A stretch of 63,464 nt of DNA, taken from positions 1-63,464 of the forward strand of contig DATKVX010000056.1 in the NCBI GenBank assembly GCA_035529855.1, in the 5' to 3' direction. How positions within the stretch are numbered: position 1 is the stretch's first letter; each line of letters begins with the position of its first letter. The position numbers and the translations under genes were made by a program. This stretch comes from a bacterium. GTDB lineage: Bacteria > RBG-13-66-14 > B26-G2 > WVWN01. Below the pieces are notes generated by a model. The model was given only the letters and a program-made list of their open reading frames with translations. It searched no databases and had not been told where the DNA came from. Of the stretch, positions 1 to 63,464 are shown piece by piece.

Positions 1-237
1 CACCTCGTCGTCGCGCTAACGCCTTCCGACCGGGTGAGCGACGCGATTCGATATTTTAAAGGGACGGCGGCCAGATTTCTCAGAGAAAAATTCCCCGCTT
101 TGCGCGAAGCAGCCTCGAGCCTTTGGAGCGAGGGATACTACGTCGAGAGCTTGGGGTTGAAGAACGTAAAACAAGTCCTGAGTTACGTATCGCGGCAGGA
201 GGAGCACCACGGCGGCGAGCGCGACGCCGGCTGTTAA
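1..237 (+). CDS. REP-associated tyrosine transposase, 3' part
   Basis: The window opens inside this gene, so the 5' end is missing. The remaining 78 codons match the second copy at 2039-2497 almost base for base; there they follow an HVH (HUH-type) motif. The C-terminal part holds the LWSEGYYV segment and a Tyr in VLSYVSRQ, as expected for Y1/TnpA-REP transposases. That family nicks and moves single-stranded REP hairpins. REP-like hairpins begin one base after the stop codon. The visible part has no internal stop, so this copy may be intact; the HUH half lies outside the window. Confidence 0.75.
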   Translation, partial: HLVVALTPSDRVSDAIRYFKGTAARFLREKFPALREAASSLWSEGYYVESLGLKNVKQVLSYVSRQEEHHGGERDAGC

Positions 238-257
238 CCGCCGGTTTAAACCGGCGG
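238..257. repeat. REP-type hairpin, class A
   Basis: A 20-base perfect inverted repeat with an 8-bp stem (CCGCCGGT) and a TTAA loop, directly after the transposase stop codon. The same class recurs at 2001, 2517 and 4333. Confidence 0.8.
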
Positions 258-272
258 GCCCCGGTAGCGCCA

Positions 273-292
273 CCGGCCCTTGAAAGGGCCGG
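273..292. repeat. REP-type hairpin, class B
   Basis: A 20-base perfect inverted repeat: CCGGCCCT stem, TGAA loop. Class B recurs at 2568 and 4385. The 110 bases from here to the glycosyltransferase hold no gene that I recognise. A short in-frame stretch ending in TAA at 379-381 shares its first residues with the matching region of copy 2, which reflects shared DNA and not a gene. Confidence 0.8.
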
Positions 293-402
293 TATCGAAC
301 GGCGACGACGGCCTGAAAGACCTGGGCGCCGACGTGCCCGTCAAAGGCGTCGCGGAGTCCTTGGCCGAGGGCCTAACGTAACCCCCGGAGTAAAACGACC
401 GC

Positions 403-1875
403 ATGGTTAAGGCCGAGTCATGGCGCAGTTACTTGCGCGACGCCGACGCGTGGCCGTTTCTGGCCGCCGCCGCGGCGTTAATGATTCTGGGGATATGTCT
501 ACGGGCGGCCCACTTGTGCGACGTCATACGCATCGACGAGGCGACGACGTACGTCCGGTTTGTTACGCTGCCGTGGCGGGAAGCCGTGGTAGCCTACGAA
601 ATCCCCAACAATCATATATTAAATACCGTACTCGTCAAAATAACGGCGGCGCTGTTCGGGCCTGCCGAATGGACGTTGCGCCTCCCGAACCTGGTCGCCG
701 GGGTAGGGACGATGGCGTTTACCGCGCTAATCGCCCGGCGGTGGTTCGGGCGCGTCGCCGCCGTCGCGGCGTTGGCAGTAGTAGCGATATCACCGCCCGC
801 CGTCCACTACGCCGTATTGGCGCGCGGCTACGGCCTCTCCGTCTTCTTCGGCCTTTTGGCGCTGTTCGCCGTAGATAAAAAGCGCTCGAGCCCCCGACCC
901 GGCGCGTGGGCCGTTACGGCGGGGCTCGCAAGCGTTTGCGCCCTGTACGCACTGCCCGCGGCGATAATGTTGGTGATGCCCGTCGCGGCGTACGACTTCA
1001 CGCTAACCGTAAAGAAACGGCCCCGGGCGTTAAGGCTATGGGCGGCGATGTGGTTCGGCGCCGCAGCGCTTACGGCCCTCCTGTTCGCGCCGGTCGTAGC
1101 CTTCAACGGCTGGCAGCACGTCTTCGCCAACGAATATAACGCGCGACTCCCCCTACCGGAAATGGCACGATACATCAGGTTGTACGGCCGTGTGTTGCCG
1201 GAAGCGAAGTCGTTCGGGATAGGCGGGCCGTGGTTTTGGGTGCCACTTTTTACCGCCGGCGTCGTTGCGGGGGCGTTGAGACGGAGAACCTACGGCCTAT
1301 TGCTGCTATTTTGCGCCGTGGTGATAGCCGGCATTTTCGTCGCCGGGGTGCCCTTACCCACGCGCCTTTTCTATTACCTTCCGCCGCTGCTCGCTTTAGG
1401 CGTAGGCGCCTTGCTCGAGGTCATCGTAGCGAAACTACCCATCTCCGGGCCGGCCTGGGCGTGGCCGGGGGTCGCGGCCGCGGTGCTGTTAACCGCCGGC
1501 GCGGGCGCCGCCGGCGAGGCAGCCAACCTCATCGACGACTCACATCGTTCGGGGGTCGCCCCCGAAGCCCCGGCGCTCGCCGCCGCGTTACGCGAATTGC
1601 CGCCCGTCTCGCGCGTAGCCGCCGGCGCCTGGTTCTACGACACCGCGGTTCTTTACTACCTGATTAAAATGGGCGAGCCGACGGACGCGCTCGACCGGGC
1701 CGCGCCGCAAGCTTTCACATTCGACGCTTACATACTGGTTCCGCCCGACTTAACGCCCCAGGAAGTAGCGGACGCATATTTCTGGGACGGGCCGTTGCCG
1801 GTCGTACGCCAGGAACTCTTCCGCAAGGTGGAGGGCTTCGGGATATGGAAAGTGGTAATAGTGAACCCGCGCTAG
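403..1875 (+). CDS. GT-C family membrane glycosyltransferase (GT39/ArnT-like), copy 1
   Basis: A 490-residue polytopic membrane protein. After the first membrane segment an acidic pair lies in IRIDEATTYV, where GT39/PMT/ArnT enzymes carry the catalytic acidic residue of their first periplasmic loop. PNNHILNT follows, and about ten further hydrophobic segments run to near residue 400. The family moves a sugar from a polyprenyl-phosphate donor to a lipid or protein acceptor on the periplasmic side; the acceptor here is unknown. The C-terminal 100 residues are soluble. The start is ATG 403. It is a tandem paralogue of 2629-4104, with near-identical DNA at the first 40 and last 40 bases, and REP hairpins flank it. 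Confidence 0.75.
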   Translation: MVKAESWRSYLRDADAWPFLAAAAALMILGICLRAAHLCDVIRIDEATTYVRFVTLPWREAVVAYEIPNNHILNTVLVKITAALFGPAEWTLRLPNLVAGVGTMAFTALIARRWFGRVAAVAALAVVAISPPAVHYAVLARGYGLSVFFGLLALFAVDKKRSSPRPGAWAVTAGLASVCALYALPAAIMLVMPVAAYDFTLTVKKRPRALRLWAAMWFGAAALTALLFAPVVAFNGWQHVFANEYNARLPLPEMARYIRLYGRVLPEAKSFGIGGPWFWVPLFTAGVVAGALRRRTYGLLLLFCAVVIAGIFVAGVPLPTRLFYYLPPLLALGVGALLEVIVAKLPISGPAWAWPGVAAAVLLTAGAGAAGEAANLIDDSHRSGVAPEAPALAAALRELPPVSRVAAGAWFYDTAVLYYLIKMGEPTDALDRAAPQAFTFDAYILVPPDLTPQEVADAYFWDGPLPVVRQELFRKVEGFGIWKVVIVNPR

Positions 1876-1893
1876 CCGGCCGGCCTTCATAAA

Positions 1894-1969
1894 CCGCTCG
1901 CTTCGGCGGACGGTACTGAGCAGCGCCGCGTTAGCCGCCCGAACGCAAACCGCCCGCTTTAGCGGACGG
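1894..1969. repeat. Two class C REP-type hairpins, 56-base period
   Basis: Hairpins at 1894-1913 (imperfect) and 1950-1969 have the CCGnCCGC / GCGGACGG stem with TTCG or TTTA loops. Each is followed by CTGAGCAG. The start-to-start distance is exactly 56 bases, the same as in the array at 4124. Confidence 0.8.
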
Positions 1970-2000
1970 CTCTGAGCAGTATATACGTTAACCGCCGGGC

Positions 2001-2020
2001 CCGCCGGCTGAAGCCGGCGG
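2001..2020. repeat. REP-type hairpin, class A, upstream of transposase copy 2
   Basis: CCGCCGGC stem with a TGAA loop. With the hairpin at 2517 it brackets the transposase pseudogene, the usual arrangement for a transposase and its own target hairpins. Confidence 0.75.
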
Positions 2021-2038
2021 CACGGGGTATATTGCCTT

Positions 2039-2497
2039 ATGGTGGTCTTACACGTAGCCGAAGACATAGCGGCCCTCGTCCAGTAGCAGAAATCTACCAC
2101 CGCGGCGTTTTTATTAAACTACCACGTCGTCTTCCGGACGAAACGTAACCGCCGCATCCTGGAGGGCGACGTCGCCCGGGAGGGCCTTAAATTAATTCTA
2201 GACGTAGCAGAACGGCGGGGTTATAAAATCTTAGCGGCGGCGCTTATGCCGGACCACGTCCACCTCGTCGTCGCGCTAACGCCTTCCGACCGGGTGAGCG
2301 ACGCGGTCCGGTATTTCAAGGGGACGGCGGCCGGATTGTTAAGGAATAAATTTCAGCCTGTCCGCGACGTTAACGCGAACTTTTAGAGCGAGGGACACCA
2401 CGTCGAGAGCCTGGGGTTGAAGAACGTAAAACAGGTCCTGAGTTACGTATCGCGGCAGGAGGAGCACCACGGCGGCGAGCGCGATGCCGGCGTATAA
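2039..2497 (+). pseudogene. REP-associated tyrosine transposase, inactivated copy
   Basis: One reading frame from ATG 2039 to TAA 2495-2497 gives a Y1/TnpA-REP transposase. It has NYHVVFRTKRNRR near the start, the HUH motif MPDHVHLV, LGLKNVKQ and VLSYVSRQ. The frame is broken by TAG at 2084-2086, which lies before the conserved part, and by TAG at 2384-2386. The second falls where copy 1 has TGG in the conserved LWSEG segment, so it is a one-base nonsense change. The 3' 240 bases are otherwise nearly identical to positions 1-237. The gene is very probably dead unless UAG is read through, for which I see no evidence. Confidence 0.8.
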
Positions 2498-2516
2498 GGT
2501 GGCCGCCGGCCGTTAA

Positions 2517-2536
2517 CCGCCGGTTTCAACCGGCGG
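2517..2536. repeat. REP-type hairpin, class A, downstream of transposase copy 2
   Basis: CCGCCGGT stem with TTCA loop, the counterpart of the hairpin after copy 1 at 238-257. Confidence 0.8.
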
Positions 2537-2567
2537 TACCGGCGGCTTACGCCGGGCGAGTGAGTTA

Positions 2568-2587
2568 CCGGCCCTTAAAAGGGCCGG
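2568..2587. repeat. REP-type hairpin, class B
   Basis: CCGGCCCT stem with a TAAA loop. It lies inside an upstream in-frame extension of the next gene. The same DNA upstream of copy 1 is interrupted by a stop, so I treat it as noncoding. Confidence 0.8.
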
Positions 2588-2628
2588 TTTCGGAACGGGA
2601 CGACGGCCTAAAGGAGCGGGACGGCAGT

Positions 2629-4104
2629 ATGGTTGAGGTTAAGCCGTGGCGCAGTTACTTGCGCGACGCCGACGCGTGGCCGTTTATCGCCGCGACGGCC
2701 GCGCTCTTCGCGATCGGCGTTGCCCTCAGGGTCGGCCACCTATTTGACGCTATCCGGCTCGACGAGGCCACGACGTACGTGATGTTCGCCTCGCGGCCGT
2801 TCGGCGAAGCGCTCTCTTCGTACCAGCTTCCCAACAACCACCTCCTCAACACCGTACTCGTAAAAATCAGCATCATAGCGTTCGGCCCGGAGCCGTGGTC
2901 GCTGCGTCTGCCCAACCTGTTCGCGGGCGTCGGCGCGATGGCGCTCGTAGCGGCGATAGCGGGCCGGTGGTTCGGCCGGGCCGGCGCCGTCGCCGCGTTG
3001 GCGTTCGTGGCCGTGTCGCCGCCGGCGGTCCACTACTCGGTCCAAGCGCGCGGGTACACGCTCATGATTTTCCTTTGCCTTTTCGCGCTGTGGGCCGTAG
3101 AGAAACGGCGCGCCGGCGGCGGTAGGCGTTGGACCGCGGTTGCGGCCCTATCCTCCGCCCTCGCCCTCTACGCCGTCCCGACGGGGCTGCTGTTAGTATT
3201 GCCGCTGGCGGCGTACGACCTCGTTCTTTCGCTCAAAAGGGGTAAGGGCGCGCTCGGGTTCTGGGCCGCGGCCTGGCTCGGCGCGGCGGCGCTGACGGCG
3301 CTCCTATACCTGCCGGTTATGCTGCACAGCGGCGGCGAGCAGTTTTTCGCGAACGAATACAACGCCCGCCTCGGCCCGGGCGAGATGGGCCAATATCTGA
3401 GGCTGTACGGCCGCGCGCTACGGGACGAAAAAACCTGGGGCGCGGGCGGCCTCGCGGTCTGGGGGCCGGTCGTCATCGTCGGCGCGGTAGCGGGAGCGGC
3501 GAAAACGAAACGCGCCGGCCTCTTCTTCGCGCTATGCGCGCTCGCCCTCGTCGCCTTCTATCAAGCCCGGTTCCCGCTGCCGACGCGGGTGTTAAATTAC
3601 GTCGCGACGCTGGCCGCGCTGGCGGTCGGCGGGTTGGCCGGGGCGGCCGCGCATAAGATACTTAGGATGCGCCGTTGGGGCAAAAAGGCGGCCTGGGTGG
3701 GCGCGGCGGCGGCCGTCGCGCTGGCCGCCGCCGTCGGCGCCGTCGGCGAGGCGAGAAACCTCCTCGACGACTCGGTACGTTCCGGACCGGCGCCCGGGGC
3801 CAAAGAACTTACCGCGGCGTTACGCACGCTGCCGCCGGTGACGCGGGTGGTCGCGGGCGGGTGGCATCACGACACCGTAAAGTACTACTTAATGCTAAAC
3901 GGAGGCCTCGCGGCCGCGGTAGACCGGACCCCGCCGCTGGCCTTTACTTTCAAAGCGTACGTACTGGTCCCGCCCGGCTCGACGCCCCAGGCGGAAACGG
4001 ACCCTTATTTCTGGTGCGGCCCCCTCCCCCTCGTGCGCCGGGAACTGGTCCGGGAGGTGGAAGGTTTCGGCATCTGGAAAGCGATAATAGTGAACCCGCG
4101 CTAG
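2629..4104 (+). CDS. GT-C family membrane glycosyltransferase (GT39/ArnT-like), copy 2
   Basis: A 491-residue paralogue of the protein at 403-1875, sharing YLRDADAWPF at the start, RLDEATTYV at the catalytic-type acidic pair, PNNHLLNTVL, ARGY and the C-terminal VEGFGIWK. Repeated hydrophobic segments predict about ten to twelve membrane passes. Sugar transfer from a polyprenyl-phosphate donor on the outer face of the inner membrane is the family role; donor and acceptor are not visible. The frame is open from 2560, but that part is a REP hairpin and copy 1 starts at the equivalent of 2629. An AAGGAG lies twelve bases upstream of this ATG. Divergence in the middle and near-identity at both ends suggest gene conversion or an old tandem duplication. 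Confidence 0.75.
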   Translation: MVEVKPWRSYLRDADAWPFIAATAALFAIGVALRVGHLFDAIRLDEATTYVMFASRPFGEALSSYQLPNNHLLNTVLVKISIIAFGPEPWSLRLPNLFAGVGAMALVAAIAGRWFGRAGAVAALAFVAVSPPAVHYSVQARGYTLMIFLCLFALWAVEKRRAGGGRRWTAVAALSSALALYAVPTGLLLVLPLAAYDLVLSLKRGKGALGFWAAAWLGAAALTALLYLPVMLHSGGEQFFANEYNARLGPGEMGQYLRLYGRALRDEKTWGAGGLAVWGPVVIVGAVAGAAKTKRAGLFFALCALALVAFYQARFPLPTRVLNYVATLAALAVGGLAGAAAHKILRMRRWGKKAAWVGAAAAVALAAAVGAVGEARNLLDDSVRSGPAPGAKELTAALRTLPPVTRVVAGGWHHDTVKYYLMLNGGLAAAVDRTPPLAFTFKAYVLVPPGSTPQAETDPYFWCGPLPLVRRELVREVEGFGIWKAIIVNPR

Positions 4105-4123
4105 GCGGCCCGGCCTTCATAAA

Positions 4124-4296
4124 CCCCTCGGTTCGGCGGGCGGTTCTGAGCAGCGCCGCGTTAACCGCCCGAAAGCAAACCGTCCGCTTTAGCGGACGGT
4201 TCTGAGTAGCGGCGCGTTAGCCGCCCGAAAGCAAACCGTCCGCTTTAGCGGACGGTATTGAGTCGCGTAGCGTAAGCGGCCCGCTTTAGCGGGCCG
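4124..4296. repeat. Array of four class C REP-type hairpins
   Basis: Hairpins begin at 4124, 4180, 4236 and 4277. The first three are 56 bases apart (20-base hairpin plus 36-base spacer), and the spacer is conserved with the pair at 1894. The hairpin at 4277 has a changed but still fully paired stem (CGGCCCGC / GCGGGCCG). This is a BIME-like cluster after the glycosyltransferase stop codon. Confidence 0.8.
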
Positions 4297-4332
4297 TTAC
4301 GTCGTACCCCCTCGAATACCGCCGGCCGTTAA

Positions 4333-4352
4333 CCGCCGGTTTCAACCGGCGG
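4333..4352. repeat. REP-type hairpin, class A
   Basis: CCGCCGGT stem with a TTCA loop, identical in form to 2517-2536. Confidence 0.8.
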
Positions 4353-4384
4353 GCGCTGGCGGTTCACGCCTCGCCGCTGATAGA

Positions 4385-4404
4385 CCGGCCCTTGAAAGGG
4401 CCGG
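4385..4404. repeat. REP-type hairpin, class B
   Basis: CCGGCCCT stem with a TGAA loop, identical to the hairpin at 273-292. It closes the REP-rich region. Confidence 0.8.
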
Positions 4405-4482
4405 TATCGGGTTCTCCTTGACGCGCCGCCGCCTTTATGCTATATATTTATCCAAGAAGTGGGTAAGATTATGTATAGTCGC

Positions 4483-4596
4483 CAGCCGGCCAACGCCATA
4501 ATTATAATTATCGACCTACCCCGGTCGGGCCGGCTGCGTATGCCTTGAGATAAACACCATAAGCAAAACCCAAGCCGGCCCCAAAGCCGGCTTTTT
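4483..4596 (+). ncRNA. Candidate small RNA or attenuator-type leader upstream of ileS
   Basis: CAGCCGGCC at 4483-4491 pairs perfectly with GGCCGGCTG at 4528-4536. A second hairpin, AAGCCGGC at 4572-4579 with GCCGGCTT at 4586-4593, is followed by a T run and looks like an intrinsic terminator. The 3' arm of the first can also pair with the 5' arm of the second, so the two structures compete. A clear promoter for ileS lies downstream of the terminator, so the stretch may be a separate short transcript instead of the ileS leader. It matches no RNA family that I recognise, and I see no T-box. Confidence 0.4.
4572..4596 (+). terminator. Intrinsic terminator
   Basis: An 8-bp GC-rich stem with a six-base loop, followed by TTTTT at 4592-4596. 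Confidence 0.7.
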
Positions 4597-4632
4597 CGTT
4601 ATATAACAGGCTATTACGACAGGAATTTTAAC

Positions 4633-4661
4633 TTGACTTAACGGCGACACTCGTGTAAAAT
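4633..4661 (+). promoter_or_regulatory. Sigma-70-type promoter of ileS
   Basis: TTGACT at 4633-4638 and TAAAAT at 4656-4661 are separated by 17 bases, about 40 bases before the ileS start. Confidence 0.75.
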
Positions 4662-4700
4662 ACGCGGCTTAACGCCGCCTCGAGCAACGGAGGCGCAGCT

Positions 4701-7460
4701 ATGACCGACTACAAAGACACCCTCAACTTGCCGAAGACGGCCTTCCCGATGAAGGCCGACCTGGCCCAGCGCGAGCCCGAGTTCCTCGCGTACTGGGAGA
4801 AGGTAGACATCTACCGCAAGGTCCGCGAGGCCCGGCAAGGGCGCGACGTTTACCTCCTGCACGACGGCCCGCCCTACGCCAATGGCCTTATCCACATGGG
4901 GACCGCGCTCAACAAAATCCTCAAGGATATCGTCGTGAAATCGAAGACCATGGCCGGCTTCGACGCGCCGTACGTCCCCGGCTGGGACTGCCACGGCCAG
5001 CCCATCGAGCACGAGATCGTGAAGGAGCTCCGCGCCAAAGGCGAGGAGCTCGAGGCGGCGGAAGTGCGCGCGCGCTGCCGCGCCTACGCCGAGAAGTTCA
5101 TCGCGCTGCAGCGGGAAGACTTCAAGCGGCTGGCGGTCTTCGGCACCTGGGAGACGCCGTACCTCACCATGCACCCGCACTACGAGGCGACGGTGCTGGG
5201 CGCGTTCCGGGCGATGGCGCGCGAAGGCCGCGTCTACCGCGCGCTTAAACCGGTGCACTGGTGTTATTCGTGCGAGACGGCGCTGGCCGAGGCCGAGTTG
5301 GAATACAAGGACGTGAAGTCGCCGGCGGTGACGGTCCGCCTGGAGGTCGTCGAGGGGTTGGACGAGCTGCGGGCGCAGGCGCCGACGTACCTCGTCGTTT
5401 GGACGACGACGCCCTGGACGCTGCCGTCCAACCTGGCGGCGGCGGTGGACGCGGGTTACGACTACGCCGCCGCTCGAGTCGGCGACGCCGTATATATCGT
5501 CGCGGAAGATCTTCTGGCGGGGACGATGGCCGCGGCCGGCATCGATAAATACGAAATAATCGCGAAATTCAAAGGCGCCGAACTAACGGACGTCAAGTAC
5601 AAGCACCCCTTCCTCGAGCGCGTCTCGCCGGTCATAACGACGGACTTCGTGACGTTGGAGCAGGGGACGGGCGTCGTGCACGTCGCGCCGGGCCACGGCG
5701 CCGACGACTTCTACGCCGGCCAGCAGTACGGCCTGCCGGTCCTCTCGCCGGTCGACGACCGCGGCCGCTTCACCGACGAGGTTCCGGATTACGAGGGCAC
5801 GCTGGTCTTCGACGCCGACGCGCGCATCGTCGAGCGGCTGCGCGAGCTGGGCGCGCTCCTCAACTACGAGGAGCTCGAGCACTCGTACCCGCACTGCTGG
5901 CGCTGCAAGAACCCGCTTCTCTTCCGCGCGACGAAGCAGTGGTTCATGGCGATGGAGGTGCTCGACCTCCGCGGCGCGGCGCTGAAAGAGATAGAGAAGG
6001 TCGAGTGGCTTCCGCGCTGGGGCCGGCAGCGCATCGTCGGCATGGTGGAGAGTCGACCCGACTGGTGCATCAGCCGCCAGCGGAGTTGGGGCGTCCCCAT
6101 CCCGGCGCTCTACTGCGCCTCGTGCGAAGAGCTCAACCTCAGCGACGAGTTCCTGGCCCGGGTGGAGGCGCTGGTAGCGGTGGAAGGAATAGAGGGCTAC
6201 TGGCGCGCCCCGGCCGACGAGCTGGCGGGCGGCGCGACGTGCGAGAAGTGCGGCGGCTCGAGCTGGCGCAAATCGGAAGACATCCTCGACGTGTGGTTCG
6301 AGAGCGGCGCGAGCCACCTCGCGGTCCTCAACGAGTGCTACGGCCTGCCGTGGCCCGCGGACCTCTACCTCGAGGGTTCCGACCAGCACCGCGGCTGGTT
6401 CCAGCTCTCGCTTCTGGTCGCGCTGTGCACCAAGGGCTCGGCGCCGTATCGGGCCGTCATCACGCACGGCTTTATGCTGGACGCCAAGGGCAAGGCCATG
6501 CACAAGTCCGCCGGCAACGTCATCCCACCACAAGAGGTGGTGGAGAAGTACGGCGCCGACGTGCTGCGGCTGTGGGTGGCGTCGGAGGATTACCGCACCG
6601 ACATCCGCCTCTCGTACCAGCTGCTGGACCAGGTCGTCGAGACGTACCGCCGCGTCCGCAACACGGCCCGCTTCCTCCTGGGGAATTTGAGCGACTTCGA
6701 CCCGGGCCGCGACGCGCTGCCGCCCGAGCAGTGGCCCGAGCTGGACCGCTTCGCCTGGCAGCGCTTCAAAAGGCTCGCGCAGCGGGTGCGGCGCGCGTAC
6801 GAGCGCTTCGAGTTCCACGTCGTATACCACGCCGTCCACGACTTCTGCGCGGTGGACCTTTCGGCGTTCTACCTGGACGTCATCAAGGACCGCCTGTACT
6901 GCGAGGCGCCCGACGAGCCGGGGCGGCGCGCGGCGCAGAGCTGCCTGTACTCGATGGCCCGAGGTCTGGCCAAGCTCGTCGCGCCGGTGATACCGCTTAC
7001 GGCCGAGGACGTCTGGCGGCACCTCCCCGCGGACGAGCGCGAGCCGGAGAGCGTCCACCTCGCCGAGTGGGACGACGCAGACGTAACCGCCGAGGACGAC
7101 GCGCTGGAGAAGAAGCTCGCGCGCCTGCTGGAAGTGCGCGGCGCGGTCCTCAAGGCGTTGGAGGAGGCCCGGGCGACGGGCGCTATAGGCCACCCGCTGG
7201 AGGCCGTAGTCACGCTGGCCGCGGACGGCGACGCGTACGAGCTCCTGGCCGCCGAGGCCGATAACCTGGCGACGTACTTCATCACGTCGCAGGTCAAGTT
7301 GGAACGAAGCGGCGGGGACGCGGTCGCCGTAACCGTCGAAGCGGCATCCGACGAAAAGTGCCGGCGGTGCTGGCAGCGGCTGCCGTCCGTGGGCGAGGAC
7401 CGGGACCGGCCGGACCTTTGCGAACGATGCCGGGGCGTAATGCACCGCTTAGGGAAATAA
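4701..7460 (+). CDS. ileS: Isoleucyl-tRNA synthetase
   Basis: A class I aminoacyl-tRNA synthetase of 919 residues, the usual bacterial length. The HIGH-type motif appears as [11 protein letters not shown] near residues 54-64, and the KMSKS-type loop as KAMHKSAGN near residue 600, a variant with His before Lys-Ser. The CP1 editing domain lies between them, with [11 protein letters not shown] and the GHGADDF segment. The C-terminus has a four-Cys zinc site, CRRCW and CERC, typical of bacterial IleS. The enzyme charges tRNA-Ile and edits valine. The start is ATG 4701 behind GGAGGCG. The next two genes, a DksA-type protein and lspA, follow closely, a common bacterial grouping. Confidence 0.97.
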
Positions 7461-7497
7461 AGAAAGGGCGCCGCCCGCTCTCAACTCGAGGTCGAAT

Positions 7498-7869
7498 ATG
7501 AACAAGAGGGAACGTAAGAAGTTCGAAAAACTTCTCCTCGAGATGCGGGAGAAGAAGGTGGAGTACATCGCCATGCTGCGGGAGGTCGCGATATCCCGGA
7601 CGCAGCGGGACGCGAGCGGCGACATCTCCGCCTTCACGTCTCACCCCGCCGACATCTCCACCGAGTCCGACGAACGCGAAAAGGTCGCCTCGCTCATAAC
7701 GCGGGAGACCCAGATCGTAAAGGAGCTCGACGCGGCGCTGGAGCGCATCGGCGACGCCACCTACGGCGAATGCGACACCTGCGGGGGCGACATTCCGCCC
7801 GCCCGGCTGCAGGCGCTGCCCTTCGCGACGTTATGCGTGAAATGCCAAGCCGAAGCCGAAAAGGGCTAA
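7498..7869 (+). CDS. DksA/TraR-type C4 zinc-finger protein
   Basis: A 123-residue protein starting at ATG 7498. Residues 1-60 are charged and helical, as in the DksA coiled coil (EKLLLEMREKK). Residues 80-120 form the C4 zinc finger: YGECDTCG, IPPARLQALPFA, then LCVKCQ. DksA-type proteins enter the RNA polymerase secondary channel and alter promoter response, often with ppGpp. It is about 30 residues shorter than E. coli DksA and nearer the short DksA/YocK-like proteins often found beside lspA. The lspA start overlaps its 3' end, which implies translational coupling. Confidence 0.9.
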   Translation: MNKRERKKFEKLLLEMREKKVEYIAMLREVAISRTQRDASGDISAFTSHPADISTESDEREKVASLITRETQIVKELDAALERIGDATYGECDTCGGDIPPARLQALPFATLCVKCQAEAEKG

Positions 7870-8369
7870 GCGGCCTTCGCCGCTACGCGGCGGGGGGAGC
7901 GTTCGCGGCGGCCTTGGTGGCCGCCGACCAAGTGACGAAGTACCTCATCCTCAAGCACCTCTGGCCCGGCCGACTCGTCGAAGTCATCCCCCATTTTTTC
8001 AACCTCGCGTTATCCCACAACACCGGCGGCGCCTTCAGTATCTTTCCCCATAAGCCGCTGGTCTTTACTATCCTCTCCATAATAGCGATAGCGTTGCTGT
8101 GCTACCTCTTCACGCGGCTCGAGGGTAAACCGGCCGCGTCCTTCGCCGCGGCCGCGATATTCGCCGGCGCCGTCGGCAACCTGGCCGACCGCTTCCGCCT
8201 CGGGTACGTGGTCGACTTCGTCGACGTCCACGCCGGCCCCTGGCACTGGTACGTCTTCAACGTCGCGGACGCGGCCATAACCGTCGGCGCGATATCGCTC
8301 TTCGTCCTCACCTTCCTGGACGAGCGCCGCAGAAAGCGCGAAGCGCGGGAGGAAAAGCCGCCGGCCTAA
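7842..8369 (+). CDS. lspA: Lipoprotein signal peptidase (signal peptidase II)
   Basis: A four-helix inner-membrane aspartyl peptidase that cuts prolipoproteins before the lipid-modified Cys. The conserved boxes are ADQVTKYLI, HNTGGAFSIF, GNLADR, VVDFVDV and FNVADAAI; Asp in VVDF and in NVAD form the catalytic pair. The start is ATG 7842 (ATG 7833 is possible), overlapping the DksA-type gene by 28 bases. A longer in-frame extension from 7770 is only the zinc-finger gene read in another frame. The window encodes several lipoproteins that would be substrates (8591, 14500, 57500, 58458). Confidence 0.95.
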   Translation: MPSRSRKGLSGLRRYAAGGAFAAALVAADQVTKYLILKHLWPGRLVEVIPHFFNLALSHNTGGAFSIFPHKPLVFTILSIIAIALLCYLFTRLEGKPAASFAAAAIFAGAVGNLADRFRLGYVVDFVDVHAGPWHWYVFNVADAAITVGAISLFVLTFLDERRRKREAREEKPPA

Positions 8370-8513
8370 AACCCCTAAAGCGGCCGGTGCGTACTGAGGG
8401 GAACTTGGAATCAAACCGCGTCGGATTTGCGTAATAACGGCGCGGAGAAAAGGGATTCGCGGCGGCCGCCGCGGCGACGGGTTTTTCGCGCGATTTCGGC
8501 GCCAAAATAAATA

Positions 8514-8542
8514 TTGACACCCCACCGCGTTGCTGGTATACT
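8514..8542 (+). promoter_or_regulatory. Near-consensus sigma-70 promoter
   Basis: TTGACA at 8514-8519, 17-base spacer, TATACT at 8537-8542. It is the best promoter match in the window and drives the small lipoprotein gene. The rest of the 8370-8590 gap shows no gene; bases 8375-8400 look like a decayed half of a class C REP hairpin. Confidence 0.85.
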
Positions 8543-8590
8543 GAAACATAAACAAGTTGTGATTTTATAAAAAGGAGGTGTTACGCGCTG

Positions 8591-8815
8591 ATGCGGAATC
8601 TTTTAGTCTTTATCCTAGTCGCTTTATTTGCCTGCGGCGGCCTGATGCTCGTAGGTTGCAAGAAGAAGGAAGCGCCTGCCGAAACGGCCGAGACCGGCGA
8701 AGTAATGCCCGAAACGGTCGAGGAGCCGGTTCCCGAAACGCCAGCTCCTGAAACTCCCGCCACGGTAGAAGAACCGGCGGCGGAAGAGGGCCAACCGGGC
8801 GAAGGTGGTATGTAA
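8591..8815 (+). CDS. Small acidic lipoprotein, Pro/Glu/Thr-rich
   Basis: A 74-residue protein with its own strong promoter, an unusually good ribosome site (AAAGGAGGTG at 8571-8580) and its own terminator, so it is probably well expressed. Residues 1-22 are a lipoprotein signal peptide ending LMLVG before Cys23. KKKEAP follows, then about 45 residues built of Pro, Glu, Thr and Ala, with PET/PEE motifs, and no predicted fold. Such tails often act as flexible spacers or stalks at the envelope. No family is recognised. It is a likely LspA substrate, encoded 220 bases after lspA. Confidence 0.75.
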   Translation: MRNLLVFILVALFACGGLMLVGCKKKEAPAETAETGEVMPETVEEPVPETPAPETPATVEEPAAEEGQPGEGGM

Positions 8816-8844
8816 CCTACGGCTCGTTGACCAAAGCGATTTGA

Positions 8845-8872
8845 CGGGGCTGCGAAAGCGGCCCCGTTTTTT
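8845..8872 (+). terminator. Intrinsic terminator
   Basis: CGGGGC pairs with GCCCCG around a GAAA tetraloop stem, followed by a T run to 8872. Confidence 0.8.
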
Positions 8873-8880
8873 CACTCCCC

Positions 8881-8909
8881 TTGTCGCGGCGGCCTAAATG
8901 TGCTACTAT
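8881..8909 (+). promoter_or_regulatory. Probable promoter of thiG-thiE
   Basis: TTGTCG at 8881-8886, 17-base spacer, TACTAT at 8904-8909. I see no TPP riboswitch between it and thiG, and the leader is only about 50 bases. Confidence 0.6.
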
Positions 8910-8963
8910 CCCCGGAATCGAACCGATACGCGTATATTTAATTAAAACAAGAGGCAAAGCGCC

Positions 8964-9740
8964 ATGGCTTCCCTTAAGATCCGAGGCAAAGAATATACGT
9001 CCCGCCTTATTCTCGGGACCGGCAAGTACGACGACCTCGACGTGATGAGGAAAGCGTTCGAGGCCGGCGGCACGCAGATAGTCACGGTAGCCGTCCGCCG
9101 CATCGACCTCGACGCCGTCAAGGCCGGAAAGCCTTCGCTGTTGGACTACATCGACACGGAAAAAATAGAAATCCTGCCCAACACGGCGGGCTGCTACAAC
9201 GCCGACGAGGCCGTGCGCGCCGCGAAGCTGGGGCGGGCCGCGGGGTTCTCCGATACGGTGAAGCTGGAGGTAATCGGCGACGAGAAGACGCTTCTGCCCG
9301 ATACCGAACAATTGCTGCGCGCGACCGAAACCCTGGTCAAAGAAGGGTTCGTCGTCCTGCCCTATACCAACGACGACCCCATAATGGCAAAAAAATTAGA
9401 GGCCGCCGGCGCCGCGACGGTGATGCCGCTCGCCGCGCCCATCGGCTCGGGTATGGGTATCCAAAACGAGCTCAACATCCAATTCATTATGGAGGCGGTC
9501 TCGGTCCCGGTAATCGTGGACGCCGGCGTGGGCACCGCGTCCGACGCCTGCCGCGCGATGGAGCTCGGCGTTGACGGCATACTGATGAATACCGCGGTCG
9601 CGCAGGCCCAGGACCCGGTCAAGATGGCCGCGGCCATGCGCGACGCCGTCGTCGCCGGCCGGCTGGCCTTCGAGGCGGGCCGCATCCCCAGGAAGCCGTA
9701 CGCCTCCGCCTCGAGCCCCACCGAGGGCGTAGTCCGATGA
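8964..9740 (+). CDS. thiG: Thiazole synthase
   Basis: A 258-residue cytoplasmic TIM barrel. It builds the thiazole phosphate moiety of thiamine from 1-deoxy-D-xylulose 5-phosphate, ThiS-thiocarboxylate and dehydroglycine. The family marks are LILGTGKY at the start, [15 protein letters not shown], the active-site strand VKLEVIGD with the Schiff-base Lys, [30 protein letters not shown] and [12 protein letters not shown]. Start ATG 8964. Its stop overlaps thiE as ATGA. No thiS, thiF or thiH lies in the window, so sulfur-carrier genes must be elsewhere. Confidence 0.95.
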
Positions 9741-10381
9741 AAGTCGTCTTCGTTACGCCCGACGAACCCGACGAGAAGCGCCTGCTAACGCTGACCGAAG
9801 AAGCGCTGGAAGGCGGCGTGGACGCGGTCCAGCTGCGCCTTAAAGGCGCCTCCGCCGGCGAGCTTTTTCCTTTGGCTAAAATTATCCGGGAAATCGCGGA
9901 CCGCGTGGGCGCCGCGCTCTACGTCAACGACCGCGCCGACGTGGCGCTGGCGGCCGGCGCCGCCGGCGTGCACCTCGCCGGCCGTTCGCTGCCGGTGGCG
10001 GCCGCGCGCGCCGTCCTCCGGCCTCCCTTCAAAATCGGCGTCTCGTGCCACAGCGTAGCCGAGGCGATCCAGGCCGAGACGGAGGGAGCCGACTACGTGT
10101 ACCTGGGAACCATCTTCCCGTCGCCCTCCAAACCGGACGCCTCGCCCGTGGGCCTGGAGGAATTGAACCGGGCCCGGCACGAAATAGGGATACCCATAAT
10201 CGCCATCGGCGGAATAACCGCCGAGAACGTGGGCGCGGTCCTCTCCGCCGGGGCGGACGGCGTCGCCGTCATCTCGGCGGTCGCGGGCCACCGCTCGCCG
10301 CGCGAGGCCGCGGAGGGGCTGGTGGACGCGTTCAAATCCTGGAGGGGCGAGAAGCGGCCCAACGTCGACGTCGCGGAATAA
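9737..10381 (+). CDS. thiE: Thiamine-phosphate synthase family protein (ThiE/TenI)
   Basis: A 214-residue TIM barrel that in ThiE joins HMP-pyrophosphate and thiazole phosphate into thiamine phosphate. Seen here are QLRLKGAS at the phosphate-facing strand, [41 protein letters not shown] and IPIIAIGGI. The FPSPSK segment, where many ThiE proteins read FPTxTK, and the missing GQ after GVHL leave room for a TenI-like aromatase role. The 4-base overlap with thiG favours the thiamine pathway either way. A terminator follows the stop. Confidence 0.85.
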
Positions 10382-10408
10382 AAACGGACGAGACGCGTAC
10401 TACCCTCG

Positions 10409-10429
10409 GGCCGCGGCGGCGGCCTTTTT
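10409..10429 (+). terminator. Intrinsic terminator after thiE
   Basis: GGCCGC pairs with GCGGCC around a GGCG loop, followed by TTTTT. Confidence 0.7.
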
Positions 10430-10431
10430 GT

Positions 10432-10461
10432 TTGAAATCGGCCCAATAAACATATTATATT
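10432..10461 (+). promoter_or_regulatory. Probable promoter of glyQ-glyS
   Basis: TTGAAA at 10432-10437, 18-base spacer, TATATT at 10456-10461, about 40 bases before glyQ. Confidence 0.6.
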
Positions 10462-10500
10462 AAGGGCACAAGGTGAAAGTCTAACGAAAAGGGCCGAGCC

Positions 10501-11385
10501 GTGGATAAAAATCCTCAATCCTTGCAAGACCTCGCCGCCGCCCTCGCGGCGTATTGGGCCGAGCGCGGCTGCGTCGTTGTCCAGCCCGGCGACGTGGAGT
10601 CGGGCGCGGGGACCTTCCACACCGCGACGTTCCTGCGCGCCCTGGGCCCGGTGCCCTGGCGGGCCGCGTTCGTGTCGCCGGCGCGGCGCCCCCGCGACGG
10701 CCGCTACGGCGAAAACCCCCACCGCCTTTACCTCCATTATCAATATCAGGTCATATTGAAGCCGGCCCCCGAAGACGTTATGGACCAGTACGTCGGCAGC
10801 CTCCGCGCCATCGGCGTCGAGCCCGAGCAGCACGACCTGCGCTTCGACGAGGACGACTGGGAGTCGCCCACCCTCGGCGCCTGGGGCCTCGGCTGGCAGG
10901 TCCTCCTCGACGGCATGGAGATAACGCAGTTCACGTACTTCCAGCAGATGGGCGGGTACGACTGCGACCCCGTCACGGTGGAGCTCACCTACGGCCTGGA
11001 GCGCATCGCCGCCTTCCTGGCGGGCGTCGACAGCCTATACGACGTAACCTGGGGCGCGGGCAAGTCGTACGCCGAGATACGTCGCGAGGAGGAACGGGAA
11101 CAATCCATCTACGCCCTCGAGCAGGCCGACGTCGCGATGCTCTTCCGCCTGTACGACACGTACGAGGTCGAGTGTCGGCGGCTGGCCGAGGCCGGCCTGG
11201 CGTACCCGGCGCACGATTACCTCCTGAAATGTTCCCACACGTTCAACCTGCTCGACGCCCGGGGCGCCGTCGGCGTTACCGAGCGCGCCAACTACATCGC
11301 CCGCGTCCGGAACCTCGCCCGGGCCGTCGCGGGCGCCTGGCTCGAGAGAGAGAAAGAGCGTCTCGGGGGAAATGACGACGGATAA
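10501..11385 (+). CDS. glyQ: Glycyl-tRNA synthetase alpha subunit
   Basis: A 294-residue catalytic subunit of the tetrameric bacterial enzyme that charges tRNA-Gly. It is recognised by [22 protein letters not shown]-like [18 protein letters not shown], the [27 protein letters not shown] segment (class II motif 2 region), [25 protein letters not shown] and ELTYGLERI. The start is GTG 10501. The 3' end overlaps glyS by 14 bases. Having separate alpha and beta subunits, not the one-chain form, is a bacterial trait. Two genes for its substrate tRNA lie in this window. Confidence 0.96.
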
Positions 11386-13528
11386 ACCCCAAGACTTGCT
11401 GTTGGAGATAGGCTGCGAGGAGCTGCCGCCCGCCGCGGTGGCGGACGCGCGACGGCAGCTGGCTACGTTAACGACGCAGCATCTAGCCGAGGCGCGGCTG
11501 CCCGCCGCTTCGGTATCGGCCTTCGCGACGCCGCGCCGCCTCCTCGTCGTCGCTAAAGGGGTCCCCGGGAGCCAGCAGCGCGAGGTCAAGCGCGTCGTCG
11601 GGCCGCCGAAGAGCGTCGCCTACGACGCCGACGGCAAGCTCACCGCCGCCGGCCGGGGCTTCCTTAAAAAGTGGAACCTGAGCGAAGAGGGCCTCCTCTT
11701 CGAAGAGACGGCCAAAGGCGAGTACCTCGCCGCGGACGTGGCGTCGCCGGCTCGAGCCGCGCCGGAAGTCCTGGCCGAGCTGATACCCGAACTAATCTCG
11801 GCGTTGCCCTTCCCCAGGACGATGCGCTGGCCTCAGGCCGGCGTGGCGTTCCCGCGGCCTATAAGGTGGCTCGCGTGCCTGTACGGCGGCGACGTCGTGG
11901 CCGCCGAATACGCGGGCCTTAAGGCTGGCAGCGAATCGTACGGCCACCGGACGATATCCCCCGGGCCGAAAGACCTCGCGGCCGTCTTCGATAAGGCCGG
12001 CGCGATAGACCTAGTTAAATTAAAAGCTTTCTACGAAAAAGAGCTCGGCGCCGTCGTCGACGTTGAAGGCCGGCGGCAGCGGGTCACGACCCAACTGAAG
12101 AAGATAGGCGTGGCGCCGGATTACTTCGAGAAAGCCGACTATCACGTGAAGTGGACTTTCGCGCGCGTGCTGGACGAAGTCGAGGCGCCGTCGCTCGTCG
12201 CCGGCGACTTCGACGAAAAGTACCTGGCGCTGCCCGCCGAGGTCGTCGAGGCCGCCATGCTCGGTTACCTCCATCTATTCCCTATTCTAAATAAAAAAGG
12301 TAAGATCGGGCCCCGGTTCTTCGCGGTACACAACGCCCGCCCGGAGGCCGAGGACAACGTCCGCGCCGGCCTGGAGCGCGTCCTGGCGGCACGCCTGGCC
12401 GACGCCGCTTACTTCTGGGAGGTCGACCGGGAGACGCCGCTCGCGGATATGGCCGCGGCGCTCGACGGCGTCGTCTTCGCCGAGGGGGCCGGCACGTTGG
12501 CCGACAAGGCGGCCCGCCTCGGTAAGTTGACGGCGGCGCTGGCGGAGCGGCTGGGCCTGACGGCCGAGGAGCGCGGCGACCTCGCCCGGGCCGCGGCGCT
12601 GTGCAAAGCGGACCTCACGTCGCAGATGGTCCGCGAGAAAGAGTTCGCCCACCTCCAGGGCGTGATGGGCAAACTTTACGCCGAAGCGGCGGCCGAGCCG
12701 GCCGCGGTCGCGGAGGCGATAGGCGAACACTACCGCCCCGTCGCCGCGGACGACCCGCTGCCGGCGACGAAGCTCGGCCGGGTGCTCTCGCTGGCGGACC
12801 GCCTCGACACGCTGGTCAGCCTCTTCGCCGCCGGCCACCGCCCCACCGGCGCCAAGGACCCCTTCGGCCTGCGGCGCGCGGCCATAGGCGTTTGCCGGTT
12901 GTTGCTCGAAGATGAAGAGGGAAACGTCGCCGCGGTAACACTCGAGGACGCCGTAGCGCAGGCCGCGGAATTCGCGAACGGCAACGAGGCCGCGGCCTAC
13001 GTCCTGGACTTCGCGCTTAGCCGCCTCCGCCAGAACTTCCTGGAGCGCGGCTTCCGCGACGACATGGTGGAGGCGGTCCTGGCGCTGCCGGCGCGCCGGC
13101 CGGCGGACTTGCTCAAACGGTTGTCGGCGCTGGCGGCCCTCTACGAAGACCGGGAGGAATACATCCCCCTCGCCATCGCCTTCAAGCGGCCCATCAACAT
13201 CCTCCGCCAAGGCCGGGAGAGGGAGCTGGCCTGGGGCGAATTGGACGAAGCATTACTGGTCGAAGACGAAGAGAAGCGGCTGCTCGAGGAATACCGCAAG
13301 GCCGAGTCCGCGGTGCGCGCCGCCGTCGCCGCCGGCGAGCACGACGACGCGGTGAAGCTCCTGGCAACGATGCGGCCTACCGTGGACAAGTTCTTCGACG
13401 AGGTCATGGTGATGTGCGACGACGAGCGGCTGCGTTCCAACCGGTTGGCGTTGATGCAACTGCTCGCGGACCTGTTCCTCTCGTTCGCCGACTTCACCCG
13501 CCTGCGCGGCGAAGAGGAATATGAGTAA
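11372..13528 (+). CDS. glyS: Glycyl-tRNA synthetase beta subunit
   Basis: The 718-residue beta subunit, the usual family length. It opens with [12 protein letters not shown], the diagnostic GlyS start, followed by [34 protein letters not shown] and later the HD-like part with [18 protein letters not shown]-type residues and [10 protein letters not shown]. The C-terminal 100 residues ([16 protein letters not shown]) form the tRNA-binding DALR-like part. It binds tRNA-Gly and completes the alpha2-beta2 enzyme with GlyQ. The ATG at 11372 lies inside the glyQ 3' end, which suggests coupled translation. Confidence 0.96.
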
Positions 13529-13561
13529 ACCCGCGCTCACCGCCGCGCTCTCCCAAACGGG

Positions 13562-14494
13562 TTGCGTTCTCGAGCCGTGGTAATAATCCGGCGAAAAACC
13601 ATCCCCACGCGCGTCGTACGGGCCGTAAGCTACGGCCTGGTCATCGGCACCCTTCTGGGGCTGGCGCTGTGGGGGTTTTACAAACACCGCGCTACGCGCG
13701 GCCGGGTGGAAGTACCCCCGCCCAAACGCGGAGCGGCGCCCGACGTCGCGGGCCTCGAGCGGCGGCTCGTCTTCGCCACCGACCAGGAGCTGCTCGCGCC
13801 GGCGGCCTTCCCCTGGAGCCTCGCCGCCGTCTCGCGCCTGCCGCGCGCCGAGGTAAGCGGCGTCACCATACTACGGACGCGCGAAGGTTCGGAGATTCCG
13901 GAAGGGCTCGGCGACGCGCTGGCCGCGGAGCTGGCGGAGCAGGTCCCGACCATCGCCCGGCCCTTTACGCTCGAGACGTCGCCGCCGTACCTGGTAACGC
14001 CGCTCACGCTTCAGCTCGAGTTCATATTGGACGAGGACGGCGCCACGGCCGCGGCCGCGGTGGAGGGCGCGCCGGGCGAGCTGAACGCCCCCTTCGCCGA
14101 ACGGGCGGCCCGCCTCGTCTTCTCCCCCGCGGCGGCCAACGTTAGCTTCGCCGCGACCGTCACGCTTATACCCTACCCCTACGAGCGGCTATCGGCGACG
14201 CGCCGCGGCAAGCCGGTCGCCGAGGAGGAGTACCGCGCCCTCTTCCGCGCGCTGCAGTACAACTCCTTCCCCTTCTACGATACGCTGTTGGCCGTGTCCC
14301 CCGAGCTCATCACGGCCGAAGACGGAACGGACGTCTCCTTCGTCGTCGACGCCGCGGGGCACCCGGCCGCGGTCGCGCTCGAGCCGCCGCTGCCCGAAGA
14401 AGACGCGGCCGCGCTGGCCGACACCCTCGCCGAAATGCACCTCCCCACGAAGCTGGCGGGCGTCGCCGTGCGGTTCACGATTAACCCCGGGTAA
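13562..14494 (+). CDS. Membrane-anchored periplasmic protein of unknown function
   Basis: A 310-residue protein with one N-terminal membrane segment (YGLVIGTLLGLALWGF) after a short basic stretch, then a soluble part probably in the periplasm. The last 70 residues (DVSFVVDAAGHPAAV ... VAVRFTINPG) have the strand-helix rhythm of TonB/AgmX-type C-terminal domains, though the match is too weak to name. The start is uncertain: TTG 13562, or GTG 13577 five codons later; neither has a clear ribosome site. It lies 33 bases after glyS and 5 bases before the next lipoprotein gene, so it may be transcribed with both. Confidence 0.6.
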   Translation: MRSRAVVIIRRKTIPTRVVRAVSYGLVIGTLLGLALWGFYKHRATRGRVEVPPPKRGAAPDVAGLERRLVFATDQELLAPAAFPWSLAAVSRLPRAEVSGVTILRTREGSEIPEGLGDALAAELAEQVPTIARPFTLETSPPYLVTPLTLQLEFILDEDGATAAAAVEGAPGELNAPFAERAARLVFSPAAANVSFAATVTLIPYPYERLSATRRGKPVAEEEYRALFRALQYNSFPFYDTLLAVSPELITAEDGTDVSFVVDAAGHPAAVALEPPLPEEDAAALADTLAEMHLPTKLAGVAVRFTINPG

Positions 14495-14499
14495 ACGAG

Positions 14500-16524
14500 A
14501 TGGCCATGTCGCGAGTGGTTTCGGGTCACCGTTGGTCGGCAGCCGCCGTCGCGACGGCGGCCGCGCTCGCGGCGCTGCCCCTCCTCTCCTGCGGCCCGTG
14601 CGGCAAAAAAACCCGCGAAGGCGCGGCCCCCACCACAGCCGAAGAGCCGAGCGGCCCCCTCGTCGTGACGACGTCGCAGCCGGCGTACCTGCGCTACGAC
14701 GTGGTCGAGGTCCGCGTCGCCGTCGACCGCGACGCGCTGGGCGACGTCGCCGCCGAGACCTTACGGGGCATTATAACCCGCGGCGGCGAGGCCGTGACGA
14801 CGGTCGGTAAAATAAAAGAGCTCAAGTGGCGCGAGCGGGAGGACGGCGTCTTCGTCGCGCGTTGGCCCATCCCCTGGAACCCGCCGCTCGGCAAGTACCG
14901 CGCCGAGGTCGTCGCCGATACGGCCTCGGGCCCGGTGGAGGCGGCCGCGGATTTCGCCGTCGCCGGCCGCAAGCCCAAGCGTCCCGCCAAGCCGCTGTGC
15001 GTAGTCACGCTCGAGTCCGACGGCAAGTGGGAGCGGCTGGCCGTGGCGTCGCCCGGCGAAAACCACAACTGGAAGGCGCTGGCCGACTGGGCGGAGTTTA
15101 TGGGCGCCGACGCGTTCTTCTCGCTGGTGGGCATCACGAAGGCGACGTACGCGCCGACGATGGAGGAGCCGTGGTACCGCTACAACCTCGAGTTCGGGCC
15201 CAAATTGGCCGACGAGTGCCACGGCCGAGGCCTGAAGTTCGGCGGCTGGCTCGGCTCGTTCCTGCCCTACGGCAAGACGCAGGTCCCGCTCCCCTACAAG
15301 TTCTCGCGCAACCCCGTCGAGGGTCAGTTCTTCTATACGCTTCACATCTCGCTGAACGACGAGCGACGCTTCCAGCAGGTGGTCGAGCTCGCGCGCAAGC
15401 TCCAGAACGACCCCCACTACGACTACGTCGGTTTGGATTATATCAGGACCGGCTTCGGCGGCTACGAGTTGGTAGACGAGTTCGTCGCCGACCTCGCCCT
15501 CGACGTCCCGGCGGATTGGGACGCGCGTTCGCTCGAGGGCAAGATGTGGTGGCTGGTGACGAAGCTGCGCAGCCGCGACGAGCGTACCATCGAGCTGTGG
15601 CAGTGGTGGCGCGCCCGCAAAGTGGCCCTGACGGTGAAGAGGATAAAAGAAGAGGCCGGCATTACGAAGCCGCTGTTCGCCTTCGCGCTCGGCTGGGAGA
15701 TGGGACACCAGCACGGCCAGGACATATTAATGTTGAACGACGCCGGCGTGGACTACTGCATGGTAATGCTGTACGAGGCGACGAAGGACGAGTTCGATTA
15801 CCTTATTAAACGTTGGCCCGAGTACCTGAGCCAGGGCCAGGTGAACGCCATCCCCGGCGTAAGCGTCGACCGCTACCTCTTGCAGAACAAGTGGAACCCG
15901 GGCGTGAACCAGCCGTACGAGATGTACGACCGGTACGTGGCCGCCGTGAACGGCTTCTACGGCCGCGGCAACCTGGAGGGGCTCTTCTGGCACGACTTCG
16001 AACGCGGCCTGTACTCCCGGCGCGGCGAGGAGTTCACCTGTATGGACTACGCCGTCGCCGGCGCCGCGGCCTTCACCCGTCTCCGCGAGCGGCACGGCAC
16101 GATGCCGGTCAAGGTCCGCATCGACCGCGTCTTCGGCGGCCCGCGGGTGAACGTCTCGCTCGAAAACGTGGGCGAGAAAACCCTCCGCGACGTGGAAGTT
16201 TCGCTGGCGGCGACCGGCGGGATTCGAACCGGCCGGGCGAGCCGCGAGACGTTCGCGTCGCTGGCGCCGGGCGAAAAGAGAAACCTTACCCTCGTCGCCG
16301 GGAGCTGGGACGTCGAGCGGCGTCATATAATCGCCGCCTACGCGGTGTGGGGCGAGGAGGCCGACGAGCGCGCGTTCGACGTCGCCGTCGCCACCCTCTA
16401 CCGGCTGCCGAAGAAGAAACCGGAGGCCGAAGAGAAGGCCGCCACCGCGGAAGAGGCGCCGGCCGAGCCGGCGGCGCCTCCGGAAGCGCAAGAGCCGAAG
16501 GGCCGGCCGCCCTTCCCCGGCTAG
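14500..16524 (+). CDS. Lipoprotein with glycoside-hydrolase-like barrel
   Basis: A 674-residue protein with a lipoprotein signal ending LPLLSC (Cys31), so it is probably lipid-anchored in the envelope. Residues 50-160 resemble an Ig-like beta domain. Residues 165-530 look like a TIM barrel of the putative glycoside hydrolase/GH-114-like type: GADAFFSLVG, RGLKFGGWLGSFLPYG, YDYVGLDYIRTGFGG with an Asp at a strand end, FAFALGWEMGH and GLFWHDFERG. A further beta domain covers 540-630, and an Ala/Glu/Pro-rich tail ends the chain. Substrate and catalytic residues are not identified. The GT4 gene 18 bases downstream suggests a part in surface glycan handling. Confidence 0.6.
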   Translation: MAMSRVVSGHRWSAAAVATAAALAALPLLSCGPCGKKTREGAAPTTAEEPSGPLVVTTSQPAYLRYDVVEVRVAVDRDALGDVAAETLRGIITRGGEAVTTVGKIKELKWREREDGVFVARWPIPWNPPLGKYRAEVVADTASGPVEAAADFAVAGRKPKRPAKPLCVVTLESDGKWERLAVASPGENHNWKALADWAEFMGADAFFSLVGITKATYAPTMEEPWYRYNLEFGPKLADECHGRGLKFGGWLGSFLPYGKTQVPLPYKFSRNPVEGQFFYTLHISLNDERRFQQVVELARKLQNDPHYDYVGLDYIRTGFGGYELVDEFVADLALDVPADWDARSLEGKMWWLVTKLRSRDERTIELWQWWRARKVALTVKRIKEEAGITKPLFAFALGWEMGHQHGQDILMLNDAGVDYCMVMLYEATKDEFDYLIKRWPEYLSQGQVNAIPGVSVDRYLLQNKWNPGVNQPYEMYDRYVAAVNGFYGRGNLEGLFWHDFERGLYSRRGEEFTCMDYAVAGAAAFTRLRERHGTMPVKVRIDRVFGGPRVNVSLENVGEKTLRDVEVSLAATGGIRTGRASRETFASLAPGEKRNLTLVAGSWDVERRHIIAAYAVWGEEADERAFDVAVATLYRLPKKKPEAEEKAATAEEAPAEPAAPPEAQEPKGRPPFPG

Positions 16525-16542
16525 GGGATTACAACCGCCCAT

Positions 16543-17667
16543 TTGAAGATTGCGATCTACATAGGCCAGCTCGACGTCGGCGGCGCCGAGGGGCAAATCG
16601 TCCTCCTGGCGCGGGGCCTGCGGGCCCGCGGCCACGACGTTATGCTGATAACGGAGGAGGGGCGGACGCGGGCCGTTACGCCGGACCTGCTCGGCAGCCT
16701 GGTATTAATTCCCCACCGGCCCCGGCGGGCGCGCCTCCGGGCGCTCAAAGAGATACTGGCCGCCGCCCGCCCCGACGTGCTTCATTGCCAGCTCACCACC
16801 GCCAACCTGTGGGGGACGGTCGCCGGCCGGCGCGCCGGCGTCCCGGCGATTATAATATCGTTCCTCTCCACCGACCCATGGAAGAAGTGGTACCACTTCC
16901 TCGCGGACCGCTACGCCGCAGGCCGCGCCGACGGCATATGGTGCAACTCTCGGCGCGTCGCGGACCGCTACCGCGCCGTACTCAAGCGTCACGCCGCCAA
17001 GTTCCGCGTCATCTACAACGGCGTCGACACGGCACGGTTCGACCCGGCGCGCCTCGCCTCAGCCCGCAACGCTATACGGACCGACAAGTTGCGCCTGCCG
17101 GCGGACGCCGCGGTCGTAATCAACGTTGGTAACCTGCGCCCGGTCAAAAATCACGCTCTCCTGCTGCGGGCGCTGGCGGAAGTCCACGCCGGCCCGGGGG
17201 CTGCGGTCAGGCCGCACCTGGTCCTCGTCGGCGACGGCCCGGAGCAAGAGCGGATAGTGGGCGAGGCCGGCCGGATGGGCCTCCTGCCGTTCCTCCGGTT
17301 GTTGGGGCCCGGGCGCGACGTCGAGAAGTACCTCGCCGCGGCGGACGTCTTCGCCCTCTCCTCCGACGCGGAGGGGTTCTCGAACGCGCTGCTCGAGGCG
17401 ATGTCGTCGTCGCTGGCGTGCGTCGCCACCGACGTGGGGGGAAACGCCGAGGCGCTGGCCGACGGCGCCGGCGTCGTCACGCCCCCGGGCGACGCGGCCG
17501 CGCTGGCGGCCGCCCTGACGGAAATACTCGCCGACGAGCGACGCCGCCGCGAGCTGGGCGAGGCGGCCCGGCGGCGCGCCGTCGAGAAGTTCGCCCTGGC
17601 GCGGATGGTGGCGGAAACCGAGGCGTGGTACGCCGAGCTCCTGGGCCGAAAACCGACGGCGCCGTAG
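16543..17667 (+). CDS. GT4-family glycosyltransferase
   Basis: A 374-residue GT-B fold retaining glycosyltransferase. The N-terminal half has IGQLDVGGAEGQIVLLARGLRARGHDV, the usual GT4 acceptor-domain start. The C-terminal half has NVGNLRPVKNHALLLRAL, LVLVGDGPEQER and the nucleotide-sugar signature DAEGFSNALLEAMSS with the Glu pair of the EX7E motif. The enzyme adds a sugar to a lipid-linked or surface glycan in the cytoplasm; which sugar cannot be read. The start is TTG 16543, since no ATG fits the conserved MKIAIYIG start. It is convergent with gyrA over a shared terminator. Confidence 0.88.
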   Translation: MKIAIYIGQLDVGGAEGQIVLLARGLRARGHDVMLITEEGRTRAVTPDLLGSLVLIPHRPRRARLRALKEILAAARPDVLHCQLTTANLWGTVAGRRAGVPAIIISFLSTDPWKKWYHFLADRYAAGRADGIWCNSRRVADRYRAVLKRHAAKFRVIYNGVDTARFDPARLASARNAIRTDKLRLPADAAVVINVGNLRPVKNHALLLRALAEVHAGPGAAVRPHLVLVGDGPEQERIVGEAGRMGLLPFLRLLGPGRDVEKYLAAADVFALSSDAEGFSNALLEAMSSSLACVATDVGGNAEALADGAGVVTPPGDAAALAAALTEILADERRRRELGEAARRRAVEKFALARMVAETEAWYAELLGRKPTAP

Positions 17668-17694
17668 ACGGCGCCGCGCGCCGAACCCAAATTA

Positions 17695-17722
17695 AAAGCG
17701 GCCCCGCGGGGCCGCTTTATTT
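17695..17722. terminator. Bidirectional terminator between GT4 gene and gyrA
   Basis: AAAGCGGCCCC pairs with GGGGCCGCTTT, with T-rich runs on both strands. Confidence 0.8.
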
Positions 17723-17744
17723 TTATGCCAACCGGCATCCGCGC

Positions 17745-20192
17745 CTACTCGCTCTCTTCCTCCTCCTTCACGACGGCCATCGCGGCGACGCGGTTGCCCG
17801 CCTCCACTTTCATTACCTTCACGCCCTGCGTCGCGCGGCCTTGCTTCGAAATATCCGCCACGCCGACGCGGTTGACGACGCCCTTCTCGGTGATGAGGAC
17901 GAGGTCCTCGTCGCCGGCCACGGCCTTGGCGCCGACGACCAGGCCGGCCTTGCCGCCCGTCCGTAGCGTGATGACGCCGCCGCCGCCGCGGTGCATCTTG
18001 CGATACGCCTTGAGCGGCGTCCGCTTGCCGAGGCCCTTCTCGCTTACGACGAGCACGTCTTCCGACGCCGCCGGCACGAGCATGGCCACGACGGCGTCAT
18101 CCTTCGCCATCCTCATGCCGCGAACGCCCGCCGCGGCGCGGCCCTGCGCCCGCACCTCCTTCGACGGAAAGCGGACCGCCTTGCCCTTGGCCGAGACCAG
18201 CACGACGTCGCCCCGCGGGCGCTCGAGCTGGGCGCCGACGAGGTGGTCGCCCTCCGCCAGCCTGAGCGCGATGATGCCGCCGCGCTTGGGCCGGGAGTAG
18301 GCCTCGAGGGGCGTCTTCTTAACCTGGCCGCCGCTGGTCGCGAACAACAGGGTGCCGCCGGCGTCCAGGTCCGTTACCGGCACGACGGCGCTTATCTGCT
18401 CCCTGGGCGCGACCTCCAGCAGGTTGCGGACGCCGCGGCCCCGGCCCGAGCGCCCGATCTCCGGGACGTTGTAGACCTTGAGCCAATAGCATTTACCCCG
18501 GTCGGTGAAGAACAGCAGATAGGCGTGGGTGGAGGCTATGAAGAGGTGTTCGACGACGTCCTCACCCTTGCCGGCGGCGTGGCCCAAAACGCCCCGCGTG
18601 CCGCGGTGCTGGCGCTTGTACACGGCGAGCGGCGTCCGTTTGATGTAGCCGTCGTGCGTGAGCGTTACCGCCATGTCCTCCGCGGCGATGAGGTCTTCGA
18701 GCGAGAAGTCTTCGCCCTCCGCCGCGACTATTTCGGTCCGGCGCGGGTCGCCGTACTTCTCGGCCAGCTCCGTGAGCTCGGCCTTGACGACGCCGTAGAC
18801 CTTCTTCTCGTCCGCCAGTATGGCTTTCAGCTCCGCGATGAGCTTCTTGGTAGCGGCCAGCTCGTCCAGCACCTTCTGGTGCTCCAGCGCCGTCAGGCGC
18901 GCGAGGCGCATGTCGAGTATCGCCTGCGCCTGGACCTCCGAAAATTCGAACTTGGCCATCAGGCCGGCGCGCGCCTTGTCCACGTCCTTGGATTTGCGGA
19001 TGACCGCGATAACCTCGTCGAGGTGGTCCAGCGCCTTCTTGAAGCCGGCGAGGATGTGGGCGCGCTTCTGCGCCGTCTCGAGGTCGAACGTCGTGCGCCG
19101 CATCACGACTTCGCGCCGGTGCTCGATGTAGCAGGTCAGCATATCCTTCAGGTTCAAGGTGCGCGGCCGGCCGTCGACCAGCGCGATGGCGATGACGCCG
19201 TACGTTATCTGGCACTGGGTATGCTTGTAGAGTTGGTTGAGTATGACGTGGGCGTTGGCGCCCCGCCGGAGCTCGAGGACGACGCGCATACCCTCGCGGT
19301 CCGACTCGTCGCGGAGGTCGCTGAGGCCGTCTATCTTCTTGTCCTTGACGAGGGTCGCTATCTGCTCCAACAACCGGGACTTATTTACCTGGTAAGGTAT
19401 TTCGTGGATTATGATGCGTTCGCGGTCGCCCCGCATCTCCTCGATCGTCGCTCGGGCGCGCACGACGATGCGCCCTCGCCCCGTGCGATATGCGTCGTCG
19501 ATGCCGGCGCGCCCCACGATTACGCCGCCGGTGGGGAAGTCCGGCCCGGGCAACATCGCGGCGACCTTTTCCGGCGTCAGATTGGGTTTGTCGATGAGGG
19601 CCGTTATGACGCGCGCGACCTCGGCCAGGTTGTGGGGCGGGGTCTTCGTCGCCATACCGACCGCGATACCGTCCGCGCCGTTGACGACGAGGTCGGGCAG
19701 GAGCGCCGGTAAGACCAGCGGCTCCTTCAGCGTCCCGTCGAAGTTGGGGGCGAAGTCCACGGTGTCCTTGTCGATGTCGGCCAACATGGCCTCGGCCAAC
19801 GGCGTAAGGCGCGCCTCGGTATAACGCATGGCCGCGGCGGCGTCGCCGTCCACCGAGCCGTAGTTCCCCTGGCCGTCCACCAACGGGTACCGCATCGCGA
19901 AGTCCTGCGCCAACCGGACCAGCGTGTCGTAGACGGCGGTATCGCCGTGGGGGTGGTACTTGCCGAGCACGTCGCCGACGATGCGCGCCGATTTGCGGAA
20001 CGGTTTGCCCGCGCCCGCGCCCAGCTCGCGTATGCCGTAGATAAGGCGGCGGTGGACGGGCTTGAGGCCGTCGCGGACGTCGGGCAGCGCCCGGCCCACG
20101 ATCACCGACATGGAGTAGTCGAGGTACGACGACCGCATCTCGTCGGCGATCGCGACCTTCTTGGTCTTCTCGAATATAAGGGGGGTGGTCAT
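17745..20192 (-). CDS. gyrA: DNA gyrase subunit A (type IIA topoisomerase)
   Basis: An 815-residue cleavage subunit. Residues 20-55 hold [28 protein letters not shown]. The quinolone-region segment [12 protein letters not shown] has Thr85 where E. coli has Ser83. The catalytic Tyr is Tyr124 in [10 protein letters not shown]. The C-terminal half forms a six-bladed wrapping domain with repeats such as RGGIIALRL and GRAAAGVRG. The GyrA box appears as QHRGTRG, a degenerate form of QRRGGKG, so a ParC-like activity is not excluded. With GyrB it introduces negative supercoils. No gyrB lies nearby. A barrel-like gene ends 17 bases upstream of its start. Confidence 0.9.
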
Positions 20193-20209
20193 CGTGACGC
20201 CTACCTAAA

Positions 20210-20992
20210 TCAATCTCGCCGCATAGCGAGGGGATATAGCGAAAAACCGACGTCGACGCCGTAGAATATGCACGTAGGGTACTTTTCCCTGCGGGCGGTC
20301 GAACTTAAAGGTTCCGAGGGCCCGTCGTATGTAAAATTAGGCGTAACGTCGAAAGTGAGAAAAGGTGCCACAACCGCCGAATTTTTTACCCGGATATACC
20401 CCGAATAACTACGGAAAAAATACGAACCCTCGGGGACCCAATCGGGTTGCGGCTTGACGCGCCGCAACGCGCCTATTTCGCCGCTAACGGCGTAGAATTC
20501 CGACGGAAGGTAAAAACCCGTAAGGGACAAAACCGGCTCGAAATACAGTTCGGCCTTGGCGTCTGAAGGGCTTTGGTATATATACGACCGGAATCTGCTT
20601 ACTACGACGACGCCCTTTATAGCCAATACTACCCTACTACTTCTATTAAAGACGTACGCCCCACGGAAATAATGATGGTGTACCGCGTTCGGCGCCTCAC
20701 GGGTCCCGAAAACGGAACGTTCGTTAAAGAAACGATACGATAAACCGAACTCCCGGTAAGACAAACCCGTTTCTATATAAAAACTAAGTTCCCAAGGAAA
20801 AGCCTCTTCTAATTTAGTCGAACCCGCACCTCCTTTTTCGTAATAGTAACTCCCCCCCTGAGAAAAATAAAAATTGTACGGCTTCGTTGCCGCCTCCGCG
20901 GAAGCTAAGGGCGCAATAAATAACCTTATTAATGACACGGCAATTAACGCGCCGGTTAAAAACCTGGCTTCCTCTTCCCGGAGCGCTTTCAC
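20210..20992 (-). CDS. Secreted, possibly outer-membrane beta-barrel protein
   Basis: A 260-residue protein, starting at GTG 20992, with an N-terminal signal peptide ending near ASAEA. The mature part is rich in aromatic residues alternating with polar ones (YNFYFSQGGSYYYEK, WELSFYIETGLSYREFGLSYRF, YFEPVLSLTGFYL) and ends near DVGFSLYPL. This is the pattern of short outer-membrane beta strands. No family is recognised. Base use is clearly AT-richer than in gyrA downstream, which suggests later acquisition. The gap to gyrA is 17 bases. Confidence 0.6.
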   Translation of the reverse strand: MKALREEEARFLTGALIAVSLIRLFIAPLASAEAATKPYNFYFSQGGSYYYEKGGAGSTKLEEAFPWELSFYIETGLSYREFGLSYRFFNERSVFGTREAPNAVHHHYFRGAYVFNRSSRVVLAIKGVVVVSRFRSYIYQSPSDAKAELYFEPVLSLTGFYLPSEFYAVSGEIGALRRVKPQPDWVPEGSYFFRSYSGYIRVKNSAVVAPFLTFDVTPNFTYDGPSEPLSSTARREKYPTCIFYGVDVGFSLYPLAMRRD

Positions 20993-21150
20993 GTATTAAA
21001 TTAAATAAAAAATTTTAATCGAAAGAATGTATTCCTTCACGGCCTTCGGAAAACCCGCGTCCGCTACATCCGGCGCCCAATACGCCGAGTACCGGTAAAC
21101 CGCCCTTAATCAACCTCGCACTCACCCGCCGTAAAAAAGGGGGTTGTTAA

Positions 21151-22104
21151 TTACGCCCCCCGCCTCCGGTCGAAGACGACGACCGAGCCCTTTTTCGTCT
21201 TACCGTACTTCTTCAACTCGGTCGCGACGTCTACCATCGCGACGTACGACGAATACTGGTCGTCGTCGTTAGGTACCGCGGCGACGGTTACGTGTATCTT
21301 GCACGGTTGCTTCGCGGTGTGCCCCTGGCGGTCGACGGTGATGAAGTACCCGCGCGCCAGGTCCTCCGGCGCGAACAGCGACGTCACCTTGTTCTCGAAG
21401 TCGGCCACGATGTCGTCCGAGACCTCCTTGGCCCCCTCGGGCGAGCAGACTACCGTAAAATCGTCGCCGCCGATGTGGCCCACGTAGTCGCCGTGCGCAC
21501 CCTTGTGCGCCACGACGCTCACGATTACGTCCGCCAATAACTTTATGACCTCGTCGCCGCGGCTGTGGCCGTAGTAGTCGTTGTAACCCTTGAAGTTGTC
21601 CAGGTCGAGATATAACAACGTAAAGGGTGTGCGTTCCGCCAGGAGCCTCTCCACGTGTCCCTGGACGGCTATTTGCCCGGGTAGGCTGGTCAGCGGATTC
21701 CGCTCGCGCTGCGACCGCGTCCGCGAGAGGACCATCTTCACGCGGGCCTCCAGCTCCTCGCGGCTGAAGGGTTTGGTTATATAATCGTCGGCGCCCACTT
21801 CCATCCCGCGGACCTTGTCTTTAATCTCTTTCTTCGCGGTCAACATAATGACCGGTATTCTGCTGGTCCAGAAGCCGCTCTTCAGGCGGCGGCAGACCTC
21901 GATGCCGTCCATCTTGGGCAACATCAGGTCGAGCAATATCAGGTCCGGCGAATACTCTTCGGCCATGGCCAGCGCCGTCTCGCCGTCGTTGGCCTGGACG
22001 ACCTCGAAACCCCAGTTCTCGAGGTTGAAGTTGATTATCTCGCGTATGTTCGGCTCGTCCTCGACGACGAGGACGCGCTCCCGGGGGCCGCTTTGTCCAG
22101 CCAT
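21151..22104 (-). CDS. Response regulator with GGDEF domain
   Basis: A 317-residue fusion. Residues 10-130 are a receiver domain: VLVVEDEP, phosphoacceptor Asp59 in LILLDLMLPKMDG, then MLTAKK and YITKPF. Residues 140-300 form a GGDEF domain, with NPLTSLPG, YLDLDNFKGYNDYYGH, RGDEVIKLLA and the active-site loop as GGDDF. Diguanylate cyclases use GG[DE]EF to make cyclic di-GMP, so the Asp at position four makes activity likely but not certain. I see no RxxD inhibitory site. No sensor kinase lies in the window. It probably links a phosphorelay to cyclic di-GMP signalling. Confidence 0.9.
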   Translation of the reverse strand: MAGQSGPRERVLVVEDEPNIREIINFNLENWGFEVVQANDGETALAMAEEYSPDLILLDLMLPKMDGIEVCRRLKSGFWTSRIPVIMLTAKKEIKDKVRGMEVGADDYITKPFSREELEARVKMVLSRTRSQRERNPLTSLPGQIAVQGHVERLLAERTPFTLLYLDLDNFKGYNDYYGHSRGDEVIKLLADVIVSVVAHKGAHGDYVGHIGGDDFTVVCSPEGAKEVSDDIVADFENKVTSLFAPEDLARGYFITVDRQGHTAKQPCKIHVTVAAVPNDDDQYSSYVAMVDVATELKKYGKTKKGSVVVFDRRRGA

Positions 22105-22182
22105 AATCCTATATGCGCTGAAAGCGCGGGCCCGCTTATACGCAGGCCGTGAAGCAGCTTGGGCCGTAAACGAGCCGCGGGC

Positions 22183-22917
22183 CTAACGGACTATAACGAA
22201 AGTATCGGAGGTCGTATCGGTCTCGCCGACGAGGTTGACGGTGAGGGGTTGCCCCTCGACGGCCGTTATCTGCTTGGAATAAATAATATTCGCTTTGCCG
22301 ACGTCGTCGGTGGGGACCTGGCGTCCGGACCAACAGGACAGCGCGAGGGTATGCGTCCCGGCGGGAACCTTAACGGCGAACGACCCGGGCTCGAGGGTGC
22401 GCTTCGTCGTGCCGACGCCGGTCTCGGCCGTCGTGAAGGAATATATCGACTGCCACTGGTCTTTATAGTATATCCTCTTCCCGTCGAGGTAAGCGGCATA
22501 CCATACGTTGAGGTCCGCCTGCGACGTAACGACGTACTTCCCGTCGACCTTGACGGTCAGGTCCACCAGCTTGCCGGGCGCGGTGGTCGATTTATCGCCC
22601 GAGACCCGCCCCGTAACGTTGGTCCCGCCTTCGCCGCCGTTTCCGGTCGTCGCGGGGGGCGTTCCCCCCGGCTTCCGCATTATCATATAGCGGACCAGCT
22701 CGTCGGAGGCGCCGGCCTCGCTTAACTCGATCAAGTCTTCCGTGGAGAGGTTGAAGTAGGAACCGGTTTTCTCGATGTTGGCGGTAATAACGCTGTCGCT
22801 TACGTCCTTATCCAGGAGTTTGACGACCTCGTCGACGGTCATCGGCTGGGCCCACGCGGCCGCGGGGACGAGCGCGACGGCGGCGGCCAAAACCACGCCA
22901 TAAAGCTTTTGCGCCAT
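22183..22917 (-). CDS. Secreted protein with N-terminal helical repeat domain
   Basis: A 244-residue protein, starting at ATG 22917 behind AGAGGAG; an in-frame extension to 22974 lacks a ribosome site. Residues 1-23 are a signal peptide (cut after AAAWA). Residues 25-80 hold MTVDEVVKLLDKDVSDSVI and LSTEDLIELSEAGASDELV, two related helical units seen at the start of many secreted proteins in Bacteroidetes and relatives. A Gly/Thr-rich linker follows, then a beta domain (VDLTVKVDGKYV to the C-terminal FVIVR). Function unknown. Confidence 0.65.
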   Translation of the reverse strand: MAQKLYGVVLAAAVALVPAAAWAQPMTVDEVVKLLDKDVSDSVITANIEKTGSYFNLSTEDLIELSEAGASDELVRYMIMRKPGGTPPATTGNGGEGGTNVTGRVSGDKSTTAPGKLVDLTVKVDGKYVVTSQADLNVWYAAYLDGKRIYYKDQWQSIYSFTTAETGVGTTKRTLEPGSFAVKVPAGTHTLALSCWSGRQVPTDDVGKANIIYSKQITAVEGQPLTVNLVGETDTTSDTFVIVR

Positions 22918-23021
22918 AACGAACTCCTCTACGTAGTCGAAAAAGCCCCTAACCGCTTCCGGTAAAAATATCACATATAGACGGCGATGTCAATTTATCT
23001 CGGCGGCTTCCCGGGCCTCGA

Positions 23022-23050
23022 TTGACACGGGCTAAGGGGTATGCTACTTT
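23022..23050 (+). promoter_or_regulatory. Promoter of the glycan operon
   Basis: TTGACA at 23022-23027, 17-base spacer, TACTTT at 23045-23050. The TTG of the -35 box is also an in-frame but false start codon for the next gene. Confidence 0.7.
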
Positions 23051-23060
23051 CGGGGCGAAT

Positions 23061-24602
23061 ATGGGTTACCGCCCGGGGAGCGCCGCGAAGTGGGCTATAA
23101 CGCTTTTGGTGCCGGTCGCAGGGGGCGCCCTCGCGACGTACCGCGAGTTGGTATGGGGCGCGGCCGCGGTCGCGGCCTTGGTAGCCGTGCCGCGCCTGAG
23201 GCGGTACGCCGGGCCGGTCGGCGTCGCTTTCGGCCTCCTCGTGCTCGCCCGGGTCGCGGCCGCCGTAACGGCGCGGGGCGCCGTGGCCGTCTTTTTGGGG
23301 TTCGCCGCCCTCGCCGCCGCGGCCTGCGTCCTCGCTTTATGGCGGCGAAAAGGAGGCGACGCACCCCGCGGGGCGCAATGGGTCGCCGCCTTCACCGCCG
23401 CGGGCGCGGTAGCCGCGGCCGGCGCGGCAGCGCTTCTCGCCGGGCCGGCCACGCTCAACCTGGTACTCGCTCCCCTTGCCGCGCTGGCGGCGATAGGCGC
23501 GGTCCCGGCGGCCGAAAAGCTATCCCGCGCCGCGTTCCTGGCGTTGGTAACGGGCCTCGCCCTCGGCTCGATAAAGGGCGGCGTGAGCTCCGGCCTGGCT
23601 CGCGCCGCGGAAGGAGCGCTCGCGCGGGGCGATTACGCGGCCGCGGGCACGTACGCCCGGTACGCCGCGTTTACGGGCGGCGGCGACCGCGCCGACCTAA
23701 TACGCCTCGAGGCCGCCGCGGCAGGCGGCGCCCCGTGGGCCGAACTGGAAGCCGCGTACCGCGAACGCGACCGCCTCTCGTCGCCCCGGCCCTTCGACGC
23801 CGCGTTGGCGTCGGCGGCCTTCGCGCGCGGCGACTACGAGGAGGCCGCGATGTACGGCGACCTCGCGACGACGGCCTCGCCGACGTCGCCGCTCCGCGAT
23901 AAGCCGATACCGCGCGACGACGTGTACGACGCGTTCGTCGCCGGCACCGAGAGGCCCTTCGCCCGGGCGTGGGCTGAGCTGTGGCTCGGCAACTACCCGA
24001 AGGCAGCGTCGGCGTTCTCGGCGTTGGCCCCCGCCGACCCGGACGCGCGGTGGTACGAGGCGTTCGCGCTGGAGCGGGCCGGCGACCGGGAGGCCGCGGC
24101 GGACATCTACGAAAACATTTGGCGAGGCGACCGCCGCCGACTCCGCGCCGGCTTCGGCCTATTGCGGACGGGCAATTACCGGGGCCTGCGCGGGGAGATA
24201 TGGCGCACGCTCCGAAAACGCTACGGCGTCCGCTTTACGGGAAAGAAACTCGAAACGACGAGCGGCTTTCTCCTCACCAAACGCCGCCTGGCGCTGGGGC
24301 AGACGCCGGCTACGTTGACCTTCGACGGCGGCGGCCGGAGGCCCATAGCTATAATAGCCGAGAGCTACGGCGTTCAGGGACTTTACCCCATAGTTACGTT
24401 AACGGTCAACGGCGAACCCGTTCGCACTTTTTACGCGGACGTACCGGGGGAAAATATCTACCATGCCGAGGTTCGCCTACGGGAGGAGGAAAACGAAATA
24501 GGATTGGTGTACGAGAACGACTTCTTAGACCCAACGTACGGCTACAACCGCGACATCTTCATACGGGAAGTGCGGATAGGCCGTGACGCCGAAAAACGGT
24601 AA
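23061..24602 (+). CDS. Membrane protein with TPR-like repeats and carbohydrate-binding-like C-terminus
   Basis: A 513-residue protein starting at ATG 23061, just below the promoter. Residues 1-170 have about six hydrophobic segments. Residues 180-370 contain Ala-rich helical hairpins of TPR type (ALARGDYAAAGTYARYAAF, AFARGDYEEAAMYGDLA, WLGNYPKAASAFSALA). The last 100 residues are a beta domain with PIAIIAESYGVQGLYP and IFIREVRIGRD, like calcium-dependent carbohydrate-binding modules. Its 3' end overlaps the ligase gene by 20 bases. The likely role is in assembly or recognition of a surface glycan; this is inferred from context. Confidence 0.6.
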   Translation: MGYRPGSAAKWAITLLVPVAGGALATYRELVWGAAAVAALVAVPRLRRYAGPVGVAFGLLVLARVAAAVTARGAVAVFLGFAALAAAACVLALWRRKGGDAPRGAQWVAAFTAAGAVAAAGAAALLAGPATLNLVLAPLAALAAIGAVPAAEKLSRAAFLALVTGLALGSIKGGVSSGLARAAEGALARGDYAAAGTYARYAAFTGGGDRADLIRLEAAAAGGAPWAELEAAYRERDRLSSPRPFDAALASAAFARGDYEEAAMYGDLATTASPTSPLRDKPIPRDDVYDAFVAGTERPFARAWAELWLGNYPKAASAFSALAPADPDARWYEAFALERAGDREAAADIYENIWRGDRRRLRAGFGLLRTGNYRGLRGEIWRTLRKRYGVRFTGKKLETTSGFLLTKRRLALGQTPATLTFDGGGRRPIAIIAESYGVQGLYPIVTLTVNGEPVRTFYADVPGENIYHAEVRLREEENEIGLVYENDFLDPTYGYNRDIFIREVRIGRDAEKR

Positions 24603-26112
24603 ATACCGGGTCCTATTGGGTGTGGTATTAGCGGCGGTCGCACTTGACGCTGTTCTCGTCTTCGCGCTCGAGCTGCACCCGGCCCTTGTAGCGACCGTCG
24701 TCATAACGGTCGGCCTCGCTTTGGTTTCGGCGTTAACGGGCCTTGCGCAGCGCCACCGCTGGCTACTACCGCTGCTATTCTGGACCGCGCTGTCGCTGCC
24801 CATCGTAAAACATCTCGGCCGGGGCGAAGGCCTGCCGGCCATAAACGCCGACCACTTAATAGTCTACCCCGTCGACCCCGTGATATTAATCGGCCTGGTG
24901 TGGGCGCTGGTCTCAACCGCTCGAGGGAGGACCGCGCCGCGTGTCGATATAAAGGGCCTCGTGGCAGCCGCCGCCAAGCTATTCAAACCGGACCTTATGG
25001 CTTGGGTGATATTGGCAGTAAGCGGGGCGACGGCACTATCGATATTCCCTGCGATTTTCCAGGCGCCGGCGGTTTTCGCCCTCTTGGACGTCGCGCGCAT
25101 CTACGCCGTGTACGTCCTCTTCCGATACCTGGCCGCGCGGGGAACGAAGCCGGTACTGGTGGGTTTATTCGTCGTTGCCGCCGGCCAGGGTATTCTCTGC
25201 GTCGTCGAGCTATTCGCGCAAAACAACTTCGGCCTGTGGCAGCAACCGGGGTGGGCGAACTTCTCGGTCCCCGGGCTAACCGGCGTTTGGAAGGAGATAT
25301 CCGTCGCGAGGTGCGGCGGGACCTTCGGGCCCAACATCACGGCCCAGTTCTTCCAGGTGGTTTTGCCGTTCGGCGCCGTCTTATTCCTTACCGCCCGGAA
25401 GGACGTCCCGGCGCAACGGGCGAAATATTTGATTTTACTACTCCTGATGATATTCGCGCTGTCCGCGACTTTCTCGCGGGGCGGGTGGTTGGGCGCCGGC
25501 ACGGCGATAGGCGTCCTCCTCGTAATCGCCTCGTTCAAAAGGAAGAAGCTCGGCGCCCCGTACTGGTCGGTCGCGACTTTGATAATGCTGGGCGCCGTCC
25601 TGCTTCTGCCCGCAACCGCCGTTATCGCGTGTCGTAACGCCACCGGCGACTCGCTCGGGACCGCGACCCGCCTCGAGGAGTGGTCCGCAGCTTTCGAGAT
25701 GATTAAGAACCACCCCCTCCTCGGCGCCGGCAAGGGGAATTACGTCGGCATAACGCGCCTTAGCCAACCTTGGGCCCTCAGGTACCCGGTCCACAACGTC
25801 TACCTCCTATACTGGGCCGAAACGGGCCTTGTCGGCTTACTGTCCTTCGTCGCCCTGCTTTTCTCGTCGTTCCGGCTCGCCGCGCGGGCCTTGCGGAAGA
25901 ATACCGGAGGCAACGCGGCCTTCGGCGCCGCCGCGCTGGCGGCTTTTACGGGCCTTGCGGTGCGGATGTTGGTGTCGATGTCGTTCATCCACCCCCTGGT
26001 GAACCTCACGTTTATCGCGTTAGCGGGCGCCGTGGCCGCCGCGGCGGCGAACGCTACGCCGGCGGAAGACGCCGGGGCCGGCGCGGCCGCGTCCCCGGAC
26101 GCAACGCCCTAA
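24583..26112 (+). CDS. O-antigen ligase/polymerase family protein, copy 1
   Basis: A 509-residue integral membrane protein with ten to twelve hydrophobic segments and a GTG start at 24583. The Wzy_C/WaaL signature is clear: FSRGGWLGAG, EEWSAAFEMIKNHPLLGAGKGNY with the conserved HPLLG-G, and VHNVYLLYWAETGLVGLL with the conserved His and Glu. A large periplasmic loop lies before HPLLG, as in the family. Such proteins join or polymerise undecaprenyl-linked glycans at the periplasmic face. A close paralogue starts 21 bases downstream, so the pair may split ligase and polymerase roles. Confidence 0.85.
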   Translation: MTPKNGKYRVLLGVVLAAVALDAVLVFALELHPALVATVVITVGLALVSALTGLAQRHRWLLPLLFWTALSLPIVKHLGRGEGLPAINADHLIVYPVDPVILIGLVWALVSTARGRTAPRVDIKGLVAAAAKLFKPDLMAWVILAVSGATALSIFPAIFQAPAVFALLDVARIYAVYVLFRYLAARGTKPVLVGLFVVAAGQGILCVVELFAQNNFGLWQQPGWANFSVPGLTGVWKEISVARCGGTFGPNITAQFFQVVLPFGAVLFLTARKDVPAQRAKYLILLLLMIFALSATFSRGGWLGAGTAIGVLLVIASFKRKKLGAPYWSVATLIMLGAVLLLPATAVIACRNATGDSLGTATRLEEWSAAFEMIKNHPLLGAGKGNYVGITRLSQPWALRYPVHNVYLLYWAETGLVGLLSFVALLFSSFRLAARALRKNTGGNAAFGAAALAAFTGLAVRMLVSMSFIHPLVNLTFIALAGAVAAAAANATPAEDAGAGAAASPDATP

Positions 26113-26133
26113 CGTTTAAGGTACGCGTCGACG

Positions 26134-27606
26134 TTGAACGGGAAAAACGCTAAACTCAAAACTGTTGTCGAAGTCGGCGCCGCGACCCTCGTCGGCGCCG
26201 CGGCGGCCTATTTAGCCGTCGGCCGCGGCGCAGTCCTCGCGGCCGTTGTCGCCCTCGTCGCCGGCCTGGCCATTATCGCCGTCGCGGCGGGCTGGCCGTC
26301 CCGCCGGCCCTGGCTCCTGCCGGTTTTCTTCTGGGCCGCGCTCTCGGTCCCGCTCGTAAAACACCTCGGCCCCGGCGGCGGCATCCCCGCCGTCAACGCC
26401 GACCACGTCGTCGCCTACCCGGTCGACTTCGTAATACTCCTCGGCCTGGCCTGGGTATTCCTATCCAGGTTTAAGGAGGAGCGACGTACGCGCGAAAGGC
26501 CGGCGGCGCTGGGTCGCGCGCTGGCGGCCTTATTCAAACCGGACCTCATCTCCTGGGCCGTAGCGGCCTCGGCCGTCGCGACGGCGCTTTCGCTCTACCA
26601 CGCGCCGAGGCTCGAGCCGACTTTATCCGCGTTGGTAGACGTGGCACGCCTTTACGCCGTATACGTACTCTTTCGGCAGCTGGCCGCCGCCGGGCCGCGG
26701 CCGGTCCTGGTGGGCCTTCTCGCCGCGGCCGCGGCGCAAAGCGCGCTCTGCCTACTCGAGTTCTTCGCGCAGAATAACTTCGGCCTGTGGGAAAAACCCG
26801 GCTGGGGCGCGTTCATCTTCACCGGCGCGAGTCCGGAGGCCGCGCGGTTTCTGATAGCGCGCGCCGGCGGGACCTTCGAGCCCAACGTGACGTCGCAATT
26901 CCTCCAGATGGCGCTGCCGTTTGCCGCGGTTTATTTCCTGACCGCGGCCGCGAAGCGGCGCATCCCGTACGTGGCCACCTTCCTATTGGCCGCGGCGGCG
27001 ATGTTCGTTACCTTCTCCCGCGGCGGCTGGTTCGGGGCGGCGGTGGCTCTGGCGGTCGTCGTCGCCGGCGCGTGGTTGAAGAAGCAGGCCGTGGGCGCGC
27101 GTACGGGGGCGCTCGCGGCTATGGCCGCGGCGGGCGTCATATTGCTCATACCGGCGGTCGCGGTCGTCCTGGCGCGCGGCGCCCAGGGCGACCAGCTGTC
27201 CGCGGCCTATCGCCTCGCCGACTGGCGCGCCGCCTTCGCGATGATTCGGGACCACCCGCTGCTCGGCATGGGTAAAGGCAACTACCTCGAGCTGGCGCGC
27301 TTCTACAACCCGTGGACGCTCGAGTACCCGGTCCACAACGTCTACCTGCTGTCGTGGGCCGAGACCGGCGTTTTGGGGCTGGGCGCCTTCGTCGCGCTGC
27401 TGGTCGGAGCTTTCCGGGCCGCCGTGCGCGCCGTCCGCGGGAATACCGGCGTCGACGCCGCCTTCGGCCTGGCCGCTTTCGCGGCCTTCACCGGCGTCGC
27501 CTTGCGGATGTTCGTCTCGATGTCTTTCGTGCACCCGTTCGTAAGCCTCTCCTTCGTCGCACTCGCGGCCGCCGCGGCGGCCGCCCGGCCCCCCTCGGCC
27601 CGTTAA
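26134..27606 (+). CDS. O-antigen ligase/polymerase family protein, copy 2
   Basis: A 490-residue paralogue of the preceding protein, with the same order of motifs: PLVKHLGPGGGIPAVNADH near the start, AQNNFGLWEKPGW, GGTFEPNVTSQFLQ, FSRGGWFGAA, DHPLLGMGKGNYL and VHNVYLLSWAETGVLGL. The start is TTG 26134. The two copies align along their whole length with no insertion of note, so this is a tandem duplication inside the operon. The GC content is higher than in copy 1. It probably acts on the same or a related lipid-linked glycan. Confidence 0.85.
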   Translation: MNGKNAKLKTVVEVGAATLVGAAAAYLAVGRGAVLAAVVALVAGLAIIAVAAGWPSRRPWLLPVFFWAALSVPLVKHLGPGGGIPAVNADHVVAYPVDFVILLGLAWVFLSRFKEERRTRERPAALGRALAALFKPDLISWAVAASAVATALSLYHAPRLEPTLSALVDVARLYAVYVLFRQLAAAGPRPVLVGLLAAAAAQSALCLLEFFAQNNFGLWEKPGWGAFIFTGASPEAARFLIARAGGTFEPNVTSQFLQMALPFAAVYFLTAAAKRRIPYVATFLLAAAAMFVTFSRGGWFGAAVALAVVVAGAWLKKQAVGARTGALAAMAAAGVILLIPAVAVVLARGAQGDQLSAAYRLADWRAAFAMIRDHPLLGMGKGNYLELARFYNPWTLEYPVHNVYLLSWAETGVLGLGAFVALLVGAFRAAVRAVRGNTGVDAAFGLAAFAAFTGVALRMFVSMSFVHPFVSLSFVALAAAAAAARPPSAR

Positions 27607-27609
27607 ACC

Positions 27610-29025
27610 GTGGCGCGCGTCGTCCTCATAGGGTTGGACGGCTTCGGCTACGACTTCGCCAAGCGGAGCTTCGCCGCCGGGTTAATGCCGTTCCTGGCCG
27701 ACCGCGCCGCGGCCGGCGCTTTCGGCGCCGCGACCTCGACCATACCCCCCGTCTCCACCGCGGCCTGGACGACGGTAACCACCGGCGTCGGCGTCGGCAG
27801 GCACGGCATCGTGGACTTCCGCCGCCGCGAGATGGCGAACTACGGCTTCGCCAAGCCGGGGCGGTTGATAAACAGCACCGACGTACTGGTACCGCGCGTC
27901 TACGACCTCGCGAGCCGGGCCGGCCTGAGGTCCTTCATCCTGAATCTCCCGGTAACTTACCCGGCGGCCCCCGTCAACGGCGTCCTGGTGGCGGGGGTCC
28001 TCACGCCGCCGGGTAGCGACCGGGGGTATTGGCCGCCCGACTTCCGGAAGTACTTGGCCGGATACGCCTACGACCTCGACGAACCGGTGCCGGCCGGCCT
28101 GGCCTCGCTGTCCCGGCGGCTCGAGGAGTTGGCGGCTTCCCGCGCGCGGGTGGCCGCGGCGGCGTTCGCCCGCGAGCGCTTCGACTTGGCGGTAGTGGTC
28201 TTCACCGGCCCGGACCGCCTCTTCCACCGCTTCTACGACGACGCCTACGCGGGGGCCGGGCCCGACGACTTCCCGGCGGCCGCGGCGTCCTACTTCCGGG
28301 CGCTGGACGCGGCGTGCGAAAAGGTGTACGAGGCCTTCGGCGCCGACGCGGCGCTCATCGTCTGCTCGGACCACGGCTTCGGCCCGGGCCCGGACAAAGC
28401 TTTCTTCGTCAACCGCCTGCTTAAGAAAGAAGGCTTGCTGTCGGTCCGTGCGGACCCCGCCTCGTACGCCGTAAACGTCCTCTTAGGCGGAATAAAGAAG
28501 TTGTTCGGCGGCGGCCGGCCGCTGCCCGTGAATTGGCGCCGCACCGCGGCCTACGGCTTCCCGATGTACATGCGTTGGGGCGGCGTCGCCCTGAACGTCG
28601 CGGGCGAACAACGGGAGGGGAAGGTGCGGCCGGCGGAGGTGGCCGCGGTAGCGGAAGACGTTAAGCGGACGCTGCTGGCCGTCGCGGCGCCGGCCCCGGG
28701 CCTCGTAGAATGGGTTAAAACGCGCGACGAACTATACGCCGGGCCGGTCACGGCCGACCAACCGCACCTGGTCTTCCAAGTGCGCCGCGACGCCGTCGTG
28801 ACGGAGGGAAAAGGACCCGGGCCGCTGGTCGCGCCGTACCGAAACGCCGCCAAAAAGGGCGAACACGCCGTCGAGGCGATGGCGCTCGTCGTCGGCGCGG
28901 GCGTGCCCGCCGGCGAAAGCCTCGCGATGAAGCTCGAGGACATAGCGCCAACCGCGGCCGACTTCCTGGGGCTCGAGTGGCGCGGGATGGACGGCGAGCC
29001 GTGGGGTAAGGGCCGGCCGCGTTAA
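27610..29025 (+). CDS. Alkaline phosphatase-superfamily phosphodiesterase
   Basis: A 471-residue protein of the type I phosphodiesterase/nucleotide pyrophosphatase family. The metal and nucleophile sites can be seen: GLDGFGYD at the start, PPVSTAAWTTVTTG with the likely Thr or Ser nucleophile, GRHGIVDF, TGPDRLFHRFYDD and CSDHGFGPG. No signal peptide is visible, so it is probably cytoplasmic or exported unusually. Family members hydrolyse phosphodiester or pyrophosphate bonds, and relatives often sit in polysaccharide gene clusters. GTG start, 3 bases after the ligase gene, so it is in the same operon. Confidence 0.8.
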   Translation: MARVVLIGLDGFGYDFAKRSFAAGLMPFLADRAAAGAFGAATSTIPPVSTAAWTTVTTGVGVGRHGIVDFRRREMANYGFAKPGRLINSTDVLVPRVYDLASRAGLRSFILNLPVTYPAAPVNGVLVAGVLTPPGSDRGYWPPDFRKYLAGYAYDLDEPVPAGLASLSRRLEELAASRARVAAAAFARERFDLAVVVFTGPDRLFHRFYDDAYAGAGPDDFPAAAASYFRALDAACEKVYEAFGADAALIVCSDHGFGPGPDKAFFVNRLLKKEGLLSVRADPASYAVNVLLGGIKKLFGGGRPLPVNWRRTAAYGFPMYMRWGGVALNVAGEQREGKVRPAEVAAVAEDVKRTLLAVAAPAPGLVEWVKTRDELYAGPVTADQPHLVFQVRRDAVVTEGKGPGPLVAPYRNAAKKGEHAVEAMALVVGAGVPAGESLAMKLEDIAPTAADFLGLEWRGMDGEPWGKGRPR

Positions 29026-29052
29026 GCACGAGAGCGCGCGGGCGTTTTTACC

Positions 29053-29082
29053 TTGACGGCCTTCGGAATAATGGTTTATAAT
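29053..29082 (+). promoter_or_regulatory. Promoter of the TPR-Roadblock operon
   Basis: TTGACG at 29053-29058, 18-base spacer, TATAAT at 29077-29082. Confidence 0.7.
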
Positions 29083-29134
29083 ATCGCAAGTTACAAAATA
29101 CTAAATATCAGTAAAATCTTGTGGCGTACATCTA

Positions 29135-30616
29135 ATGGCACGTTTAACGCCCAGAGAAGAAGCTAAGCTTCGCCAATACGAGGATTTGCTCAGGCGGGAG
29201 TCGCACGCGCTGATCTTCGCGCCGCTCGCCAGCCTCTACGCGCGACAGTTCGACTTCCAAAAGGCGGTCGACGTCCTGCGGCGCGGCCTGGCGATATACC
29301 CCAACTACTTCAGCGCGCACGTCCTCCTCGCCCGGTGTTATATCGCTTTGGACAATTTCGACGCCGCGGCCGCCGACCTCGAGAGCGTACTCGGGGCGGA
29401 CCCGTACAACGTATCCGCGCTGGGCCTGTTGGGCGACGAGATGCGCAACCGCGGCCGGTTGGCCGAAGCCCGCGATCACTATTTGAAGATACTCGAGATC
29501 GAACCCGATAACGAGGAATACGCGTACAAGCTGGAACTGCTCAACACGTTGATCGAGGGGAGCCCCTTTGCCCGGGAGGCGGAGGTCGCCGTAGAGGAGG
29601 CCGAAGCGATAACGCCGCCGACGCCGGAGGTAATAGAAGTCCCGCCCGTGCCTCCCGAAGTCGAAGAGGTGGAGACGGCTCCCGTCCTCGAGGAAGCGGA
29701 GTTGGCGGCGGCCCAGCCCGCGGAAGCCGGGCCGGCGGCGGCCGAGCTCGAGGAAGCGGAGGCCGGGCCGGAGGAAATCGCGACCCTCACGCTGGCCAAG
29801 ATATACGAGGACCAAGGGTTCTTCGTGCGCGCGCGGGAGGTAATAGACAACGTCCTGGCGCGCGAACCGGACAACGCCGCCGCCCTGGAGGCCCGCGACC
29901 ACATGGAAACGCTCGTAGCGGGGGAAGAATCGCCGACCGGGGCTTCGGTCGTCCGATTAATCCAGAAGGTGGAAGCGGTATCCGGTTTGCTGGAGCACGA
30001 CGAGCTCGAGCTGTGGGAAGAGGTCTCGGCCGGGGTGGAGGACGCGCTGAGCGGCTTCGAAGAGATTACGGTGGCGCAAGCGGTGGCGGCCGCCGCGGGT
30101 TTGAGGTCGTTCGACGACTTCACGCTCGGCCGCGACAACCGCGCCGCCTGGGAACTGGACATGCCCGGCGTAGCGGCGACGGCGGGGGAGGCGGGCGCCG
30201 AGGAGATGGACGTGGAGTTGCCGCTGTCGCCGGCGTTCGACGGGTCGGCCGGCGTCAACGTCGCCGAGTTGGCGGCTCGAGCCGCACCCGGGATAGCGGG
30301 CGAGGACCTGTTCAGCATAGGATTGGGGGAAACCCGGGCCGAGGGCGTCGATAGCGTCGACCTCGCCGGGGTCGTTCCCGCGCGCAAGGGGGAAACGGGG
30401 GCCGAAGAATTCGCCCTCCCCGCCGGAGCGGAGGCCGCCGCCCCCGTAGAGGAAGCGGCCGAGGTTGGAGTTGGCGAGGCCGCCGGCGAGGACGAGCTGG
30501 CGGTAAGGCCGGAGCGATACCAACCGCGCAAGCCGCTCGAGCTCGAGCGCGAACCTTTCGAAAAAGACGAGGATTTCCTGAGTTGGCTTGACTCCATCAA
30601 GCTGAAAGAACTGTAG
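29135..30616 (+). CDS. TPR-repeat protein with long acidic linker
   Basis: A 493-residue protein without a signal peptide, so probably cytoplasmic. Residues 20-140 are TPR units (PLASLYARQFDFQKAVDVLRRGLAIYP, HVLLARCYIALDNFDAA, LGLLGDEMRNRGRLAEA). A Pro/Glu-rich linker follows. A further TPR pair near 210-255 has LAKIYEDQGFFVRAREVIDNVL. The rest is low-complexity and acidic, ending in FLSWLDSIKLKEL, a short helix that could be a docking site. The two Roadblock genes downstream suggest a scaffold for a small-GTPase or polarity system. Confidence 0.75.
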   Translation: MARLTPREEAKLRQYEDLLRRESHALIFAPLASLYARQFDFQKAVDVLRRGLAIYPNYFSAHVLLARCYIALDNFDAAAADLESVLGADPYNVSALGLLGDEMRNRGRLAEARDHYLKILEIEPDNEEYAYKLELLNTLIEGSPFAREAEVAVEEAEAITPPTPEVIEVPPVPPEVEEVETAPVLEEAELAAAQPAEAGPAAAELEEAEAGPEEIATLTLAKIYEDQGFFVRAREVIDNVLAREPDNAAALEARDHMETLVAGEESPTGASVVRLIQKVEAVSGLLEHDELELWEEVSAGVEDALSGFEEITVAQAVAAAAGLRSFDDFTLGRDNRAAWELDMPGVAATAGEAGAEEMDVELPLSPAFDGSAGVNVAELAARAAPGIAGEDLFSIGLGETRAEGVDSVDLAGVVPARKGETGAEEFALPAGAEAAAPVEEAAEVGVGEAAGEDELAVRPERYQPRKPLELEREPFEKDEDFLSWLDSIKLKEL

Positions 30617-30655
30617 CCGGCCAAGGAACGGCCGGCACGCGCGCCGGAGGTCGTA

Positions 30656-31012
30656 GTGGACTTCAAACAGATGTTAACCGGGTTGCTGGAGCGGGTCGAG
30701 GGAACGGTAGCCGCGTTCTTCTGCGGCACCGACGGCATCGGCGTCGAAAACATAACCATTCATCCGGACCTGGAGACGGCGGTGACCGAAGTCGAGCTCG
30801 CGACGGCGCTCAAAGTAATATCGGACGTCTCGCAAAACCTGGCGCTGGGGCGCGTGGCCGAGCTCCTGTTCGAAACCGAAAAGATCACCATTTTAATCGA
30901 AAAAACGCAGGAAGATTATTTCCTCTGTCTCCTCTTAAAAACCGGCGGGAACGTGGGTCGCGGCCGCATCGAGCTGAAAAAGCTCGCCGCGAAATTGGCC
31001 AAAGAAATTTAA
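30656..31012 (+). CDS. Roadblock/LC7-type small protein 1
   Basis: A 118-residue alpha-beta protein with a GTG start at 30656 behind CCGGAGG. The pattern fits a Roadblock/LC7 or Longin-like fold: a first helix (MLTGLLERVEGTVAAFF), a turn at GTDGIGVENI, a long helix LATALKVISDVSQNL, then strands AELLFETEKITILIEK and DYFLCLLLK. In bacteria such proteins (MglB-like) form dimers that act on Ras-like GTPases such as MglA. No GTPase gene lies in the window. It lies 39 bases after the TPR gene. Confidence 0.7.
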   Translation: MDFKQMLTGLLERVEGTVAAFFCGTDGIGVENITIHPDLETAVTEVELATALKVISDVSQNLALGRVAELLFETEKITILIEKTQEDYFLCLLLKTGGNVGRGRIELKKLAAKLAKEI

Positions 31013-31027
31013 CCAGGGGCGAGCGAC

Positions 31028-31384
31028 GTGAAGAAAGCCACGGAAGTGCTGAACAGAATCGCCACCCTCGACGGCGTGCGGGCCGTAGTCCTCGTCTCGG
31101 GCGACGGCTTTCCCTTGGAATCGGTGATTAGGGACGAAACGCTGAACGCGGAAGAGGTAGCGGCATTGGCGCGCGACGGCGCCGCCGCGGCCCGCGAGAT
31201 GGTTAATGACATGGAACAGGGGCAATTCGTCCAGGGGGTGTTCGAGTACTCCAAGGGCGCGATACTTCTAACCAACCTTCCGCTTCGGATGACGCTGGCG
31301 GTGGTAATGTCGCGGGGGGGCAACAAAGCGGCGTTGTGGAACGCCGCCGCGACGGCCTTCCCCGAAGTCATCAGGGCCCTCTAA
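31028..31384 (+). CDS. Roadblock/LC7-type small protein 2
   Basis: A 118-residue protein with a clearer Roadblock/LC7 pattern: VLNRIATLDGVRAVVLVSGDGFPLES, helix LNAEEVAALARDGAAAAREMV, strands QFVQGVFEYSKGAILLTNL and MTLAVVMSRGGNKAALWNA, then a final helix. The GTG start lies 15 bases after the previous stop. Tandem Roadblock proteins often form heterodimers, so the two probably work as one unit with the TPR protein. The GTPase partner is not encoded here. Confidence 0.8.
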   Translation: MKKATEVLNRIATLDGVRAVVLVSGDGFPLESVIRDETLNAEEVAALARDGAAAAREMVNDMEQGQFVQGVFEYSKGAILLTNLPLRMTLAVVMSRGGNKAALWNAAATAFPEVIRAL

Positions 31385-31427
31385 CACGGCACCGGCCGCG
31401 CGACGGCGCGGATTATCGACGACGTAC

Positions 31428-31488
31428 GTGCTCCAAACGGAGCACCAGGCCAGCGCAAGCCGGCACAGGCGGCGCCAAAACGCTGGCC
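31428..31488. other. Unassigned structured stretch, possible RNA
   Basis: In the 197-base gap before the methyltransferase, GTGCTCC at 31428 pairs with GGAGCAC around an AAAC loop. Directly after it, GGCCAGCG (31448-31455) pairs with CGCTGGCC (31481-31488), enclosing a GC-rich region with further pairing. I see no promoter, terminator or SRP-type GGAAG motif and cannot name a family. Confidence 0.35.
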
Positions 31489-31581
31489 TAAATTAACGGC
31501 GGCGCAATATAGACACCGACTTTATAAATATACGAAAAATCCCGGCCGTCCGTAGACGACCCGGCAGGAATAGTAAACGCT

Positions 31582-32544
31582 ATGAGCTATAAATCCGTAT
31601 GGGATTTCGGCAGAGCGGGCGTCACCAACTACAGCGTCCACCGTATCGGGGAATATCCTACGAAAATAAGGCCGCTCGTTATCGCGAAAATACTAGAACG
31701 GTTTTCCGAACCGGGCGACGTAATTTTGGACCCGTTTTGTGGTTCGGGCACCGTTGCCGTGGAGGCAAAGCTACAGGGAAGGCATTCCGTTAATTACGAC
31801 GTTAACCCAAAAGCCGTAGAATTGACGAGAACGAAGTTACAAAGACTCGATCGCGCGGAAATGGACGCCGCGATTAAATTCCTTATCCAAGAAGCTACTA
31901 GACAGAAAGGGAATACGAGTAAGAAGTACGAAATCGTAAACCTCGAGAAAGAAATTAAAAAACTCCGCGGCCGACTCGAAGAATTAGAAAACGGTAACGG
32001 GGTTATTAATAAAACCGAACACGAAACAGCCGTGTGTGACGCGAGGTCCTTACCTCTAAACGACGGATCGGTGGACGCCGTAGTGACGGATATACCGTAC
32101 ACAGGCATGATCGAATACTCCGAGATTGAAGGTGACTTGAGCAACTTAGATTACGAAGGGTTTTTAAACGGCATTACCGATGCGTTCTCCGAGGTCCACC
32201 GCGTATTGAAGAAAGGGAAATATTTCTGCTTATTCATAGCCGATTACAGGATAGGGGCTTCTCGGAAAATTATCCCCGTACACGCGGACGCCATCAAAAT
32301 AACGGAGGATATGGGCTTTCCTCTATTCGACTTATACGTTTGGCGCTATTACAGGAGTGGCTCGTTTCGTCCTTTCGGGAAACCGCCGTACCAAGCGATG
32401 AACGTACATAGCTACATTTTATGTTTCTACAAACCTACGGGCGACGAAAAGGAAAAACCAAACCGGCCCATCAGGTACAGGCCTAGGCTTAAAGAAAAAT
32501 TAACAAATAACGAGATTCGCGAACGAAAACCGCTTTTTGAATAG
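31582..32544 (+). CDS. Orphan DNA N6-adenine/N4-cytosine methyltransferase
   Basis: A 320-residue SAM-dependent amino-methyltransferase. The SAM site is DPFCGSGTVAVEA near residue 50. The catalytic motif is DIPYTG near residue 170, a variant of [DNS]PP[YFW] with Ile at the second position. A charged, perhaps coiled, segment at 90-145 lies between them, so the order is that of the beta class (motif I before IV here; permutations vary). The reading frame is AT-richer than both neighbours, with more AAA and ATA codons, a sign of transfer. Only a broken remnant lies downstream where a nuclease gene might have been. Modification of DNA is more likely than of RNA, but a tRNA substrate is not excluded. 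Confidence 0.75.
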   Translation: MSYKSVWDFGRAGVTNYSVHRIGEYPTKIRPLVIAKILERFSEPGDVILDPFCGSGTVAVEAKLQGRHSVNYDVNPKAVELTRTKLQRLDRAEMDAAIKFLIQEATRQKGNTSKKYEIVNLEKEIKKLRGRLEELENGNGVINKTEHETAVCDARSLPLNDGSVDAVVTDIPYTGMIEYSEIEGDLSNLDYEGFLNGITDAFSEVHRVLKKGKYFCLFIADYRIGASRKIIPVHADAIKITEDMGFPLFDLYVWRYYRSGSFRPFGKPPYQAMNVHSYILCFYKPTGDEKEKPNRPIRYRPRLKEKLTNNEIRERKPLFE

Positions 32545-32561
32545 GGGTGCCGGAGGCCTAA

Positions 32562-32706
32562 ATGGTCAACAATTCGCACGTCTTCGTCGTCGACGCAAAA
32601 ACTTTCCCGGTGCACCGGGACCGCCTTTTTTAAAGTCGAAAAACCGATCTTATTTGAGTACGAAGTACGAGATGAATCTATTAGTTTCTCCCGTACGGTT
32701 AACTGA
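32562..32706 (+). pseudogene. Frameshifted gene remnant after the methyltransferase
   Basis: ATG 32562 opens a 23-codon frame (MVNNSHVFVVDAKTFPVH) that stops in a six-T run at 32626-32631. Removing one T continues it into another coding-like stretch (KVEKPILFEYEVRDES) that ends at TGA 32704-32706. The start resembles proteins often encoded beside DNA methyltransferases, but that is from memory and weak. It is AT-rich like the methyltransferase. I read it as a decayed partner gene, most of which is lost. Confidence 0.4.
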
Positions 32707-32715
32707 ATATTCGAT

Positions 32716-33276
32716 ATGATAAACACCAACGAGCTCCGAGCCGGCAACGCTATTGAACTCGACGGTACGCCGTACGTGGTGACGAAATTCGCCCACGTCA
32801 AGCCGGGGAAAGGGCCCGCTTTCGTCCGCGTGGGCTTGAAGAACCTCCTCACCGGCGCCGGCCACGAGCAGACGCTGCGCGCCGGCGAAAAGGTGAAACG
32901 CGCCCGCCTCGACGAGCGCAACGCGACGTTCATGTACGCCGCCGGCGACGAATACCAATTCATGGACGAGGCCAGCTACGAGGAGCTCGCGCTCAAAGCG
33001 GACGAGCTGGGCGACGCCGCGCGGTGGCTCAAGGACGGGACGTCGCTCAAGCTCGTCTTCTACCAGGGCCGGCCCGTGGCGGTGGAGGTGCCGACCTTCG
33101 TCGAGCTCGCCGTAGCCGATACCGAGCCCGGCGTACGCGGCGACACCGCCACCGGCGGCTCGAAGCCGGCGACGCTGGAATCGGGCGCCGTCGTCAACGT
33201 TCCGCTTTTTATCAACGAAGGCGACGTCGTACGCGTCGATACGCGAACGGGCGAGTACGTGGACCGCGCGAAATAA
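32716..33276 (+). CDS. efp: Translation elongation factor P
   Basis: A 186-residue three-domain protein that relieves ribosomes stalled at polyproline. Domain I has the tip loop VKPGKGPAF with Lys32, the position modified in many bacteria (here it could be lysylated by an EpmA-type enzyme, not seen in the window). Domains II and III follow, with ATFMYAAGDEYQFMD, ARWLKDGTSLKL and the closing GDVVRVDTRTGEYVDRAK. ATG 32716 has no visible ribosome site. The many Pro-rich lipoproteins in the window are the kind of target EF-P helps translate. It is followed by accB, a common pairing. Confidence 0.97.
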   Translation: MINTNELRAGNAIELDGTPYVVTKFAHVKPGKGPAFVRVGLKNLLTGAGHEQTLRAGEKVKRARLDERNATFMYAAGDEYQFMDEASYEELALKADELGDAARWLKDGTSLKLVFYQGRPVAVEVPTFVELAVADTEPGVRGDTATGGSKPATLESGAVVNVPLFINEGDVVRVDTRTGEYVDRAK

Positions 33277-33316
33277 ACTCCCGGCCCGTTCCTAAATACT
33301 GCGAGGGGAAGCCGTC

Positions 33317-33805
33317 TTGAATATCGGAAAACTTAAAAAGATCCTCGACCTTATGGACGAGCGCGGCATAGCCGAAATCGAAATGCGGTCGTGGTTCCGG
33401 ACGGTCCGCATAAGCCGCGCCGCCGCCGGCGCCAACGTCTCGTTCATCAGCGCCGGCCCGGTCAACCCGGCGCTGGCAGGACCGGCCGGGAAGGCCGCGG
33501 CGCCTCCCCTACCCGGCGGCGAAGCCGCGGCGGTCGCCGCCGAAGCCGAGGCCGCCGACGAAGACCTGATCGTAATCAAGTCGCCGATGGTGGGTACGTT
33601 CTACCGCGCGCCGGCGCCCGACGCCGACCCCTTCGTCGCCGAGGGCGATAAAGTATCGCGCGGCGAGGTCCTGTGCATCATAGAAGCTATGAAGATTATG
33701 AACGAGATCGAAAGCGAACACGCCGGGACGGTGGCCCGCATATACGTCGAAAACGCCGCGCCGGTGGAGTACGGCCAACCGCTGTTCAGCCTTGAGGCCG
33801 CCTAG
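33317..33805 (+). CDS. accB: Biotin carboxyl carrier protein of acetyl-CoA carboxylase
   Basis: A 162-residue BCCP. Residues 1-35 form the helical N-terminal part ([19 protein letters not shown]), residues 40-80 an Ala/Pro linker, and residues 85-162 the biotinyl domain. Its thumb-type strand has [19 protein letters not shown], and biotin attaches at Lys126 in EAMKIMNEI. The carrier moves carboxybiotin from AccC to the transferase. The start is TTG 33317 behind GAGGGGAAG. accC follows at once. accA and accD are not in the window. Confidence 0.96.
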
Positions 33806-33827
33806 GTCGGTTAAAAGTGAGCTCGAG

Positions 33828-35186
33828 TTGTTCGATAAAATACTAATAGCCAACCGGGGCGAAATCGCCGTCCGCGTCATCCGCGCCTGTCGTGAGATGG
33901 GAATCAAAACGGTCGCTATATACAGCGAGGCCGACGCCCGGAGCCTCCACGTCCGCTACGCCGACGAGGCGTTCTGCATCGGCCCGCCGGAAAGCGCCAA
34001 GTCGTACCTCAACGTCCCGCGCATTATTGCCGCCGCGGAAGTCACGGACGCCGAAGCCATCCACCCGGGGTACGGCTTCCTGGCCGAGAACCCCTACTTC
34101 GCCGAGGCGTGCGAGGCCTCCAACCTCGCCTTCATCGGGCCGACGTACGAGACCATAACCGACGTGGGCGACAAGGCCTCGGGGCGCCGGATAATGGCCC
34201 GGGCCGGCGTCCCGGTCGTCCCGGGCAGCGACGGCCCCCTTAAAACCGAAGACGACGCGCTGGACGTCGCCGAAGAGGTGGGCTACCCGGTGATGGTCAA
34301 GGCCGTCGCGGGGGGCGGAGGCCGCGGCATGAGGGTCGTCCATACTCCCGCCGCCCTCGCCAAGGCCTTCGCCACCGCCTCGGTCGAGGCCGAGGCCGCG
34401 TTCGGCAATCCCGAGGTCTATATCGAGAAATTGGTCCCCCGCGCGCGCCACGTCGAGGTCCAGATCCTGGGCGACGGCCGGGGCCACGTCATTCACCTGG
34501 GCGAACGCGACTGCTCCATCCAGCGGCGCCACCAGAAATTGATCGAGGAATCGCCGGCGCCGGCGCTGCCGAAGAAGGCGCGCGAAAAGATATTGGCCGG
34601 GGCCGTCACCGCCGGCCGGGCCGTGAATTACCGTTCCGCCGGCACCATAGAATTCCTGGTCGATGAGGACGGCTCGTTCTACTTCATAGAGGTTAACGCT
34701 CGCATCCAGGTGGAGCACCCGGTCTCGGAGATGGTGACGGGCGTCGACATCGTAAAAGAACAGCTGCGCCTCGCCGCCGGCGGCGGCCTGGCTAAAAATT
34801 CGCCGCCCACGGAAGGCCACGCCATAGAGTGCCGCATCAACGCCGAAGATACGAACCACGACTTCCGCCCGACGCCCGGCACGATAACGAACTACGTCCC
34901 GCCGGGGGGCCCGTGGGTCCGCGTGGATACGCACATTTACCCCGGGTACGCCGTGCCGACGCACTACGACTCGCTGCTGGCCAAGCTCATCGTGTGGGCG
35001 CCCGGCCGCGACGAAGCCATCGCGCGTATGGCGCGGGCGCTCGCCGAAACCACCGTCGAGGGCGTCCCGACCACGATCCCGTTCCACTATCGCGTCGTAC
35101 AATCCCGCATGTTCAAAGAGGGCGAAATATCCACGGATTTTATCGCCGAACTCGAGGCGAGCGAAATAAAGAGCAAGGGGCAATAG
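33828..35186 (+). CDS. accC: Biotin carboxylase of acetyl-CoA carboxylase
   Basis: A 452-residue ATP-grasp enzyme that carboxylates biotin on AccB with bicarbonate and ATP, the first step of fatty acid synthesis. Visible are KILIANRGEIAVR, IHPGYGFLAEN, the Gly-rich ATP loop AVAGGGGRGMRV, LGERDCSIQRRHQKLIEE and FYFIEVNARIQVEHPVSEM, with Val-Asn-Ala where many family members read Met-Asn-Thr. I chose TTG 33828, which gives the conserved M-FDKILIANRGE start. The frame is open back to TTG 33792, which would overlap accB by 14 bases. Confidence 0.96.
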   Translation: MFDKILIANRGEIAVRVIRACREMGIKTVAIYSEADARSLHVRYADEAFCIGPPESAKSYLNVPRIIAAAEVTDAEAIHPGYGFLAENPYFAEACEASNLAFIGPTYETITDVGDKASGRRIMARAGVPVVPGSDGPLKTEDDALDVAEEVGYPVMVKAVAGGGGRGMRVVHTPAALAKAFATASVEAEAAFGNPEVYIEKLVPRARHVEVQILGDGRGHVIHLGERDCSIQRRHQKLIEESPAPALPKKAREKILAGAVTAGRAVNYRSAGTIEFLVDEDGSFYFIEVNARIQVEHPVSEMVTGVDIVKEQLRLAAGGGLAKNSPPTEGHAIECRINAEDTNHDFRPTPGTITNYVPPGGPWVRVDTHIYPGYAVPTHYDSLLAKLIVWAPGRDEAIARMARALAETTVEGVPTTIPFHYRVVQSRMFKEGEISTDFIAELEASEIKSKGQ

Positions 35187-35202
35187 GGGATAACCCGACG
35201 TT

Positions 35203-35946
35203 ATGGCGCCGCTGTCGCTCCGCACTTGGCTCACGGGCGCGCCGCCGAACGGCCGGGACGTGGCCGGCGCGTGCGCCGTCGTCGTGGACGTTCTACGCGC
35301 TACCTCCACCGTCGCGGCCGCCCTGGGCCACGGCGCCGCCTGCGTTATCCCCCGGGCGGACGTCGACGAGGCGTTCGCGGCGCGCGCCGAGCTCGAGGGC
35401 GGAGGCGAAGAGCCGCTGCTGGGCGGCGAGCGCGGCGGCTTCAAGGTTCCGGGGTTCGACCTGGGAAACTCGCCGCTCGAGTACGACGCGGAGCGGGTGG
35501 CGGGCCGGCCGGTGGTGCTCTGTACTTCCAACGGCACCGCGGCGCTGGAGCGGTGTCGCGGCGGGTCGCGCGTGTACGCCGCGGCGTTCGTCAACGCCGG
35601 CGCCACGGCCGCGGCCGTCGCCCGGGGCGCGGAACCCGTCGTGCTGTGCTGCGCCGGCAAAGAGGGCGCGCCGTCGCTGGAGGACGTGTGCTGCGCCGGC
35701 CTGCTGGCGGCGTCGCTTTTAAAGGTTTACCCGTACGAGGCCGACGACGCGACGACGATGGCGCTCCTCTGTTGGCGGAATTACGAGGCCGACGTACCGC
35801 GGCTCCTAAGGACGTGCAACCACGGGCGGTACTTGGCCGGCCTCGGCTTCGAAAAGGATTTGGAGTTCTGCAGCCGTGTAGACGTTCTTCCCGTCGCCGC
35901 GGCGCAACGTGACGGCGAAAAGCTCGTCGCCGTTGCGCAGGGCTAA
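35203..35946 (+). CDS. comB: ComB-family phosphatase (2-phosphosulfolactate phosphatase-like)
   Basis: A 247-residue protein of the ComB family. The signature parts are VVDVLRATSTVAAALGHGA near residue 30, GGERGGFKVPGFDLGNSPLEY, VVLCTSNGTAAL, AAFVNAGATAAAV, VVLCCAGKEGAPSLEDVCCAG and the C-terminal CNHGRYLAGLGFEKDLEFC. The archaeal enzyme removes phosphate from 2-phosphosulfolactate in coenzyme M synthesis. Many bacteria without that pathway carry homologues whose substrate is unknown. It follows accC by 16 bases. No other sulfolactate gene is present, so the named reaction may not apply here. Confidence 0.85.
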   Translation: MAPLSLRTWLTGAPPNGRDVAGACAVVVDVLRATSTVAAALGHGAACVIPRADVDEAFAARAELEGGGEEPLLGGERGGFKVPGFDLGNSPLEYDAERVAGRPVVLCTSNGTAALERCRGGSRVYAAAFVNAGATAAAVARGAEPVVLCCAGKEGAPSLEDVCCAGLLAASLLKVYPYEADDATTMALLCWRNYEADVPRLLRTCNHGRYLAGLGFEKDLEFCSRVDVLPVAAAQRDGEKLVAVAQG

Positions 35947-35959
35947 CCGAGGGGGCACG

Positions 35960-37339
35960 ATGGCACCGGAAAACGACAAAAGGAAAGCGGCCGAGGACCC
36001 CTACCTCGCGCGGGCCCAGGAGTACGTGCGAGACGGCCGCATATCCGCCGCGTGCGCCGAATACCTCCGCTACGCCGATAAGTGCGAGGCGAGCGGCGAC
36101 CTGATGACCGCGATCAAGTACTACTACAAAGTCGACGAATACCAGCTGCTCGACATCAGGGCCCGGAAAAAACTCGCCGAACTCCTGGCCGGGGTAGGCA
36201 ATAAATCGCGCGCCGTATCCACCTATCTCGAGGTCGTCGACGAATTCCTGACCCAGGGGTTGGCGGAAGACGCGGTCGACGTGCTGCGGGACGCGATGGC
36301 GCTCGTACCGGACCGCCTTACCCTGCGCTACCGGTTGGCCGAGCTTTACGAACAGGGGGGGCAATCGCAAAAGGCCGTCAACATTTACCTCCAGGTGTTG
36401 GAGGAACACCCCGAAGAGGTAGGCGCGTGGGAAGCTCTGGGGCGGCTGTACACCAAACGTAATTCGCTGGAAGAAGCGGTGGACGCCTACCTGCGGGCCT
36501 GCCGCATCAACGAGCAAACCGGAAACCTCATCGCCGCGGCCAAGGACTACGAAGCCGTAGCCGTCCTCAAAGGCGACAACGCGGCGGCGTTGAAGAACCT
36601 CATCGATATTTACAGCCGGCTGGGGTTCAAAAACGAGATGGTCGCCCGGATGGTCGACCTCGCGCGCTTGTCCGAAGAGCGGGGCGAAAAAGAGCGAGCC
36701 CTTTCGATCTATTCTAAAATAATCGAAATCGACCCCGGAAACGAAGCGGCGCAGACCAGACTCGGCAAGTCCATCCAGGTAATTTCGGTCTTGCCGACCG
36801 GCGACAGCCTGACCAAAGACGAAATCCCCGCGCCCGACGAGGGCCCTCCCGAGCCGGAGGCCGAGCCCGCGCCGGGCGAGACCGCCTTCCCCCCGGAGCG
36901 CGCCATCAAAACCGTGGACGACCTGCTGGGCTTCCGGCCCGACGCCGGCGAAGGCGACGTCGTCGAAAGCCCGCAGGTATGCTACGACCTCGGCCTGGCC
37001 TACCTCGAGATGGGTATAACGGAAGAGGCCATCCACTACCTCCAGCTAGCCTCCTACGATCAGGGCCTGCGCATCCGCGCCTGCAACATGTTGGGCTTGT
37101 GCTTCCTGGAGAAGGATATGCCGGACATGGCGGTCAAGGAATTCGAAAGGGGGCTCTCGACGCCGGGGGTTTCGGAGGACGAGGCCGTCGGGTTATACTA
37201 CAACCTCGGCGTGGCCTTCGAGCGGCTGGGCGACTACCGCAGCGCCCTGGACGAATACCGCAAGGTCTACGCCATCGACGTCGACTACCTCGACGTCCGG
37301 GATAAAATCCGCAGGCTCCGCGCCCGCGACGGCGGCTAG
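35960..37339 (+). CDS. TPR-repeat protein
   Basis: A 459-residue cytoplasmic-looking protein with no signal peptide. TPR-type helical pairs run through residues 10-280 (AQEYVRDGRISAACAEYLRYADKCE, YLEVVDEFLTQGLAEDAVDVLRDA, YRLAELYEQGGQSQKAVNIYLQVL, SIYSKIIEIDPGNEAA). An acidic Pro/Glu linker covers 300-330. A second TPR block runs from 345 to the end (YDLGLAYLEMGITEEAIHYLQLA, LGLCFLEKDMPDMAVKEFERGL, NLGVAFERLGDYRSALDEYRKVYAID). The start is ATG 35960; the upstream in-frame part belongs to comB in another frame. Partner unknown. It is built like the TPR protein at 29135. Confidence 0.8.
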   Translation: MAPENDKRKAAEDPYLARAQEYVRDGRISAACAEYLRYADKCEASGDLMTAIKYYYKVDEYQLLDIRARKKLAELLAGVGNKSRAVSTYLEVVDEFLTQGLAEDAVDVLRDAMALVPDRLTLRYRLAELYEQGGQSQKAVNIYLQVLEEHPEEVGAWEALGRLYTKRNSLEEAVDAYLRACRINEQTGNLIAAAKDYEAVAVLKGDNAAALKNLIDIYSRLGFKNEMVARMVDLARLSEERGEKERALSIYSKIIEIDPGNEAAQTRLGKSIQVISVLPTGDSLTKDEIPAPDEGPPEPEAEPAPGETAFPPERAIKTVDDLLGFRPDAGEGDVVESPQVCYDLGLAYLEMGITEEAIHYLQLASYDQGLRIRACNMLGLCFLEKDMPDMAVKEFERGLSTPGVSEDEAVGLYYNLGVAFERLGDYRSALDEYRKVYAIDVDYLDVRDKIRRLRARDGG

Positions 37340-37345
37340 AAAGCC

Positions 37346-37374
37346 TTGACAGGATTAGGCCGGTATGGTAATAA
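37346..37374 (+). promoter_or_regulatory. Promoter of tRNA-Gly copy 1
   Basis: TTGACA at 37346-37351, 17-base spacer, TAATAA at 37369-37374. Confidence 0.8.
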
Positions 37375-37389
37375 ACTAGGTACCCGTAG

Positions 37390-37461
37390 GCGGGAATAGC
37401 TCAGTGGTAGAGCGCCACCTTGCCAAGGTGGATGTCGCGGGTTCAAATCCCGTTTCCCGCT
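37390..37461 (+). tRNA. tRNA-Gly (GCC), copy 1
   Basis: Full cloverleaf: acceptor GCGGGAA with TTCCCGC, D-arm GCTCAGTGGTAGAGC, anticodon stem CCACC/GGTGG with GCC in the loop, and T-arm GGGTTCAAATCCC. The discriminator is T and CCA is not encoded. It is identical over 72 bases to 43042-43113. Confidence 0.96.
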
Positions 37462-37470
37462 CATCGAAAC

Positions 37471-37495
37471 GCCGCCGGCCTCCGGCGGCTTTTTT
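37471..37495 (+). terminator. Terminator of tRNA-Gly copy 1
   Basis: GCCGCCGG pairs with CCGGCGGC, followed by six T. Confidence 0.85.
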
Positions 37496-37534
37496 ACGGC
37501 CGTTCCGAGGGAATGCCGGCGCGAAGCTGATATA

Positions 37535-37563
37535 AAAAACACCCGGCGACGTGCCGGGTTTTT
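37535..37563. terminator. Bidirectional terminator, end of the minus-strand operon
   Basis: ACCCGGC pairs with GCCGGGT, with an A run before and a T run after, 26 bases beyond the NHL gene stop. Confidence 0.75.
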
Positions 37564-37588
37564 GGTTAGGGCGTAACGGGTTACGCCC

Positions 37589-38560
37589 CTACCGGAACAA
37601 CGCCTTGATCCGCCCCACCGACGAGGGCGCGACCGCGGGAAGCGACTCGCGGAAGTACTGGATGCGGTGGTTGTAAGAATCGGCCACGTATACCCGATTA
37701 CCCGTAGGCGTAATGGCGGTACCCAGGGGACGGTCGAATTCCCCGTCACCGGGTCCCCGCGTACCCCATTTACCCAGAAAGGACCCGCTTGCCGTAAAAT
37801 ACTGGACGCGGTAATTAAAGGCATCGGCTACGAAAATCCGGCCAGCCGGCGAGGCCCCAACGCCGGCAGGCCTGTTGAATTGGCCGTCGCTGCTCCCGTA
37901 CGACCCCCATACGCCGAGGAAACTACCCGTCGACGTAAAGTATTGAAGACGATGGTTTGAAAACTCAGTGACGTATACCTGAGAGCCGGTTGAGAGGAAG
38001 GCAAGGCCGTTGGGCTGATTAAACTGGCCCCACGCCGTACCGTACGAACCCCATTTACCCAAGAAGGAACCGCTCGAGGTGAAGTATTGGACGCGGTGGT
38101 TTTGGTTGTCGGCGACGTAAACGTTACCGTTGGGCGCGACCGCTACTCGTATGGGGTGGTCGAATTGGCCGTCGCCGGTCCCTAACGTACCCCATTTACC
38201 GAGGAACGACCCGCCGGCGGTGAAATATTGTATGCGGTGTCTTTGTGTATCGGCGACGTAAACGTTGCCGTTGGGAGCTACGGCCACGCCCTCGGGATAA
38301 TAGAAATAACCATTGCCCGAACCTAAGCTGCCCCACTTACCGAGATAAACGCCCGTAGGGTTGAAGTATTGGATACGATTATTGTAGGTATCGACTACGT
38401 AAACGTTCCCGTTGGGCGCCAAAGCCACTTCGCGAGGCCTGTCGAATCGGCCGTTACCGGTGCCCCGCGAACCCCATTGGCCCTCGTATACGTAATCGGC
38501 TAACGCCGGAATCGCCGCGACCGCCAAAACGGCTACCGCGGAAAACACGATACGTTTCAT
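37589..38560 (-). CDS. Secreted NHL-repeat six-bladed beta-propeller
   Basis: A 323-residue exported protein. The start is ATG 38560 behind AAAGGAG; residues 1-21 are a signal peptide ending PALA. Six repeats of about 47 residues follow, each with FLGKWGSxGxGxGQF, NRPxGVAVAPNGNVYVAD and NHRVQYF, the NHL propeller pattern (compare the PEP/NHL family). Such propellers bind protein or glycan partners, and no catalytic site is visible. The chain closes with SSVGRIKALFR, a tail shared with the product of 38632-39369. It is last in the minus-strand operon that starts at 42587. Confidence 0.85.
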   Translation of the reverse strand: MKRIVFSAVAVLAVAAIPALADYVYEGQWGSRGTGNGRFDRPREVALAPNGNVYVVDTYNNRIQYFNPTGVYLGKWGSLGSGNGYFYYPEGVAVAPNGNVYVADTQRHRIQYFTAGGSFLGKWGTLGTGDGQFDHPIRVAVAPNGNVYVADNQNHRVQYFTSSGSFLGKWGSYGTAWGQFNQPNGLAFLSTGSQVYVTEFSNHRLQYFTSTGSFLGVWGSYGSSDGQFNRPAGVGASPAGRIFVADAFNYRVQYFTASGSFLGKWGTRGPGDGEFDRPLGTAITPTGNRVYVADSYNHRIQYFRESLPAVAPSSVGRIKALFR

Positions 38561-38631
38561 ATCTACTCCTTTACCCAACTAAGAGGCCGCCCGGGAGGGC
38601 AGCCTATGTAGGGGCGACTGGCCAGTCGCCC

Positions 38632-39369
38632 CTACCTAAACAGCGCCTTTACGCGGCCGAGGGAGGCGGGTAAAATCGCGAGGTCGTCACGCCAATAAAT
38701 ATAATAACGGTCCGTGGCGTCGTCGACGACGTACAACAAAATATCGTAAGGGGGGGCTGTAGAAGCGGTATAACCCAAGCCCACGGGGGTTTGTATTCCC
38801 GTGATAATCGGTACGCCGTCCTCGTATACGGTATGCGTACCCATATCCGAAACGTAAAAATGACCATAACCGCCACACCCGGTAGGCCGCCGGCCCGGCC
38901 CGGCGTACGTGCCGATGAGCGAACCCGTTTTACGGTTTAAAAGGGCGATTATATTACGGTCGGGAATCGCGACTATGAAACCCGGCCACGCGAATTCGCA
39001 ATCGGCGGGGCCGTCGAACGGGCATCGGAAGGAATTTACTAACGATCCTTGGGTGGTCGTCTCGTATATCCAAGACGTTCGGCTATTGGTAATAAATAAA
39101 CCGCCGCCCGGTTCTCTTGCTATACCCCACGCGCCTGCCCCGCCGGGCGCCGGGAAACTAGAAATTATTGAACTACGTATCCACCAGTAAAAATAAATGT
39201 GCGGATTAGCGCCGGCCATGACAATATAACCCGCTTCGGGACCACCGCCCCCATAACCCTGGGGATTGGGCCCCGGCGTAGGGTACGAGGCGTATAATTT
39301 CCAAGCCCCCATAGCTGCGGTAGCGGCCGCGAAGCTTATGAGAACCGCTAAGGCGTTAACTCTTTTCAT
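38632..39369 (-). CDS. Secreted beta-propeller-like protein
   Basis: A 245-residue protein, starting at ATG 39369 with GGAG twelve bases before, and a signal peptide ending ATAAMGA. The mature part has strand repeats with Trp and Tyr (GYIVMAGANPHIYFYWW, WGIAREPGGGLFITNS, GYGHFYVSDMGTHTVYEDG, DILLYVVDDATDRYYIYW), fitting an irregular propeller. It ends with ASLGRVKALFR. Six Cys-free blades cannot be counted with confidence. The ATG lies 9 bases from the stop of the C25 protease gene, so the two are co-transcribed. Function unknown. Confidence 0.65.
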   Translation of the reverse strand: MKRVNALAVLISFAAATAAMGAWKLYASYPTPGPNPQGYGGGGPEAGYIVMAGANPHIYFYWWIRSSIISSFPAPGGAGAWGIAREPGGGLFITNSRTSWIYETTTQGSLVNSFRCPFDGPADCEFAWPGFIVAIPDRNIIALLNRKTGSLIGTYAGPGRRPTGCGGYGHFYVSDMGTHTVYEDGVPIITGIQTPVGLGYTASTAPPYDILLYVVDDATDRYYIYWRDDLAILPASLGRVKALFR

Positions 39370-39377
39370 TTTACTTA

Positions 39378-41792
39378 TTATTCTCCTATCGTAACGTTGT
39401 CCTCGCGGGCCGGCTTGTAGTTGTGCTTCGTCGCGGTGAGCTTGCCGTCGTCGAAGCCGAATAGGAGGTCCTCGAAGGTGCACCTACCTTCGGTGCCGGT
39501 CGTAGTGGTCAGGTAGTACCAACGTTCCCAAAGGCACACCTTGGCCCCCGGTACCGGTTGGTTACCGGTGGTCGTTACCGTAACCTGAAGGGTCTTCATC
39601 GTACCGTTCGCCCACCATTCGTAGTCGATATTTAACGGCGCCGGCTCCGCGGTCCACAGCTCCATCGTCGGGTCGCCGCCCAAGTTTAGCACATATCCGT
39701 CGTAATGACGTTTACTTGTTCTTATATAATCCGTTCGGGCTTTCGCGACGGCCCGGCCTACGTCGTACATACCTTTATTAAGGAGGTAGTCGAAAAGATA
39801 GTCGTGAGCCAGGTTGAAGCAACCAAATATAGTTCCCGGGCAAGTGTTTCCAATATAAGCGACGCCCCCGCCGTAGTCGTCGCACAGGAACTCCTCGCCC
39901 AGGCACTCCTCGGACTCCGCGTTACGCCAATCGTACTTGAACGTGCTGCAGGCGTGGGCGAAGTGAAGGCCGTATTTGCCCCCGGCGTTTACTTCCTTTA
40001 ACCCGTGGGCGAACACCATATCGTTAGTTATCGGTACGCCTTCGTCTACCGTAAATTCCTGAATATACACGCCGGGGCCCCAACCCGTACCGTGCGTGAG
40101 AATGTAGTGACACAAAGGGTGGCCGTGAGTGGCGAAAAAGGTTATCCCCGGGCCGTCCGCCAACGCGTCGTAGATGTGATGGGGCCTGGGATAGTTAGGG
40201 TACCTCTTTGTGCTATCCTCGTATATCTCCGTCTTTGACCACGACGAAAAGTATTTATCCTTCATTTTTATACATTGGCCTTCGTCGTCGCTGAAGTCGG
40301 CGCCGATGAGCAACGCGTCGTTCACGTACCCGCTGGGAGGTTCGGTCTCGTATTTTATTAGCTTGGCGCAATAGTTACCGGCCTCGATTTCAGCCTGTGT
40401 AGTCGCGCCGGGCTCGCCCGGCGGGTCGACGTCGCCGATGGGTACCCGGCCTACGAAGACGGTGGGATGGAACGACGCCGGCCGGGACCCCTCGGTCCCC
40501 CAATAGCCTACTATGTCGTTATTTTCTTCCACCAACTCCGGTTCCCAATCGCCCTCGAGGCAAGTGTAGTAAAGGTCCGAGACGTGGATATAATAATACC
40601 CAGGATATAAGTAACGCGACGGAACTACGCCGTACCGGCCCCATTTATCCCATGTACTTTTGTAAGCGCCCGGCGGCGCCGCGGTATCGCCGACGAGGAA
40701 GAAATTCTCGGTGCTGTATACGTCGACGACGGCCTTCATCCAGTTTCGGATCTTTTCTTGTTTATCGTCACCTTCTTCCCAATTATCGACGATGTCGTCC
40801 ACCTTGACGATGTGTAGGGGCTCGCCTTTACGCATTTTCCACTCGTAGAAATCCTGCAACGCGCCCCACACGTCGCCTTGTTCCTCATAATCGCCTTGTC
40901 CCTCGCCGTACCACCATTTCTCGTTCGTGATAACGATGAACGGGAAGGGGTAGGACGGTTCGGCTTCGTGGTCGGGGTCGAGGTAACCTTCCACCTCGTG
41001 GGGAAGATTGTACTCGTAATATTCCGACTCCGCGGGTTTGACCCACGGTATTTCCTCGCCGTTTACCGTTTCGGTGCCCCATTCCATAACGTCTACGTAG
41101 TTTACGGGCTCGCGGTTACCTAATACGTCGTCCGGGTTCAGGACCTGTTCCTCGACCATCTCGCTCCACCGGTCGTAGATGTCGGGCCATTCGTGGCGCT
41201 CGGCGTCGGGCGGTACCTCCGGCAGCGTATACGTTACTCGCACCGTTACCGAGGTATAGAGCGTCAGCTCCTCGTCCGCGGGGGTCCACTGCAACGGGAA
41301 AAGGTTAAAGTCCGCCATTAAATGCCCGCGCGATTCCCCGGCCCCGGCGTCCACGAGTATATTCTCCGGGAAAGGTTCCTCCAGGGCGTATATATACGTA
41401 TCCGGGTCGGTGAATACCCACTCATAATCGGACGGGTCCACCGGGTCGCCGTACCCCGTTATCCTCGGTAATTGTCCCGGGTAAAGGTAATAGTCGCCTT
41501 CGACCGGTTCCGAGGTGTACGACGTTATCTCTACGGCCGTTACCGTCGAGCCGAAAGGTATGCTGAAGCTGTAACCCATCAACGGTAGCTGGGGCTCGCT
41601 CGGTACGTTATACAAAACGTTCCTATCGCCGTATTTAACGATTTCGTACGCCGTTGCGCCCTCGGTAATTTCGGAGAATACGAGGTCTTCTTCCGAGAAC
41701 GTCAACGTCGCCTGTACCGTGTCCGCCGCCGCGGGCCCGGTGAGAATCCCACACGAAAATGCTACGATGCTTATTATCGCGTACGTTTTCAT
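39378..41792 (-). CDS. Secreted C25 (gingipain-type) cysteine protease
   Basis: An 804-residue protein with a signal peptide of about 23 residues (cut after PAAA). An N-terminal pro-region to about 250 holds EPQLPLMGYSFSIP, typical of C25 proteins. The catalytic domain has FIVITNEKWW, FLVGDTAAPPG, VPSRY, VFVGRVPIGD, His556 or His558 in FATHGHPLCHY, and Cys615 in HFAHACSTF. The C-terminal 90 residues form an Ig-like domain (LQVTVTTTGNQPVPGAKVCLW). Gingipains cut after Arg or Lys and leave the cell by type IX secretion. I see neither a T9SS sorting domain nor either of the two tails found in neighbours. Expected site: periplasm, surface or medium. Confidence 0.85.
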   Translation of the reverse strand: MKTYAIISIVAFSCGILTGPAAADTVQATLTFSEEDLVFSEITEGATAYEIVKYGDRNVLYNVPSEPQLPLMGYSFSIPFGSTVTAVEITSYTSEPVEGDYYLYPGQLPRITGYGDPVDPSDYEWVFTDPDTYIYALEEPFPENILVDAGAGESRGHLMADFNLFPLQWTPADEELTLYTSVTVRVTYTLPEVPPDAERHEWPDIYDRWSEMVEEQVLNPDDVLGNREPVNYVDVMEWGTETVNGEEIPWVKPAESEYYEYNLPHEVEGYLDPDHEAEPSYPFPFIVITNEKWWYGEGQGDYEEQGDVWGALQDFYEWKMRKGEPLHIVKVDDIVDNWEEGDDKQEKIRNWMKAVVDVYSTENFFLVGDTAAPPGAYKSTWDKWGRYGVVPSRYLYPGYYYIHVSDLYYTCLEGDWEPELVEENNDIVGYWGTEGSRPASFHPTVFVGRVPIGDVDPPGEPGATTQAEIEAGNYCAKLIKYETEPPSGYVNDALLIGADFSDDEGQCIKMKDKYFSSWSKTEIYEDSTKRYPNYPRPHHIYDALADGPGITFFATHGHPLCHYILTHGTGWGPGVYIQEFTVDEGVPITNDMVFAHGLKEVNAGGKYGLHFAHACSTFKYDWRNAESEECLGEEFLCDDYGGGVAYIGNTCPGTIFGCFNLAHDYLFDYLLNKGMYDVGRAVAKARTDYIRTSKRHYDGYVLNLGGDPTMELWTAEPAPLNIDYEWWANGTMKTLQVTVTTTGNQPVPGAKVCLWERWYYLTTTTGTEGRCTFEDLLFGFDDGKLTATKHNYKPAREDNVTIGE

Positions 41793-41804
41793 TTCCTCGC
41801 TCCT

Positions 41805-42587
41805 TTATTTTTCGAACCGCCAGAACTTCTCCGTTTCGTCGTCTACGCACCAAAGATACGTACCGTCGTAGGCTAAGCCAAGGGGATGGCCGCAGGGCGC
41901 CGCGAACGACGTCTCCGCCGTCCCCGCAAACGTGTATTTATATATCTTGGGGTTACGGCCGTACGTGCCGATATATAGGTACGTACCGTCGTCAGCCATG
42001 CCGAAGTATTTCTCTTCCGTAGTACTCGGGCCGGGGAAAGAGCTTACCGTCGAACCCGTTCCCGTATTGATTTTATACACCCATCCGCTATTCCCGTCTA
42101 CCTCGTATAAGTTGCCTCCGGCGTAGGTCATATCGTACGGGTAAATGTTTTCCGTAATTATCGGGGCCTCGTCGCTGCCGGCCTTATAAATTTTCTTCTC
42201 GCCGGCGATTGAAACCCAGATATAAGAACCGTCCCAAGCGAGGCCTTTGTGGGCACTGGTTTTTTGATGTCCCGCTCCCGGCGCGGTGAAAGAACTTGCG
42301 ATTGAACCCGCGGTTGTTAGTCTATACACGGTTGGGTAGATATGGGTACTGCCGTCCTCTTCAGGGTCATATATATAATCGTCCAAATATAACAAATAAG
42401 TACCGTCGTACCCCAAACCTTGCGAAATCCGATCTGGCCGGCTAGTGGTTTCGGGCTCAAGCTGGAACATAGCCGTCCCATCGCCCGGCGCTCCGTACGC
42501 GGGTTTGAAGTTTATCTGGCACATTAAGATTAAACAAGCGCCGAAACATACCACGGCGAGCACCGGCCATAAGTTCTTCCTAATCAT
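41805..42587 (-). CDS. Secreted beta-propeller protein, first gene of the operon
   Basis: A 260-residue protein, starting at ATG 42587 behind GGAAGGAG. The N-terminal signal segment (WPVLAVVCFGACLILM) may be uncleaved. Five or six repeats follow with GLGYDGTYLLYLDD, GLAWDGSYIWVSI, GMADDGTYLYIGTYG and GLAYDGTYLWCVDD, a propeller built on the motif G-x-A-x-D-G-T-Y-L. It lacks the KALFR tail and stops at KFWRFEK. The C25 gene starts 12 bases after its stop. It may guide or bind substrates of the protease; that is inference. Confidence 0.75.
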   Translation of the reverse strand: MIRKNLWPVLAVVCFGACLILMCQINFKPAYGAPGDGTAMFQLEPETTSRPDRISQGLGYDGTYLLYLDDYIYDPEEDGSTHIYPTVYRLTTAGSIASSFTAPGAGHQKTSAHKGLAWDGSYIWVSIAGEKKIYKAGSDEAPIITENIYPYDMTYAGGNLYEVDGNSGWVYKINTGTGSTVSSFPGPSTTEEKYFGMADDGTYLYIGTYGRNPKIYKYTFAGTAETSFAAPCGHPLGLAYDGTYLWCVDDETEKFWRFEK

Positions 42588-42618
42588 AATCGCTCCTTCC
42601 TGGTTAGGGTAAATATAA

Positions 42619-42774
42619 AACGGCTGCCCTGGCGGTTACGCCGACAGCAGCCGTTTTTCATTTTCACGCATATCTCCCCTTTGAAGCCCCACCGACAGAC
42701 CCCGATAACGAGACGCTCAAGGTCCTTAACCTTAAACCCACGCACATTAGACACTAGAAAACTCCCGTTGTCAA
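42619..42774 (-). promoter_or_regulatory. Promoter and long leader of the propeller-protease operon
   Basis: On the minus strand TTGACA (42774-42769) and TCTAAT (42751-42746) lie 17 bases apart. About 155 leader bases follow before ATG 42587. The leader ends in a hairpin, AACGGCTGC with GCAGCCGTT (42619-42627, 42647-42655), with an inner GGCG/CGCC stem and TTTTATATTT after it, just before the ribosome site. This could be an attenuator. I match it to no riboswitch. Confidence 0.5.
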
Positions 42775-42884
42775 GTAAAAAATAACCTTAATACGAAATA
42801 TTTAAAGAATAAAAAAGGGCCGGTTCTCCGGCCGCATTTCTTCACGTGCACCTTACACCCTCGCCATCGGGCGTACTTATTCCT

Positions 42885-42998
42885 TCAGAAATAATCCCAC
42901 GTCTTCCTTAACAAGTATGTCTCCCCCCGTCGGTCGCGCTGGGCCGAGACGATCCAACCGCCCCACCCGGCGTGGACCTCGCCGGTAAGGCCGGCGGC
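42885..42998 (-). pseudogene. Possible C-terminal gene remnant
   Basis: An open minus-strand frame without start reads GEVHAGWGGWIVSAQR, then RGETYLLRKTWDYF and a stop at 42887-42885. It looks like the end of a beta-rich protein. The 5' part runs into the tRNA-Gly promoter, so no intact gene can exist. The rest of 42790-42884 shows only a weak GGCCGG/CCGGCC hairpin. Confidence 0.3.
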
Positions 42999-43000
42999 GC

Positions 43001-43029
43001 TTGACAACGCCCCGCGGTTATGTTTTACT
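43001..43029 (+). promoter_or_regulatory. Promoter of tRNA-Gly copy 2
   Basis: TTGACA at 43001-43006, 17-base spacer, TTTACT at 43024-43029. Confidence 0.6.
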
Positions 43030-43041
43030 GGGAGAGCCGAC

Positions 43042-43113
43042 GCGGGAATAGCTCAGTGGTAGAGCGCCACCTTGCCAAGGTGGATGTCGCGGGTTCAAAT
43101 CCCGTTTCCCGCT
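43042..43113 (+). tRNA. tRNA-Gly (GCC), copy 2
   Basis: Identical over 72 bases to 37390-37461. About 15 of the first 19 bases past the tRNA also match copy 1. CCA is not encoded. Confidence 0.96.
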
Positions 43114-43164
43114 CACCGAAAAGCCGCCGGTGGCGGGCGTTGCCCGGGCACCGGCGGCGTTTAT

Positions 43165-43237
43165 GGCGGCATAGCCAAGAGGCTAAGGCGAGGGTCTGCA
43201 AAACCCTTATTCCCGGGTTCGAATCCCGGTGCCGCCT
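43165..43237 (+). tRNA. tRNA-Cys (GCA)
   Basis: Acceptor GGCGGCA with TGCCGCC, anticodon stem AGGGT/ACCCT around a GCA anticodon, and T-arm GGGTTCGAATCCC. Discriminator T, no encoded CCA. It follows tRNA-Gly by 51 bases, probably on the same transcript, and a CCCGGC/GCCGGG hairpin follows it. Confidence 0.95.
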
Positions 43238-43329
43238 AACGGGCCCGGCACCCGCCGGGCCTTCGCGGATTCAACGGAACCCGCGGCAACGTTCCGCAAG
43301 CCGAAAACCGAACCCAACCGGGTGGTTAT

Positions 43330-43908
43330 ATGGGCCGAATTACCGTTCCGCTCCTCGTGCTTCTCGCCGCCGTTTTCGCCGCGCCGAGCTGCGAGCCGAC
43401 GCAGGAGGGTTACCGCGAAGCGCGGGAAAACTTCGACGACTTCGTAGGGTTAAATTGCCCCAGCGAAAGCCGGGTCGCGATCGCGCGTACGATGGGCGCC
43501 CGGTCCGAGGACGTGCGCGTCGTTCACTACGGCCCCACGGGGCGGCCCGACACCACGAACTACTTCGCCGCGCTCGGTCGCGACGGCGACGTGCTCGTCG
43601 GCATATTCGACGAAGCGCCCGGGAACGTATCCGAAGTGCAATATGAAAACGAGTTCGGCGCCGACGACTTCGTGTGGGTCGTGAAATGTCTCCGCAACGA
43701 CCGGCCGTTCGGCGACCGTAAGGTGCGATACGGCGCGGCGCTAACGGTCGGCGTGCGGCGCGGCGTGAAAGACATCACCGTAGAGTTCGTCGACGGGTGG
43801 CTCGAGCCCTCCCAAAAGTGGAGCACCGGCGAAGTTAAATTGAACCCGGCCGGCACGGCCCTGCTGAGCGAAGGCCACGGCCTGGAGTTCGCCGTTCGCT
43901 CACCCTGA
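43330..43908 (+). CDS. Secreted protein or lipoprotein of unknown function
   Basis: A 192-residue protein with a hydrophobic signal peptide (VPLLVLLAAVFAAPSC) that could be a weak lipobox before Cys21. The rest is a mixed alpha-beta protein with a 40-residue Cys-poor middle (SRVAIARTMGARSEDVRVVHYGPTG, VLVGIFDEAPGNVSEVQYENE) and a beta-rich end. No family is recognised. The start ATG 43330 has GGGTGG before it. It is convergent with the next minus-strand gene over a strong terminator. Confidence 0.6.
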   Translation: MGRITVPLLVLLAAVFAAPSCEPTQEGYREARENFDDFVGLNCPSESRVAIARTMGARSEDVRVVHYGPTGRPDTTNYFAALGRDGDVLVGIFDEAPGNVSEVQYENEFGADDFVWVVKCLRNDRPFGDRKVRYGAALTVGVRRGVKDITVEFVDGWLEPSQKWSTGEVKLNPAGTALLSEGHGLEFAVRSP

Positions 43909-43968
43909 ACCGGTTCCCGCGAAAAGGCCGCGACCAACCGACGCCCGAGCGCGAATTACCCACGAAAA

Positions 43969-43994
43969 AAACCTCCCCCGCGGGGGAGGTTTAT
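43969..43994. terminator. Bidirectional terminator
   Basis: A perfect 12-bp stem, AAACCTCCCCCG with CGGGGGAGGTTT, between convergent genes. Confidence 0.85.
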
Positions 43995-44022
43995 TAGTCA
44001 AGCGAGTTCTCGCCACGAGCGC

Positions 44023-44829
44023 TTACTCCGGACCGGTGGAGACGTCGACCGAGCCTTTTACTACGCTTATGTGGATGGCGTTATTACCTTCTCCGGCCTT
44101 GCCTTTATAACTATTTCCTACCAAGCCGCCGTACTTCTTGAGGGGAAGCGTCGACGTAACGTCGCCGGAAACGGTATTCGCCGCGATGTCATAGTTGTCG
44201 GTACCGCCCAACAACGTCAAGGACACGTCGCCCGATACGGTGGAGAGGTCGTAAGCCGCGCCGGCCGCCGGCAAAACGGCCGCGAGCGTTAATTCCCCGC
44301 CCACCGTATTAAGTTTGACCTTTTCGGTGGGCAGGGCCGCGTTTCTCACGCTCACGGCGCCGTCGGCCACGGACACGTTCACGGCCTTATAAGCGTCGGC
44401 GATTTCGACGTCGCCCCTCGCCACGGACGCCTCGACCTCCGGAACACCCGTCACGGTAACGTTCCCGCCGGCTACCTTGACGTCAACGCGGCCGAGGCCG
44501 GCCGGTACGGTCACGTCGAAATCCACGCGCACGTCCTTGGCCCGGCGCACGTCTCTGGGATACTTAACCTTCACGTGGACGGCGTCGCCCTTCTCCTCAA
44601 CGTCGACGGTGACGTCGTCGAGGTCGCTCGCCTCGGCCGCCGTCTTCGTCGCCGTCACGACGATCTCGTCGCCGGCGACCGCCACGTTAACGTCGCCGCT
44701 CGCGTTGGCCAGGACGAACTTTCGCGCCGACGCGCCGCCGGACCACGCGAAGGTTTCACTCGCCGCCGCCGCCCACGCCGGAAAAAACGTCAGCGCCGTC
44801 AAAAGTGAAAACGCGATAATCCTCGCCAT
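44023..44829 (-). CDS. Secreted DUF4097-type beta-helical protein
   Basis: A 268-residue protein, starting at ATG 44829, nine bases after GAGGAGG. An ATG at 44838 is too close to that site. A signal peptide ends near AAAA. The mature part repeats short strands in which Val, Asn and Asp alternate (FVLANASGDVNVAVAGDEIVV, VDVKVAGGNVTVTGVPEVEASVARGDVEI, LSTVSGDVSLTLLGG, ANTVSGDVTSTL). This is the SGDV pattern of DUF4097/DUF2807 adhesin-like beta-solenoids. The family is found at cell surfaces with no agreed role. The next gene upstream also has repeats. Confidence 0.75.
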   Translation of the reverse strand: MARIIAFSLLTALTFFPAWAAAASETFAWSGGASARKFVLANASGDVNVAVAGDEIVVTATKTAAEASDLDDVTVDVEEKGDAVHVKVKYPRDVRRAKDVRVDFDVTVPAGLGRVDVKVAGGNVTVTGVPEVEASVARGDVEIADAYKAVNVSVADGAVSVRNAALPTEKVKLNTVGGELTLAAVLPAAGAAYDLSTVSGDVSLTLLGGTDNYDIAANTVSGDVTSTLPLKKYGGLVGNSYKGKAGEGNNAIHISVVKGSVDVSTGPE

Positions 44830-44936
44830 ACCATCCATCCTCCTCGCCTCTTTGCCGCGCATATCGTTAATGGGCGGCCGAAGCTTTGGTTTTTCAACAA
44901 GCCCATCGGGGTCGGCTTCAGCGCCGCGCCCCGCCG

Positions 44937-45353
44937 TTACAGATACCCGCCGAAGAATATCAGGTACCCGGCGACGAGCGGCGTACAGCAGAAGAACATC
45001 CCGCTCGCCCGGCCGAAGTAGGACCCGTCCAGGTAGATGTCGCCGTCGTCCTCTATGCGGCCCTTATAGGAACCGTCGATATAGATGTCGCCGTCGTCTT
45101 CGACGCGGCCGTAGTACGAGCCTTCGCGGTAGATGTCGCCGTCGTCTTCGAGCCGGCCGGCGTACGAGCCGTTCACGTAAACGTCGCCGTCACTCTCCAG
45201 CCGGCCCCGGTACGAGCCGTCGACGTAGACGTCGCCGTCTTCCTCGATGCGGCCCTCGTACGAGCCGTTCACGTAGATGTCGACGTCGGCGGCCGCGCAG
45301 GCCGCGGCGCCGAGGAACGCAACCGCAAACGCCGACCAAACGCGACAAGTCAT
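44937..45353 (-). CDS. Secreted protein with six 16-residue repeats
   Basis: A 138-residue protein, starting at ATG 45353 behind GGAAG, with a signal peptide ending ACAAA. Residues 25-120 are six tandem copies of a 16-residue unit, consensus DGDVYVDGSYRGRLE, with Asp, Gly and Tyr fixed and the Tyr-Xaa-Gly step varied (SYEG, SYRG, SYAG, SYYG, SYKG, SYFG). The last 20 residues are hydrophobic with a Cys pair (MFFCCTPLVAGYLIFF) and could anchor it in a membrane. A regular beta-solenoid or beta-flower shape is likely. The role is unknown. Confidence 0.7.
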   Translation of the reverse strand: MTCRVWSAFAVAFLGAAACAAADVDIYVNGSYEGRIEEDGDVYVDGSYRGRLESDGDVYVNGSYAGRLEDDGDIYREGSYYGRVEDDGDIYIDGSYKGRIEDDGDIYLDGSYFGRASGMFFCCTPLVAGYLIFFGGYL

Positions 45354-45452
45354 AAGGTTACTTCCGTTTCTCACGCTGCCGTACGCGCCATTTTAACCGA
45401 CGGCGGGGCGGTTGTTCAAGGATAAACGTTGCGGGCCCCGTAAACGTCTAAC

Positions 45453-45481
45453 TTGACATAAAACGTGCGGGATTATACAAT
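45453..45481 (+). promoter_or_regulatory. Promoter of the pro-domain/subtilase pair
   Basis: TTGACA at 45453-45458, 17-base spacer, TACAAT at 45476-45481. Confidence 0.8.
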
Positions 45482-45496
45482 ACCAGGAGGTACGTA

Positions 45497-45973
45497 ATGG
45501 CTACCACGGAAAAGGAAGCGAAAATGGGTACCGACGCGATATCGGCACGAACCGTCGCGCCGCTCGGCCGCTTATCGACGGCGCTGTCCGTCGCCGTTTT
45601 GGCGGCCGCCGTGGCGTCGGTGGGCGGAACCTCCTGCGGCCCCGTCAAGTCGTCGCACGAAACGGCCGGCGTCGTCAAAACGGAGGACTTCGTCGCGGGC
45701 CAGATCGTAGTCTGGTTCGACGACGACCTCGGCGACGCCGCGGTCGACGAGTTCGTCGCGAAGACGGGCGGCGAGATACTCGAGCGCAGCAGCGTCACGC
45801 CGTCGCGGGTGGTCGTGGCCGTCCCCGCGGGCGAGGAGGACCGCTACGTCGAAGCCTACCGGCGATTGGAAGAGGTCCGGGCCGCGGATAAGAATTACAC
45901 CTTCCGGGCCTTGCCGGAGGGCGGCGGGGCCGGCTCGAGCGACGCCGGCAAATATAAAATAAACGGCGAGTAA
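45497..45973 (+). CDS. Stand-alone subtilase pro-domain-like protein
   Basis: A 158-residue exported protein, starting at ATG 45497 behind AGGAGG. A long basic N-region precedes the signal segment LSVAVLAAAVASVGG and Cys52. Residues 70-140 align closely with the N-terminal domain of the next gene's protease: GQIVVWFDD against GEVVVRFAD, then SSVTPSRVVVAVPAGEEDRY against SAVTPSRVVLAVPAGEEESY, and RAADKNYTFRAL against RAAERNYVFHAL. No catalytic domain follows; the chain stops after a Gly/Ser tail. Subtilase pro-domains fold and inhibit the enzyme, so this may be a chaperone or inhibitor acting in trans. The protease gene begins 100 bases downstream. Confidence 0.75.
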   Translation: MATTEKEAKMGTDAISARTVAPLGRLSTALSVAVLAAAVASVGGTSCGPVKSSHETAGVVKTEDFVAGQIVVWFDDDLGDAAVDEFVAKTGGEILERSSVTPSRVVVAVPAGEEDRYVEAYRRLEEVRAADKNYTFRALPEGGGAGSSDAGKYKINGE

Positions 45974-46073
45974 CGGAACGAGCCGGCGAGGCCGCAACGG
46001 CCCGGGAGGGGCTGCCGCTTTTTACGGGCGGCACGTCCGCCGGCGATAACGTACGTCCAAGAAAGAGGTCTCT

Positions 46074-47603
46074 ATGCCGTACCGTATACTGTTGACGCCG
46101 CGACTCGTTAGGCCGGGCCGGCTGGCGGCCGGTGCCGCGGCCACACTTCTAATCGCCGCGTTCGCAACCCCTCCTCCCGCGAACGCCGCGACGGTCAAAA
46201 CGTCGTACGACGTGGACGGCGCCGGCAAAAGCGCGGAATACGTCCCGGGCGAAGTAGTAGTCCGGTTCGCGGACGCCGTGAGCGCCGCCCACATAGACGC
46301 CGCCGTCGAGCGAGCCGGCGGCAACGTCGTCGCGCGCAGCGCCGTCACGCCGTCGCGGGTCGTCCTGGCGGTCCCCGCGGGCGAGGAAGAATCGTACGCC
46401 AAGAGGTTTCGAGCGCTGCGTTCGGTCCGCGCGGCGGAGAGAAACTACGTCTTCCACGCGCTCTGGAAGCCCAACGACCCCCTCTACCAATTCCAGTGGC
46501 ACTTCAACAAGCCGGGATTCATCTACGCCGAGCAGGGTTGGGACGTCGAGCGCGGCGACCCGCGCGTCATCGTGGCCGTCATCGACACCGGCGTGGCCTA
46601 CGAAAACCATCCCATCCCGTCGTACGAGCGGGAAGAGGTCGACGGCTCGAGCTACGTTCAGGCGCCGGACCTGGCCGGCACGAGCTTCGTCGCCGGCTAC
46701 GACTTCGTACACGACGACGAACACCCTAACGACCAGAACGGCCACGGCACCCACGTCACCGGGACGATCGCGCAGACGACGAACAACAACCTCAACGTCG
46801 CCGGCCTGGGCCACCTCTGCAGCATAATGCCGATACAGGCCCTGGACAACTCGGGGGGCGGGACGTCCGCCGACATTGCGGACGGCATAGACTTCGCCCG
46901 GGAGAAGGGCGCCCACGTCGTCAACATGAGCTTCGGCGGGAGCGCCTTGACGGAAATAATCAAAACCGCCTGCGACGACGCCGAGGCCGCGGGCCTGGTC
47001 CTCGTCGCGGCCTCCGGCAACGACGGCGCCGACACCGTACTCTACCCCGCGGGTTACGACAGCGTCATCGCGGTGGGCGCCGTCGATTACGACGGCGAGT
47101 TGACGTGGTACTCGAACTACGGCATAGGCCAGGAACTGGTAGCGCCGGGGGGCGATACCAAGGTCGATAAAAGCAACGACGGCTACCCCGACGGCGTATT
47201 GCAGATGACGTACGACCAGATGTACGAGCCGGGACTGCTGCCGGGCTTCCCGGAGGCGCTGGCCAACGTAACCACCTTCACCAGTTACTTCCTCCAGGGG
47301 ACCTCGATGGCCTCTCCCCACGCCGCCGGCCTGGCCGCGCTCATCATCGCCAGCGGCTACACCGACAACGACGACGTGCGCAATAAATTGCGCGGGTCCG
47401 CCACGGACAAGGGCCTTCCGGGATACGATACCCAGTACGGCTACGGCCTTATCAATTGCAAGGGCGCGCTCGAGCCGGGCGTCCCGGAAGTCGACGAGTG
47501 CGGCAACTGCGCGCAGCTCTCGCTGGCCGAGATCGCCCTCTTCTTCGGCCTGTTCTTCGGCGCCTACGGCCTTATATTCGTCAGACGTAAGTTCAAGGCC
47601 TAA
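46074..47603 (+). CDS. Subtilisin-like serine protease (S8) with C-terminal sorting tail
   Basis: A 509-residue secreted protease. After the signal peptide, residues 55-130 form an inhibitor-type pro-domain. The catalytic triad can be read as Asp171 in AVIDTGVAY, His224 in NGHGTHVTG and Ser411 in GTSMASPHAAG. The oxyanion Asn lies in AASGNDG. The catalytic domain ends near 475. The tail has CGNC, SLAEIALFFG, a hydrophobic stretch with AYGLIF, and the basic end RRKFKA. It resembles in layout the PEP-CTERM, GlyGly-CTERM and MYXO-CTERM signals, and is shared with the C13-type protease at 48617. Start ATG 46074 behind AGAGG; a terminator follows. Confidence 0.92.
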   Translation: MPYRILLTPRLVRPGRLAAGAAATLLIAAFATPPPANAATVKTSYDVDGAGKSAEYVPGEVVVRFADAVSAAHIDAAVERAGGNVVARSAVTPSRVVLAVPAGEEESYAKRFRALRSVRAAERNYVFHALWKPNDPLYQFQWHFNKPGFIYAEQGWDVERGDPRVIVAVIDTGVAYENHPIPSYEREEVDGSSYVQAPDLAGTSFVAGYDFVHDDEHPNDQNGHGTHVTGTIAQTTNNNLNVAGLGHLCSIMPIQALDNSGGGTSADIADGIDFAREKGAHVVNMSFGGSALTEIIKTACDDAEAAGLVLVAASGNDGADTVLYPAGYDSVIAVGAVDYDGELTWYSNYGIGQELVAPGGDTKVDKSNDGYPDGVLQMTYDQMYEPGLLPGFPEALANVTTFTSYFLQGTSMASPHAAGLAALIIASGYTDNDDVRNKLRGSATDKGLPGYDTQYGYGLINCKGALEPGVPEVDECGNCAQLSLAEIALFFGLFFGAYGLIFVRRKFKA

Positions 47604-47628
47604 ACGGCGCGACGTTGAGAAAGAAAGG

Positions 47629-47650
47629 CCGCCCGCTCGGGCGGCTTTTT
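47629..47650 (+). terminator. Intrinsic terminator after the subtilase
   Basis: GCCGCCCG-type stem closing on GGGCGGC, then TTTTT. Confidence 0.8.
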
Positions 47651-47848
47651 ATTACGACTTAATTCCGGCGAAATACCCCGAAAAACGAACGCCGCTCCGG
47701 GCGTTAAAGCGAAAACCAGCAACAACCAATTTTAAATAAAAAAAGGCCAGGCGCTCTTCGACGGAAGAACCGACTTTAAAGCGCTATTGCGCTTAACCGA
47801 TTATAAGCTACTATACCAATCGCATTTGTCAAGTAATTAAGTTTACCC

Positions 47849-48023
47849 TTGACATATGCAAGAATTTATTTTAAATATAACACGCTTTTCTTAAGCAGGC
47901 TGGCTCCCCACGGGGTAGAGGATGCCGCGGCCGGCGGTAACGAGGGGTTAAATAAAAACTACGCCGACGCGTCAGTAAGCATCTACCTGGGTTGGGCCTT
48001 AGGCCTGCCCGGGATTTTAATTT
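47849..48023 (+). promoter_or_regulatory. Promoter and leader of the second protease pair
   Basis: TTGACA at 47849-47854 and TAAATA at 47872-47877, 17 bases apart. About 180 leader bases follow before ATG 48062. They contain a terminator-like hairpin (47986-48013; CCTGGG pairs with CCCGGG with GGCC inside) and ATTTTAATTT. The 47651-47848 stretch is AT-rich with no gene seen. Confidence 0.5.
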
Positions 48024-48061
48024 CGGTTCGTCGCCGGCGATACGGGCCCCAAGGAGCCGTT

Positions 48062-48499
48062 ATGAGGGTAAGGCCGGTTATCATCGCAATGATAGCGTTT
48101 ACATTTGTTATGACCGGTTCGTCGTTCGCGCCTCCGCCGCCGTCGTATATATCGTCCTTGTTCCCCGACGACGCCTGGGAGAAGTCCCGCAACGCCGTCA
48201 AGCAACTGTACGACCCGGCGGAATTACGGGAATATCGAATATACATCTTCCCCGAAATCGTCGGGCCGCGCTACGTCGTGCGAGAACTACACGGGGAACC
48301 GTTGGAAGGTCCCGACGCCAAAAGCTGGCTGTTCTTCGTGGACGAAGTTCCGCCCGCCGACTGGGGGCATCCGTGCCGGGTGGTATTCATAACGACCGAC
48401 ACGTGCGAGCTAACAGATTATGAGTGCCGGTTCCCGCCCGCGAACGTCGACGAATTTCGGGACGTAACTAAAGAGGCGTTGGCTTTGTTGTGCGAATAA
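48062..48499 (+). CDS. Stand-alone paralogue of the C13-type protease N-domain
   Basis: A 145-residue exported protein, starting at ATG 48062 behind AAGGAG, with a signal peptide (PVIIAMIAFTFVMTGSSFA). The frame is open from TTG 47849, but that triplet is the -35 box. Residues 70-140 match the N-terminal domain of the protease encoded next: SWLFFVDEVPPADWGHPCRVVF against SWVYFVDDVPGADWGHPAKLVY, and CRFPP, DVTKEAL against CHFPP, GITKGAA. It stops at that domain, with no catalytic part. A regulatory or inhibitory role in trans is inferred from the layout, which repeats that of the subtilase pair. Confidence 0.75.
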   Translation: MRVRPVIIAMIAFTFVMTGSSFAPPPPSYISSLFPDDAWEKSRNAVKQLYDPAELREYRIYIFPEIVGPRYVVRELHGEPLEGPDAKSWLFFVDEVPPADWGHPCRVVFITTDTCELTDYECRFPPANVDEFRDVTKEALALLCE

Positions 48500-48616
48500 A
48501 CCCTTTTAGGGCGCGGTTGGAGGAGGTGATTTTTATAGCGCGAGAACGGGGCGGTTAGGATGAATAGTGGGGATAGGATAATTTACCGGGGATTAAATAC
48601 CGACGGAGGTCCTTAC

Positions 48617-50020
48617 ATGTATAGAAAAGCGCTACCGTTCGCAGCGGCGCTGGCGATTATACTCGCGGCGGCGGCGATCGCCCAGGAGGAAGTCGCGCCG
48701 GGGGATATGTTCCTGAAGGCCGAAAGGTTCAAACTCCGCAGCGATGACGCATACAAAATAGTAGTAACCGAGGTCTTCAAGGGAGATATCGGCGAACGGG
48801 AAGTTTACAACAGCCCGGGGCCGGTCCGCGCCGGAACCGTAATTGAAGACGTGATGGGCCACAAGTTCGACGCCCCGAAAGTAGACTCCTGGGTATACTT
48901 CGTCGACGACGTACCCGGGGCGGACTGGGGCCATCCCGCTAAACTGGTCTACGCGGACGCGATGAAAGGCGCACCCTCGGTAATCGATTGCCATTTCCCT
49001 CCCAAGATGCTACCCGCGTTTGGGGGAATCACAAAAGGCGCCGCCGAGGAAATCGGCCGCATTAAGGACTATGAGTGGTGGAAAGAAATCAAGGTCCCGG
49101 CCTTAGAAAAGTACCCCTTCAAAGAGCCCTCGAAGAATAAAAAGTATCACGTCCTGATAAGCGGGGGCGTAAACGCTTGGATGAATAACCCTCGCTATCT
49201 CAACGACCTCAAGTTCATATACTACACGCTTCAAAAAAGATTCGACGGCAACGGCGACGACAACGTCTACGTTATATATGCCGACGGCGTAAGCGTAGAC
49301 CTCGACGGGGACGGCGACAACGACGTAGATTACGCCGCGACGGAGGCGAACGTCGTGGGTGTACTAACGACGTTGGCCGGGAAACTCGGTAAGGACGACA
49401 TACTCTTCGTCTACGTAAACAACCACGGCGGTTACGAAAGCGGCAAAGACTGCTACATATGCCTTTACTACGCCGAGCAAATTACGGACGACCGGTTCGC
49501 CGCTTTGATCAATAAAATCCAGGCCGGCCAGATGAAGTTCGTCTTCAAACAATGCTACAGCGGCGGCATGGTCGACGACCTCGCCGCGCTATCGGGCAGA
49601 AATTTAGTCGTCGCGACCGCGTCCAAATATGACGAGTCCGCATACGGTGCCGAATCCCCCCCGGGATTTGGCGCGGATGGATACGGCGAATTTACCTATT
49701 GGTGGACGGCCGCAGTTTACGAAGGCTATCCGCCGACCGTTTTCCCCGGAACCCATCCGACTTCTCCGGACCCTAAAACCGCCGACGTGAATAATGATAA
49801 TAAGGTCAGCATGAAAGAGGCGTTCGACTTCGCGAAGAAGTACGACAGGCGCCCGGAACACCCGCAGTACTACGCCTCCCCCGCGGCGGCTAACGAGTGG
49901 ACCCTATGTACGAAACCTTGCGGATGCGGCGAAGCGTCGGCAGCCGAAGCCGCAGCCTTCTTCGGATTCTTCGCCGCGTGCTACGGAACCATTTTACTAC
50001 GGCGGAAATTTAAGAGTTAG
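48617..50020 (+). CDS. C13/caspase-fold cysteine protease with C-terminal sorting tail
   Basis: A 467-residue secreted protein. I chose ATG 48617, eight bases after GGAGGT. A signal peptide ends AAAIAQ. Residues 25-150 are the N-domain shared with the preceding gene. Residues 175-390 are a legumain/caspase-like domain: HVLISGG, YTLQKRFDG, His270 in VYVNNHGGYE, Cys313 in FKQCYSGGMVDDL and VVATASKYDESA. Calcium-loop-like DLDGDGDNDVD and DVNNDNKVSMKEAF are present. The tail has CGCG, SAAEAAAFFG, CYGTILL and RRKFKS, matching the subtilase tail. Specificity (Asn, Asp or basic) is unknown. A terminator follows at 50038. Confidence 0.85.
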   Translation: MYRKALPFAAALAIILAAAAIAQEEVAPGDMFLKAERFKLRSDDAYKIVVTEVFKGDIGEREVYNSPGPVRAGTVIEDVMGHKFDAPKVDSWVYFVDDVPGADWGHPAKLVYADAMKGAPSVIDCHFPPKMLPAFGGITKGAAEEIGRIKDYEWWKEIKVPALEKYPFKEPSKNKKYHVLISGGVNAWMNNPRYLNDLKFIYYTLQKRFDGNGDDNVYVIYADGVSVDLDGDGDNDVDYAATEANVVGVLTTLAGKLGKDDILFVYVNNHGGYESGKDCYICLYYAEQITDDRFAALINKIQAGQMKFVFKQCYSGGMVDDLAALSGRNLVVATASKYDESAYGAESPPGFGADGYGEFTYWWTAAVYEGYPPTVFPGTHPTSPDPKTADVNNDNKVSMKEAFDFAKKYDRRPEHPQYYASPAAANEWTLCTKPCGCGEASAAEAAAFFGFFAACYGTILLRRKFKS

Positions 50021-50037
50021 GGGGGTAATTTAAAGAA

Positions 50038-50066
50038 AGGCCGCCCGCGCGGGCGGCCTTTTTCGT
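50038..50066. terminator. Bidirectional terminator between protease and alpha-2-macroglobulin genes
   Basis: AGGCCGCCCGC pairs with GCGGGCGGCCT, followed by TTTT on the plus strand and an A/T-rich run on the other. Confidence 0.85.
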
Positions 50067-50079
50067 AGTTATACGCGAG

Positions 50080-53000
50080 TTATTTATCCGCAACCTCGAG
50101 CCGGCCCGAAGCCGTGTTCGAGCCAATATCGGGGCTGTACATGCCGTAGATGCGAGCCGGCAGCGCCGCGTACTCGCCCGGCACCTCGGCGCGGAGGCGA
50201 TAGGTGACCACCGTCTCGCCGGCGCGCAGCCGCTCGAAGAAGACGTTGCGCTGCTTGTTCCACAGCTCGACGTACGCGTCCAGCGGCCAGTTGTAGCCGG
50301 AACGCGTCTCGAGGAAGATGAGGCCCGCGGCCTTGGGGTCCTCCAACACGACGTAGTCGAAGTCGTACGGCGAGTTTATCTTCAGCTCCACCTCGAGCTC
50401 CTCGCCCAACTGCAGCGCCCTGTTCAGCGGCAGCCGCTTCTCCTTGAACTTGCCGCGCTTGAACTCCTTTTTAATGATGTAGAACTCCCGCTCGAGCGTT
50501 ACGGAGCCCTGGACCGCGGGGAGGTCCTTCCCCTCGGCGTAGTACTCCACCGCCATCGTGTAGAACACCGGCCCCTCGCCCGACGTACGCGTCAAGCTCA
50601 TCTCGTTCCCGCCGGCGGTGAACTCGTCCGGCGTGAACGTTACGGCCTCGCCCGGCGCCTCGTAGGCGGTGGGCTCGAGCTCCATGCCGCCCTCGGCCTT
50701 GCCGGCGCGGTACGCCACGACGATGGGCGCCGCCAACTCGGGCCGCGCCAGGATGTAGCGTATGAGCGCGGTGGTCGCCGCGGCGGAGTCCTTGGTGGAT
50801 TTCCAGGAAGCGCCGCGCCGCTGGTCGACGAGCCAGTCCACGACGTACGGGAGCTGCGGGCCGTCGGCCTGGTACGCCAGCTTGACGTCGAGGACTTTGG
50901 CCGTCGTCTCGACGCCGTCGTCCCACCACCGCCAGCAGTTCTCCGGTTCCTCGCCCCAGTGGAGCGTGTTGTCGCGCCCCAATTTGGCGCCGTTGTCCAA
51001 ATTCCTGAGGACCACCGCCAGGCGCTGCTCGTCGCCCAGTTGGTGCAGGACCGAGGCCAGCAGCGCGAGGCTCATGTGGCTGTGCGGCGAGCGGTACTCG
51101 AAGTAGTAGTCGGCCACCTCGGCCGCGGCGTCGTCGTCCGCCTTCAACATGCCCGTCCGCAACGCGACGTCGCAAATATAGAGCGAGAGCGCCGCCGGAT
51201 AGCGGTCGCGGTTGTTGCGCCAATCCTCGACGTAGCCGGCGAGGTACTTCTCCCCCGCAACGTACATCTTGTCCACCCTGGCGGCCGCGTTCTCGGATAG
51301 GAACGGGTTGCCGCGCAGCGTGCCGAGGCCGTCGACGGCGTAGGCCGTCATATACGGCGATTCGCGGCCGCCCTTCCACCACGGCCAGCCGCCTTCCGAG
51401 GTCTGCTGCTCGGCCAGCCGCGCCAACCCTTCGTCGACGGCCTCCGTCAATCCCTCGGCCAGTTTGGACTGCTCGAGGCCCAGGTCCGCCGCGGCCGCGG
51501 CCAACAGCGCGTTCATCCGGAAGCGATTGAGCGTCTGCTCGACGCAGTCGTACGGGTATTTTTCAAAGAAGTCGAGGCCGTGGCTCAGCGTCGCCGCCAG
51601 CGACGGCGTGACGTACAGCTCGCCGGCGAAGGTGTCCGGGACCATACCCTCGGCGACCGTGAGCTCGTGCGATACCTCCTTGCGCAGCCGGCCGCCGAAC
51701 GCCTGGCGGATCTGCGTGCCGTGGGGATATATCGGCAGCGTGAGCGCCGCGGCGTCGGACTCCACGTCGGTCAGGGCCGACGTCGTGAGACGGGCCTCGC
51801 CCGCCGTCGGCGCCTCCACCCACCGGTAGAGGACCGCCTTGCCGTCGGGCGGAACGTCTTCCGTCGTCGACGCCTCGCCCCGTACGCCCACGAGCCCCTC
51901 CTCCTCGACGGACAGCTTCAACTCCTTGGCCTCTTTTAAATAATTGTGGCCTATGGCCGTCAAGCGCGCGACGTCGCCGGCGACGAAGTAGCGCGGCGCC
52001 TTCAACCGGGCGATGACGAACTTGTTGACCTCGAACGAGCTCCAGCCCCAGCCGAAGCGCTGGCCGCGGTCGAGCGCGAGCGCCATCAGCCGCCATTCGG
52101 TCAGGTTGTCGGGGAGCTTGAACGAAGCTTCCCCGTCCCCCGCGTCGGAGGTGCGGACGTGCGGCAGCCACACCGCGGTATCGGCGAACTCCTTGCGGAC
52201 CTCGGCCTCGGCGAACTCGCCGGCCTTCTCCTTGTCGTCGGCCTCCGCCCGCTTCAATTTGCCGGCCTCGGGCGGCGCCGCTTTGGGCTCGGCCAACGAC
52301 ATCTCAGCCTCTCCCTCTGCCGAGCCGCCTATGCCGTAACCGCCGCCGGCACCCATGCCGCCGCCCCGGTACGTGATTCCCGATAGCGAGTCGACGAGGC
52401 CGATGCCGCGGTCGCCCCGCGCCCGGTAGTACGCCGCCTCGCGCCCGAGCAGGTCCACGTCGGCGACGCTGAAGTACGCGTCGAGGTTCGAGTCGACGAA
52501 AGCCGGGAGGTAAAGGCGCTCGAGCATCCCCGCGGCCGGGCCCCAACGTTCGACGTCTTCCGGAACGAAGTACGTCCCGTACGCGCCGTAATAATACGGA
52601 TAGTAGGGGAACCAGAAGACGGCGCGGCCTACGAAGCCGCGGTAAGCGAGCGAGTCGTCCTGCTGCAGGTAGCCGTAGCGGCCCAGCGCGCCCTCGAACG
52701 CGGAAGGCACGGCGTACGTCCGGTCGGGCCGCAGCGCCAGCAGCGACGCGTCCACCGCGGCCAGCGATACGTCCGCGGCCAGCGGTAGGCCGGCGGGGTC
52801 GGCGCACGTAACCGTCACCGTCGCCTCCTCGCGCGGCCGGTAGACGCCGCAGCCGGCCTCCACCTCCACCTCCATCCGGACGTTGGCGTTGGTCACGTAC
52901 AGCGACTCGTTGTCGGTCCACGACGAGCCGTCCCGTATCACCGCGGCATAAAGGCTGCAGGAGGGTACCATGGCGTCGTCCACCGCCAGCGTGAACGTCG

Positions 53001-55953
53001 CGCTCGAGCCCAGCTCCGCCTTGGACAACTTGACGTGCCGGACGCCTACGACCCTTCCCGAGTAAATCGTTATCAAACACTCCGCGTCGTCGAAGCGCGA
53101 CTCCAGCGAGACCTCGACCTCGTCGCCCAGCGTGGGGTAATTTTCGCTGACGGTTATGCCAATCTCCGGCTTGCGTACCGTCGTCTCCACCGGCCCCGCC
53201 ACGAACTCGACGGTGGCGGAGGTCTCGTACTCGGCGCCGTTCATCCCCTTCACCCGGGCGACGACTTCCACCTCGTCCGGCGGCTCGACTAGCTCGAACT
53301 CGGTGACGCCCTGGCCGTCGGCGTCGGTGACGGCTCGCGTCTCGTAGAGTACGTCGCCGCGGTAGTACCCGCGCTCGCTGTCCCACAGGTACTCGTACGC
53401 CGCGACCGCGACCTCGCTCGAGACCGGATTGTCGTACCAGTCGTCGGTCCACAGGTCCACCTTCACCGTCTCGCCGGCGCGGTAGTCGTATTTGTCGGTG
53501 GAGACGCTGACGAAGCGGTCCGTCTTGAACGTGTTCGCATAGGCCGTCTCCTCGACGACGCGCTCGCTCACGTCCGTCACCTTGAGGTGTATCGTGAAGT
53601 AATTGTCGTACCGCTTGGCCCAGGCGGTATCGAAGGCCAGCCGGAATTTACCTTCGGCGTCCAGCACGCCTTCGCCCTTCTTGACAAGCTTATCGTACTC
53701 GTAATCTTTGGGCGTGTAGCCGCTGCGATATACTTCGTACGACAGTGCGGCGCCGGCCATGGGCGCGCCGAAGTAGTACGCGCCGACGACGTCGAGCTCC
53801 ACCTTCTCGCCGGAGAAGTACCGGTCTTTGGCCGTCGTGCCGACCACCTCGTACTCCGGCTTCTCGTACTCCTCGAGGTCGAAGGTGCCGGATACGGAAT
53901 ATTCCTTATCCTCCTCCTCCCACTTTACGTATATCGTCTGGAGTCCCAGCCGGACCCCCGCCGGGAGCTCGACCTCGCCGGCGACGGTGCCAAACTCGTC
54001 CGTGACGGCCTTTTCCTTCCAGACCTCCTCGCCGTCGGGCGAGGATAGAACGACCTCTACGTCGCGGCCCGCCACCGGCGCCAGGACCTTCTCTATGTAA
54101 TCCACCCGGCGCACGATGCCCTTGAAGGATACCTTGTCGCCGGGGCGGTAGAGCGGCCGGTCCGTAATGACCGTTCCCGTTATGCCATCGCGGTCGCGCG
54201 GTTGCCAGGCGGTGTTGCACCGGTAGACGGCGGGGCCGAGCGCCGACTCCAGAACGAAGAACGCGGTGCTGCCCTTCTGGAATTTGGTCAGGTCTATTAA
54301 AACGCCGTCGCCGCGGGGCGCCGCGTCAACGTCGAGCGCGTCCACGACTTCTTCGTTGTAACCGCGTTCGCCCGGTTTGTAATAGATATTGTAGGCCCAA
54401 ATGTCGCCGAGGGCCGCCGGCGCGCCGGTTTGCGCGTCGACGAGTTGGAGGAAGAGCTCCTCGTCGTCGGTGGCCGTTAAGGCCGCGGCCCCCGTCAACA
54501 AGAACATCGCCCGCGAGAGCTCGTCCCCCGCGCGCGCCTCCGCCACGTACAGGCCCGGCGCGAGGTCGTCGCGCGTCGCGACCACTTTTTTGACGTGGTA
54601 GTCGTCCTCCGCGCAGCCGGTCGCGACGGTCCACCTCGCGACTTCGCCTTTGACCCCCGGCAGCTGCGCCGTCGGGAGCGGCCGGTATTCCTCGACGCGG
54701 GCCACGCCCTGCCCTTCGGCCTCGGCGGTAGTCTCCGCCACCGACTCGACCGCCGTGAGGTCGCGTTGCAGCTCGAGGTACTTCGCCGGGTCGACGTCGT
54801 AAACCGTCAGCTCGACCTCCGGGATTATACGGCAAGCCAGCTCGAGCGACACCGGCGGCGTCTTCGCCGGGTCGGCGTCGACGTGCAATAGCGCCAGCGC
54901 CGGCGCGCGCAGGTGCCGCGCGTACCGGCGGTTCAGCTCGGCGTAAATTTCGTTTTCGAGCGAATCGGCGAGCTCGTCAAAGGCCGTGGCCGCCGCGGCG
55001 GGGTCGTCGAGGAACGTGACGTCGTAGTGGGCGAGCGCCGCCCGCGCCAGCAGCGCCCCGGGCGCGTCGCCGTACGAGGCCGCTATCTCCTCCAACTTCG
55101 CGCGGCCCGCGGCGAAGCGCCGCTCCTGCAGCCAGCGGTCGTATTCGTCGGGGGCCAGGTTCGCCGCCTCCCAAGCGTCGTCGTCGGCCGGCAAATACGC
55201 GAGCTCGAGTAGCGCCTCCTCGACGGCCAGGACCGAGCGCATGTCGTCGCTCATCTCGAGCCGGCTTACGTCTTTCAGGTAAGGCGCGCGCCGGCCGTAA
55301 CTGCGGCTCGAGTCGTCGCGGTCCCAGTCGAAGTACGGGTACATAATCAGGTAGTTCACGACCAGCCGGTCGGCGAGGTAAGCCCGCTCGTCGCCGGCGG
55401 CGTTTTTAATAAGGCCCTGGTACACACTCTTGGCCTGCTTCAACGCGCGGCGCCGCAGCTTGTCGAATTTGGCGCGGTCGTCCTCGTCGCCGTAGACGTA
55501 GAAGTCGTACTTCTCGCCGAGGTACGACTGCCAGCCCCAGCTGTCGTAGACGTGGCTCGTCTCCGAGTACGCGTCTACCAGCAGGTCCGCGGCGTCGGCG
55601 GCCCAGACCGATTTCTCATGGCGCTTGAAGTACGCGGCAAAGCCCTCGTCGGCCTGGGGCCACATTTCGAGCTGGAGGTAGCAGCGCAGCGCGACCAGGT
55701 CGCCCTCGTCTCGAGCCGGGCCGTCGGGCCAACGTTTGGCGAGCTCCTCGGCCGCGGCCAGCGCCCACGCATACGACGCCTCGTCGAAATACGTCCGGGC
55801 GTCGGCGAGGGCCGCGTCGGCGCTCGCCGGCGGATTATCCTTGTAGTCGGGCCCAACGGGCGGCGGCGCGTCGGAGGTGTGGCCGTTGGCGACGGCGGCG
55901 GCGGCCGCGGCGACGACCAACGTTAGGGCGAGAACGTTTGTCAAGAGCCTCAT
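50080..55953 (-). CDS. Alpha-2-macroglobulin family protein with thioester
   Basis: At 1957 residues this is the longest gene here. A signal peptide without lipobox (VVAAAAAAVANG) precedes a TPR-like, Ala-rich N-terminal part (30-300). MG-type beta domains follow, with VTDRPLYRPGDKVSFKGIVR near 590-610, the MG2/MG3 signature. A Gly-rich then Glu/Lys-rich stretch near 1195-1250 is the likely bait region. The thioester motif is CVEQ at 1470-1473, followed by the alpha-alpha barrel TED domain and a receptor-like end. Such proteins trap proteases by covalent bonding. Most bacterial ones are lipoproteins beside a pbpC gene; neither holds here. Confidence 0.9.
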   Translation of the reverse strand: MRLLTNVLALTLVVAAAAAAVANGHTSDAPPPVGPDYKDNPPASADAALADARTYFDEASYAWALAAAEELAKRWPDGPARDEGDLVALRCYLQLEMWPQADEGFAAYFKRHEKSVWAADAADLLVDAYSETSHVYDSWGWQSYLGEKYDFYVYGDEDDRAKFDKLRRRALKQAKSVYQGLIKNAAGDERAYLADRLVVNYLIMYPYFDWDRDDSSRSYGRRAPYLKDVSRLEMSDDMRSVLAVEEALLELAYLPADDDAWEAANLAPDEYDRWLQERRFAAGRAKLEEIAASYGDAPGALLARAALAHYDVTFLDDPAAAATAFDELADSLENEIYAELNRRYARHLRAPALALLHVDADPAKTPPVSLELACRIIPEVELTVYDVDPAKYLELQRDLTAVESVAETTAEAEGQGVARVEEYRPLPTAQLPGVKGEVARWTVATGCAEDDYHVKKVVATRDDLAPGLYVAEARAGDELSRAMFLLTGAAALTATDDEELFLQLVDAQTGAPAALGDIWAYNIYYKPGERGYNEEVVDALDVDAAPRGDGVLIDLTKFQKGSTAFFVLESALGPAVYRCNTAWQPRDRDGITGTVITDRPLYRPGDKVSFKGIVRRVDYIEKVLAPVAGRDVEVVLSSPDGEEVWKEKAVTDEFGTVAGEVELPAGVRLGLQTIYVKWEEEDKEYSVSGTFDLEEYEKPEYEVVGTTAKDRYFSGEKVELDVVGAYYFGAPMAGAALSYEVYRSGYTPKDYEYDKLVKKGEGVLDAEGKFRLAFDTAWAKRYDNYFTIHLKVTDVSERVVEETAYANTFKTDRFVSVSTDKYDYRAGETVKVDLWTDDWYDNPVSSEVAVAAYEYLWDSERGYYRGDVLYETRAVTDADGQGVTEFELVEPPDEVEVVARVKGMNGAEYETSATVEFVAGPVETTVRKPEIGITVSENYPTLGDEVEVSLESRFDDAECLITIYSGRVVGVRHVKLSKAELGSSATFTLAVDDAMVPSCSLYAAVIRDGSSWTDNESLYVTNANVRMEVEVEAGCGVYRPREEATVTVTCADPAGLPLAADVSLAAVDASLLALRPDRTYAVPSAFEGALGRYGYLQQDDSLAYRGFVGRAVFWFPYYPYYYGAYGTYFVPEDVERWGPAAGMLERLYLPAFVDSNLDAYFSVADVDLLGREAAYYRARGDRGIGLVDSLSGITYRGGGMGAGGGYGIGGSAEGEAEMSLAEPKAAPPEAGKLKRAEADDKEKAGEFAEAEVRKEFADTAVWLPHVRTSDAGDGEASFKLPDNLTEWRLMALALDRGQRFGWGWSSFEVNKFVIARLKAPRYFVAGDVARLTAIGHNYLKEAKELKLSVEEEGLVGVRGEASTTEDVPPDGKAVLYRWVEAPTAGEARLTTSALTDVESDAAALTLPIYPHGTQIRQAFGGRLRKEVSHELTVAEGMVPDTFAGELYVTPSLAATLSHGLDFFEKYPYDCVEQTLNRFRMNALLAAAAADLGLEQSKLAEGLTEAVDEGLARLAEQQTSEGGWPWWKGGRESPYMTAYAVDGLGTLRGNPFLSENAAARVDKMYVAGEKYLAGYVEDWRNNRDRYPAALSLYICDVALRTGMLKADDDAAAEVADYYFEYRSPHSHMSLALLASVLHQLGDEQRLAVVLRNLDNGAKLGRDNTLHWGEEPENCWRWWDDGVETTAKVLDVKLAYQADGPQLPYVVDWLVDQRRGASWKSTKDSAAATTALIRYILARPELAAPIVVAYRAGKAEGGMELEPTAYEAPGEAVTFTPDEFTAGGNEMSLTRTSGEGPVFYTMAVEYYAEGKDLPAVQGSVTLEREFYIIKKEFKRGKFKEKRLPLNRALQLGEELEVELKINSPYDFDYVVLEDPKAAGLIFLETRSGYNWPLDAYVELWNKQRNVFFERLRAGETVVTYRLRAEVPGEYAALPARIYGMYSPDIGSNTASGRLEVADK

Positions 55954-56053
55954 AAGGGGTCTCCTCGAGATGTGTGCCTCGGGCCGCGTGGCCCCGGCGT
56001 GCGTCGATATATTTACGTTATTCTACCGGCTGTTCCTCAACCGGCGGCGGCCC

Positions 56054-57151
56054 TCAACCGCCGCCCCAGCCCCCGCTTTCGGATTCAATATAATAACCGT
56101 CGAAGTCCTTCTCGCGCCATTGGCCGGTGAAGAAGGCCCAGTAGCCGTCGTCGGTGAGGCTTTTCGCCCAACCTTCCTTATCAACGGAGGCGGCGCCGTA
56201 GGCCTCGGCCAGGCGGCAGCGCGTCACGCCGTCGCCCTCGGCCTTGAGCCTCTTCAGCAACTTCTTCGATACATCTTTGTCGGCGGTCGGCGCGTACGAG
56301 AGAAGCGAGGATATGGAGCCGGCCGCGGCCCGCCGTACCGATACTTCCTTGTCGTCCAACAGCGCGAGCAAGGCCGGGACGAAATCGGCGTCGCCGGTGG
56401 TGCCGAGGCGCCGCGCGGCGAAGCCCCGCACCGAGGCGTCCACGTCGCGGAGCGCCGCCTCGACCGCGTCGTAGTCGGCCGGCGACTCGGCGAGGCCGTC
56501 GTAAGCGTAGGCGAGGTTCATCACGCATAGGCGGCGAACGTCCGCGTCCGGGCTCTGCATCCCGAGCGCGACCAGGGCCCGCGCGCGCTCCGACGGTACC
56601 ATGCTCAACGCCAGGAACTTCGCCGCCTTGAGGCGGGCCGCTTTATCCTCGCTTTGCAAATCCCGGCCGAGGCGGTCGTACAGCTCGCCGACGCCGGGGG
56701 ACGGCCTCTCTTCCGGCGCCTGGTAAAACGCCGCGCCGGCGACGGTCGCCAGCGCATATACGTCGTCGTCGGAGATGCTTTCGTAGAGGGCCGGCAGGTA
56801 AGCGGCGGCCTCTTCCGGCTCCTCGGTATCCGAGAGGAAGTTAAACGCGACGAGCTTGAGGTAGGGATCGTCGCCCTCCATGGCCCGGCGACACAAGGCG
56901 CCGACGACCTCCCGGCCTTGCTCGCTCCGGGCGAGGCGCCCGAGGACTTCCATCTCCTCGAATTCGCCGCCGGCCGACATCCCGGCGAAGGGGCGGAGGG
57001 TTTGCTCGTCCATCGCCGTGAACATGCCGCGAAAAGTCTCGGCCGTCGATTGCATGATGCGAGCGGCTTCTTCCTCGGCGTCGCCTTGCGGCGCGGCGGC
57101 GGCCGTCACGAACGGAAGTAAGATAATAGTAAGGAGAATAAAGCGTTTCAC
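56054..57151 (-). CDS. Secreted HEAT-repeat protein
   Basis: A 365-residue protein, starting at GTG 57151 behind GGAGG, with a signal peptide (FILLTIILLPFVTAAAA). Residues 50-330 are helical repeats of HEAT type, such as EEAAAYLPALYESISDDDVYAL, AARLKAAKFLALSMVPSERARALVALG, RGFAARRLGTTGDADFVPALLALLDDKEVSVRRAA. The last residues are ESGGWGGG. HEAT arrays bind proteins. The gene lies 100 bases upstream of the alpha-2-macroglobulin on the same strand, so it may assist it. I know of no catalytic function. Confidence 0.75.
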   Translation of the reverse strand: MKRFILLTIILLPFVTAAAAPQGDAEEEAARIMQSTAETFRGMFTAMDEQTLRPFAGMSAGGEFEEMEVLGRLARSEQGREVVGALCRRAMEGDDPYLKLVAFNFLSDTEEPEEAAAYLPALYESISDDDVYALATVAGAAFYQAPEERPSPGVGELYDRLGRDLQSEDKAARLKAAKFLALSMVPSERARALVALGMQSPDADVRRLCVMNLAYAYDGLAESPADYDAVEAALRDVDASVRGFAARRLGTTGDADFVPALLALLDDKEVSVRRAAAGSISSLLSYAPTADKDVSKKLLKRLKAEGDGVTRCRLAEAYGAASVDKEGWAKSLTDDGYWAFFTGQWREKDFDGYYIESESGGWGGG

Positions 57152-57323
57152 GGTGGCCTCCGGCGTTGAATTATTGCGACGTGGCTCGTACGAGGCGTAA
57201 TATAACCCCGTTCGGGCCGCAAATCCAGCGCAATCCAAGGTTTTGACTACGGTACCGCCGCGCGGGTTTAGCCGGGCAATAAAATATCCTTATATAGAGC
57301 GCGACGACGCCCAACCCCCGCCC

Positions 57324-57352
57324 TTGACAACCTCCCGCTAAGCGGTTAAACT
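57324..57352 (+). promoter_or_regulatory. Promoter of tRNA-Leu
   Basis: TTGACA at 57324-57329, 17-base spacer, TAAACT at 57347-57352. Confidence 0.8.
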
Positions 57353-57364
57353 ATGCGGCCTCGA

Positions 57365-57451
57365 GCCGAGGTGGCGGAACTGGCAGACGCAGCGGACTTA
57401 AAATCCGCTGGCCCCATACGGGCCGTGCGGGTTCGAGCCCCGCCCTCGGCA
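57365..57451 (+). tRNA. tRNA-Leu (UAA)
   Basis: 87 bases with acceptor GCCGAGG/CCTCGGC, an anticodon loop with TAA, a long variable arm (GGCCCC...GGGCC) as in tRNA-Leu, and T-arm GGGTTCGAGCCCC. The discriminator A is present; CCA is not encoded. Confidence 0.96.
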
Positions 57452-57456
57452 TATAA

Positions 57457-57488
57457 AAAAGGAGCCTTTGCGGCTCCTTTTCTTTTTT
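57457..57488. terminator. Bidirectional terminator
   Basis: AAAAGGAGCC pairs with GGCTCCTTTT with T-rich sequence after it. It serves tRNA-Leu and perhaps the minus-strand lipoprotein. Confidence 0.85.
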
Positions 57489-57499
57489 ACCGGCTACCG

Positions 57500-58402
57500 C
57501 TATTGGCCGCCGGCGGCGCCGCCCTTGTCGGCCCCCTTCCCTTTGCCTTTGCCGCCGCCGGCGCCTTTACCCGCGCCGCCGGCCCCTCCAGGCGCCGCGC
57601 CCGCGCCCGGGCCCGCGCCTTTACCGCCGCCGGGCCTGACGTGTTCGCGGTCGCGCTTACGCTCGCGTTCCGGGCCGGTTCCGGTGGCATCGCGCTTACG
57701 CTCGCGCTCGCGCTTCCGTTCCATCTCGCCCGTGCCGGGTACGTCGCCCTCCGGCAACGGCCGCGTACCGCGGTCGCGCGCCCACTCCGGGTTCTTCCAC
57801 CAGCCGTAATGGTGGCCTTTACCCGGGTAACGCGGCTCGCCCCCCGGTTCGCCTGGCTCGCCCGGTTCCTTAGGTTCGCCCGGCGCGGGAGCCGGAGCCG
57901 GTTCACCCACACCCGGCGGCGCGGGTTCTCCCACACCCGGCGGCGGGGCCGGTTCGCCCACACCCGGCGGCGCTCCCACCTCATCGCTGTAAGCCGCCCA
58001 GCTCTCGACGGCGTCGTTCAGCGCCGCCATCTTCGCGACGTCGCCCATAGGCGGGCCGCCGGCGACCGCCCCGGCCAGCGCCGCGGCCTTGGCCCGGCCT
58101 TCCCCCGCCAGGCCGCCGACGTCGCCGTACCGCTCGTCGCCGCCCTGAGTCTTCATACCCTGGGCGCGCTTCTCGAGCTCGCCGTACTTGCCGGCCAGCT
58201 TCTTGAGCTCGACCGCCAACTCGCCGGCGTCGGTATTCGCGAAGCTGTGTTCGCTCATGTAAGCGTTCAGCTCGCCCGTAACGCCGGCGACTTCGCTCTT
58301 GAGCTCGTCGGGCGAAGGCCCTTCCGCGGCCTTCTTGCCGCAACCCGCGACCATCAGCGCGGCCGCCGCCAGCGCCGTCGTGATAAAGATTGCCTTCCGC
58401 AT
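57500..58402 (-). CDS. Lipoprotein with low-complexity repeats
   Basis: A 300-residue lipoprotein (lipobox MVAG before Cys21) with a good ribosome site (AGGAGG). Residues 30-140 are helical and probably coiled. Residues 140-175 repeat PPGVGEPAP three to four times. Residues 200-245 are highly charged, with ERKRERERKRD and a partial second copy. The last 45 residues are almost only Gly, Ala and Lys (GGKGKGKGADKGG). The tail would be strongly basic and unstructured, fit to bind an acidic polymer or cell-wall material. No family is recognised. Confidence 0.65.
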   Translation of the reverse strand: MRKAIFITTALAAAALMVAGCGKKAAEGPSPDELKSEVAGVTGELNAYMSEHSFANTDAGELAVELKKLAGKYGELEKRAQGMKTQGGDERYGDVGGLAGEGRAKAAALAGAVAGGPPMGDVAKMAALNDAVESWAAYSDEVGAPPGVGEPAPPPGVGEPAPPGVGEPAPAPAPGEPKEPGEPGEPGGEPRYPGKGHHYGWWKNPEWARDRGTRPLPEGDVPGTGEMERKRERERKRDATGTGPERERKRDREHVRPGGGKGAGPGAGAAPGGAGGAGKGAGGGKGKGKGADKGGAAGGQ

Positions 58403-58457
58403 GTCGCTCTCCTCCTTAAGGGCGGCTTCTAGACCGCCCCCCGTTTTACCCTGCCGC

Positions 58458-58667
58458 TTAGGGTCCGCTTTCCTCGGCGCAGGCCGCGGTTTCGGCCGTG
58501 CCGGGGGCGCCGCCGGCCTTACCCTCTTTCTCGCAAACGCAGTCGGGGCAGGGTTCGTCGCAGTCGCACTCGGTTACAACTATAACCTCTTCCGCACTCT
58601 TCGCGCAACCGCCGGCCGCCGCCAGCGCGGCCGCCGCCACAATGACTAACGGAACTGATAACCGCAA
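58458..58667 (-). CDS. Small cysteine-rich lipoprotein
   Basis: A 69-residue lipoprotein. I chose TTG 58667, seven bases after AGGAGG; the frame extends to 58712 without a ribosome site. Signal peptide LVIVAAAALAAAGG before the lipobox Cys. The mature part has CDCDEPCPDCVCEKE, five Cys in ten residues, suited to metal or disulfide binding, and one more Cys near the end. It is encoded between polA and the low-complexity lipoprotein on the same strand. Function unknown. Confidence 0.6.
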   Translation of the reverse strand: MRLSVPLVIVAAAALAAAGGCAKSAEEVIVVTECDCDEPCPDCVCEKEGKAGGAPGTAETAACAEESGP

Positions 58668-58690
58668 TTCCAAGCCTCCTGACGATAAGC

Positions 58691-61291
58691 TTAACCGTGG
58701 GCCTCGAGCCAATTATTGCCCACGCCGACGTGTACCTCGAGCGGAACCTTAAGGTTTAAAACGCCGACCATCTCCTCTTTGACCAATTCCTCCAGCGCGG
58801 CGACGTCGCCGGGCGACGCCTCGAACAGCAGCTCGTCGTGGATGGTCAACAGCATCCACGCCTGCAGCGGCTCGCCCCGCAGGCGGCGCGCGAGCGCCAC
58901 CATCGCGAGCTTGAGGATGTCCGCCGCGGACCCCTGGATGGGCATGTTCACGGCGACGCGTTCGGCCGCGGCCCGGGCGCGGTTGTCCTCCGACGCGATA
59001 TCGGGCAAGTAGCGCCGGCGGCCCAAAACGGTGTGGACGTAGCCTTCCCGGTGCGCGCGCTCGATCTCCTCGTCGATGAAGCGGCGGACGCCGGGGTAGC
59101 GCGTAAAATACTTCTCGATGTACGCCTCGGCCTCCTTGACCGAGAGGCCCGTCTCCCGGGCGAGGCGGCGCGGCCCCATCTTGTACGCCAGGCCGAAGTT
59201 GATGGCCTTCGCGAGCGTTCGCTGCTCGCGGTTCACGCCGTCGAACGGGACGTCGAACAGCTCCGCGGCCGTCGCGGCGTGGATGTCCTTGCCCTCGGCG
59301 AAGGCGTGCTGCAGGCCCGGGTCGTCGGCGACGTGCGCCAGGATGCGGAGTTCCACCTGGGCGTAATCCGCCGACAGGAAGACCAGGCCGTCGCCGGGGA
59401 TGAAGCCCTTGCGGATCTCGGCGCCAAGGTCCGTCCTGACGGGGATGTTCTGGAGGTTGGGGTCGCTCGAGCTCAGGCGGCCGGTGGCGGTCACGGCCTG
59501 GTTGAACGTCGTGTGTACGCGGCCGTCCTTGTCCGCCAGCGTCGGCAGGACGTCGACGTACGTGTTCTTGAGCTTCGCCAGCTCGCGGTACGCCAATATC
59601 TTGGCCGGGAGCGGGTGTTCCTCGGCCAACGACTCCAGGACGTCGGCGGCGGTGGAGTAGCCGGTCTTGGTCTTGCGCTTGGGCTTCAGGCCCAGCTTGT
59701 CGAATAGTATTTCACGAAGTTGTATAGGGGAGTTGGGGTTGAACTCGCCGCCGGCCAGCTCGTACAGCTCGCCCTCGGCCTTCTTCAAGTGCTTCTCGAA
59801 TTTGCGCGCCAGTTTGGCGAAGTGGGGCCGGTCTATCTTGACGCCGCGTTCCTCGAGGGCGGCCAGCACCGGCGCCAGCGGGACCTCCAGGTCGCGGTAG
59901 AGCTCGCCCATATCCTGCTGCTCGACGAGGCGCGCCGTCAACTCGGCCAGCCGGGCCACGGCCTGCGCTCGAGCCGCGGCATCCTCGGCCGCGCCCTCGC
60001 CGAACGCCAGCTCCCCCTCCGCCTCCTCCGCGGGGAGGTGGACCTTGAGGTACTCGTACGCCAGGTCCGCCAGCCGGTAGTTTACGCGCTCGGGGTTGAG
60101 GAGGTACGCGGCGAGCATGGTGTCGCCGTCGAACTTGACGGCCGGCCCCAACAGGTGAACCAGCCGCTTGGTGTCGTGCCCCGCCAGCGGCAGCTCGGAT
60201 TCCTGATAAATTTTTCCGAGCTTGCGTGCGACCTCGGCCGGCGAGCCGTCGAGCAACGTTACGCGCTCGCGCCCCGCCGCCACCGCCGCCCCCGCAAACT
60301 CGCCCCCCCGGATGACGGCCTCCAGGCCGAGCCATTCGTCCGACGCCTCCGGCGCCGTGGGCGCGAGCTCCTCGGCCGAGACCAGGTCCGGCTTCAGCTC
60401 GTCCGCCGGCTCCGCGCCGACGTCCAGCTCCTCCGCCAGCGTCTTGAGCTCATATTCCTTCAAAAAGGAGCGCAGCGCTTTCTCGTCGCGGCCCCGGGGC
60501 TCGAGCGCGGCGGCGTCCAGGCCCAGCGCGAGGTCGTCCCTGAGCGCGACCAGCGTACGCGAAAGCTCGGCCGACGCGCGGCCTTTCTCGAGCGCCGTCC
60601 GCGCGCGCTTGGGCTCTACCTCGTCGACGTGTTCGAACACCGCCTCGAGCGAGCCGTATTGCTCGAGCAGCGCCCGGGCGGTCTTCTCGCCGATGCCGGG
60701 GACGCCGGGGACGTTGTCGACGCTGTCGCCCTCCAGCGCCAGGAGGTCCGGCACCGCCGCGGGCGGGACCCCCATCTTGGCCTCCACCGCCGCGGCGTCC
60801 AGTTCCTCGACGTCGGAGACGCCGGTCTTGGGCGCGAGCAACTTCACGCCGCCGCCCACCAGCGTCATTAGGTCTTTATCGCCCGAGAGTATGAGCACGT
60901 CGTCGAAGCGGCCGGCGCCGCCGCGGGCGAGCGTCGCGGCCACGTCGTCGGCCTCCATCCCCTCCTTCTCGACGACCGCCAGGCCCAAAAGGCGGGCGAA
61001 CTCCTTGACGGGCTCGAGCTGCGCGACGAGGTCGTCGGGCGGCGCCTTGCGCGTAGCCTTGTACTCCGGGTAAATTTCCTCGCGGAAGGAGGGGCCGCCG
61101 CCCTCCAGCGCGACGGCGACGTGGGTGGGCTGGTAATCGGCCAACGCCTTGAGCAACATCCGCGCGAAGCCGTATACGGCGGAGGTGTTGCGGCCGTCGG
61201 TCGTCCGCAAAGGGCGGCCGATAAGCGCGTAGTAAGCACGAAACACCAGGTTCATCGTGTCTACTACGAGAAGGCGACGACGTTTTTTCAT
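58691..61291 (-). CDS. polA: DNA polymerase I
   Basis: An 866-residue family A polymerase. Residues 1-270 are the 5'-3' exonuclease (DTMNLVFRAYYAL, EGMEADDVAATLA, SGDKDLMTLV, GDSVDNVPGVPGIGEKTA). In the 300-480 region, where E. coli has the 3'-5' exonuclease, the DxE motif is missing, so proofreading is probably lost. Polymerase motif A is DYAQVELR near 642, motif B is KAINFGLAYKMG near 695 and motif C is IHDEL near 817. It fills gaps after repair and removes RNA primers. I chose ATG 61291 to give MKKRRRLLVVD; 61315 is also possible. Confidence 0.95.
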   Translation of the reverse strand: MKKRRRLLVVDTMNLVFRAYYALIGRPLRTTDGRNTSAVYGFARMLLKALADYQPTHVAVALEGGGPSFREEIYPEYKATRKAPPDDLVAQLEPVKEFARLLGLAVVEKEGMEADDVAATLARGGAGRFDDVLILSGDKDLMTLVGGGVKLLAPKTGVSDVEELDAAAVEAKMGVPPAAVPDLLALEGDSVDNVPGVPGIGEKTARALLEQYGSLEAVFEHVDEVEPKRARTALEKGRASAELSRTLVALRDDLALGLDAAALEPRGRDEKALRSFLKEYELKTLAEELDVGAEPADELKPDLVSAEELAPTAPEASDEWLGLEAVIRGGEFAGAAVAAGRERVTLLDGSPAEVARKLGKIYQESELPLAGHDTKRLVHLLGPAVKFDGDTMLAAYLLNPERVNYRLADLAYEYLKVHLPAEEAEGELAFGEGAAEDAAARAQAVARLAELTARLVEQQDMGELYRDLEVPLAPVLAALEERGVKIDRPHFAKLARKFEKHLKKAEGELYELAGGEFNPNSPIQLREILFDKLGLKPKRKTKTGYSTAADVLESLAEEHPLPAKILAYRELAKLKNTYVDVLPTLADKDGRVHTTFNQAVTATGRLSSSDPNLQNIPVRTDLGAEIRKGFIPGDGLVFLSADYAQVELRILAHVADDPGLQHAFAEGKDIHAATAAELFDVPFDGVNREQRTLAKAINFGLAYKMGPRRLARETGLSVKEAEAYIEKYFTRYPGVRRFIDEEIERAHREGYVHTVLGRRRYLPDIASEDNRARAAAERVAVNMPIQGSAADILKLAMVALARRLRGEPLQAWMLLTIHDELLFEASPGDVAALEELVKEEMVGVLNLKVPLEVHVGVGNNWLEAHG

Positions 61292-61318
61292 GTTGGGAGG
61301 ATAGGGGAAACCCATCGA

Positions 61319-63313
61319 TTAGTCAAGGGGGAACGGCGGCCTCCGTTCCTCGGCGAGCTTCCCCGCCCCGCGCTCTTCGCCCGGGTCGCGATACACCGCG
61401 AGCCGGTTAAGATATAAGAAACGCTTTTCGCCGGTGGCGCGGTCAAGCATGCCGTTGCGCAGGGTAATCTTAATCTCGTGCTCGCCGGCGTCGAGTGCGG
61501 CCCTCGTCTCGTAAAACCACCAATAATCGCTCGTAACTACGAACGTCGAGAGCGCCTTCCCGTCTACGGCCACCCATGCCGCCGGCCACTCGCCCCCCGC
61601 GAACGTACCGCGCGCCTGCACGCAGACCACGTACCGGCCCTCCTTCGGCACCTTGACGTTGAACCGTTTTACATTACCGGCGTCGCGGAGGACCCTGAAT
61701 TCTTTTTTCTGCGTCCCGCGCTCCGCTTCGTAAATCCTCAACGGTTTAAGCTTGGCCGCCCCGCGACAACGGTACAGGACCCTCGGCCATCCGTTGAACG
61801 GCACCAACGCCACCGGCTCGGCGTTGCGTATTATACGAAATAGCGACGCCCGCATTTTATTCCCATCGACCCCCGGGCCCAGGTCCGCGTTATCCAACTC
61901 GTAATCCGTGAGGAAGGCGTCGCCGCGCCCCCCCTTGACTTTCGGCGAGGGGCGGGTGACGTCGTTAATAAACTCTTTGACCTCTTTGAGTTCGCTACGG
62001 CCGCCCGACCCCCCAACTATGCGGGTGCGTTTCGTCTGGTTGTCGAGCCAGATCGCCGTGCGCATACGCGAAATTAAAATGACGTCGCCCGGCTGCGTGG
62101 CGGTCGCGATTACGCAGGCCGCCCGCTCGGCCGGGTCCCGGCCGGGGCGGCTGGTAGGTAGTATTAAACGAGTGAAATTAACGGCGGCCACGCACGCTAT
62201 TACGGCGGCGGCCGGGAGGACGAAGGCGAGACGCGTCGGCGCCGCTAAACCGAATAGTATCCACAACGGCATTATCGTGGCGACCCACCATTCCGCGTTC
62301 TGGGGCGCCCACCACGAAAAAAAGATATGGTAAACGAGGAACCAGGTTATCCCCGCGGCGAGCCACCACCTCTTTTCCCGCCACAAACGCTTCCCTTTTA
62401 CGGCGACGACGGCTATCACCGCCGCCAAAAACACGGCGCCCGGCCCAAGTCGCGGTACGAATTCGGCCCAGCTAATGCCGGTCAATAAGCAATTTAAACG
62501 GTCCCCCGGCGCGACCGCGGCCGCGAAGAGTCGCAACGCACCGTCCCAAAACCTACTCCAATCGAAACGGCCCCACCCTCCCCACCAATGGAGGAAAGTT
62601 ATCCACTTATAAAACGACCCGCCATGGGTACCTCGATAAAATAACCGAAAGATGAGCACGTACGGCAGGAAGGCCAAGACGGCGTAAATCGCGCCCAAAA
62701 TCGATAAACGCAACCATCGCCCTTCCTTGTTTTGGGCCAGCAATATGGCGGCGACGGGGAAGAAAAGCGTTATCGAAATGTGAAACCACGCTCCTACCGA
62801 AAGCCAAACCGCAACCGCCGCCGCCGAGTACCATCGGCGCGCCGGCGCCGCCAATAGCAGCAACGCCCCCACGATGAAAAAAGGTATTGCCGACCGCTGT
62901 TCCGCGCCCCCGGCGTAGAACCACCACGCCGCCGAAAACGTCGCGGCGCCCAACGCGAGTAAAGACGCCCGCAACGTCACGCCGACTCGCCGCAGCAAGA
63001 GGAAGAACCCGGCCGCAGCGGCGCCCGTGAAAATCGACGATACCGCCGCGGCCAAGGCAAGCGGCGACCCGCCGTAGCCGAGGGGGCGTAAGCCTTTCAG
63101 GAGAAGCCAAATTAGGGGAGTAAATGCGAGGTGATTCTGGTGTAAAAAAATCCCTATTTCCGGCGCGTCTATGCTCGTCGCCGTCTTAATGGCGTCGCAG
63201 TGTTGATAATGCGTCCTGAAAGCGTAATATAATACGACCAAGCCTACGGCTATAAAGGCCGCCAGCCAACGGTCCCGCACCGCTAGCGGTTGCCCCCGTT
63301 CTCCTTCTCCCAC
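61319..63313 (-). CDS. GT-C-like membrane protein with carbohydrate-binding-like C-terminus
   Basis: A 664-residue protein, starting at GTG 63313 seven bases after AGGAGG. Residues 15-400 have about ten membrane segments and a GT39/PMT-like layout: SIDAPEIGIFLHQNHLAFTPL in the first loop, AWWFYAGGAEQRSAIPFF, GAWFHISITL and WWAPQNAEWW. The usual Asp-Glu pair is not clear in the first loop. Residues 410-530 form a soluble domain. The last 100 residues are a beta domain (GRYVVCVQARGTFAGGEWPAAWVAVDG, EHEIKITL, LYLNRLAVYRD) like a calcium-dependent carbohydrate-binding module. The stop lies 27 bases upstream of the polA start. It probably transfers or binds glycans at the periplasmic face. Confidence 0.65.
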   Translation of the reverse strand: MGEGERGQPLAVRDRWLAAFIAVGLVVLYYAFRTHYQHCDAIKTATSIDAPEIGIFLHQNHLAFTPLIWLLLKGLRPLGYGGSPLALAAAVSSIFTGAAAAGFFLLLRRVGVTLRASLLALGAATFSAAWWFYAGGAEQRSAIPFFIVGALLLLAAPARRWYSAAAVAVWLSVGAWFHISITLFFPVAAILLAQNKEGRWLRLSILGAIYAVLAFLPYVLIFRLFYRGTHGGSFYKWITFLHWWGGWGRFDWSRFWDGALRLFAAAVAPGDRLNCLLTGISWAEFVPRLGPGAVFLAAVIAVVAVKGKRLWREKRWWLAAGITWFLVYHIFFSWWAPQNAEWWVATIMPLWILFGLAAPTRLAFVLPAAAVIACVAAVNFTRLILPTSRPGRDPAERAACVIATATQPGDVILISRMRTAIWLDNQTKRTRIVGGSGGRSELKEVKEFINDVTRPSPKVKGGRGDAFLTDYELDNADLGPGVDGNKMRASLFRIIRNAEPVALVPFNGWPRVLYRCRGAAKLKPLRIYEAERGTQKKEFRVLRDAGNVKRFNVKVPKEGRYVVCVQARGTFAGGEWPAAWVAVDGKALSTFVVTSDYWWFYETRAALDAGEHEIKITLRNGMLDRATGEKRFLYLNRLAVYRDPGEERGAGKLAEERRPPFPLD

Positions 63314-63464
63314 GAAGCTTCCTCCTGACCTTTAAAATAGCCACCTGACCGAAGCGCGGCCCCAAAAGCCGCCCCGGCGCCCAACCGAACCTCACGCCGA
63401 GAATTAAGACGTTACTATACAACACATCAACGTTAACCGACACATAAAAAAGGGGCCGGCGCCG
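63314..63464. other. Terminal intergenic stretch
   Basis: I see no gene here. The last bases (GGGGCCGGCGCCG after an A run) may be half of a terminator hairpin cut by the window end. Confidence 0.3.

Follow-up and report, generated by a model that had tools for sequence, protein, structure and literature searches.

Among the described systems closest to the one considered here, the MYXO-CTERM signal is characterised by a Cys motif given as GCGC, and the case of MrtJ, which serves a single JDVT-CTERM protein, indicates that one-client sorting systems exist (PMC11980579); in the mycosins, extracellular S8 proteases provided with a signal peptide, it is the tail of the protein that anchors it (PMC10924467). 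The locus that we compare with these systems lies in a window of 63,464 nucleotides (the whole stretch of DNA that was analysed, contig C56) from a genome of Candidatus Coatesbacteria of 2.62 Mb and 97% completeness, named G000 in the following; three congeners (G001, G002, and G003) were studied together with it, within a comparison of 14 genomes of the phylum, and two congeneric records are labelled Zixiibacteriota. The best reading of the data is that a re-addressing tail would have turned two proteases from cargo of the type IX secretion system (T9SS) into enzymes anchored in the inner membrane; the tail is probably a membrane anchor for both proteins, and not a piece of a new genome-wide sorting system.

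A C-terminal tail common to two unrelated proteases

The features of the locus are collected in Table 1. The preliminary description of this DNA had noticed that two unrelated proteases carry the same C-terminal tail, that this tail is laid out in three parts (Cys motif, hydrophobic run, and basic end), and that its pattern corresponds to no known CTERM signal. These observations hold good: the ORFs and both of their ends were confirmed, Pfam assigns the two proteins to the S8 and C13 families, respectively, and 19 of 35 aligned residues are identical over the last 35-36 residues; the conservation of the tail among S8 orthologues fits a three-part signal, and no CTERM model of NCBIfam reaches its cut-off (see below). 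The S8 protease ends with DECGNCAQLSLAEIALFFGLFFGAYGLIFVRRKFKA and the C13 protease with KPCGCGEASAAEAAAFFGFFAACYGTILLRRKFKS; common to both are CG(x)C, SxAE as part of a longer SxAExAxFFG, YGxI, and RRKFK followed by one small residue. The Cys motif reads ECGNC in the S8 tail and PCGC in the C13 tail, the latter containing three Cys (LCTKPCGC), the third of which is found four residues upstream of the first motif Cys.

Table 1. Features of the protease locus, with positions on the window.
Feature	Position	Strand	Description and evidence
S8 subtilase gene	46074..47603	+	509 aa; signal peptide, prodomain, Asp/His/Ser motifs intact, C-terminal tail; Peptidase_S8 (Pfam) E=2e-47
C13 (legumain-like) cysteine protease gene	48560..50020	+	486 aa; signal peptide, His (NNHGG) and Cys (QCYSGG) motifs, C-terminal tail; Peptidase_C13 (Pfam) E=1e-9
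S8 tail, Cys motif DECGNC	47493..47510	+	DECGxC in 4/4 congeneric S8 proteins; mean pairwise identity of the DECGxC..SLAE segment 82%
S8 tail, hydrophobic helix IALFFGLFFGAYGLIFV	47532..47582	+	hydropathy scan; helix 484-508 in low-confidence model; 40% pairwise identity among orthologues
S8 tail, basic end RRKFK	47583..47597	+	sequence
C13 tail, Cys motif KPCGCG	49913..49930	+	sequence
C13 tail, hydrophobic helix AAAFFGFFAACYGTILL	49949..49999	+	sequence, hydropathy
C13 tail, basic end RRKFK	50000..50014	+	sequence
Stand-alone S8 prodomain copy	45497..45973	+	49% identical over 90 aa; Pfam PF22148 E=1e-8; directly upstream of S8 in 4/4 congeners
ORF between S8 and C13	47849..48499	+	related to C13 N-terminal domain (33% over 87 aa); no protease domain, no tail
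Alpha-2-macroglobulin	50080..55953	-	convergent with the proteases; bait region, CVEQ thioester-like motif

A chance likeness of the two tails is ruled out by shuffling each of them 20,000 times inside its own segments (Cys, hydrophobic, and basic), so that the composition of every segment was preserved: the observed alignment score of 92 compares with a shuffle mean of 25 (sd 8.5) and a shuffle maximum of 70, and was reached by none of the 20,000 shuffles. A recent copy of DNA from one gene to the other is ruled out too, the nucleotide identity of the two tails being 55%, against the 71-78% found between the S8 tail of G000 and its orthologues; since, moreover, no more than 9 of the 19 shared residues are encoded by the same codon in both genes, and one of the five in RRKFK, the two tails resemble each other as protein sequences. 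When the C13 tail was aligned with the S8 tails of the four genomes, the scores were 92 for G000, 85 for G003, 49 for G001, and 48 for G002; in a tail too short for a tree and of low nucleotide identity, these values suggest a derivation from an S8 tail of this lineage. The C13 gene, which within the genus occurs only in G000, would then probably have acquired its tail from an S8-type tail of the same lineage.

The conservation of the tail is far from uniform. Compared in pairs, the four S8 orthologues agree on average at 82% of the positions of the Cys motif, against 41% in the linker before it and 40% in the hydrophobic stretch after it; for the basic end and for the last part of the catalytic domain the values are 46% and 71%, respectively. 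A conserved Cys motif flanked by a variable linker and a variable helix is more than a plain membrane anchor needs, and shows that the Cys-rich motif at the membrane face is under selection. Possible roles are a disulfide among the Cys residues, the lipidation of one of them, or processing by an enzyme. All four S8 proteins with the tail have the Cys of LINC, which is missing from each of the 25 other subtilase matches, a distribution compatible with a gain together with CGxC and with a disulfide role; the mean pLDDT of the AlphaFold models (42 and 54) is too low to judge Cys pairing or distances.

As to the neighbouring genes, the protein consisting of a stand-alone prodomain may be a cognate inhibitor or a folding helper of the S8 protease. 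The alpha-2-macroglobulin gene directly follows the S8 gene in G002 and G003, and does not adjoin it in G001. On the opposite strand (44937-45374) a secreted protein with bactofilin-like GSY repeats is encoded, whose end GMFFCCTPLVAGYLIFFGGYL is a Cys-Cys and hydrophobic tail devoid of basic residues; this tail is conserved in G002 (GMFFCCSSLVAAYLIFFGGYL).

Distribution of the tail and of the T9SS sorting domain

Many secreted proteins carrying the tail had been expected in the preliminary description; a profile of the tail finds in the whole G000 genome only two convincing proteins, the S8 and the C13 protease, in each of the three congeners exactly one, the S8 orthologue (83, 67, and 64% identity), and in the remaining 10 genomes of the phylum weak matches only. 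Those of the weaker matches that were examined proved to be internal transporter helices or short ORFs, and none of three further DNA matches to RRKFK in the G000 genome is a Cys-plus-helix tail; among 576 ORFs (642 kb, a 24% sample of G000), no further protein combines a Cys motif, a helix, and a basic end at its C-terminus. In a scan of the S8 C-terminus against 84,980 species, carried out with narrow patterns which diverged tails of other phyla could escape, the CGxC tail was found only in the three congeners. Relatives of the C13 protease are absent from G001, G002, and G003 (G002 being a single contig of 2.3 Mb, rated 78% complete). Since the tail-bearing proteins are so few, a sorting system with many clients is unsupported. 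The restriction of the tail to these two genes, which had been counted beforehand against a sorting signal, is thus largely true inside G000, but the tail is kept in the S8 orthologues; the other reservation, namely that the tail might be a piece of a larger conserved domain, is ruled out, as the homology of the S8 protease to its T9SS-tailed relative stops before the tail.

This relative, the closest outside the genus, comes from RBG_13_66_14, elsewhere in the phylum, and is 51% identical, with an alignment extending to YGYGLIN..AL at the end of the catalytic domain; beyond this point it carries four Big_5 (Ig-like) domains and then a Por_Secre_tail domain (TIGR04183, 35.5 bits, with a cut-off of 23). 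The C13 relatives inspected in other genera, of about 900 aa, end with the same kind of T9SS type A domain, the four that were scored with TIGR04183 giving 29 to 47 bits, all above the curated cut-off; in Pfam and NCBIfam scans the TIGR04183/PF18962 domain is absent from the C-terminus of the S8 and C13 proteins of the window. These comparisons show that the tail is found where the relatives of both proteases bear a type A sorting domain of the T9SS, and the occurrence of the same exchange in both families is the strongest evidence that the tail contains information on location, 14 genomes being too few to fix the direction of the exchange. Since G000 itself has matches to SprA and 29 matches to TIGR04183, the swap is not a mere loss of the T9SS.

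All 14 genomes of the phylum have SprA matches and between 24 and 70 matches to the T9SS type A sorting domain. The T9SS seems, therefore, to be general in Coatesbacteria, and T9SS signals and SprA are here recorded in a little-studied phylum.

Membrane anchor or processed signal

We consider it moderately probable that a lineage-specific tail for membrane retention stands in for the T9SS signals on the two proteases. Both proteins would be exported by their N-terminal signal peptides, the hydrophobic helix would halt in the inner membrane, RRKFK facing the cytoplasm, and the active protease would be tethered in the periplasm, so that in this genus both enzymes would have left the T9SS route for the cell membrane; the Cys-rich motif would most likely strengthen the anchor by a disulfide or a lipid. 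This proposal is based on the position of the tail at the very end of two proteins without homology to each other, whose signal peptide, single C-terminal helix, and basic, cytoplasmic end, as read from sequence only, are those of a type I topology; on the swap with respect to the T9SS-tailed relatives of both proteases, in a genome which has kept the T9SS; on the lack in G000, within the families that were searched, of an enzyme dedicated to processing the tail; on the precedent of the tail-anchored mycosins; and on the distribution of the Cys of LINC. It is weakened by the conservation of the DECGxC..SLAE segment, which, between a variable linker and a variable helix, exceeds that of the last part of the catalytic domain, a pattern typical of recognised sorting signals.

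The latter pattern is what would be expected if the tail were, instead, a processed signal of the Cys type resembling MYXO-CTERM, in which the Cys is lipidated and the helix is cut by an intramembrane protease (an enzyme outside the known families, or the general rhomboid), leaving a lipid-anchored protease, with one or two clients per genome. We hold this to be rather unlikely, despite the three-part layout with a Cys motif conserved between variable segments, the resemblance of CG(x)C to GCGC, the one-client precedent of MrtJ, and the fact that the tail takes the place of another surface-sorting signal. Indeed, both proteins and five tails were scanned with the NCBIfam CTERM models up to E=10 (the filters of HMMER drop most matches above about 0.1), and none was found at cut-off, the best score being that of Heimdall-CTERM (13.1 bits versus a cut-off of 24); TIGR03901, the MYXO-CTERM model, gave no match in the same scan. 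In G000, moreover, the families of known sorting enzymes covered by the search are either absent or depart from the canonical form: exosortase (PF09721) has no match in G000, G002, and G003, and two sub-cut-off fragments in G001; the CPBP family (PF02517) has two matches each in G000 and G003, none with EExxxR, canonical members with this motif being found in G001, G002, and G006; the one ordinary rhomboid of G000 has counterparts in most of the phylum, tail-less genomes included. No sorting enzyme or intramembrane protease was recognised among the examined neighbours of the protease genes, and the clients are only two in the whole genome. A dedicated partner enzyme of known type is unlikely; processing by an enzyme of an unfamiliar kind or by the rhomboid is possible. 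It is rather unlikely that the tail represents a kind of Cys-containing sorting signal not described before, whose processing would fall to a general rhomboid or to an enzyme from outside the known sorting families, and which has displaced the T9SS signals on two unrelated proteases in one genus of Coatesbacteria.

Two groups of CPBP-family membrane proteins devoid of the catalytic EExxxR were observed in the genus, one made up of L062, L063, L066, and L071, and the other of L068, L069, and L072.

At the positions where the two helices coincide, Phe, Gly, and Tyr predominate, and the two genes are neighbours; from this it might be supposed that FFG and YG mediate a helix-helix contact, through which the S8 protease would pair with the C13 protease in the membrane, or both would bind a common membrane partner. 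Such a role is improbable, given that the tail is kept on the S8 protein of three congeners which have no C13 relative, so that pairing with C13 is not its original role, and that conservation is higher in the Cys motif than in the helix.

The C13 family, which includes legumain, also holds a subunit of the GPI transamidase; that the C13 protein might itself process the S8 tail, as this membership and the adjacency of the genes could suggest, is most improbable, the S8 tail being present in three genomes without C13 relatives and the relatives elsewhere bearing a T9SS domain like ordinary cargo.

Returning to the retention of both proteases in the membrane, the locus would be a compact natural case in which two unrelated secreted enzymes swap one address label, a folded T9SS domain, for another made of a Cys motif and a helix, with pairs of homologues available to distinguish a permanent anchor from a processed signal; it also suggests that tails of the Cys type may serve one or two proteins per genome, and not dozens.

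Comparison with described systems

The three-part layout is shared with PEP-CTERM/exosortase and GlyGly-CTERM/rhombosortase; the tails, however, contain neither a PEP nor a GlyGly motif, and G000 has no exosortase match and only one general rhomboid. JDVT-CTERM and MrtJ are similar in the Cys-containing tail and in the very small number of clients, but the tail genes described here have no recognised adjoining sorting enzyme and no match to a model. The likeness is greater with MYXO-CTERM and its myxosortase (MrtX, of the CPBP family), where the signal peptide, the C-terminal Cys motif (generic GCGC), the helix, and the basic end are all found, and the clients are surface adhesins or hydrolases, a protease among them, as are the S8 and C13 enzymes; the Cys motif, helix, and basic end are likewise recognisable, by their residues alone, in the S8 protein of four genomes and in the C13 protein. 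The differences are that MYXO-CTERM has dozens of clients, against two in G000, and that G000, which does not belong to the Myxococcota, has no match to TIGR03901 and no CPBP member with EExxxR. The mycosin MycP (TIGR03921), the best-scoring NCBIfam model of the S8 protease, is also an S8 protease with a signal peptide and a C-terminal membrane helix; the score of 143.3 bits is nevertheless below the cut-off of 278.75. Finally, the T9SS type A domain (TIGR04183/PF18962) occupies in the relatives of both proteases the same position as the tail, and either of them would set the final location of the enzyme; the T9SS signal folds into a domain of some 75 residues, whereas the tail is a membrane helix with a Cys motif, 36 residues in all.
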